Of a stretch of 64,000 nt of DNA, positions 1 through 64,000 are shown in pieces (the stretch's first letter is position 1; each line of letters opens with the position of its first letter). The notes beneath the pieces were generated by a model. The model ran no database searches. It was given only the letters and a program-made list of their open reading frames with translations, and was not told the origin of the DNA. This DNA comes from Chamaelirium japonicum (Eukaryota; Streptophyta; Magnoliopsida; Liliales; Melanthiaceae), in the NCBI GenBank assembly GCA_947650365.1, contig OX393550.1, positions 71,619,478 to 71,683,477 of the forward strand, given 5' to 3'. A program made the translations under genes and the position numbers.

Positions 1-439
1 CCTCCTATTAGGGGTATGGATGGCCTCCAGGAGTGGCACACTGATGCGATATCAGCCGGGTAACCCAGCATATCGTGGTTTAGGGTTATATAACTGAACC
101 TGCATATATATGCGCACTACATAAGTGGTTAGCCCACCAGTCTTGGTTCCTTAGGGTTCAGGACCATTTTATCCTAAGCAGAAATATGGTTTAGTTCACC
201 GTGCTGATTTTGTTCGACCACAAATACTGTGCCTGGTGATGACTATAGTGAAGACTCCCCATGCACTATCATCCCCAACAACTTATCATGATAAGGCAAC
301 CAACTTGATCATATATGTGAACTGATTTAGGTTACATGTGACCAATCTACTTAGTCTTCAACTCAATGGACTACTATGTAGCCATGGCTCTTTGTTCTCA
401 AAAGAATACATAATTATGTATGTTACGTACCAACATGCA

Positions 440-445
<6 letters not shown>
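1..445. other. unassigned non-coding DNA
   Basis: No convincing reading frame, RNA gene or repeat boundary is visible. Composition is moderately AT-rich. It could be the outer part of a transposon whose other end lies outside the window. Confidence 0.4.

Positions 446-492
<47 letters not shown>
446..492. repeat. (AT)n microsatellite
   Basis: About 47 bp of uninterrupted AT dinucleotide, seen directly. It lies just outside the PIF/Harbinger coding remnants. Confidence 0.95.
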
Positions 493-493
<1 letters not shown>

Positions 494-624
494 CATTCAT
501 CATTTATTATTAGATCAAAAACAGAGTTTTACAAGCTTAGAACACAAACAAATTCTAACAGCTTGAGCCTATATACGAATAAGAACATGCTTGTATTGCA
601 ACGGAAGATGTAGGCGAGTAGGCT

Positions 625-831
625 CGGATTGCAGTGAAAGATGCACAAGAGTGGGAAAGGAGTATAGTGAAAATGGCAAAGATCGCACTCACAGAGAATA
701 AATTCCACCATGAGGTAGAAGAAAAGAGAATAGCTGACGAGGAGAGGATCATGACGCTTCACCTAAGGGGTATGCTATCTAAGATTGCACAGTACTACGC
801 GTGCCTTTGTGTAGAGATACTAGGTATATGA
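625..831 (+). pseudogene. PIF/Harbinger-associated ORF1 remnant (NAM-associated-like tail)
   Basis: The + strand reads a short charged segment with the block EEKRIADEERIMTL followed by a tail ending in EILGI and a stop. Plant PIF/Harbinger elements often carry a second, non-transposase ORF (Myb-like or NAM-associated C-terminal type) with an EEKR-ADEERIM-like helix and a final EIL motif. The fragment converges on the transposase remnant encoded on the opposite strand about 250 bp away, which fits a two-gene Harbinger layout. There is no full DNA-binding domain and no clear start, so I read it as the 3' remnant of ORF1. The family match is by eye and modest. Confidence 0.4.
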
Positions 832-1083
832 CGGTTGTTCTAAAGTTGTACTAGTATTGTAACATGTGTCCTTTCAATTCCAGTATCTTTGAGCTTCCGT
901 ATTATAACTTTGAATTCCAGTTTGTAATCTATAATTTGTATCAATATAAATTTATATTTTAAAATTATACTTTATTCAAAGCACACAATCAGAGACAATT
1001 ACAACTTCAAAATACAATTGTAGTAGATTAAAACTTAAAAACACACTGATAGACGATTATAACGATCAACACATTGTTACAAG

Positions 1084-2240
1084 ATTAGGTCATCATCTGA
1101 AACGTTGCTATTGATGCTTTATTAATTCAGTTTGTAGTTAGGAATGAGTTTTTCTACTTCTAATATGGATGTGATGGTTGATGAACTTCATTATATGTGG
1201 AGTGCACTTGACTGAAGTCGGCTCATATTGATTCTCGGGATCTATGTCATACTCATAATCCAAACGGAAGTCATCATATTCATCATCGACGATCATATTA
1301 TGCATTATGACACAAGCTGTCATAATTTCTTTCAAGTTCTCTTTTTCCCAAAAGCATGAGGTCCTCAAATTATTGCACAACGTGTTTGTAGAACTCCAAA
1401 CGCTCTCTCTATTTCTTTTTGTGTTGCATCCTGAATTGTAGTCCAATATTTCTGTTTAATGCTTCAAGGAGCCGATATTGTCTTGATAAGTGTTGCTCAT
1501 AAGGGATAAATATCATCGATGAGATATAATACCCCACTGTGTAATCGTGATTGTTGATTGAGAAATTACAAGGCGGAGCTCGTCCTTCTGTATGATTAAA
1601 AAACACAGATCAATCCAACATGTTTATATCGTTGTGTGATTGCGGAAGATTAAAAAAAGGCATGTCAAATCCATAAATTATAGCTAGCAACGACTTCAAG
1701 AATTATGGCAGGCTCATGCATGTGTTTGTTGAACATACATTTCCAAGTCGTCAGACAGTCTTCCGCTTCTAGTACATGCAGTCGATACTTTCTAGTATGC
1801 CCGGGAAGTCATGTTCTTCGCATGCGATAGAAGTCGTGTAACATCTTCAGCAGTTAGTGAATGTAAATACTTATCAGAGAAGCAAGTGATCACAGCTTTC
1901 ACAAACATCCTAAGACTCTCGAGTGATGTGCTTTCAGCAATATGGACGTACTCGTCAATTTCGTCCGCCGATGCTCTTTAAGCTAGGATCCTTATCGCCA
2001 TAGTCATCTTTTGTAGACCCGATAGCCCTAATCTTCCACTAGCATCTCTCTTCTAGACGAAATAGGGGTCATACTACTCCACAGTAGCTACAATACGGAG
2101 AAAGAGAGGTCGATGCATCTAGAATCTTCGTTGAAACTGTTTGGGAGTATACGTTGGATGTTCGATAAAGTAATTTCTGAAGAGCCTCTCATAGCCTTCA
2201 AGTTTGTCACACCCAATAGTTGTGTTACCTTTAAAGGATC
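1084..2240 (-). pseudogene. PIF/Harbinger transposase (HARBI1/ALP1-like), decayed
   Basis: Read on the minus strand from about 2235, successive pieces match the plant DDE_4 transposase order: an N-terminal block (YERLFRNYFIEHPTYTP), GLSGLQKMTMAIRIL, then IDEYVHIAESTSLESL, AVITCFSDKYLHSLTAEDV, GSIDCMYWKWK, HAFFNLPQSHNDINMLD, the region around EGRAPPCNFSINNHDYTVGY, and a C-terminal block with EIMTACVIMHNMIVDDEYDD. Several in-frame stops (for example one just before HAFFNLPQ and others in the N-terminal half) and at least one frame change break it, so no active enzyme is made. In intact elements this protein cuts and pastes the element at TTA/TAA sites. Confidence 0.85.
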
Positions 2241-3137
2241 CTCTCATTCACTCCTTTGAGCAAATAGTTTTTTGCAATCCCTCGATAGCAGCGTAAGCCA
2301 ACATCCTTTTTGTTTATTCGTCAGAGCTAGAGTGATCAAGGAGCAACATCTTCAAACGATTATGAGAATAATGGTGGGGGACGGAAACAAAATGAAGAAG
2401 AGAAAGAGAGAGGAGTGTCGAGGGATTTATCGAAGTAGGGAACTAATCTTCAGCAACCCGCCCTATATGTAGAGAATGAAATATGACCGTTGAAAAGGAA
2501 CAAAAACTGTATCGATACCCAACGAATAAAATTTTGACCGTTGGGGATAGGATCGAAAACATTAAGAGGTGTGCCCAACGGCCATAAATATGACCGTTGG
2601 GGAAAAGGCAAGATATTGATAGCAACGGTCATAAATGTGTCCAACAAGGAAAAACCCTAACAATAACCCTAAATCCTATTTATTCAATAATATTAAAAAA
2701 ATTCATATTTTTTGGTAATTTATATAAATTTTAATTATTATATCATGCATCATAAGTTTTTTTTATTTGATAAATCATTTTATTTAGGTCATAAATAAGA
2801 TAAAAAGAATGGGCATTATGATCATTGCAAATATTATAATTGGATTAAAATAATATTCATTTTGGAACTATCATATCGGGGAGGTTATTAGAGTACCAAA
2901 ACCCACTCACCAAACATGCTGATGTTGCAAAAATGGCTCACCAAATATGGCTTTAAGCTAGGGAGGCCGTTGTAGGTGCTCTAACCGCTCAACACTAGAA
3001 TTAGACTGCCATGGCTAACCCGAGTTGGATCATCCCAATCTTATCCTAGGATTGCTAGCCAAATTCGATTACCTACGATGGGTGCATGTCACTGTCATCC
3101 AGCCGTCTTTTAAGGCTCATCCATCAAGTCATTAAAG

Positions 3138-3317
3138 AGTTCAAATCTCCTCCAGTTGGTCGGTCTCGTTCGGTGGGCCACTAGGCCCAGTATGCATCGC
3201 AGCCGCATGGTAGCAGGTCGCCCAAAAGTGAATCGTACTCCAGCCGATTGCATGCGGCTGTGATGTGCGTGGAGCCCACGGACGATGGCCAACCAACTGG
3301 AGGAGATTTGAACTCAT
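3138..3317. mobile_element. small inverted-repeat (MITE-like) element
   Basis: The two ends are reverse complements: the left end begins GAGTTCAAATCTCCTCCAG and the right end, read on the minus strand, begins the same way. Similarity continues inward for about 75 bp with interruptions, through a shared CAGCCGCATG near the centre. Length is about 180 bp with no coding capacity. A clear target-site duplication was not found, so the superfamily is left open. Confidence 0.65.
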
Positions 3318-3360
3318 CATCAAATAGAAGTAGGAAACCATGGTACATTGATTGGTTTGC

Positions 3361-3406
3361 ATGGCAATCAAAGTCTTTGTCTATGGCAATCAAAGTCTTT
3401 GTCTAT
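3361..3406. repeat. short tandem duplication
   Basis: Two adjacent copies of a 24-bp unit containing GGCAATCAAAGTCTTTG, seen directly; probably a recent slippage event. Confidence 0.8.
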
Positions 3407-3709
3407 CATTTATGAAAAAGTAAATGCTCAGCCTCTCTCACATTAATTAATGTAATATATATACTATTCGAAACTAAAACGTATAGGTCACCATCACTCA
3501 CATACATAAAAACACACAAGCACGAGGAAATTGCCATACCTACTTGGATTTCCTTTGAATTGGAATTCCCGAGAATTGAATAAGGGTTGGTAGGAAATAG
3601 GCGTGAGAAGCAACTTCAGGGTGGCTTGGTCATGTTGTTGGAACCTTACTATGAAACCTTACTAGGAGACTTGTTGGCTTTTCAGATTTACTATGAAATA
3701 GTAGTTCAA

Positions 3710-4188
<479 letters not shown>

Positions 4189-4585
4189 TGTTGGGGTTTA
4201 AATTTGGCTTGTTAAAAGCTTACCTGAGGGTAGACCGGCTGGAAAAATTCGCCCAAGCTAATTTAGGCTCACCTGGGCTAATCAAGTGCTGGAAGGCAAG
4301 ACATAAAGTCTGCCAAATTCGTTTAAACGATCAGGAATTCGCCCGAATGAATCGGGGACGGACTGACTGGTCTGGCCTGCAGGTTTGGGATCTTAGATGA
4401 GTTTGGAAACACCTAGTTTATCTCCATGCGTTACTTGGATGATGATCGAGTCAAATCCCTACCATATGTGGACTCCTATTGCTATATGAATCATCTCTTA
4501 TAAAGAGGGGTGTGTGGCTCTAGGGTTTGGAACTGAATGTGGAGATCGTCTACAACAGTTACGTCAAATAGAGAGAGAGTATGTG
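4189..4585 (+). mobile_element. Ty1-copia-type LTR fragment
   Basis: Begins TGTTGGGG and, from about 4200, matches the sequence starting at 10109 (GGCTTGTTAAAAGC, then segments with AGCTAATT-AGGCTC and GGCAAGAC-AAAGTC). At 10109 that sequence directly follows a copia-like internal region and polypurine tract, so this copy is most likely a piece of the same LTR family. It runs into Ty3-gypsy LTR sequence near 4586, which suggests one element was inserted into or joined with the other. Confidence 0.5.
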
Positions 4586-4975
4586 TGTAAAGACCTGACT
4601 TTTTCTGTAATAAAATATGCAAATATGTTTTCGTTCTTTCTGTTCATGATGGAATGTGGAATGTCAGCGGAGGTACTCTGTGGCAATTACGGTCACGTAT
4701 GTGCACATGAAATAAATACAGGAGACAGTGCCCAAAGGTTACGCACGAAAAAATACGAATTTTTCGTCTGATCAAGACTGTTAAGCCCTAATTCCGAAAC
4801 TCATACGAGTTTTTTAGGAATTCTTTAACATCACCTTGGGGGTGGGAAACTTTCTTCCTGTGTACGTTTTTACTTCGTCCGGTGTCTGGGCTCGCGTACA
4901 GAGAGACATGGCCTCTTTCGCACACAAAGGGTAAAATCATCATTTTTGAAAAAATAATATTTTTGTAATTTTACG
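4586..4975 (+). mobile_element. Ty3-gypsy LTR fragment (5' side)
   Basis: From AAAGACCTGA onward this stretch aligns by eye over about 390 bp with the sequence beginning at 5731, sharing for example TTCATGATGGAAT, GGTCACGT, ACTTCGTCCG and the run AAAATCATCATTTT. The two copies flank an integrase fragment and so are the two LTR pieces of one degenerate Ty3-gypsy element. This copy is cut off where the integrase remnant begins. Confidence 0.7.
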
Positions 4976-5019
4976 CATGCTTGTTCATTGGCCTTCACCT
5001 GTAATTGGGAGAGTCATCT

Positions 5020-5688
5020 ACCGTTGATAGAGTTTTTCTATAACAACAGCTATCATACTAGTATTGGAATGGCTCCGTTTGAAGCTTTGTATGGAAGACC
5101 TTGTCGTTTTCCTGTTTGTTGGGCCAAGGTTGGGAGCATATTATATTGGGTCTAGAACTAGTCTGAGAGACTTCAGAGAATATTCAATAGATCAGGGAGC
5201 GGCTGTATACAACTCAGACTCATTAGAAAAGTTATGCCGATAACAGAAGACTACCGCTCGAGTTCTCTATTAGAGATCACATTTTCTTGAAGGTTTTTCC
5301 GAAGTGTGAAATCATTCATTTTGGTAAGAAGGGCAAGCTAGTATCTCAATATATTGGTCAATTCAAAATACTGAAATGTGTAGGGGAAGTAGCGTACCGT
5401 TTAGCGCAACCACATCAGATGTCTTAAATACATGCTGTATTTTACGTGTCTATGCTGAGGAAGTATCAACCCGATCCTTCTCACATACTGACATCGCAGG
5501 AATTGGATCTTGAAGCCGATGTCTCATTCAAGGAACATCCTGTGAAGATATTGGTTAGAGAGGAGCGGGCCTTGCACAATACGGTGATTTTAATGGTGAA
5601 AGTGTTATGGAGTCATCGAACTGAAGATGAAGCCATCTGGAAAACTGAGGCAAGCATGGAGCAACGTTATCCTTCTTTGTTTGACTAG
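5020..5688 (+). pseudogene. Ty3-gypsy integrase C-terminal fragment
   Basis: The segment YNNSYHTSIGMAPFEALYGR around 5040-5100 is the well-known end of the Ty3-gypsy integrase core. The last 80 residues form an open frame (5446-5688) that includes VSMLRKYQPDPSHIL, HPVKILVREERAL, VKVLWSHR-EDEAIW and a terminal RYPSLFD, as in plant Ty3-gypsy polyproteins. Between them are many stops and frame changes. Protease, reverse transcriptase, RNase H and the catalytic part of integrase are missing, so this is a dead remnant. It lies between two pieces of the same LTR, which supports the assignment. Confidence 0.88.
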
Positions 5689-5730
5689 TTGCTTAATTTT
5701 GAGGATAAAATTTTTGTAAGGATGAAAGGG

Positions 5731-6125
5731 TGAAAGACCTGATTTTTTTTTTATAATAAAATAATACAAATATGTTATCCTTCTTTCTGTTCATGATGGA
5801 ATATGGAATTTTAGAGGAGGTACTATGTGACACTTATGGTCACGTTAGTGCACAGTGAGTAAATATGAGAGAAGTGCGCAGAGGTTGCGCACAGAAAAAT
5901 ACATACTTTTCATCCGATCACGACGGTTATGCCCTAATTTCAAAACTCATACGAGCCATTTAGGAATGCTTTAACATCGCCTCAGAGGTAAAAAATGTTC
6001 TCTATAAGTACATTTTCACTTCGTCCGAGGTCTGGGCTCGTGTATAGAAAGGCAGGGCCCCTTTTGCACATGAAAGGTAAAATCATCATTTTCGAAAAAA
6101 TGACATTTTCATAATTTTACCAAAA
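5731..6125 (+). mobile_element. Ty3-gypsy 3' LTR (recognisable 5' part)
   Basis: Starts shortly after the integrase stop, at TGAAAGACCTGA, and is homologous to 4586-4975. The LTR probably continues to the right of 6125, but its end could not be fixed because the left copy is truncated and offers no comparison. Confidence 0.65.
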
Positions 6126-8984
6126 TTTATTTTGGATCTAAAATTAATAAAAAAAATGGATGTTTTGAAGATTATGTATATTTTTTTTTGAGTTTTTAGT
6201 GATAAACCTAATCCGGGGTTGGTTAGCCCAAATCTAAGTTATTAAATATGGTTAACTAGCCATAACCGTGTTTAGCACTAATCTAAACCTAAGGACACTA
6301 CATAAAAACCTATGTGGGGTTCATGTGATTTTATCCCACATCACCTCATGTGCTTGCCATGAAAAAAAATTAGAAAAATCCTAATTGGGGATTAACCAAA
6401 CTATGTGTTAAACTAGGTTTAATTAAGGCCTTTACTAACATAATTTAGACCATAAAGCCAAAATTAAACCTAATGGAGTCCTAATGGTAGCAATATGGGC
6501 CCACTTGAGCTCATCAAATCTCCCCCATATGCCTCCACTTGGAGAGATAAGCCCCCCCCCCCCCCCCCCCCCCAAGTGGATGTGGCCAACCACTAGTAAA
6601 GAGGCCAAACCCCCCTTTGTTTTCATTTCCTCCCTTATCACTTCACTTTCCCTTGAAGTCATCTCCTCCCCCCCTTAGTAGCCCACATCAGTCCTTTAGA
6701 ACCTTCGGTTCCATCAAAAACCTTGAAGAGCACCAAGAAAATAGTGAGCAAGCTCACTAGTTTGGTTTGGTGGAAAAGAGGAGAATAAGAAGGAGGAGAA
6801 AAAGAAGTGAAGGAGTGGTGGACCAAATCTTAGGAGAACTCCTTCAAAATATTTGCAAGATAAGCTACAATAGGATAAAATAGGTTGCCATGATAATTTT
6901 GAGGTGTTTTCATTTGATTTCACCCATGAAAATGGATTTTAAACCATGATTTTTACAAGCTTTTAATCCATGAGATTAACCTTGGGTTATCATCTATCTA
7001 GCATGTTTAGATGTTTAAATAGAAGGCATATTTGGTTTTGTATAATCGTTTCCATAGAATCTCATGTTTTGCAGGATTCGATTCGGAGTGAATCGAGTCC
7101 TTAAAATTCTATATTTACGAAGAACGGTTTTCGTTCTTCGCATTCTTGAGGGTTTTTTTTATCAAAATCCTCAAACTCTTAGACTTTGATCCAAATTTTA
7201 ATATATGTTTTATCTAAAACATGTTAGACTTCATGCTAGGGTTGTTAGGAACATGTTTTATTTAGGGTGGGATTCGATTCAGTGTGAATCGAACCCTCGA
7301 TTTATTGAATTTCCGATAAATAAGTTTTTCCTCGTGTTCTTGAGTTTGTGAGATGAAAGCCCCAAAAATAGTGGTTTTTGATCCATGAAATATAAATTCT
7401 TTTATCCATACTTGTTTATAAATAGTAAGGTATTCATACACGTATAGTACGATGTATTCATATGTGTATGTATTTCACCCGTATAAATATCATATTATAA
7501 ATAATTTAATAAATAATTAAATAATTTATTTATGACATCGTAATGATATTATTTAAATAATAAGTTAATAAAAACAATAATTTTATTAAATAAATAAATA
7601 ATTGTTTAATTGAATTAAATATTAATTAATTAATTTTAAAAAATAAAACTAAAAATATTTTTATTAGATATAAGCGTTAGGTTCCGAAAAAAGTGTGCAA
7701 AAAGCTGGGTGATCATCACGTGTGGATGGATAAATCCAATATCATATGCAGTCAGTGATCCCACCGTCGCACGCTTTGAAAAAAAATATCCTGCCTATAT
7801 AGGGTTTTATTTGACGCCATATAGATCGTAAGGATAAGTGTGGCATGACCACAATCATAGAATAACTTTCGAGCCGGGAAATATTTCAATATATTGGAAA
7901 GAGCACAGAAGCATTGCTCGATTTTTTAAGTTATATTGAACTAAGTCCCTGGTCCCTCCTTAGTATAAAGAAGTTAGGGTCATTCCTTAACTAACTTTTA
8001 GATATTTTTGGATCATATGTAGTGACCTGGGTACTTGCCTAGTTTAGATGAATAGGGACACCATAACCATCGTTTTTAACTCCTAATATCAATATTGGCA
8101 TAGAGTTGAGATTGACATAGTAGTGCCGGACCGGTTCAGTTGGTGTATTGACTCGTGCAAAATCCTAGCCCATTGAGTGGGATGAGTCGTTGGGTGATGG
8201 TGGTTTATTTCAAGTACCCTAATACTAGTGGCGTTTAACTTTTAGGGTTTGGTTCTGATAGTACAGTTAGTTAGAGTCATCATAGATCTTTTCATCTTTA
8301 CAATACTTAGCATTAGTTAGTGTGGCTCTCACCGAGTCACTTGTCCTCAAAGTGTTTGTCCTCAAAGTGACTCAGGGTTTGTGTTATTCTTTTGGCACAA
8401 ACCTAGGCTCCAGGTACGAGTTGAGTTTGAGGTCCGGTGGAAGGACGTTCGGTTAAGAGGAGTTGCAGCTTCGAGGAGCCGATAGGGAGCTGGAGCTAGA
8501 CTTGAAGAGTATATATATTTCACTTAGTTTTGTTCAGTTGTGACCTTTGGTCTGATATACAGTTCCTGTAGATAATTGAGGAATATATCTCCTTAGAGTT
8601 GTACATTGTTATCTATATAGCATCATTTGGATGATTTTAATTCAGTTGTTATTTGTAGATGAGTTAGTAGTAAACCTGATATCTGATACTATCTGAAATT
8701 TATAATCTTGTACATCTGAAATAAAGAACCCTTTATGGTTATGAGTGGTTGTGAGGTTCAGCTTGCCCTTTGGGCTTGAATATCGAACTCCTGCGAGAGT
8801 AATACTTCACCTAATGAAGGGGAGTAGTCTTTCTCTTTCGGAAGAGTAATGCCCTCGGTAGTCGAATAGCAAACTTTCTTTTTATTCACCCTCTTTTCAA
8901 ATATAATAATAGCTATCGCATTCCCCTTGCAAGGACTTGCCTGTACGTCGCTTAGGCATTGAGTTAGTCCGAGCAAGATGAGTG
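6126..8984. other. unassigned repeat-like, AT-rich DNA
   Basis: No supported gene. It may include the rest of the Ty3-gypsy LTR. A poly-C run of about 23 bp lies near 6551-6573, an AT-rich block at 7490-7660, and two similar motifs (GATTCGATTC-G-GTGAATCGA) at about 7077 and 7269. Confidence 0.35.
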
Positions 8985-9563
8985 AATAAACTTTAATAGA
9001 ACTTAATCCCTTTACAAAAATAAACTAAATCACACCTTGAATCTTGCGTCGCGAAGGAATATTCAGAGAGAGAGAGAGAAAGAGAGTATGTGTGTGAGAG
9101 AAGGGAAGAAAAAGAAAAAAGAAAGAAAGAAGAGAGGAAGAAAGGAAGAAAGGAAGAAATGAGAGGTCTTCTCCGGGTGGGCATCTCTCTCGGCTTCTCG
9201 GGTCTTCTCTACGCATCGACACATCTACCTCGGCAACCTCTTTGATGTTTCATCTCTCGGTATTGTTTGAAAATCTCTGGTGTACTACTAATATGGTTTG
9301 TCTTCGTTGTATGGTTGTTCTGAAAGAGAGGGTAGATATACATGTGTTGTGTTTCGACAAACGGTGAACCATTGGTTGGTTATTATCTCCATTAGTGAAA
9401 AATCATAATCCTTGATTGCTGATATTCTTGTAGTTTATGCTTGTGTGTGCATCTCTTCTCTGGTTGTTATCTTTGAAAACTCTGATCTTGATCCCATGCG
9501 ACACGCTTTCGTGTAAGACTAGGGGATTGGTTTTTGATTGCCAGATTCTTTGTCCCCAATAAG
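8985..9563 (+). mobile_element. Ty1-copia 5' LTR / upstream region
   Basis: The sequence ends immediately before a tRNA-iMet-type primer-binding site at 9564, as a 5' LTR should. It contains a GA-rich run (9066-9160) and the segments TGGTTATTATC and AATCATAATCCTTGATTGC. The motifs GTGAACCATTG and ATAATCCTTGATTGC resemble parts of the LTR at 57.3-58.4 kb. The left boundary is not defined. Confidence 0.5.
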
Positions 9564-9575
9564 TGGTATCAAAGC
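9564..9575 (+). other. primer-binding site (tRNA-iMet type)
   Basis: TGGTATCAAAGC differs at one base from TGGTATCAGAGC, the sequence complementary to the 3' end of plant initiator tRNA-Met that primes most Ty1-copia elements. It sits just upstream of a copia-like gag start. Confidence 0.75.
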
Positions 9576-9615
9576 TTCAGGTTTGGTGCAAAGTTTCAAA
9601 GTAGGTGGAGTGAAG

Positions 9616-9768
9616 ATGGCATCGAGCGATATATCTGTAAAGTTCGACATAGAGAAGTTTGATGGGAATATCAATTTTGGTTTGTGGCAAGCGCATGCCA
9701 AGGACACATTGATCCAAGCAGGGTTGCGCAAGGCATTAAAGGGTGAGAAGTTGGCGGATATGAAGTAG
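9616..9768 (+). pseudogene. Ty1-copia gag N-terminal fragment
   Basis: An ATG about 40 bp after the primer-binding site opens a frame with FDIEKFDGNINFGLWQ, then DTLIQAGLRKALKGEK. This is the standard start of plant Ty1-copia Gag (F-DG-N-W followed by a short helix and LIQ-GL-KAL). The frame stops at 9766-9768, and the following residues ADWR continue the homology only briefly. The rest of gag and all of pol are absent: only about 530 bp separate the primer-binding site from the next LTR start. Confidence 0.85.
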
Positions 9769-10108
9769 GCGGATTGGCGAAATATGATTTAAAGGTAGTA
9801 AGTGGAATTCAACTATGTCTGGTGAAGAACATCTTGACACACATGTCAAACGAAGATATTGTGGCTATGTCTGGCGAAGAGCGTCTTGGCACACTCAAGA
9901 GCCAAGAAGATGATAAAGAGCTGAGTTTCGGTCAAGTCCAAAGATAAATTGGACTTGGTCAATCATTGGTCTAGATAATTAGGCATTTGGTATAGGTGAA
10001 AAGGTGGCCACAAGGATGACAATGGGTTATCACAAGACTCTCGAATGGTGGCAATGAGCGATGGTGGATGCTTCATGGTGTCGGCTTTTAAAGGGCCAAG
10101 AAGGAGAT
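9769..10108 (+). mobile_element. Ty1-copia 3' internal region
   Basis: Shares the succession AAATTGGACTTGGTCAATCATTG, then TTATCACA-G-CTC, GTGGC-A-GA and GGCTTT with the stretches before the LTRs at 21716 and about 57340, so it is the 3' end of the internal region in one copia family. A purine-rich tract (AAGGGCCAAGAAGGAGA) precedes the LTR start. Confidence 0.65.
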
Positions 10109-10300
10109 TGTTAGGATTTGGCTTGTTAAAAGCCTACCAGAGTACAAATTGACTAGGAAATTCGTTCGAGCTAATTCAGGCTCGCTCGAGCTAATCTAGT
10201 GTTGGTAGGCAAGACAAAAGTCAGCCAAATTCGCCCGAGCGACCAAGCATTTACCAGGGAAAATTGAGGACGGGTTGAACGGTCTGGCACACGCGTTTGA
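10109..10300 (+). mobile_element. Ty1-copia 3' LTR (start)
   Basis: Begins TGTTAGGATTTGGC right after the purine tract, and matches the fragment at 4189. The right end was not located. With the 5' LTR and primer-binding site upstream it defines a strongly shortened, non-autonomous copia element. Confidence 0.6.
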
Positions 10301-11526
10301 ATTGTTTCATGAATTGAGCCTGATTTTCAAAAAGAAGTTGTGCTACACTAATGTTATTATGTCAGCTAGAACCGTTGCACTAACCAGAACACTAGGGCCT
10401 ATACAACTCGATGCGACCGAGTATGTTTTGTGCTCACAAACTATGACAACAAGGTAGTACGCTCTTAGCCCTAATATTAGGTTTATTTCAGGTATAGATA
10501 ATACATTCTTAATTGTGTATGATCCAACCTTCTAGAAGCAAAATAATCAACAGTAAGAAAGAAAACACAATAGGAAATTAGCATAAATGTTAAAAATGCA
10601 AGTAATATGGAAGAATGTCATCCGGAAAAATTTGCATCAATGTCCAAAATGCACGTTAATGTAAAAGCCGACTCACATAAATATTAAATTTCGAAAGAGT
10701 TCCGTAATGAATGACATAGTTATTACAAAAAACTTTATAGGGATTTATATAACTTGGGTCTATATAAAGGAGAAGAAATCATCCAACCATTTAAATGAGT
10801 TTCATGAGGCATAAATACAGGAAAAATAGAGTGAAGGTTCTCCATAAAAAAAATTGCATGCTTCTTCTTTTTTTTATTTTTTATGGGGGACTTAGTGTTA
10901 GGTCCTTGACAACAAATACGTTTGGTGAAAAGGATAGACAAATAGAACCCTCCCGAAAGATGCATTTACAACAAGTCCCTATGTTGATTTTTTCTGTCAT
11001 TTAAATGATAAAACTATCCCTAATCGTAAAATCACAAATGTTACTCTTCACTGTAGTGAAGAGTAATAATCTATAATTGTTACTCTTTAGCTACAATACT
11101 TTGCAAATTATTACTCTTTGCAACAGTGAAATCATTGTAGAAGGCTACAATGAAATGCGATTTCAAAAAGAAATACTCTTTATTACCGAATTGTTACTCT
11201 TCATGTTATTTTCTTGTATAGTTGCATGCTGGGGTAAAAATGAACATTTTCCAAATGACACGACCTAAAGCTAAAGCATCTCTTCACCTATCCTTACCGT
11301 TAAATATGATCAATTTGAAAGACTGTAGACCAATTTGCCCATTATCTCTTAATCCATATGTAATATAAAGTTAGAAATAAAAACCTAAATAAAAAATCTA
11401 CACATGGAAAAATCCAAAACAAAAAGGCATCATCTTCAAAAGGGTTATGCTATACAAAATCCACACAAAGAAGCATATGCCATACAACTATAGTTGTACG
11501 CTAGTCTTTAGACCCATTGTTTCCCT
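10301..11526. other. unassigned AT-rich intergenic DNA
   Basis: No gene is supported. A 26-bp inverted repeat with arms TTACTCTTCAC / GTGAAGAGTAA lies at about 11041-11066, followed by several more TTACTCTT copies up to 11210. Confidence 0.4.
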
Positions 11527-11989
11527 TGTTAGGAGATGACGGGTGTAGGTGGGCGGGTTAGGGCTGTAGGCCGGCTGGTTGAGGAGATGAGGGCCGGCGG
11601 GTGGCTGTAAATCGGGGGAGAGGGCCGGAGGGGGGGCGGTTTGAGGAGGGGGGGGGGGGGGGGGGGGGGGGGATGGCTGTAGGGCAAAGGAGGTGGACCG
11701 GTGGGGCTGTAGGGCGGAGGAGGTGGGCCGGTGGGGCTGCCGAACAGGTGACCGGAGACCGGAGAAGAGTTGATGCCGGAGGAGAGGTCCGTCGTCGTCG
11801 TCGTCGCGCGTCGGAGAACCCTAGAGCTCTGATACCATGTTAGGAGATGACGGCTAGGGTTTTGGAGAGGAATAGAATGATTCCATTGAGGGACTCAAGC
11901 CCAAATATATGTACATGTAACCGACCCGACTGTACAGTAAACCCGACCCGACTGTACAGTAAACCCGACTCATTATATGTACATTAACA
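11527..11989 (-). mobile_element. 463-bp Ty1-copia deletion derivative with intact TSD
   Basis: Bounded by the 5-bp direct repeat TCCCT (11522-11526 and 11990-11994). The left edge keeps only about 17 bp of LTR end (TGTTAGGAGATGACGG). The right edge is a complete 152-bp LTR (11838-11989, TG...CA) preceded by GAGCTCTGATACCA, the minus-strand form of the tRNA-iMet primer-binding site. Between them is a G-rich leader with a poly-G run near 11647-11672. The same family inserted at 24939-26248. Gag, pol and nearly all of the other LTR are gone, so the element is immobile unless rescued. Confidence 0.88.
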
Positions 11990-12526
11990 TCCCTATTAGG
12001 TAGTCGTAGGATCAAATACAGGGTTTATCTTATATTGTTGTGGTGTATAATAATGTGGCAAAACAAGGCTCGTTCTTTGATAGGGAATAAACTTTGTGTT
12101 CCTGTGATTGGCAGGCTTTAAATAATGGTCTTTATGATGCAATGGTACTTACGGGAGCCGTTCTAACCGGACATGTATGTCCTCTTCAAAGCATAAAAGA
12201 AACAAAAAACCTATTATCTTAAAAAGAAAAAATAAAACAAACAAAAAAATCCTATGCCATTGTGGGCCTTTGTGGCCAACCTTGGAATGAGATGAGAGGG
12301 AGTGATGGAACAATGATGGAAAGAGACAAACTTGAATTTAGGTGATTTAGACAGTGAGGGGCAGCATAATGAGAGGGGAGTGAGAGTTGTGAGCACAAGC
12401 AATTTAGTATTTTTTAACAAATATGAAATAAATAAAAATATTAAAATATTGGTATATTTTTGGATATTATCAATCAGTGCTTTTTGTTTTGTGGAAAATA
12501 CCTATGGGTATTTTTGGGAGCCTAGA
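11990..12526. other. unassigned intergenic DNA
   Basis: No convincing gene, RNA or terminal repeats. AT-rich with short A and T runs. Confidence 0.4.
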
Positions 12527-12880
12527 CCTGAGGTGCAGCTTCGTTGCTGCACCTCAGACGTTGTTTACCATCCTAGAAGTTTTAGAATTTGATGATTTTT
12601 GGTGGATGTGTTCTCTAGGGTAGGTGATCATCCTCACAAAAAATCAATAAATTCTAAAACTTCTAGGGTCATCAAATGTTCGAAACTTTGTCGATCGTTC
12701 ACTGTAACCGTTAATTTTGCCTAGCTCATTTGATGATCTTAGAAGTTCTAGAATTTGCTGATTTTTTATGAGGATGATCTCCTTACCTTAGACAGCACAC
12801 CCACAAAAAATCATTAAATTCTCGAACTTCTAGGGAGGTAAACAAGCGAGAGATGCAGCAATGATGTTACACCTCAGGTG
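12527..12880. mobile_element. fold-back element (about 350 bp)
   Basis: The left half (from CCTGAGGTGCAGC) pairs with the reverse complement of the right half (GCTGCATCTCTCGCTTG, then CTCCCTAGAAGTTCGAGAAT). Matching blocks TAGAAGTT-AGAATTTGATGA and GATCATCCTCA-AAAAAATCA occur on both arms. The left tip also contains a perfect small hairpin (CTGAGGTGCAGC / GCTGCACCTCAG, 12529-12558). There is no coding capacity. Confidence 0.7.
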
Positions 12881-12893
12881 CATGCTTCTTGCC

Positions 12894-12894
<1 letters not shown>

Positions 12895-12956
<62 letters not shown>
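12895..12956. repeat. (CT)n followed by (TA)n microsatellite
   Basis: Compound simple repeat directly abutting the next fold-back element. Confidence 0.95.
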
Positions 12957-12958
<2 letters not shown>

Positions 12959-13439
12959 GAGTGATCTGTTGCGAAACCCCCTTATTTGCGAAACTAAGCC
13001 ATAGCCGTCCGATCGGTGTGAATCGGACGGCACAAACCCTTTCCGCCCGGTTAAAAGCTTTAACCGTTCCCGGCCGTCCGATTGGCATGAATCGAACGGC
13101 ACAAATCTTTTCCGTCCCGGTTAAAAGCTTTAACCGTTCGATCGAACATCTCATTCGAATAGGACAAAAAACCGGGTCAACACAATCATGTTTTTGTCCT
13201 ATTCGAATGAGATCCCACAGATCTCATCCGTTCATTCGATCGAACGGTTAAAGCTTTTAACCAGGGCGGAAAGAATTTGTGCCGTCCGATTCACGCCAAT
13301 CGGACGGCCGGGAACGGTTAAAGCTTTTAACCGGGCAGAAAGGGTTTGTGCCGTCCGATTCACACCGATCGGACGGCTGTGGCTTAGTTTCGCAAATAAG
13401 GGGGTTTCGCATCTTAACCGGGTTTCGCAACAGATCACT

Positions 13440-13441
<2 letters not shown>
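12957..13441. mobile_element. fold-back element flanked by TA tracts (about 485 bp)
   Basis: Long inverted repeat: the outer ends are AGGAGTGATCTGTTGC and its complement, with arms of about 220 bp. Each arm contains two copies of a module with CGTCCGAT, GAATCGGACGGCACAAA, then CCGGTTAAAAGCTTTAACCG, itself palindromic. Both sides are bordered by (TA)n, so it inserted into, or is associated with, a TA microsatellite. No ORF. Confidence 0.85.

Positions 13442-13498
<57 letters not shown>
13442..13498. repeat. (TA)n microsatellite
   Basis: Uninterrupted TA repeat between two inverted-repeat elements. Confidence 0.97.
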
Positions 13499-13500
<2 letters not shown>

Positions 13501-13893
13501 GAATATGAAGTATGATCCTCCCGACTAGCCAACACACTAGTCCTCCCATATATTTAGGAACCATGTGATACTTTTTAACTAATTTTTTTAATGGATGGTT
13601 AATTCACTCTACTTGGATCATGATTAAATTTTTTTTTAAAAAAAAATTAAAATAACCCGATCAACGACCGACAAATTTAAAGGTAAACTATAGTTCGCAA
13701 ATACCCTTTTCAATGGTTAATCTAAAAATGCCACTTGACATATTTTTTTTTCTAAATTATTTTTCATAATCATTATTAGGATGGGTGAACCCACCATGAC
13801 CAATCTCTAACCCCGATTAAAAATTATCATGTGGCACTTGAATTAAAGGAAGGACTAGCATGTTGGCTAGTTGGGAGGACCATTCACCCTATT

Positions 13894-13896
<3 letters not shown>
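13499..13896. mobile_element. inverted-repeat element between TA tracts (about 400 bp)
   Basis: Ends are complementary: left GGGAATATG...CTCCCGACTAGCCAACA, right read on the minus strand GGGAATAGGG...CTCCCAACTAGCCAACA. The middle is AT-rich and unique. It is non-coding and bordered on both sides by TA repeats. Confidence 0.75.
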
Positions 13897-14187
<291 letters not shown>

Positions 14188-14920
14188 GAGGAATGCTTGG
14201 TTGCGCTGTGCGCTGCCGAGAGAAAGTGCGCTGTGCGCTGAGAGCCGTCCGATCAGACTTCATCCAACGGTGGCTCCCGCTCCCGCACCGCACCGCAGAT
14301 CTGATCCCGCTCCCGCACAGCAGACCCGCACCGCACCGTCCGATCAAAAAGGATTTGAGATCCGGTGAATCAAACGGCTCAAAAAACTCTCGCTGTTACT
14401 GTAGCGGCTACAGTAACAGCGAGTTTGATTTTGGGCCGTTGGATTCCCATCGATCCAACGGTTGGAAATTTGGTTTGGGTCTTTCGTTTTCCATCCGTTG
14501 GATCGATGAAAATCCAACGGCTCAAAACAATTTCGCTGTTACTGTAGCCGCTACAGTAACAGCGATTTTATTTTGGGCCGTTGGATTTCCATCGATCCAA
14601 CGGTTGGAAATTTGGTTTGGGTCTTTCGTTTTCCAACCGTTGGATCGATGGGAATCCAACGGCCCAAAATCAAACTCGTTGTTACTGTAGCCGCTACAGT
14701 AACAGCGAGAGTTTTTTGAGCCGCTTGATTCACCGGATCTCAAATCCTTTTTGATCGGACGGTGCGGTGCGGGTCTGCGGTGCGGGAGCGAGATCAGATC
14801 TGCGGTGCGGTGCGGGTCGGTGCGGGAGCGGGAGCCACCGTTGGATGAAGTCTGATCGGACGGCTCTCAGCGCACAGCGCACTTTCTCTCGGCAGCGCAC
14901 AGCGCAACCAAGCATTCCTC
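14188..14920. mobile_element. large fold-back element with nested palindromes (about 733 bp)
   Basis: The ends are GAGGAATGCTTGGTTGCGC and its complement, and almost the whole element is an inverted repeat with arms of about 360 bp. Within it three near-identical 33-35-bp palindromes centred on CTGTAGC-GCTACAG lie at 14389-14423, 14533-14565 and about 14675-14709. Copies of CCGTTGGAT / ATCCAACGG provide further pairing. Both flanks are TA tracts. No coding capacity. It should form a very stable hairpin in single-stranded DNA or in a transcript. Confidence 0.85.
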
Positions 14921-15879
<959 letters not shown>

Positions 15880-16013
15880 GAGGGAGCTTTTTTATGTTTC
15901 CCCACAAGGAGAGAAAAGCTTTCAGATCAGTCTCTCTCTCTCTCTCTAGCGTCTAAAACCATCCTTGCCCTCTCACAAAGCCTCTCACCCTTTACACTCA
16001 CCTGTGTTTGTCG

Positions 16014-16074
<61 letters not shown>

Positions 16075-16449
16075 ATCTTATAAGTCTCAGAGATCTTAGC
16101 AGCTGAGTCTCAGTCCTGTCTCGGTCGAAGTTGAAATCGGACGACCCGACGATCCCAAGGTGATCTTCATCGCTGCATTGCAACGAGTTTTTGCTTTGAT
16201 TTGCTCTCTATCTTTGCCCATCGACTTGCTGAGACCCGGGAAGTGCTGCTGCCTCTGCTGTTTGTCCCTGCGAGATTTAGGGATTTGTGCCGTGGGCTCT
16301 GCGGCATTTCCGTCGGGTTTAGATCCCGAAGCTTGTTGTTGAGGAACTATTTACTACTTGGGGTTGGGGGAGAGAGTATTGATGCTTTGGAGTTGCTCTG
16401 ATCCTGCTCAGATCTCTTGTACTCTGTCCTGTTCGTCGTCGGGGACGAA
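15880..16449 (+). other. putative 5' UTR exon of the SRF gene
   Basis: Pyrimidine-rich leader (CT runs at 15930-15950 and 16017-16075) followed by GC-richer sequence ending at a good donor GAA|GTGAGT (16449/16450). A 504-bp intron would then run to the acceptor TTTACAG at 16953, just 18 bp before the start codon. The transcription start is not determined. Short upstream frames are present but not supported as genes. Confidence 0.55.
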
Positions 16450-16843
16450 GTGAGTGAAGGACATAGCTTTGAGGTTTCTACTGTTTTTTTTCTTAGTTTT
16501 GGTGTTTCCTTGATCTATGCACGATCCCAAATTTTTTTTTTTTTGGAGTTTTAACAATTTTTTTTTTGTCTAAAAAAGCACTAATTTGTGGTATTTTTTG
16601 TACGAATACAGAGGGATTGGTAATGGGTAGGTTGAATGTGTTTCAAATTTTCATTTTGGTTGTTTTGAGCCTTTTGAATTTGGCATCTTTGTTTTTCTTC
16701 AATTTTTCATGGTGGGCTGTTTGATTTTCTCCAAGAGTTCTTTATCCTGTAGTAAAATCCGGTTTTTATATCTTCTCTTCAAATGGCAAGCTTTGAGTTG
16801 TAGCAATCAAGCCACATGATGAAATGGTCTGTTCCGGGTTCAA

Positions 16844-16847
<4 letters not shown>

Positions 16848-16919
<72 letters not shown>
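16848..16919. repeat. (CT)n microsatellite in the 5' UTR intron
   Basis: About 36 CT repeats ending 34 bp before the 3' splice site at 16953, where it may act as an extended polypyrimidine tract. Confidence 0.95.
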
Positions 16920-16922
<3 letters not shown>

Positions 16923-16971
16923 ATATCAGAAATCTTCTTTTTGGTGTTTACAGAATTGAGGCATCCTTATT

Positions 16972-38557
<21,586 letters not shown>

Positions 38558-38790
38558 TTATTCAGTACGCCTGCTGTAGCCTCTACTAACCTGGTAATTA
38601 GGATCCCCACCAATGAAAAGAAGGGTGGGAAATGCAATTGTCTATTTTTTATTTCATTGACCATTGTTTTCATTACTGATGTCGTGTATTTGTTACTTGT
38701 CTTTAATCATCATTTGATTTCATCTATCTATCCAATCTCATCCATCTCTGTTCATCTTCCATGATCTAGAAAAAATTTCTGTTGAAGATC
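38558..38790 (+). other. probable 3' UTR of the SRF gene
   Basis: Follows the stop codon TAA at 38555-38557. T-rich, with AT-rich words. No canonical AATAAA signal is obvious, so the cleavage site is not fixed. Confidence 0.45.
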
Positions 38791-38825
38791 AAAGTCGATG
38801 TCTCCGGCCTCACTGGTTCGAATAA

Positions 38826-38827
<2 letters not shown>

Positions 38828-38890
<63 letters not shown>
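38828..38890. repeat. (CT)n microsatellite
   Basis: About 31 CT repeats downstream of the SRF gene. Confidence 0.97.
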
Positions 38891-38893
<3 letters not shown>

Positions 38894-39048
38894 GTGGCTG
38901 AGGTCACATCCCAGATTCGATCTGTGCTTCTGTGTGGCTATTTTGTTCGGCAGGTTGTGGAATCGAATCCCGTGAGTCTCCCTCCTGTCTTTGTGGTGGC
39001 TTTATCTCTCACCATTGTGCGAGCTTATCTTTGCTCCTGCGTGACAAT
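38891..39048. repeat. duplicated segment, copy A
   Basis: Contains GAGGTCACATCCCAGATTCG, GTGGAATCGAATCCCGTGAG and TTTGCTCCTGCGTGACAAT. The same order reappears in copy B at about 39605-39740 continuing at 40310-40350, indicating an old local duplication. Confidence 0.8.
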
Positions 39049-39543
39049 TAGGGTTGCAAACGAGCCGAGCTTTGGTCTATTTGAGCTTGTTCATTTATTA
39101 AAAGCGCCTAAAACTTCAAGTTTGGGCTTGGCTTGTTTAATAGCCGAGCCGTGCTTTGGTCTGCTTGAGCTTGGGTCGTTTGTTAAACAAGACTAATCCT
39201 CAGGCTAGGCTTCGCTCGATTAGAGATCATATGGTCCCATATCGAGCTTGTTCCTGAACTCCAAAATCAGTCACAAGCGTTGACTATATATGTTAGGTCA
39301 ATTCAAGCCATTTATGAGCCTATTCACGAGCTTGCTTGCAAGCCTAAACAATAATGTTTGCGAGCCCAATCGAGCCGAGCTTTGGTCGGCTTGAGCTTGG
39401 CTTGTTTATTAAACGAACCTAAACTCTTGGCTTGGGCTTGGCTTGACTAGTAATCGAACGAATTCAAACGGGCTTTTATTAAGCTTGTTTGCGATCCATT
39501 TACACGAACTGCTTGGTTCGTTTGCAGCCCCACTCGAACCCTA
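39049..39543. mobile_element. hAT-type MITE A (about 495 bp)
   Basis: Ends TAGGGTTGCAAACGAGCC and, on the minus strand, TAGGGTTCGAGTGGGGCTGC, with good pairing of CTGCAAACGAACC-type motifs. Flanked by an imperfect 8-bp duplication (GTGACAAT / GTTACAAG). Copy B of the surrounding segment lacks this insertion (GTGACAAT continues straight on), which confirms the boundary. Rich in GAGCTTGG / CCGAGC words; non-coding. Confidence 0.75.
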
Positions 39544-39604
39544 GTTACAAGGCCCTGCTCTCATAACTAATTTAAGTACAGTCATAAGGCCGGGAGGGGG
39601 TGAC

Positions 39605-39740
39605 TGAGGTCACATCCCAGATGCAATCTGTGCTCCTGTGTCTCAATCTTGTCTTGCCGGTTGTGGTTGTGGAATCGAATTCCGTGAGCCTCCCTCTCGT
39701 CTTTGTGGCAGCTTTATCTCTTGCCTTTGTTGGCGAGATT
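39605..39740. repeat. duplicated segment, copy B
   Basis: Homologous to 38891-39048; its last part (TTATCTTTGCTCCTGTGTGACAAT, 40315-40340) is displaced by MITE B. Confidence 0.8.
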
Positions 39741-40309
39741 TAGGGGTGTGACTTGGGCAGGTCTGACCCGAACCCGACACGCCCAACCCGAACAATGGAC
39801 AAACATGGGCAAAGCTTGTTAAAAACTTGGACGGATTTGAACATAAAAAGATCAACCCGATTTCAATTTGGACGGTTTGGGCACCGATCTTCCCAACCTG
39901 AGGAACCTGAGGAAGTGACACACTAAGGTTGAATGCTTTGGTAGTTTTTTTTTTTTTATAGAAATCAGAGACTATATGTTAGATGTTGAATGCTAAGAAT
40001 TCGTTTGAAATATGTGAGGATATGGGTTGGATTTTATGTTTCCGTTATGCAAATCAAATATTTTTTTTATGCAATTCAAAAATCTGTTGGGTTTTTTTCC
40101 ATCTATTTATGTGCACAAGCATTTCTAATTGGGTAACCCGCCCAAGCCGCCCATTATTTTGCAAATTGGACAAGCCGAGCAACCAGAACAACTAGAGTAG
40201 GCAAACACGGGTTGGGCTTCCACGGGTTCCACGAGCAAAACGGGTTAAGGTTTGTGTAAGTCGGGTTGGGCATGAGCAAATCCTTCAATCCGCCCAAGTC
40301 CCACCCCTA
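39741..40309. mobile_element. hAT-type MITE B (569 bp)
   Basis: Terminal inverted repeats TAGGGGTGTGACTTGGGC and TAGGGGTGGGACTTGGGC, flanked by an 8-bp duplication with one mismatch (GCGAGATT 39733-39740, GTGAGATT 40310-40317). Copy A of the host segment lacks it, giving an empty-site comparison. Non-coding, with CCCGA and GGGTTGGGC words. A partial relative lies at 56726. Confidence 0.88.
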
Positions 40310-40464
40310 GTGAGATTATCTTTGCTCCTGTGTGACAATATTGCACCTTGGAGACTTGAATAAGAAAAGCAGTATAATAAATTATTATTGAATGGGGAAA
40401 AATATATCTATTTGCATTAATGCTCGACTATGAGCTTACATATGACTAACTACATCTTGCCGGA

Positions 40465-41063
40465 TGTGGGTGCAAAAATTGTATCGGACGCCGAATGGAC
40501 TCGTGCGACGGCCCAAGTGAGTAAGCCCGTCCGGGCTCATGAACCCACTCTGCAAGGCCCGCAATTCAAGCCCTCCCCCTTATTGGGCTCGCACAATGGC
40601 CCAATAAGGGCCCAGCAAGGAGGCCCAAAACCAGAGCCACGTCATCACCGCCACATCATCACTGCCATATTGGGCACTTGCCTATGCTATAAAAGGACCC
40701 CCAAGGCATTCAGAATGGGGGGTTGGTTATTCAATCAGAGGAAGAGAGGATTCCAAAGCCAGAGCTAGATCTTACTTCTCTCCTCCTTGTTCTTTTCTTG
40801 TTGCTCTATGCAACCCCCACTGTAAAAAGATTCTCTCGGCTTGTTGAGAGAACGCTTCCCCACCTTTATATTCATTATAGTGGAAAACCAGGTGGCACCT
40901 CTCGTCCGGAGACGTAGGTCGTAAGACCAAACTTCGACAACAACTCCACGTGTCTTCTTTCTCTTTACCTACTTTTTAATCTATAACTCTACATAACATC
41001 CACATTCAATCAAGGCTGTGGAGCGGGGTTCCCGATCAAGGCGGCTCAGAAAGTTCCCCCATA
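40465..41063 (+). repeat. element X 5' LTR (599 bp)
   Basis: TGTGGGTGC start. It contains a TATAAAAGG-like box (about 40690-40698) likely to be the RNA polymerase II promoter of the element, and TAGGTCGTAAGAC shared by all four LTRs. Confidence 0.88.
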
Positions 41064-41064
41064 A

Positions 41065-42534
41065 TCTTTGGCGTCGTCTGTGGGATATCGTTAGAGGTCT
41101 TACCCACACCTCTACCGACTCCTATTCAACTTGTGGTGACGAGCCACAAGTCCTCCTTCAAGTCAACCTCAATGCCTTCATCACGCCGACATCAACACGC
41201 TCGATGGTGAAGGCCAGCACCAACCCACCGAAGGCGGGTGCCGAACGAACAAATGATGCACTGATCGAAGAAGAACAAGAAATCTCAGTTGCAACCAACC
41301 AGAGAAATGTTCGGGAATGACTAGGGCTGCAAGGCAGCCATCCAGAAGGGCGCAACGATCGGCAGGACCCGTCATCCTCGAGGCGTCGATTTGGCAAAGA
41401 ACATGCTACTCAAAGGAGCGAGCCTCAGGCTACAGACGAGATCTCAACTCTGACTTCCAGCTGCTAAATCTCCCCAAGAAGAATACAGCCCTCGAACAAG
41501 AGAAAGACTCCTTGAAGAAGGCAGCTGAAAGGGAGGGGGTTATCATCCATAACTCTCCCGCTGCGACTGAAGGCCCACTGAAGACTCGCCCAGCTACGAG
41601 TCATCACCTCGAAGAACCAAGGAGGGTTCATGCCGAAAAGCGTCAAGTATCCATGCTAGCACCTAAGCAAACGGTGTGGGATCGTCTTGACATCAATGGC
41701 ACGCCAAGCCACCGTCGAGAAAGGTCGCCTGAATCAACGGGGTCTACTGGACGACCAATTCACTCGCATGCGAGAACACCAGATGCACGTGAGCTACTCA
41801 ACCGACGAAGGCAAACCACCGATGTGGGACGCCGCCATCAAGATCGCAGGCTATTAATCGCCTCAGCAGGGCCTCTTCATCACAAGGTGCTCGCAACCCC
41901 TTTCCCTATGGGTTGGTGAACACCGAGCCTACCAAAGTTCAACTGCATCAAGGGAGACCCTGCCCTCCATATCCTGGCCTTCAAGCAAGCCATGACACCA
42001 TATGAGTATGAGAATCATATCCTCTGCCGTATGTTCGCGGGAAGCCTCGAGGGACCTGCCCTCGACTGGTACCACACGCTACCTACCGGTATGGTGACCA
42101 CATTCAAAGAGTTGGCTGAACTCTTCATGGACCATTACCGGCTAAACTTAAAGCCGGAAAAGAAGCTAGATACACTCTACCGGCTGAAGATGGGCTCTGA
42201 CGAGTCTCTAAGGAGCTTCACGATGAGGTTTCGTAATGAACACTCTGAGCTCACCGGTCGGTCCCATAATGAGGAGGCCATCATGCTAGTATTCCAGAAT
42301 GCTATCCGGCCAGAGCTCCACATCTACATCGACTTTATCCGACATCCTCCTAGTACTTTGGAGGCAATGCTTAAGCGCGTACAGCGGGAGATAGAGGTTG
42401 AAGACAATCAGCGGGCTAGAAGACTACGCGAGCCCCGCGAGTCTCGTGACTCTCAACATAAGAAAGATGACGAAGCTCCGAATGAAGCACACTACAAGAA
42501 GTCTGCCAATGCCGTGTCCGACCAAAAGGTACAG
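41065..42534 (+). pseudogene. element X gag, 5' part
   Basis: One frame from about 41317 to 42530 carries a coiled-coil segment (NLPKKNTALEQEKDSLKKAA) followed by the Retrotrans_gag domain: FAGSLEGPALDWYHTLP, TFKELAELFMDHYRLNLK, LYRLKMGSDESLRSFTMRF and AIRPELHIYIDF. A TGA at 41917-41919 interrupts it where Y has CGA, a CpG-deamination change. Gag is cut at 42534 by the Cassandra TRIM and, 14 bp further, by element Y. Its 3' end resumes at 50430. Confidence 0.9.
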
Positions 42535-42585
42535 TGTAACATCCGCCCCAAACATACAAGATTTTGTCCGCTTTGCCCATGCCCG

Positions 42586-42672
42586 TACGAGAACTTCCCA
42601 GGGTGGTCACCCATCCTAGTACTGCTCTCGCCCGAGCACGCTTAACTACGGAGTTCTTACGAAATCCGTAGT
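42586..42672 (-). other. 5S rRNA-like block with pol III-type control region (Cassandra LTR 1)
   Basis: On the minus strand it reads AACTCCGTAGTTAAGCGTGC, GGGCGAGAG-AGTACTAGG and ATGGGTGACC-CC-GGGAAGT in the same order as plant 5S rRNA, including box A (AGTTAAGCGTGC) and box C (AGTACTAGGATGGGTGACC). The first third and the last bases of 5S are not conserved, so it is a retroelement promoter derived from or mimicking 5S, not a ribosomal RNA gene. Confidence 0.9.
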
Positions 42673-42997
42673 GGCGCACGGCTTTAAAACGCGTCTTCTA
42701 TGTTTGGGAGGAGAAATTATATAAGTAGCTCAGGATCTCCTTCTCTCCAGGCGATGTGGGGCTAACTCATGGCCTTGTACACCTCACCTCACCTCATCCA
42801 TCTTGGCATTCCCGCCTTAGGAGTCTTGGCTCTTGGCTATTGGCCTATTGGATCTTGGTCGTCACAATCCACCCCCCTTAGGGCTACACGTCCTCGTGTA
42901 GGGTTAGACCCCCCCATAGCGAGGAGAACCGGCTCTGATACCATTTTGTAACATCCGCCCCAAACATACAAGATTTTGTCCGCTTTGCCCGTGCCAG

Positions 42998-43084
42998 TAC
43001 GAGAACTTCCCAGGGTGGTCACCCATCCTAGTACTGCTCTCGCCCGAGCACGCTTAACTACGGAGTTCTTACGAAATCCGTAGT
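42998..43084 (-). other. 5S rRNA-like block (Cassandra LTR 2)
   Basis: Same block in the second LTR, identical to the first over box A to box C. In minus orientation this LTR is the 5' one and would drive transcription. Confidence 0.9.
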
Positions 43085-43302
43085 GGCGCACGGCTTTAAA
43101 ACGCGTCTTCTATGTTTGGGAGGGGAAATTATATAAGTAGCTCAGGATCTCCTTCTCTCCAGGCGATGTGGGGCTAACTCATGGCCTTGTACACCTCACC
43201 TCACCTCACCTCACCTCATCCATCTTGGCATTCCCGCCTTAGGAGTCTTGGCTCTTGGCTATTGGCCTATTGGATCTTGGTCGTCACATACAGGCCAAAA
43301 GG

Positions 43303-43816
43303 TGTGGGTGCAAAAATTGTACCGGACCGGATTAGAGCTACATGGGCCCGCGCAACGGCCCAAGCGGGTAAGCCCACAGTGCCACATCATTATCGCTACA
43401 TCATCACTGCTATATTGGGCACATGCCTATGCTACAAAAGGACCCCAAAGGCATTCAGGTGACGAGGGGGGTTGGTCATTTGATCAAAGGAGGAGGATTC
43501 GAGAGCAAGGGCTAGAGCTCAATTGTCCACTTCCTATTCTCTTCTAGTTGCCCCGTGCAACCCCATTGTACAAAGCTTCTCTCGGCCTATCGAGAGAACA
43601 CTTCCCCCTCCTTACTCATATTATAGTGAAGATCAGGTGGCACCTCACACCCGGAGACGTAGGTCGTAAGACTGAACTCCGTCACCAATCCTTGTGTCAT
43701 CACTCTCTACTCTCTCTATCTACTCTCCCATCTCTCTAACTCTACAAACCATCAACATTCAATCAAGGCTGTGGGGTGGGGTTCCCAATCAAGGCGGTAC
43801 GAAATTTTCCCCCACG
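43303..43816 (+). repeat. element Y 5' LTR (514 bp)
   Basis: TGTGGGTGC start, matching the other three LTRs; carries an internal deletion relative to its partner at 49827. Confidence 0.88.
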
Positions 43817-43869
43817 ATCTTTGGCGCCGTCTGTGGGATATCGATAGAGGTCTTACCCACACCTCTACC

Positions 43870-45615
43870 GACTCCTATTCAACTTGTAGTGACGAGCCAC
43901 AAGTCCTCCTCCAAATCAACCTCAATGCCTTCATCACGCCGACATCAACACGCTCGATGGTGAAGACCAGCACCAACCCACCAAAGGCGGGAGCTGAATG
44001 AACAAACGATGTGCTAATCGAAGAAGAATAAGAAGTCTCGGTTGCAACCAACCGAAGAAATGTTCGAGAGCGGTTGGGACCGCAAGGCAGCCATCCAGAA
44101 GAGTACAGCAATCGGCGGGACCCGTCATTCCCGAGGCGTCGATCTGGCAAAGAACACGCTATTCAAGGGAGCGAGTCTCAGGCTACATGCGAGATCTCGG
44201 CTGCTGACTTCCAGTTGCTAAATCTCCTCAAGAAGAACGCGACCCTCGAACAAGAGATAGACTCCTTGAAGAAGGCAGCTGAAAGGGCGGGAGTTATGAT
44301 CCATAACTCTCCCGCCGCGACTGAAGGCCTATTAAAAACTCACCCAGTCGTGAGTCATCATCTTGAAGAACCACATGTGCCGCGTATCGAGAGGCATCAG
44401 ATATCTACACAAGCACCAAGGCAAACGGTGTAGGACCGCTTCGACGTCGACGGTGCGCCAAGCTATCGCCGAGAAGGATCGCCTCAGTCAAAAGAGTCCA
44501 CTGGACATTCTATCACTTCGCACACGAAAGCAACAGATGCCCGCGAGCTACTCAACCGAATTAGGCATACTGCCGACGTGGGACGCCGTCATCAAGACCG
44601 CAGGCAGCTAATCACCTTGGTGGGGCCACTGCATCCCAAAGTTCTTGTAACCCCATTTCCTATGGATTGGCGAACACCGAGCCTGCCAAAGTTCAACTGC
44701 ATCAAGGGAGACCCTGCTCTCCATATCCTGGCCTTCAAGCAAGTCATGACACCATATGAGTATGAGAATCATATCCTCTGCCGTATGTTCACGGGAAGCC
44801 TCGAGGGACCTGCCCTCGACTGGTACCACACGCTGCCTACCGGTACGGTGGCCACATTCAAAGAATTGGCTGAACTCTTCATGGACCAATATCGGTTAAA
44901 CTTAAAGCCGAAAAAGAAGCTGGATACACTCTACCGACTGAAGATGGGCTCCGACGAGTCTCTAAGGACCTTCACGATGAGGTTTCGTAATGAGCACTCC
45001 GAGCTCACCGGTCGGTCCCATAATGACGAGGCCATCATGCTGGCATTCCATAATGCTATCTGGCCAGAGCTCCACGTCTACACCGACTTCATCCGGCATC
45101 CTCCCAGTACCTTGGAGGCAATGTTCAAGCGCATATAACGAGAGATAGAGGTGGAAGATAATCAGTGGGCCAAAAGACTACGCGAGCCCCATGAGTTTCG
45201 TAACTCCCGACATAAGAAAGATGACAAAGCTCCGAATGAAGCACACTACAAGAAGTCTGCCAATGCCGCGTCCGACCAGAAGATACAAGCCAAAAGGTAC
45301 AATGAAGATCCGAAGGCTCCTCCAGCAGGGAAGAGGCAAACTCCAAGGGAGCAAAGGGTATTCACTGAGCTGAACACCTCTATTGAAGACATCTTCGTCT
45401 ATTTGTAGAACGAGCCCTTTTGCAAGTGGCCACAGCCTCTCCCTCCAAATTTCGACTAGGCGGAAGATACAACAACTTACTGTGAGTTCCATCGCAGCTA
45501 TGGTCACCCAACCTCTACATGTCGGTGGCTAAAGCATCACATCGAAGATCTGATCCAAGAAGGGCAGCTCGATGACTGCCTCGCTAACAAGGAACCAGGT
45601 TGAGAGAAGTAAAGG
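43870..45615 (+). pseudogene. element Y gag
   Basis: Same protein as X gag, in one frame from about 44074: coiled coil (KKNATLEQEIDSLKKAA), Retrotrans_gag core (FTGSLEGPALDWYHTLP, LFMDQYRLNL, SFTMRF-like) and a C-terminal part with TPREQRVFTELNTSIEDIF, then a zinc-knuckle variant YCEFHRSYGHPTSTC followed by LKHHIEDLIQEG, typical of Tat-lineage Gag. In-frame stops lie at about 44431, 45136, 45406 and 45457. Where X is intact the codons are TGG, CAG, CAG and CAG, so all are C-to-T or G-to-A changes. Gag binds and packages element RNA in intact relatives. Confidence 0.9.
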
Positions 45616-45749
45616 CAGCAGCCATGGAGAAAGAGAGTCAACGTAATACGTGGATGAATAATCATAACGTCCGCTGGGCAGCCTATGAAAAAGTGTAACT
45701 GCAACTTTATTTTATCAATAAAGTATTTTCTTAAAATCAAATCTCTCGA

Positions 45750-46340
45750 AGTTCGATTCCACCATGTTAAGGCATAAAAAAAAGGCTCCTGGCAACCCAG
45801 GTCAACCAAAGACCTTTGATTCCACCCATTCAAGTCAGAAGCTCGAAGGCAACTCGGTTATGCCCTCTCGAGGCTAAAGTTCGATAAAATGGCTCCTGGC
45901 AATCCAGGTCAACCAAAGACCTTCGATTCCGCCCATTCAAGTCGTAAAAACTCGAAGGCAATTCGGTTATGCCCTCTCGAGGCTAAAGTCCGATAAAAAG
46001 GCTTTTGGCAACCCAAGTCAACCAAAGACCTTCGATTCTGCCCATTCAAGTCGGATACTCGAAGAATTGGCTATGCCCTCTCGAGGCTAAAGTCCGATAA
46101 AAAGGCTCCTGGCAACCCAGGTCAACCAAAGACCTTCGATTCTGCCCATTCAAGTTGGAAGCTCGAAGGCAATTCGGCTACGCCCTCTCGAGGCTAAAAT
46201 CCGATAAAAAGGCTCCTGGCAACCCAGGTCAACCAAAGACCTTCAATTTTGTTCGTTCAAGTCGGAAGCTCGAAGGCAATTTGGCTACGCCCTTTCAAGG
46301 AGAAAGTCCGATAAAAAGGTTCCTGACAATCCAGGTCAAG
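45750..46340 (+). repeat. 107-bp tandem array in Y (about 5 copies)
   Basis: Units contain GTCCGATAAAAAGGCTCCTG, CAACCCAGGTCAACCAAAGA and GCCCTCTCGAGGCTAAA. The period is 107 bp, not a multiple of three, so it is not coding. Confidence 0.92.
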
Positions 46341-46429
46341 CTAAGCTATCAATTATACTTATCCAAGGCGATAAGAATAAGTCCAAGGCAGGCATTGCCA
46401 CTTTGACATGCACCAAGTTCAAGGAGACA

Positions 46430-46680
46430 TCTTTGGCACTCAAAGACAAAGTCCGAGGCGACCAACGTCTCGGTACTCTACAAGCCCAAGGCCCAGTCGT
46501 TGACACTCGAAGACAAAGTCCGAGGCGACCAATACCTCGGTACTCTACAAGCCCAAGACCCAGCCCTTGGCACTCAAAGACAAAGTCCGAGGCGACCAAC
46601 GCCTCGGCACTCTATAAGCCCAAGGCCCTAACCTTGACACATAAAGACAAAGTCCGAGACGTCGTCGTCGACGTATTGGC
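46430..46680 (+). repeat. 67-bp tandem array in Y (about 4 copies)
   Basis: Units contain AAGACAAAGTCCGAGGCGAC, CTCGGCACTCTACAAGCCCA and AGGCCCAGCCCTTGGCACTC; measured period 67 bp. Confidence 0.9.
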
Positions 46681-47384
46681 ATGCGATCAAAAGTCCAAGC
46701 TTAGTCTTGTCACTCGGGTCCAAGCATAAGATTGTCACTGGCCATCACCTTTTCTCGATGACTGACGGTTCCAAACTGGATAGGAGGTAGTCGGTCTAAC
46801 TCTGTCAACGCGTGTCTCCACACTGGTGCAGTGGCGGTGGGTTCTTCATGATCTTCGTTCTCAAGGGTCCTTAACGGCCCGAGCTCGCCATCAAAGCCAC
46901 TATCCGAATCCTCAATATGTGGCAGAGAAGGAGTGCAAACAATCTCCTTCGTTCCTCGATGGTGTTTTTCCAACACAGCGGGTCCCCTGATGGTTTTCAT
47001 TGTGAAAAGAGCGACCTATAATGAGTGAACAAACGACAAGTAAAGAGTAGGGTGGATGAAAAATCCATCGAAACACGAGATAAAATGGCGCTTCCTTGAT
47101 CCTGGCCAAGTCAACACCCTCACGTGACCGTAGTACCTGGCGAATACAGTAACTAGGTGCGGTAACACATTGGGTGAAGACTGACTGGCCATCATGTGGC
47201 GTCATCCTAGATTATCTCTAAGAAGCCCCCTCAAATATAGCGTTGTCCATCACCGACAACCCTGCGCACCAGTGTTTTAGGAATATGACCAAAAAAGTGT
47301 CGGTTTCAGATGGGGCTAAAATTCGAAAAACACACTATTTTCAATATCGACACTTCTTGGCCTCTTCTAGCAACCCCAATAATG
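46681..47384 (+). other. unique spacer conserved between Y and X
   Basis: Matches 52690-53400 in X (for example CGACTGACGGTTCCAAAC, CCTTGATCCTGGCCAAGT, AAGAAGCCCCCTCAAATATA). No protein domain on either strand. Being the only non-repetitive post-gag module, it may hold packaging or RNA-processing signals; that role is inference. Confidence 0.6.
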
Positions 47385-48345
47385 GGGTGTCAGCATCAAC
47401 AAGCAGCCCTCCCTCTCGGTTTCGCACAAAAACTGAGTGAGGAGGGGGTGACGACACCCCTCAAGCAGCCCCCCATCTCGGTTTTGTAAAAAACCGAGAG
47501 GGGAGGGGGTATTGGCATCAGCTACAGCACACCCGTTCGTTTCGTCAGAAAACCGAGAAGGGGGGGGTGTCGGCATCAACAAGCAGCTCCCCCTCGGTTT
47601 CGTACAAAAAACCGAGTGGGGAGGGGGCGACGACACAATATCAGCATCCCACCCCTCGATTTTGATAGAAAAACCGAGTGGAGAGGGGGTAACGACACAC
47701 CATCATCAGCCCACCCCTCGGTTTTGACAGAAAAACCTAGAGGGGGGGGGTGTTCCGCATCAACAACCCACCTCTCGGTTTTGTTAGAAAATCGAGAGGG
47801 TGTGTGTGTCGGCATCAACAAGCAACATCCCCTCGGTTTCACACAAAAACCGAGTGGGGAGGGGGTGACGGCACCCCACAAGCAGCCCCCATCTCGGTTT
47901 CGTAAAAAACCGAGATAGGAGGGGGTGTTGGCATCAGCTACAGTCCACCCCTTGGTTTCGCACAAAAACCGAGTGGGGAAGGGGTGACGACACACCATCA
48001 ACAGCCCACCCCTCTGTTTCGTTAGAAAACCGAGAGGGGGGGTGTGTCGGCATCAACAAGCAGCCCCCCCCCTCGGTTTTGCATAAAAACTGAGTGGGGA
48101 ATGGGTGACGGCACCCCACAAGCAGCCCCCCATCCCGGTTTCGCAAAAAACAGAGAGAGGAGGTGTTCAACATCAACAACAATCCACCCCTCGGCTTCGT
48201 CAGAAAACTGAGAGGGGGCGTGTGTCGGCATCAACAAGCAGCCCCCCCCCCCTCGGTTTCGCACAAAAACTGAGTGGGAGGGCGTGATGGCACACAATCA
48301 GCAGCCCGACCTTTGGTTTCGTCAGAAAACCAAGAGAATAAAGAT
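47385..48345 (+). repeat. hairpin array in Y
   Basis: About a dozen short inverted repeats of the form CCCCTCGGTTT-loop-AAACCGAGAGGGG, separated by spacers with GGCATCAACAAGCAGC or ACGACACACCATCAGCAGCC. Stems are about 10-12 bp with loops of 5-8 nt, spaced roughly 80 bp. Confidence 0.88.
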
Positions 48346-49255
48346 GGTCTGCATTAAAAAAAAAAAAACCTGACCCCAACAGCGCGAAGTGGGAGTCGAA
48401 GACACGCTTGTCGGAGAGCGGAGAAGCTTCTTCCGCGCCGAGAGAATGCCCGCTGAGGTACACCACTGACGGCAAGGGTGGGCCTTTGCAGCACCAGACA
48501 CACGAGAGGAGGAACAAAACGAGCGAAGCAGCCCGTGATGCACCTAAGAATGATACACCTAAGAAGGAAAGAAACAATGTACAACTGTGATTTCCATTCC
48601 AACAGTCCCCTATTGATTTGCAACATCAATCATAGTGCCATGCCTTTCCAATAGTCAAAGAGAGAAAAAAAAGGGACCCGGCTCTCAACAGCCACTGCGA
48701 TCCGCACCCCGTGCCGACCATCGATGCTGCTGCTACCGTCCAACCCGCAACACAAAAAAAAAAAAAAGGGTCGGCTCCTGTGTACAGCACAAACAAACAA
48801 AAAAAAAAGGGGCCGGCTCCCACTCGTGCACGAACTCTCACCCCTCTTGTTGTGCCCCATTCTCCTGTGTACAGCAGAAATGAAAAAAAAAAAAAAGAAA
48901 GAGAGAAACAGCAGAAACAAGGAAAGGAACAAAAAAAAGAAAGAAACGAAAAGCAAAGAAAGGAAAGAGAGAAAGAAAAAAAAGAAAGAAACAACAAAGA
49001 AGATTACACCCACTCTCTCCCACTCATGCACACAAGGACCCTGTGACCCCCCACTTGTCGTGCCTCTGTCATGGATGTACAAAAAAAAAAAAAAGGAGGT
49101 TGCTTGTACATGAAGCTGATGCAATCCCACTCTTATGGATCTGACCACTGGATTGCCCACGCCGCTCCGGATCAAACGAAAGCCGCACGTCACTCGTCGG
49201 CCGGGATCGAATGCAAATGCCACACAATCTCTACTATAGCTACTGGTGGAGACCA
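48346..49255 (+). repeat. A-rich, degenerate repeats specific to Y
   Basis: Contains several poly-A runs (48357-48368, 48760-48772, 48883-48898, 49081-49094) alternating with repeated words such as GTGTACAGCA and GGCTCCCACTCGTGCACG. X has an unrelated array at this place. The long Phe- and Lys-rich frames are composition artefacts. Confidence 0.65.
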
Positions 49256-49299
49256 TGTGGGATCGAAACAGAAGTCTCACGTCGCTCATTGCTCGGCGT

Positions 49300-49665
49300 C
49301 GAAGGAAAAGGGTCTCGGTCAGAAAATACATTGATTTTTTGGAAACGACCCCTTACAAAACCGAGACTTTTTGGCTCTCACCAAGAGGGTCTCGGCGTAG
49401 GCAGAAGGAAGAGGGTCTCGGCTTCGGCAGAAGGAAAAATGTCTCGGCATCGGCAGAAGGAAAAGGGTCTCGGTCGGAAAACACATTGATTTTTCAGAAA
49501 CACCCCCTTACAAAACCGAGACTTTTTGGCGCTCACCAAAAGGGTCTCGGCATCGGCAGAAGGAAAAGGGTCTCGGTCGAGAAACGCATTAGTTTTTCGA
49601 GAATGCCCACTTGCAAAACCGAGACTTTTTGGCTCGTACCAAAAGGGTCTCGGCATCGACAGATC
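49300..49665 (+). repeat. 103-bp tandem array in Y (about 3.5 copies)
   Basis: Units contain AAAGGGTCTCGGTC, AAAACACATTGATTTTT, ACAAAACCGAGACTTTTTGG and GGGTCTCGGCATCGGCAGAA. One unit has extra copies of the GGTCTCGGC-GGCAGAAGG module. Confidence 0.88.
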
Positions 49666-49826
49666 AGCACAAGTATCCTACACGAACACGTTGTCACGAG
49701 TCGGGACTCTGCTAATACGAACCGCGACTCTGACGGCCATAGCCAACCATGCCAGAATCCTAAGGCGTTTGCACCATGGAATCCCAGTCGTTCCAGGAGG
49801 TCCTGACCCGACTAGGAGGGGGTAAC

Positions 49827-50429
49827 TGTGGGTGCAAAAATTGTACCGGACCGAATCAGAGCTACATGGGCCCGCGCAACGGCCCAAGTGGGTAAACCCG
49901 CTCGGGCTCATGGGCCCACTCTGTAGGGCTCGCAGATCAAGACCTCCCCCTTATTGGGCCCGAACAACGGCCCAGCAAGGAGGCCCAGAACCAGTGCTAC
50001 ATCATCATCGCTACATCATCACTGCCATATTGGGCACATGCATATACTACAAAAGGACCCCAAATGCATTCAGGTAAGGAGGGGGGTTGGTCATTTGATC
50101 AAAGGAGAAGGATTCGAGAGCAAGGGCAAGAGCTCAATTGTCCTCTTCCTATTCTCTTCTAGTTGCCCCGTGCAACCCCATTGTACAAAGCTTCTCTCGG
50201 CCTGTCGAGAGAACGCTTTCCCCTCCTTACTCATATTATAGTGAAGATCAGGTGGCACCTCACGTCCGGAGACGTAGGTCGTAAGACTGAACTCCGTCAC
50301 CAATCCTTGTATCATCACTCTCTACTCTCTATCTACTCTCCCATCTCTCTAACTCTACAAACCATCAACATTCAATCAAGGCTGTGGGGTGGGGTTCCCG
50401 ATCAAGGCAGCACGAAAATTTCCCTCACA
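49827..50429 (+). repeat. element Y 3' LTR (603 bp)
   Basis: TGTGGGTGC...CCCTCACA, preceded by the polypurine tract and followed by the AAAGG duplication. Confidence 0.88.
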
Positions 50430-50758
50430 AAAGGTACAATGAAAATCCGAAGGTCCCTCCAGCAGAGAAGAGGCAAACTCCAAGGGAGCAAAGAGTGTTC
50501 ACTAAGATGAACACCTCAATTAAAGACATCTTCACCTACTTGCAGAACGAGCCCTTTTGCAAGTGGCCACAGCCTCTCCCTTCAAATTTTGACCAGGCAG
50601 GAGATACGACAGCCTACTGTGAGGTCCATCGTAGCCATGGCCATCCAGCCTCTATATGTCGGAAGCTAAAGCATCACATCGAAGACCTGATCCAAGAAGG
50701 GCGGCTTGATAGCTACCTCGCTAACAAGGAACTAGGTCAAGAGAAGGAAAGGCAGTAA
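50430..50758 (+). pseudogene. element X gag, 3' part
   Basis: Resumes exactly where X gag was interrupted by Y, after the AAAGG duplication. It encodes KRQTPREQRVFTKMNTSIKD, FCKWPQPLPSNFDQAGDTTA and the zinc-knuckle variant YCEVHRSHGHPASIC, then LKHHIEDLIQEGRL, ending ERQ-stop at 50758. This part is open without stops. It lacks its own start and is separated from the 5' part by about 7.9 kb. Confidence 0.9.
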
Positions 50759-50904
50759 CAGTGGAGAAAAAAAGTTAACGTAATACGTAGATGCATAATC
50801 ATAACGTCCGTTGGGCAGTCTCTGAAAAAGTGTAACCGCAACTTTGTTTTATCAATAAAGTGTCTCTTTTTTTTCAAAATCAAATCTCTCGAAGTTCGAT
50901 TCCA

Positions 50905-52235
50905 CCATGTTAAGGCATAAAAAAAAAAGCTCCTGGCAACTCAAGTCAACCAAAGACCTTCGATTCCACCCATTCAAGTCGGAAGCTCGAAGGCAATTTG
51001 GTTACGCTCTCTTGAGGCTAAAGTCCGATAAAAAGGCTCCTGGCAACCCAGGTTAACCAAAGACCTTCGATTCCGCCCATTCAAGTCGGAAGCTCGAAGG
51101 CAATTCGGCTACGCCCTCTCGAGGCTAAAGTCCGATAAAAAGGCTCCTAGCAACCCAAGTCAACCAAAGACCTTCGATTCCGCCCATTTAAGTCGGAAGC
51201 TCGAAGACAATTTGGCTACGTCCTCTCGAGGCTAAAGTCCGATAAAAAGACTCCTGACAACCCAGGTCAACCAAAGGCCTTCGATTTTGCTCGTTCAAGT
51301 CGGAAGCTCGAAGGAAATTCGACTACGCCCTCTTAAGGCTAAAGTCCGATAAAAAGGCTCCTGACAACCCAGGTTAACCAAAGACCTTCGATTCCACCCA
51401 TTCAAGTCGGAAGCTCGAAGGCAATTCGGCTACGCCCTTTCGAGGCTAAAGTCTAATAAAAAAAGCTCATGATAACTTAGGTCAACCAAAGACCTTCAAT
51501 TCCGCCCATTCAAGTCGGAAGCTTGAAGGCAATTCGACTACGCCCTCTCGAGGCTAAAGCCCGATAAAAAAGCTCCTGGCAACCCAGGTCAACCAAAGAT
51601 CTTCGATTCCGCCCATTCAAGTCGGAAGCTCGAAGGCAATTTGGCTACGCCCTCTCGAGACTAAAGTCCGATAGAAAGGCTCCTAGCAGCCCAGGTCAAC
51701 CAAAGACCTTCGATTCTTCCCATTCAAGTCGGAAGCTCAAAGGCAATTCGGCTACGCCCTCTCGAGGCTAAATTCTGATAAAAAGGCTCCTGGCAACCCA
51801 GGTCAACCAAAGACCTTCAATTCTGTCCATTTAAGTCGAAAGCTCGAAGGCAATTCGACTACGCCCTCTCAAGGCTAAAGTCTGATAAAAAGGCTCCTGG
51901 CAATCCATGTCAACCAAAGACCTTCGATTCCACTCGTTCAAGTCGAAAGCTCGAAGGCAATTCAGTTACGCCCTCTCAAGGCTAAAGTCTGATAAAAAGG
52001 CTCCTGGCAACCCAGGTCAACCAAAGACCTTCGATTCCGCCCATTCAAGTCGGAAGCTCGAAGGCAATTTGGCTACGCCCTCTCGAGGCTAAAGTCCAAT
52101 AAAAAAGCTCCTAGCAACCCAGGTTAACCAAAGGCCTTCGATTCCGTCAATTTAAGTCAGAATCTCAAAGGCAATTCGGCTATACCCTCTCGAGATGAAA
52201 GTACGATAAAAAGGCTCCTAGCAATCCAGGTCAAG
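50905..52235 (+). repeat. 107-bp tandem array in X (about 12 copies)
   Basis: Same unit as in Y with more than twice the copy number; successive GTCCGATA words at 51023, 51130 and 51237 fix the 107-bp period. Confidence 0.93.
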
Positions 52236-52304
52236 CTAAGCTATCAACTATACTCATCCAAGGCGATGAGAATAAGTCCAAGGCAGGCATCGCCGCTTCG
52301 ATAT

Positions 52305-52690
52305 GCACCAATCCCAAGGCCCAGCCCTTGACACTTAAAGACAAAGTCCGAGGCGACCAACACCTCGGCACTCTACAAGCCTAAGGCCCAGTCCTTGGCA
52401 TTCGAAGACAAAGTTCGAGGCGAACAACTCCTTGGCACTCTACAAGCCCAAGGCCCAGCCCTTGGCACTCGAAGACAAAGTCCAAGGTGACCAACGCCTC
52501 GGCACTTTATAAACCCAAGGCCCTGCCCTTGGTACTTGAAGACATAGTCCGAGGCGACCGATACCTCGGCACTCTACAAGCCCAAGGCCCAGCCCTTGGC
52601 ACTCGGAGACAAAGTCCGAAATGACCAACACCTCGGCACTCTACAAGCCCAAGGCCCTACCCTTGACACATAAAGACAAAGTCTGAGACG
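52305..52690 (+). repeat. 67-bp tandem array in X (about 5-6 copies)
   Basis: Same unit as 46430-46680 with AGACAAAGTCCGAGGCGACC. Confidence 0.9.
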
Positions 52691-53404
52691 TCGTCACTGA
52701 CGTATTGGCATTCGATCAAAAATCCAAGCTTAGTCTTGTCACTCAGGTCTAAGCATCATATTGTCATTGGCCATCACCTTTACTTAACGACTGACGGTTC
52801 CAAACCGGTTAGGGGGTGTTCGGTCTAACTCTGTCAGCGCATATCTCCACACTGGTGTAGTCGATGATAGGTTCCTCATGATCTTCATTCGCAAAGGGCC
52901 TTAACGGCCTGAGCTCGCCATTAAAGCTACTATCTGAATTCTCAATATGTGGTAGGGGAGGAGCGCAAAACAACTCTTTCGTTCCTCGATGACATTTTTC
53001 CAACACAGCAGGTCCCCTAACGGTTTTCATCATGAAAAGAGCGGCCTACAATGGGTGAAAACGATAAGTAAAGAGTAGGGTGAGTGAAAAATCCATCGAA
53101 ACACGAGATAAAATGGTGCTTCCTTGATCCTGGCCAAGTTAACACCCTCACGTGACCTTAGTACCTGGCGAATACAGTAACCAGGTGAGGTAGTACATTG
53201 GGTGAAGACTGGCTGGCCATCATGTGGCATCATCCTAGATTATCTCTAAGAAGCCCCCTCAAATATAGCGTTGTCCCTCACCGATAACCCCGCGCACTAG
53301 TGTTTTAGGAATGTGATCGAAAAAGTGTCGATTTCAGATAGGGCTAAAATTCAGAAAACATAATATTTTCAATACTGACACTTTTTGGCCTCTCCTAGTA
53401 GCCC

Positions 53405-54300
53405 CAATAACGGGGTCGACACCATCAACAGCCTACCCCTCGGTTTCGATAGAAAATCGAGAGGGGGGGGGGGGTGTTCGGCATCAACAACAACCCACCC
53501 CTCGGTTTCGTTAGAAAACCGAGAGGTGGGGTATGTCAGCATCAACAAACAGCCCCCCCTCGATTTCGCACAAAAAATCGAGTAGGGAGGGGGTGATGGC
53601 ACACCATCAGTAGCCCACCCCTTGATTTCGACAGAAAACCGAGATGTGGGGTGTTCGGTATCAACAACAACCCACCCCTCGGTTTTGTTAGAAAACCGAG
53701 AAGGGGGTGTTCGGCGTCATCAGCAACTCACCCTTTAGTTTTAACAAAAAACCGAGAGGGGGGTGTATCGGCATCAACAAGCAGCCTCCTCCTCTTGTTT
53801 CGTACAAAAACCAAGTGGAGAGGGGGTGACAGTACACCATCAGCAGCCCATCCCTCGGTTTCATCAGAAAACCGAGAGGGGGGGTATCGGCATCAACAAG
53901 CAGCCCCCCCTCGGTTTCACGCAAAAAACCGAGTGGGGAGAGGGTGACGGTACACCATCAGCAGCCCACCCCTCAGTTTCGTCAGACAACCGAGAGGGGG
54001 GGTGTGTCGGTATCAACAAGCAGCCCCCCCTTGGTTTTGCATAAAAACCCAAGTGGGGAGGGGGTGACGGCACACCATTAGCAGCATACCTCTCGGTTTT
54101 GCAAAAACCCAAGAGGGGAGGGGGTGTCGGCATCAACAATAGTCCACCTCCCGGTTTTGTCAAAAAACCAAGAGGGTCGGGGTGTTCAGCATCAACAATA
54201 ATCCACCTCTCGGTTTCATCAGAAAACTGAGTGGGTGGGTGTTCGGCATCAACACCAGCTCATCCCTCGGTTTCGTCAAAAACCGAGAGGGGAGGGTCTC
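53405..54300 (+). repeat. hairpin array in X
   Basis: Same CCCCTCGGTTT / AAACCGAGAGGGG short hairpins as in Y, about ten to twelve, with compensating-looking changes in some stems. Confidence 0.87.
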
Positions 54301-54304
54301 GGTG

Positions 54305-54900
54305 TCTACAATAGCCGTGCTCGGATCTGCTTAGAGAGGCTTCGGTACAACGACCATAATTTTTTATTCCAAACTCTGATTAGGTTAAAATTTAGACTGG
54401 AGGTAAAGGAATTCGATTTGCAAATTTTGCATCTAGTTTGAGGTTGTTTGGACTTTTGTATCTCCCACAACAATAGAAACATTGTTGGTCATTGGTGCAA
54501 AATTTCGACAGCGGATCTGCTCGTAGAGGCTTCGGTACAACGATCATAACTTTTAGTCATGAACTTCGATTGGGATTGGGCTGAAATTTGAACTGTATGT
54601 AGAGAACTCTGAGCTGCAACTTTTACATCTAGTTTGAGGTTATTTGGACTTCTATAGATCTTGAAACAATAGAAACACCATTGATCTTCGGTGCAAAATC
54701 TGGACAGCAGATCTCCTCGGAGAGCCTTCGGTACAACGGCCATAACTTTTGATTACGAATTCCGATTGAGCTAAAATTTGGAGTGTATATAGAGCACTCT
54801 GATACGCAACTTTTGTATTTAGTTTGAGATCATTTAGACTTCTACAACTTATAAAATAATAAAAACACCATGGACCTCCTGTGCAAAACCAGGACAATAA
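54305..54900 (+). repeat. about 190-bp tandem repeat specific to X (3 copies)
   Basis: Units begin near CGGATCTGCT (54322, 54512) and CAGATCTCC (54708), each with AGGCTTCGGTACAACG, CCATAACTTTTGATT-like, AGTTTGAGGTTATTTGGACT and ACAATAGAAACACCATTG. Periods are 190-196 bp. Confidence 0.85.
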
Positions 54901-54904
54901 GAAA

Positions 54905-55480
54905 ATGAGTATCGGTCGAAAAACGCATTGATTTTTCGGGAATGCCCACCTACAAAACCGAGACTTTTTGGTTCGTACCAAGAGGGTCTCAGCGTCGGTA
55001 GAAAGAAAAGGGTCTCAGTCGAAAAACACACTTGTTTTTTGAAAACGCCCACTTACAAAATAGAGACTTTTTGGCTCGCACTAAGAGGGTCTCGGCATTG
55101 GCAGAAGGAAAAGGGTCTCGGTCGAAAAACACACTAGTTTTTCAAGAACACCCACTTAAAAAACCGAGACTTTTTGGCTCGCACCAAGAGGGTCTCGGCA
55201 TCGGCAGAAGGAAAAGGGTCTCGGTCGAAAAGCACACTAGTTTTTCGAGAACGCCAACTTACAAAACCAAGACTTTTTGGCTCGCACCAAGAGGGTCTCG
55301 GCATCGGCAGAAGGAAAAGGGTCTCAGTCAGGAAACACACTAGTTTTTCGAGAACACCCACTTACAAAACTGAGACTTTCTGACTTGTACCAAAAGGGCT
55401 TCGGTGTCGGCAGTAGGAGAAGAAACCTTGGTTGGAAGACATACTGTTTTTTAGGAAGCACCCCTTTATAAAACCGAGAC
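54905..55480 (+). repeat. 103-bp tandem array in X (about 5 copies)
   Basis: GGGTCTCAGTC at 55010 and GGGTCTCGGTC at 55113 show the 103-bp period; same family as 49300-49665. Confidence 0.92.
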
Positions 55481-55727
55481 CTTTTTAGCCTGCACCGATA
55501 AATACTGAATCGTGACCATGGTAGCAGGAGGACTGCAAATATGGAAAGAAGATCAGCACAAGTATCCTACACAAACACATTGGCTTGGATCGTGACACGA
55601 GTCGGGACTTTGCTAATACGAACCGCGACTCTAATGGCCCTAGCCAACCATGCCAGAATCCTAAGGTGTTTGCACCATGGAATTCCAGCCGACCCAGGAG
55701 GTCCTGACTCGACTAGGAGGGGGTAAC

Positions 55728-56331
55728 TGTGGGTGCAAAAATTATATTGGACTGGATCAGAACTGCATGGGCTCACGCGACGGCCCAAGTAAGTAAGCCC
55801 GTTCGAGCTCATGGACCCACTCTGCAAGGCCCGTAATTCAAGCCCTCCCCCTTATTGGGCTCGCACAACGGCCCAATAAGGACCCAGTAAGGAGGCCCAG
55901 AACCAGTGCCACGTCATCACCACTACATCATCACTGCCATATTGGGCACTTGCCTATACTATAAAAGGACCCCCAACACATTCAGAATGGAGGGTTGGTC
56001 ATTCAATCAGAGAAAGAGAGGAACCCAAAGCTAGAGCTAGATCTTACTTCTCTCATCCTTGTTCTTTTCTTGTTGCTCTATGCAACCCCCACTGTAAAAA
56101 GCTACTCTCGGTCTGTCGAGAGAACGCTACCCCACCTTTATATCCATTATAGTGGAAACTAGGTGGCACCTCTCGCCCGAAGACGTAGGTCGTAAGACCG
56201 AACTTCAACAACTCCACATGTCTTCTTTCTCCTTACCTACTTTTTAATCTCTAACTCTACATAACATCCACATTCAATCAAGGATGTGGGGCGGGGTTCC
56301 CGATCAAGGCGGCTCGAAAATTTCCCCCACA
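55728..56331 (+). repeat. element X 3' LTR (604 bp)
   Basis: TGTGGGTGC...TTTCCCCCACA, followed by CTGGA, the right copy of the target-site duplication. Confidence 0.9.
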
Positions 56332-56336
56332 CTGGA

Positions 56337-56630
56337 TATTACCATTTACCATGTTTTCGCTAACTACAAACAGTAGCCGTCCTTAACCTTAAATGAAACT
56401 TGTTAACGTGGAAACCTCTTCAAAGACTTCATCGAGGAAGCCAAAACCATGGGATAGTCTAGTTGACAGGTTCCACTAGAAACAAGTTAAGATAGGTTAC
56501 AATGTTGACAACCCAAAGGACTTCTTGTGTCTGATTATTGGCTTCACTCCGATACCCACTTCTCGAACCTCACATAGTTCACCGATAGTCAGAAGAATCC
56601 GAAACTTCGTGTTCCCGTACACGATGTGGG
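56337..56630. other. unassigned DNA right of the Ty3 nest
   Basis: No convincing gene or element. Short frames such as LFKDFIEEAKTMG are interrupted by stops. Confidence 0.4.

Positions 56631-56697
<67 letters not shown>
56631..56697. repeat. (GA)n microsatellite
   Basis: About 33 GA repeats, uninterrupted. Confidence 0.97.
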
Positions 56698-56699
<2 letters not shown>

Positions 56700-56725
56700 G
56701 TTTTTATCAAACCCCTTAAATAGAA

Positions 56726-56895
56726 TTAGGCCTGCAACTTGGGCAGGCCAACCAGAGTCCAACCCAAATTTGGGCAGGTTTGGGTTGGGATTTTACTTGT
56801 ATGGGTTGGGCTTGGGTTGGAAAATCCCAACCCGATCTCAATTCGGGATGGGATTGGGCAGAGGCTTCGGGCAACCCGACCATTTTGTAAATAAA
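56726..56895. mobile_element. hAT-type MITE fragment
   Basis: GCAACTTGGGCAGG resembles the left end of MITE B (39741), and the interior has repeated GGGTTGGG and CAACCCGA words. Only one end is recognisable. Confidence 0.4.
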
Positions 56896-57189
56896 TATTT
56901 AATCTAATATAATATTAAATAGGTCCGATCAGAATCCATATGTTGGATCATCCGTCGAAGGCAAGTTGAGGTTGCACTGTGGTGGAACTTTGATGGGTAT
57001 TTTATCCTACTTCTGATTGCCCCCTCTAATGAGATCATGTTGGTGCGACCTAGTTGGTGCGATCCGAGCACTCTGGGTCATGCAATTTAATTTATATCGC
57101 TGTGATGCATTGTTTGGGCGGTGCTTGCATCGCAGCAAACATTTTTTGGCTTTCTGTGGGCCGTTGGATTTAATTTGTATAGCTGTGAT

Positions 57190-57345
57190 GCATTGTTTGG
57201 ACGGTTGGGGTGCAGACACCTGGTATAGGGTGCAAAGGAGGCGACAAGGAAGACATTGAATTATCACGTGCTCTCACGTAGTGGCAGCGATAATGGTGGC
57301 AATAGTGATGGAGAGGATGGTGTCGGCTTTCAAAATCCAAGATGG
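57190..57345 (+). mobile_element. Ty1-copia 3' internal end
   Basis: Contains GACACCTGGTATAGGGTGCA, TTATCACGTGCTCTCACG, GTGGCAGCGATAATGGTGGC and GGTGTCGGCTTT, the same succession as at 9960-10100 and 21560-21700. Confidence 0.6.
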
Positions 57346-58445
57346 ATAAGAAAGCCCCATGGAAATCTCCTGAGCTTGGATGAAGACCGAAAGCATGGAA
57401 CAAACTTTTAGCAAGTCGTCCACGCGATGGGAAGATTGTGTGCGCATGACCTGGAAGCCGATCGTGCGCATGATGGTTGCACTATACCCGCGACCTAACT
57501 GGGATACACAGGAGACTGATATGTTAGGAAGACGTGTGCACAACATGGCCAATTCGTGCAGACGATCAGAGGCAGTAGGAAAGTCGGGTAAGCTAATCCC
57601 AGGTCTGACGTGCGCATGATGTGCCTATCGTGCACACGACTAAAGCTGGCTGGATGCGGATCGAGCTGCGATTTTTTAGTGATTTCAGGATTCCCATGGC
57701 TATGTGTTTGCTCCCTCATAAAAGGGGGGCATGGGTGACTCCAAAGCATCGAAGGAGAAGCTACCAAAGGTTGTTCGAGATTGTCTATAGAGAAGAGAGA
57801 GTCGTGTGAGAGAATAAAGGATCCAGGGGGGGGGCACCGACAAAACGCTCCCCCTAGTCTCTTGGATGCTCACGAGGAGTATGGCGGCATGTTACCACAG
57901 TGAAGTCGTTCTTGTAAGGTAGAGGGTTGAAAGAGCGAATTGAAGGAGGGAGAGAGAAGAGAAACCCAATCTAGGGTTTGCTACAATGAGAGGAAGAAAG
58001 AAAGAGAGAAAGAGAAGAGAAGGAGGAAGACAAAAGAAGGAAAAAGGGAAGAGAGAGTGGAGGTTCATCTCCTGGTTTTCCTTTAAGTTCATCTGGGTTC
58101 TTTGATGCATTTACCTTGGCTTCTGCTTCGGATGCTATCATCTCTTGGTGTATACTCCAGTGTATCTCTGTATCTCTCGGTGGATTGTTCTTTACTTTAT
58201 GGGTGTTTATGTGAGAGGAGCAAGGAGAGGGTTTGCGGGGTCTGGCAAACAGTGACCACTGCATGGTGTATTCTCTTGCTATGTGATAATTAAAATACTT
58301 GATTGCCTGGTGAATCTGTGGTGCTCGTTAATATTGTATTGGTGTATCAAATTATTTTGTGTGTTGTGCGATCTTTGAAGGGCTCAAATCCTCGCACCTT
58401 TTTGTATCGTCAAGAGGGCTTAAAGGCTTCCGTGGCGCAACAATT
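57346..58445 (+). mobile_element. Ty1-copia LTR (about 1.1 kb)
   Basis: Lies between a 3' internal end and a primer-binding-like site, has a CTCATAAAAGG promoter-like word (57715-57725), GA-rich leader sequence, and motifs shared with the LTR end at 9300-9560. The exact TG start was not found. Confidence 0.5.
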
Positions 58446-58470
58446 TGTATCAAAGAGGTTGATTGTTGCA
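58446..58470 (+). other. degenerate primer-binding site
   Basis: TTGTATCAAAGAGGTTG resembles TGGTATCAGAGC and follows the LTR. A short stretch with no gag follows. Confidence 0.4.
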
Positions 58471-58591
58471 ACAGAAGTACACTAGAGAAGTATCGAGCGA
58501 TGCCAAGAGACGAAACACCAAAGAAGATGCCAAAGGGAACATGCCGAGGAACCCGAAGAAGACCTGAGAAGCCGAGGGGAGATTGTCGAAG

Positions 58592-58596
58592 ATGAG

Positions 58597-58644
<48 letters not shown>

Positions 58645-58662
58645 TCTTCTTCTTCTTCTTCT
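58592..58662. repeat. (CT)n then (CTT)n microsatellite
   Basis: Compound simple repeat, seen directly. Confidence 0.95.
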
Positions 58663-58899
58663 TCTTTTTTATGTTCTCTCTTCCTTGCTCTTTCTCTAAC
58701 TGATCTCATGCCGTCGTAGATGATCAATCTCTCCGACACACATACATGCCTCCCCCCCTCATTTCCCTTAAATAGTCTAGGGATAGGGTCGACTGCTGTA
58801 CACTGATGGGAGATACCCAAACGAAGTAAACTTACCAAAAATAGGAAGAGACCAACTTGAAACCACCGACTAGGTCCCTGGGCGCCCGGGCGCCATAAA

Positions 58900-59460
58900 T
58901 CACGACCGGGCAAAATTCCTGCTCATGGGTTCGTCTTTTGCAAACCAAAACCCAACAAATACTATCTCGAGCCCGCCCCATTAAGGAATACCTAATCCCA
59001 AACCCGTATCAGCTTTTGACAGAAAATTCCAAACCTGTCCCATTTATAATAGCAAACACCCAAACACGACCCATCCCGATTATATTTTGATGGGGCAAAT
59101 CAAAACAAATTGGATTAGGTTTGAACTATAAGAGAAAGACAAAACATTGTAGGAAATAAATTCATTTCAACTAATAATAGGCCGACTCCACATGTTTTTC
59201 TTAAACAATACATTCTTGAAAGAAAATTTTTGGGCTGTGGAAAGTGCAACTAATGTTAACGTATATATATACATAATTGGGTTGGATTCGGGGCAGGGTA
59301 AGCTAAACCCGACCCGTCCCAAACTAATCAGATTTTTTTTTAACAATCTCAAACTTGCCAAAGACTCCAAACCCATTTAATTATATTCCAATTCCAGTCA
59401 GGTCGGGGCGGGTTGGGCAACCCACTAAACCCGTTCAAATGCTATCCATAGAGACAACTG
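58900..59460. other. repeat-like region rich in GGGTTTGGG / CCCAACCC words
   Basis: Words such as AAACCCGACCC and GGGGCGGGTTGGGC at the two sides are partly complementary, as in hAT-type MITEs of this window, but boundaries and a duplication were not resolved. Confidence 0.35.
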
Positions 59461-59675
59461 AGTTTGGTCAGGATAGGTAGGTGACTGAAAAAAAGAAGAA
59501 GGGATTTTTAACCTATGACCCCTCTAACGAACCCAACATTTGTCATTAGAAAAAACCCATTGAAACATTTAATTTGAGTTTCAGCCCCTTTAATCAATCA
59601 AACTTTAGTAAAATCATTTATTGGATTTTTAATCTCGATACCACCCTCAGCTGCTCTCCTCTCTAGATCAGCCAT

Positions 59676-59740
59676 GGCGGAGGCGGAGGCGGAGGCGGAG
59701 GCGGAGGCGGAGGCGGAGGGGGTGGAGGCGGAGGCGGGGG
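59676..59740. repeat. (GCGGAG)n hexanucleotide repeat
   Basis: About ten GGCGGA units with minor variation. The frame from ATG at 59674 gives an Ala-Glu repeat of about 30 residues and then a stop, with no supporting gene structure. Confidence 0.88.
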
Positions 59741-59997
59741 TGGAGGAGGAGGCGGAGCAGAAGTGAAGGAGGCGGAGGTGGTGGGTGAGAGCGGCGAAGG
59801 CAAAGGTGGCAGCGGCGACGGAGAGTTCCGGTTAGGAATATGTTTAGGTTTTTGAGATTTCTAGGTCTAGGGTTCATTCTATGACCTGTAGATATTAGGT
59901 TAGGAAGATCCGTTAGGTCCGGTGGGTAGGAGGGGGCATTCGGTTAGGTCCGGCGAGGATGGCGTGGGGTTCGGATAGATCCGGTGGTCGCGGTGAG

Positions 59998-60169
59998 CAG
60001 TGGTGGAGTCAGGAATTCACTCTAGTGGGGGCGACCTTTGCTTGGTTTTAAAAGTTTAATCCAATTTCTACCAACAAAGGATTTGAATTGATTACAAAAA
60101 TACTCGTTTTCAGTTCATAAGCACACAAAAATCTTCCATTCAAAAAAACATTACACAAAAAATATTGAA

Positions 60170-60243
<74 letters not shown>

Positions 60244-60864
60244 ACTGACGCTACAGGCGGGCCGAATTGCCGGTTGTGGATTTCGAGCAGAGGATGGCAG
60301 GAGTGGACAGGGACAGAGTCTCGGAGAATACAATTCGAATCGTGAGATTGTGTGAGGCTGCCGCGAGGTAGTCGTGGGACGAACGCTTTTTTTTTTTTTT
60401 GATAAATTATACTTTACCTATTTAAAATTAGCACAAAAACACTTAAGCCCCTTAGTTTTTTTTTGTTCCAAATGGCTTCCCAAAGTTTGAAATATATGTT
60501 AGCACAATACACCCATTTGTCAACTACTTAATTTCCTCATTTCGTAATCTTTATCTGATAAAAACTGAACTAAAGGGGGTAATATGTAGCTTTAAAACTA
60601 TAGGGGGGTTAAGTGTCTATGAGCTAAGCTTTAGGTGCAAACTGGACTATATTTACATTTTTTTTTTTTTGACAAGCCAGACCCATGAAGTGGGGCCGGG
60701 GCCGGGGCCGAGTGCTTGGTGTGAATGCTGATGCACTGAGCCCATCTCCACTTCATCGGTGTGTTTGTTGCTTGAGAATGAACAAATAGCATTACCTTTT
60801 TTTAAAAAAAAAAATCTCAATGGGGTCAGCTGCACCCACTGGGCTTATGCTGGCTCCGCCACTG
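59998..60864. mobile_element. hAT-type non-autonomous element (867 bp)
   Basis: Perfect 8-bp target-site duplication GCGGTGAG (59990-59997, 60865-60872). Terminal inverted repeats CAGTGGTGGAGTCAGG and CAGTGGCGGAGCCAG, the classic plant hAT terminus. No transposase is encoded. It contains a (GA)n tract and a poly-T. Confidence 0.93.
60174..60238. repeat. (GA)n microsatellite inside the hAT element
   Basis: About 32 GA repeats. Confidence 0.96.
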
Positions 60865-61020
60865 GCGGTGAGGGGTTCGGTTAGGTCTGACGACGACAAC
60901 GGTGGGGGAGGAAGGTGGTGACATCAAATCTAAATTTAATATGAGATGAGGACATTTTTATCAATAGGGGGCTGAGCTCAAATGGAAAAGTTGCCGGGAC
61001 TGTAGCTCGAAAAAATCTCC

Positions 61021-61084
61021 AAACCCTCCTTCCAAATCCCGCCCCCCCCTCCCCCCCCCCCCCCCCTTAGAAAAAAAAAAAAAG
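61021..61084. repeat. poly-C / poly-A low-complexity block
   Basis: C-rich run of about 35 bp followed by A-rich sequence, seen directly. Confidence 0.9.
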
Positions 61085-61289
61085 AGAGGTTAGGCGGATC
61101 GAAAGACATGAGCGTGAAAATCGGACATAAAAATAATAGAAAGAGCGCCACCCGTCACAGCGTGAGCGCATGCAAACTCGCGCTCCTTCCGTAAAACACC
61201 TCGCGGCTCTCGCCTCTCTCTCTCTATCTCTCTCTCTCTTTGAAAGGTACTCTCTCTCTCTCTCTCTCTCTCTGCATCGGAGGCATTGG

Positions 61290-61512
61290 CCAGGTCGGAG
61301 ATCGAAAGGCTGATGAAAGCCATGTATGAGGCCGGAGGATGCCTCACCTCGCCGGATTTCCGCCATTACCTTGTGGATATCTTCTCCCGCGCTGATGGCC
61401 ACATCTGTTGAGGTTTTCCCCCCGATCCCCATCTTTATTTATTTTTTGGTAATTTTCTCGATCTTGTTCGTCCAGATTACTGCCGAGTTCCACTGCTTCT
61501 GGGCGACGAGGT
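61290..61512 (+). CDS. weak candidate: two 5' exons of an unidentified gene
   Basis: After a CT-rich leader (61203-61273), one + frame reads SEIERLMKAMYEAGG, then DFRHYLVDIFSRADGHI (ATG at 61312). If a weak donor CATCT|GTTGAG (about 61405) joins the acceptor GTCCAG (about 61475), the frame continues YYCRVPLLLGDE up to a good donor GAG|GTAACG at 61511. The leader, the natural-looking protein and the second donor suggest a real plant gene start whose remainder was displaced by the retroelement at 61773. The first donor is poor and I do not recognise the family, so it may be a gene relic or chance. Confidence 0.25.
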
Positions 61513-61719
61513 AACGCCCTGGAGATCTTCCGAGCTCCTCTCACATACATAGATTCCTCTTTAGTGACATCCTGGTCCGATCCAGGTTGGTGTCCGGATT
61601 CTGGCGATCTGTTTTCTTTGAAAAGCTGCTCCATTTCCTTAAAATTAATTACTGGGAAATACCCACATTCTGGCGATGTATTTATCTTCGAGAGGGGAAT
61701 GGATATCCGATTTCCGTTC

Positions 61720-61748
61720 GGGGGGGGGGGGGGGGGGGGGGGGGGGGG
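61720..61748. repeat. poly-G run
   Basis: About 28 G residues; likely length-unstable and prone to sequencing error. Confidence 0.9.
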
Positions 61749-61772
61749 TGACATTGTGTTTTAACTTACTAG

Positions 61773-62875
61773 TGTCAAGTCACGGATCACGAAAGCAGAC
61801 CGTGAGGCCTCCTTGTAACAAAAATCCTACACAAAGAATGCAATAGTCTCTATTATCGAGAACTATTTAACTATGTAAACGATGAACATAGAGACTGTAG
61901 GCGGAAGCGAGGATCGAAAAATGGACTTCCGGCCTTTATGCGCCGTGTGATGATCCGCAATTGGAATTTGATGAATTCGATTTCTTCCTCTCGTGATGGA
62001 GGAAGATGTTCGATACGATGAGATGCAACGATCTCGGGTGGATGCCTTCAACTCCGGTTCTTTTTGGCGACCGAAAACCCTCGTGGTGAATACCCGTTTG
62101 CAATTGACGAGACGAGAGAGAAAGGTCGTGTAACTTGAAAAGCCTTCTCTCTCTCTCTCTCTATTCGATCTAATGGAGAGCAAGGCTGAGAAGAAAATGG
62201 AAAAGTGCACCCGACCCTCTTTCTCTCTCTCTCTCTCTAACCTTCCTTGAAATCGAAAAAAACCAAGGAGGAGGGAAGGGGCTACAATAGGCTGCAGTCC
62301 TCTCTCTCTCTCTCTTCATTTCTTTGATTTCGGGTAAGGGAGAACTGAAGGAGGGAGAGATGAAGGGGGGCTGCGATCTCACTCTTTCTGTTCGGCCAAT
62401 AGAGAACGCATGGGAGAGGGAGGAAGGTTGCTCGATCTGATCGCACCCTCTCTCTCTTTGATTTGCTTTTTTAGCGGACGGGAGCACGAGTAGAGGGGGG
62501 TCACGATTTTATCAACAACGCCTCCTCTCTCTCTTGGTTTAATTGCACACGGAGAGAGAGAGGTGCGTTCGTACTCCGAGACACATCCCACCCCTATCCC
62601 CTTTAGACGCACATGCAGGCCCAGCTCCCCTCCTTGCCTCTTTAGGTCTTCCACGGGTTCAAGCCTGATCACGGGGTTTTCTAATGGGGTGCGTAAGGTG
62701 TGTCGCACCCCTATTGCACCGGAGTTGGGACCACACAGCTTAAACCCTAGATCCAATCCCGAACTTGTAGGATTGGTTTTGGTTTAAGATCCATCAACCA
62801 CATACCTATGGACCCGATTAAACTTGATTACACACTAGGTCCAAGTACCTTAGGGTGCAGTTGAGCCAAAACCCA
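61773..62875 (-). mobile_element. probable 3' LTR of an antisense Ty1-copia element
   Basis: Read on the minus strand it begins TGGGTTTTGGCTC at 62875, directly after the purine tract AAGTGGGAGAGGAT, and ends GACTTGACA at 61773. It contains several short CT runs. The position downstream of the RNase H remnant supports the call; with no second LTR in view the left end is provisional. Confidence 0.55.
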
Positions 62876-63239
62876 ATCCTCTCCCACTTGGCAAAACGAA
62901 ACAAAAAACAAAATAAAATTTTATTTTGAAAAACACACGCTTAATGGGTAATGACTCAGTTTGAAAAGACTTTAGTGTGCACACACTTTATTTTGCAAAA
63001 ACAAACTAGGTCCATAACTTTAAGAGGTATTCCTTCATTTAGACAGAGATTCATAGTCACATGAATCGTGGCGGTTATGTTCTTATGTCCAGACACTCCC
63101 TTTCACGCATTACGCTATAACCAATTCTTTCTGAATAAGTACTTTATGTGGTTATCATACTTTATGAGTAAAAGACCAAGTCTCACTCTGAGGTCCTACT
63201 ATATGTCTCATGAACTTAAGTATACTTATCCAGAGTGAA

Positions 63240-64000
63240 ACGAAAATATAAACTTTATTGCTTCTAAAAGGGAAAAGTACAAGCTTAATCAAACGTACAA
63301 TGGGCTTTGAAACCCCATACTATCCACATAACCCTTATACTGAACGGGTGGTAATCCCTTTGTCATTGGATTTGTAACCATAAGCTCTGTACCAATATGC
63401 TCAACGATAATCTTATCAGCTGATTGATCATCTCACACGATAAGATATTTTATAACGATGTGCTTGCTACAATTCCCGCTCATGTTGTTCCTTGAGAAGA
63501 ACACATCAGCCATATTGTCACAATAGATCCTTATAGGTCTGGATTCGAAATCCATAATTTTGATTCCAGTGACAAAATTCTTTAGCCAGGAAGCTTGTAG
63601 TGTTGCCTCATAGAGTGCAACAAACTCTGTCTCATAGTGTTTTTACGTAAGTATAAAATCCTTCACCCCCTGAATATATCTCATGACCTTTTGGCACTCT
63701 TTCAGGGATTCAAGTCTGAATCACTCTAGTACCTACCCAACATCCATACTTTATTACCAGCTAAAAGAATGTCATCTATATATAGGACTAGAAACACACA
63801 ATGGTTCCCATAAATCTTAAGGTAAATACAATGATCCACAATGTTCTCCGCAAAACCGAAGGAGATAATAACATGTGGAAACTTTAAGTATCATTGTTGG
63901 GATGCCTGTTTTAGTCCGTACAATAACTTCTTTAACTTGTAGATTAGCTGACTTCCTTTACTTAAGGTAAAACCTCAGGTTGCGCCAAGTATACTGTATA
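63240..64000 (-). pseudogene. Ty1-copia reverse transcriptase end and RNase H (runs off the window)
   Basis: From the window edge on the minus strand: IVDHCIYLKIYGNHC then FLVLYIDDILLAGNKV (the RT YVDD box, here YIDD); after a gap ETEFVALYEATLQASWLKNF, RPIRIYCDNMADVFFSRNN, KHIVIKYLIV, IIVEHIGTELMVTNPMTKGL. This is a copia RT/RNase H of the type with D-H/E-A-E-ALYEA boxes. The segment carries frameshifts and stops, and the rest of the element lies beyond 64000. Confidence 0.88.

What the first reader, a model, noticed from the sequence alone, without database searches (positions are those of the whole stretch)
43817..49826. A gag-only Ty3-gypsy family in which pol is replaced by a chain of different tandem arrays
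Between gag and the polypurine tract, Y has about 4.2 kb and X about 5 kb with no protease, RT, RNase H or integrase. Instead there are 107-bp, 67-bp, hairpin and 103-bp arrays in the same order in both. Tat-lineage elements are known to carry variable tandem repeats before the 3' LTR, but total loss of pol with retained gag and four or more ordered arrays would make this a structured non-autonomous family that could seed satellites.
Basis: partly seen in the sequence, partly recalled or inferred. Interest (0 to 1): 0.75.

Follow-up and report, generated by a model that had tools for sequence, protein, structure and literature searches.

The report
Gag-only retrotransposons carrying host-gene fragments
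This plant genome holds hundreds of copies of a jumping element that kept its shell gene but lost its copying enzymes, moved recently anyway, and in some copies carries pieces of ordinary plant genes between its built-in repeat arrays.

Summary
Y (43303-50429) and X (40465-56331, with Y nested in its gag) are complete LTR elements: TSD, PBS, gag, then 107-bp, 67-bp, hairpin and 103-bp arrays in that order, PPT, LTR. No protease, RT, RNase H or integrase was found. Six of six further copies read whole share the plan, have perfect 5-bp TSDs and LTR divergence of 0-0.023: the family moved recently without pol. A 24-base PBS motif occurs 738 times exactly. Gag looks constrained (pN/pS 0.21 in its C-terminal part). 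A young pol-bearing Tat family in the same genome shares the PBS and LTR ends and is a plausible helper; an older pol-less relative keeps a remnant of that family's antisense ORF, a likely intermediate.

New here: a copy-specific region lies between the hairpin array and the 103-bp units. Three of eight copies hold clear host-gene pieces there (SHMT, EF-hand, PMEI), a fourth a weak one; SHMT and EF-hand pieces have multiplied. The 107-bp unit shows no sign of satellite growth.

Pol-less Tat elements with gag and arrays, TR-GAGs and gene capture by LTR elements are each in print; the combination is a new variant.

The parts
40465..41063 (+). X 5' LTR (TGTGGG...CATA), TSD CCGGA at 40460-40464
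   Evidence: 89.8% to X 3' LTR; boundaries read
41067..41085 (+). X primer binding site (one C>T against the family)
   Evidence: sequence
41064..42534 (+). X leader and gag, first part (Retrotrans_gag)
   Evidence: PF03732 5.2e-9; 86% DNA identity to Y
42535..43288 (-). Cassandra-like TRIM inserted in X gag, TSD TACAG, 5S rRNA-like stretch in both LTRs
   Evidence: Rfam 5S_rRNA 46.8 and 47 bits, above gathering; LTR pair 96%
43303..43816 (+). Y 5' LTR; TSD AAAGG at 43298-43302
   Evidence: 92.7% to Y 3' LTR over the main BLAST piece
43820..43838 (+). Y primer binding site TTTGGCGCCGTCTGTGGGA
   Evidence: sequence; in six copies and in the pol-bearing relative; one six-copy read (L031) has a base change within it
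43839..45778 (+). Y leader and gag, frame broken; domain about 44785-45060
   Evidence: PF03732 2e-9 on 44434-45135
45779..46339 (+). Y 107-bp array, 5.3 copies
   Evidence: TRF; same unit in 6 of 6 copies
46433..46658 (+). Y 67-bp array, 3.4 copies
   Evidence: TRF; 6 of 6 copies
46660..47380 (+). Y conserved spacer ('mid')
   Evidence: 85-89% in 6 of 6 copies, which lack about 0.2 kb of it; 75% in older relative L062
47384..48337 (+). Y hairpin array, about 60-bp units
   Evidence: TRF; 16 units found
48341..49280 (+). Y variable region (A/G-rich; no host-gene domain in the ORFs scanned)
   Evidence: differs from copy to copy; Pfam empty
49298..49663 (+). Y 103-bp units
   Evidence: TRF 49441-49663; further unit at about 49301-49396
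49814..49823 (+). Y polypurine tract AGGAGGGGGT
   Evidence: sequence; GGAGGGGGT at the same place in six copies
49827..50429 (+). Y 3' LTR; TSD AAAGG at 50430-50434
50435..50922 (+). X gag, last part, after the Y insertion
   Evidence: 87% to Y gag end
50923..52234 (+). X 107-bp array, 12.3 copies
   Evidence: TRF
52309..52687 (+). X 67-bp array, 5.7 copies
   Evidence: TRF
53415..54296 (+). X hairpin array
   Evidence: TRF; 16 units found
54297..54896 (+). X variable region, three repeats of about 190 bp
   Evidence: TRF; no match to the other copies' variable regions
54899..55496 (+). X 103-bp units
   Evidence: TRF 54915-55422
55715..55724 (+). X polypurine tract
   Evidence: sequence
55728..56331 (+). 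X 3' LTR; TSD CTGGA at 56332-56336

Best explanation
A non-autonomous, gag-coding LTR retrotransposon family derived from the Tat lineage (Retand side). Shown: complete element ends and TSDs, a gag frame open in many copies and apparently constrained, no pol found, a fixed chain of arrays, recent insertions, and a copy-specific region that in some copies holds host-gene pieces. Inferred: the element RNA makes its own gag shell, is primed at the same PBS and is copied and integrated by RT and integrase supplied in trans by a pol-bearing Tat family (type L057/L059) with matching PBS and LTR ends. Inferred: arrays and variable region arise by strand transfer during reverse transcription, within one RNA (arrays), between co-packaged element RNAs (module exchange) and now and then onto a packaged host mRNA (gene pieces), since this 3' region need not code.
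For: 6 of 6 sampled copies: same order of parts, 5-bp TSDs, LTR K80 0, 0, 0.0017, 0.0049, 0.0099, 0.0233. No RT, RNH, aRNH, IN or protease-side match in them or in the window. Open gag frames up to 688 aa among 150 scored places; gag pN/pS 0.21 in the C-terminal part outside the search query, against 1.14 for a captured SHMT piece in seven held copies. Helper: L059 pol frame 1126 aa with RVT_1, RT_RNaseH, RVT_3 and rve; 47 of 150 scored places match its 182-aa RT piece at 100%; its LTR starts TGTGGGTGCAAA and ends CCCCCACA as in the family, PBS the same. Intermediate L051/L062: LTR 68-69%, gag 70-79%, 107 array, antisense-ORF remnant, spacer, hairpin array, 103 units, LTR, no pol. Cargo: SHMT 2.4e-39, EF-hand 2e-24, PMEI 4.5e-17, exonuclease-like 0.0016; SHMT piece in 9 places at 98-100%, the six with held flanks all in family context; EF-hand piece in 29 places at 95-100%, 8 of 31 listed places with a listed gag hit 2.5-9 kb upstream on the same strand. 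Shared modules always on the same strand.
Against: Trans-supply is not shown: no expression or particle data; the helper's 3' LTR and PPT were not read, and its LTR body has no BLAST match to the family LTR. A closer helper may exist. RNA-level capture is not shown: the SHMT piece lies within one exon-like stretch, so no spliced intron could be tested, and one of four pieces is antisense. Only 2 of 13 SHMT places had a listed gag hit upstream (the gag list is a small part of the family). Hairpin arms show no covariation (604 of 2000 shuffles reach the observed pairing), so no RNA role of that array is supported. The gag set is biased to open frames (13 of 30 fetched copies used), and N-terminal gag has pN/pS 0.51.
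Confidence: 0.75

Rival explanations
1. Separate deletion derivatives: each pol-less copy lost pol on its own from a pol-bearing parent with the same LTRs.
For: Pol-less Ogre elements in Lathyrus were explained by large deletions (passages of PMC7004042).
Against: 6 of 6 copies share the same order of parts, with LTR pairs of 97.7-100% identity; an older relative is already pol-less. No pol-bearing copy with this LTR was seen, but only eight copies were read whole.
Confidence: 0.08
2. The gene pieces came in at DNA level (repair patches, or nested Helitron or Pack-type transposons landing in the variable region), not by template switching.
For: Pieces in both orientations (3 sense, 1 antisense); the SHMT piece lies inside one exon-like stretch, so its lack of introns proves nothing; A/G-rich spacers between modules (by eye).
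Against: The same place in the element each time, between hairpin array and 103-bp units; modules re-assort between copies in one orientation. TIRs or Helitron ends were not searched.
Confidence: 0.35
3. The helper is another Tat family than L057/L059, with closer LTRs, not yet sampled.
For: LTR bodies of L057 and the family do not align by BLAST; 12 of 28 places of the PBS variant were fetched and two of them followed to a pol.
Against: LTR ends, PBS and gag homology fit L057/L059, which is young, with many 1126-aa frames.
Confidence: 0.35
4. The arrays and their order serve a function (packaging, RNA stability, silencing escape) rather than being by-products of replication.
For: Same four kinds of array in the same order in X, Y and 6 of 6 copies; three of them also in L062.
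Against: Copy numbers vary (5 to 12 for the 107-bp unit); no covariation in the hairpin arms; shared order may be plain descent.
Confidence: 0.2

Closest known systems
[quoted passage not shown] Chaparro et al. 2015, not read, cited in PMC8704663 and PMC10552921)
   Same: LTRs, PBS, a gag frame, PPT, no pol; a TR-GAG moved in Arabidopsis ddm1 (passages of PMC8704663; PMC10552921).
   Different: Here four ordered arrays and a variable region with host-gene pieces fill the 3' half; Ty3/gypsy, Tat-related, where the Arabidopsis case is ATCOPIA63.
Non-autonomous Ogre elements with gag next to tandem arrays (FabTR-54, FabTR-57; PMC7004042)
   Same: Tat/Ogre lineage, pol missing, gag close to arrays in the 3' region (passages).
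   Different: Those were explained by large deletions, and their arrays also form satellites; here a young family of uniform plan, no satellite sign for the 107-bp unit, and gene pieces.
Retand-type Tat elements (PMC6317226)
   Same: In the likely helper: aRH between RH and INT, an antisense 3' ORF with a sub-threshold Transposase_28 match, 3' arrays (passages).
   Different: The family itself has no pol.
Maize Bs1
   Same: An LTR element with transduced pieces of host genes (passages of PMC13317346); that Bs1 lacks RT is recalled.
   Different: Bs1 is low-copy (passage of PMC2774510) with pieces of three genes; here hundreds of copies, different cargo in different copies, ordered arrays.
Gene capture by LTR retrotransposons in maize, rice and sorghum (PMC2774510, PMC3726574)
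   Same: Host-gene fragments inside intact LTR elements; 425 maize elements, at least 189 captures (passages; abstract).
   Different: In maize spread over 81 families; here one gag-only family with cargo in the same slot.

Membership tests
TR-GAG | Two LTRs with TSD, PBS and PPT | tested here: met
   X, Y and 6 of 6 copies; X's TSD has one mismatch
TR-GAG | Single long gag frame | tested here: met
   Retrotrans_gag; frames of 573-648 aa in L031, L034, L035, L036, 517 aa in L033, split into 460 and 207 aa in L032; broken in X and Y
TR-GAG | No pol | tested here: met
TR-GAG | Moved by an autonomous partner | not testable with these tools
   Plausible partner found; no activity data
Tat lineage | aRH domain beside the usual RNase H | tested here: not met
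   No pol at all in the family; its gag relative L059 has both. So 'derived from Tat' rests on gag homology (48-51% aa), PBS and LTR ends
Tat, Retand subclade (of the helper L059) | aRH between RH and INT; Transposase_28 ORF in some members | tested here: inconclusive
   Domain order met; Transposase_28 22.3 bits, below the cut-off of 26.2; Ogre shares the domain order
LARD | Large internal region without coding capacity | tested here: not met
   Gag frame present and apparently constrained
Gene-capturing LTR element | Host-gene piece inside intact LTRs and TSD | tested here: met
   L035 SHMT, L036 EF-hand, L032 PMEI
Gene-capturing LTR element | Piece copied from spliced mRNA | tested here: inconclusive
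   SHMT piece lies inside the first matched stretch of the genes; others not tested
Satellite source | Array unit also in long arrays outside elements | tested here: not met
   107-bp unit only: 4461 exact hits to 738 PBS motifs; exact counts miss diverged units; 67, hairpin and 103 units not tested

The most novel reading that the evidence does not exclude
The family works as a gene-shuffling vehicle at RNA level: a gag-only, Tat-derived element whose slot between the hairpin array and the 103-bp units takes in host mRNA pieces by template switching, re-assorts them between co-packaged element RNAs, and spreads them through the genome with pol from a helper, comparable in outcome to Pack-type transposons.
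Probability: 0.35. Interest if true: 0.75.

Novelty: new variant of a known kind. Interest (0 to 1): 0.55.

Why it matters
It gives a young, high-copy case of uniform plan in which loss of pol, retention of an apparently constrained gag, 3' arrays and host-gene pieces can be followed together, with a likely helper and a likely intermediate in the same genome. It makes two open questions testable: why gag-only elements keep gag, and whether Tat 3' arrays and gene capture share one cause, strand transfer during reverse transcription.

Tried and rejected
Pol hidden in the intervals: rejected. RVT_3 (PF13456) as a way to Tat elements: 150 of 15586 candidates scored; about a hundred are one repeat on small contigs, several others lie in frames of 1000-1393 aa (LINE-like by size, not tested); no use. 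PBS variant ending in GGGAA as a way to pol-bearing relatives: 28 places, 12 fetched, 3 of 12 (L052, L057, L058) with a gag of another Tat family; two of those followed, both with pol domains. L055: older gag relative; nothing recognised in the 8.9 kb fetched downstream, L061. RNA role of the hairpin array: covariation test negative. L069 as the SHMT parent gene: it looks like another captured copy, running on into other sequence after the piece. Exonuclease-like piece of L031: origin search did not complete, one of 12 searches left unused. A hit to TPR_21 at 0.01 in L031 lies below its cut-off and was not followed. Species not identified; 'plant' is inferred from the element lineages. The primer tRNA was not tested.

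Sampling told in full: six copies were read whole out of 150 scored places, themselves the best of 17886 first-look candidates, chosen by a gag query, so copies without gag cannot appear. Host-gene pieces: in L033 three and in L034 four ORFs were scanned, without a hit; in X and Y, 20 of 90; shorter or broken pieces could be missed. gag pN/pS: of 30 fetched loci, 6 were dropped because a short motif used to fix their strand was missing, and 11 more because the open frame was too short (the window copy L001 among them). In one search, 138 of the 150 gag places were typed in; the 12 left out lie on small contigs. In one search, units needed both arms within two mismatches, which favours paired units. 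In one search codons with more than one difference were split 0.7/0.3, a rough rule, and pairs of copies are not independent.
Full report
What is there. The window lies in a 1.52-Gb genome (G000:C2:71619478-71683477). Two complete LTR elements of one family overlap in it by nesting. X spans 40465-56331: LTRs 89.8% identical by BLAST, K80 0.090, TSD CCGGA/CTGGA. Inside its gag sit a Cassandra-like TRIM with a 5S rRNA-like stretch in both LTRs (42535-43288, TSD TACAG) and the element Y (43303-50429, TSD AAAGG, LTRs 92.7% over the main BLAST piece, K80 0.057). X being older than Y fits the nesting.

Anatomy. From 5' to 3': LTR (514-604 bp here, 600-620 aligned bases in the six further copies), PBS TTTGGCGCCGTCTGTGGGA, leader and gag (PF03732), 107-bp array, 67-bp array, a conserved spacer of about 0.5-0.7 kb, the hairpin array of about 60-bp units, a variable region, 103-bp units, a conserved tail, a PPT (AGGAGGGGGT in Y), LTR. 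In X and Y the gag frame is broken. In the intervals no pol was found by tblastn with the domains of a Tat relative, with its protease-side stretch or by Pfam on 20 of 90 ORFs of at least 60 aa.

The family. A search with one gag piece gave 150 scored places of 17886 first-look candidates, all 150 at 85-100% identity, with open frames up to 688 aa. Six copies were read whole. All six have the same parts in the same order, perfect 5-bp TSDs, and LTR K80 of 0, 0, 0.0017, 0.0049, 0.0099 and 0.0233. One of them (L035) sits inside another copy's gag. A 24-base PBS motif occurs 738 times exactly, its backward control 0 times. So this is a recently active, high-copy family, pol-less in all eight copies read, and not one damaged locus. 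Because the copies were found through gag, copies without gag would not have been seen.

Gag seems kept for a reason. Among 13 copies with a long open frame, pooled pN/pS is 0.51 in the N-terminal part, 0.21 in the search piece and 0.21 in the C-terminal part, which the search did not select. A captured SHMT piece in seven held copies gives 1.14. The set is biased to open frames, so 0.21 is an indication, not proof.

The likely helper and an intermediate. The PBS variant search (28 places) led to L057/L059, two overlapping stretches of one element: a gag 48-51% identical in protein to the family's, a pol frame of 1126 aa with RT, RNase H, a second RNase H between RNase H and integrase, and integrase, an antisense ORF of 712 aa with a sub-threshold Transposase_28 match, then 119-bp and 160-bp arrays. 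Domain order fits Ogre and Retand, the ORF points to Retand (passages of PMC6317226). Of 150 scored places with its 182-aa RT piece, 47 are 100% identical over its length, so it is young. Its LTR begins TGTGGGTGCAAA like the family's, ends in CCCCCACA, and its PBS is the same; the LTR bodies do not align by BLAST, and its 3' end was not read. The protease-side stretch of this copy has broken frames. L051/L062 is an older relative (LTR 68-69%, gag 70-79%): 107-bp array, a remnant of the antisense ORF (42% aa over 162 residues and 28% over a further stretch, on the antisense strand), spacer, hairpin array, 103-bp units, tail, LTR, no 67-bp unit and no pol domain. The simplest history, inferred, is loss of pol first and of the antisense ORF later, with the 67-bp array now in that place.

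The cargo. Between the hairpin array and the 103-bp units the copies differ. Pfam found in L035 the start of serine hydroxymethyltransferase (2.4e-39; best solved chain SHMT4, 5e-49), in L036 a run of EF hands (2e-24), in L032 a PMEI domain (4.5e-17), all element-sense, and in L031 a weak antisense 3'-5' exonuclease match (0.0016, below cut-off). L033, L034, X and Y gave none in the ORFs scanned. That is 3 of 8 copies clearly and a fourth weakly. The SHMT piece occurs in 13 places: 9 at 98-100%, others at 96, 95, 89 and 74%; flanks were held for six of the nine, all with LTR, 103-unit or tail pieces of the family. Four SHMT genes (C8 twice, C11, C134; C134 is the 96% place, one on C8 the 89% place) have a first matched stretch covering profile positions 1-217 or nearly, while the cargo covers 2-95 in nine places and 2-98 in one, so the piece is internal to that stretch and says nothing about splicing. 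The EF-hand piece (40 of 58 candidates scored) occurs in 29 places at 95-100%, with a 79% and a 73% place that may be genes. Of 31 EF-hand places 8, and of 13 SHMT places 2, have a listed gag hit upstream on the same strand (the gag list covers a small part of the family). Three more on C1 have a PBS motif 6-7 kb upstream on the same strand: EF-hand C1:53961062 and C1:31619480, SHMT C1:55826811. The PMEI piece has five places: L032 itself, two full-length ones at 89 and 87%, two partial ones, of which C5:74586389 lies 5.6 kb downstream of a listed gag hit. Cargo modules recur in different combinations (for example L034 and L035, L035 and L066), always on the same strand.

How it may work. Shown: structure, youth, missing pol, open gag, cargo. 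Inferred: gag in cis, pol in trans, and strand transfer during reverse transcription as the common source of arrays and cargo. [quoted passage not shown]

What does not hold. Satellite seeding by the 107-bp unit: 4461 exact hits of a 24-mer, about six per exact PBS motif, densest group nine hits in 1.2 kb among the first 100 places listed. RNA selection on the hairpins: 114 units, 604 of 2000 shuffles reach the observed pairing.

Known or new. Pol-less Ogre elements with gag beside arrays (PMC7004042), TR-GAGs and their movement (PMC8704663), and gene capture by LTR elements (PMC2774510, PMC3726574, PMC13317346) are in print. In seven paper searches I saw no gag-only Tat-derived family with ordered arrays and a constant cargo slot; only listings, abstracts and passages were read, so this is weak evidence of absence.

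Noticed in passing
window 42535-43288: Cassandra-like TRIM on the minus strand in X gag; both LTRs carry a 5S rRNA-like stretch above Rfam's gathering score; perfect TSD TACAG; LTRs about 96% alike by BLAST, K80 0.012.
   Followed up: yes
L047, L050, L054 (family LTR) and L049 (L057-type LTR): Four of 12 fetched places of the PBS variant are tail-to-tail LTR pairs joined at or just after the PBS; the PBS holds TGTGGGA, the reverse complement of the LTR end, so a fold-back or microhomology joint may recur in two families (L049 by eye).
   Followed up: partly
about a hundred small contigs such as C2234, C2265, C476: An RVT_3 (RNase H-like) hit of identical score with one TAG, frame mostly 353 aa, recurs on about a hundred unplaced small contigs: a homogeneous repeat that carries an RNase H-like frame.
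   Followed up: no
window 25071-26090, minus strand: 339-aa open frame; its second half reads like the RNase H end of a Copia pol (by eye, recalled, not searched), joined to GGGGGCCGG-type repeats at 25767-26005.
   Followed up: no
EF-hand places: In 16 places the EF-hand piece comes in two parts, 1-112 (or nearly) and from 103 on, about 0.35-0.5 kb apart with a 10-base overlap; L036 and six others have it whole, one more from base 27. A deletion between short repeats and a lost intron could not be told apart.
   Followed up: partly
L057 LTR, about 692-1498: The likely helper's LTR carries a 43-bp tandem array (5.8 copies) near its start; TRF lists no such array in the LTRs of X and Y.
   Followed up: no
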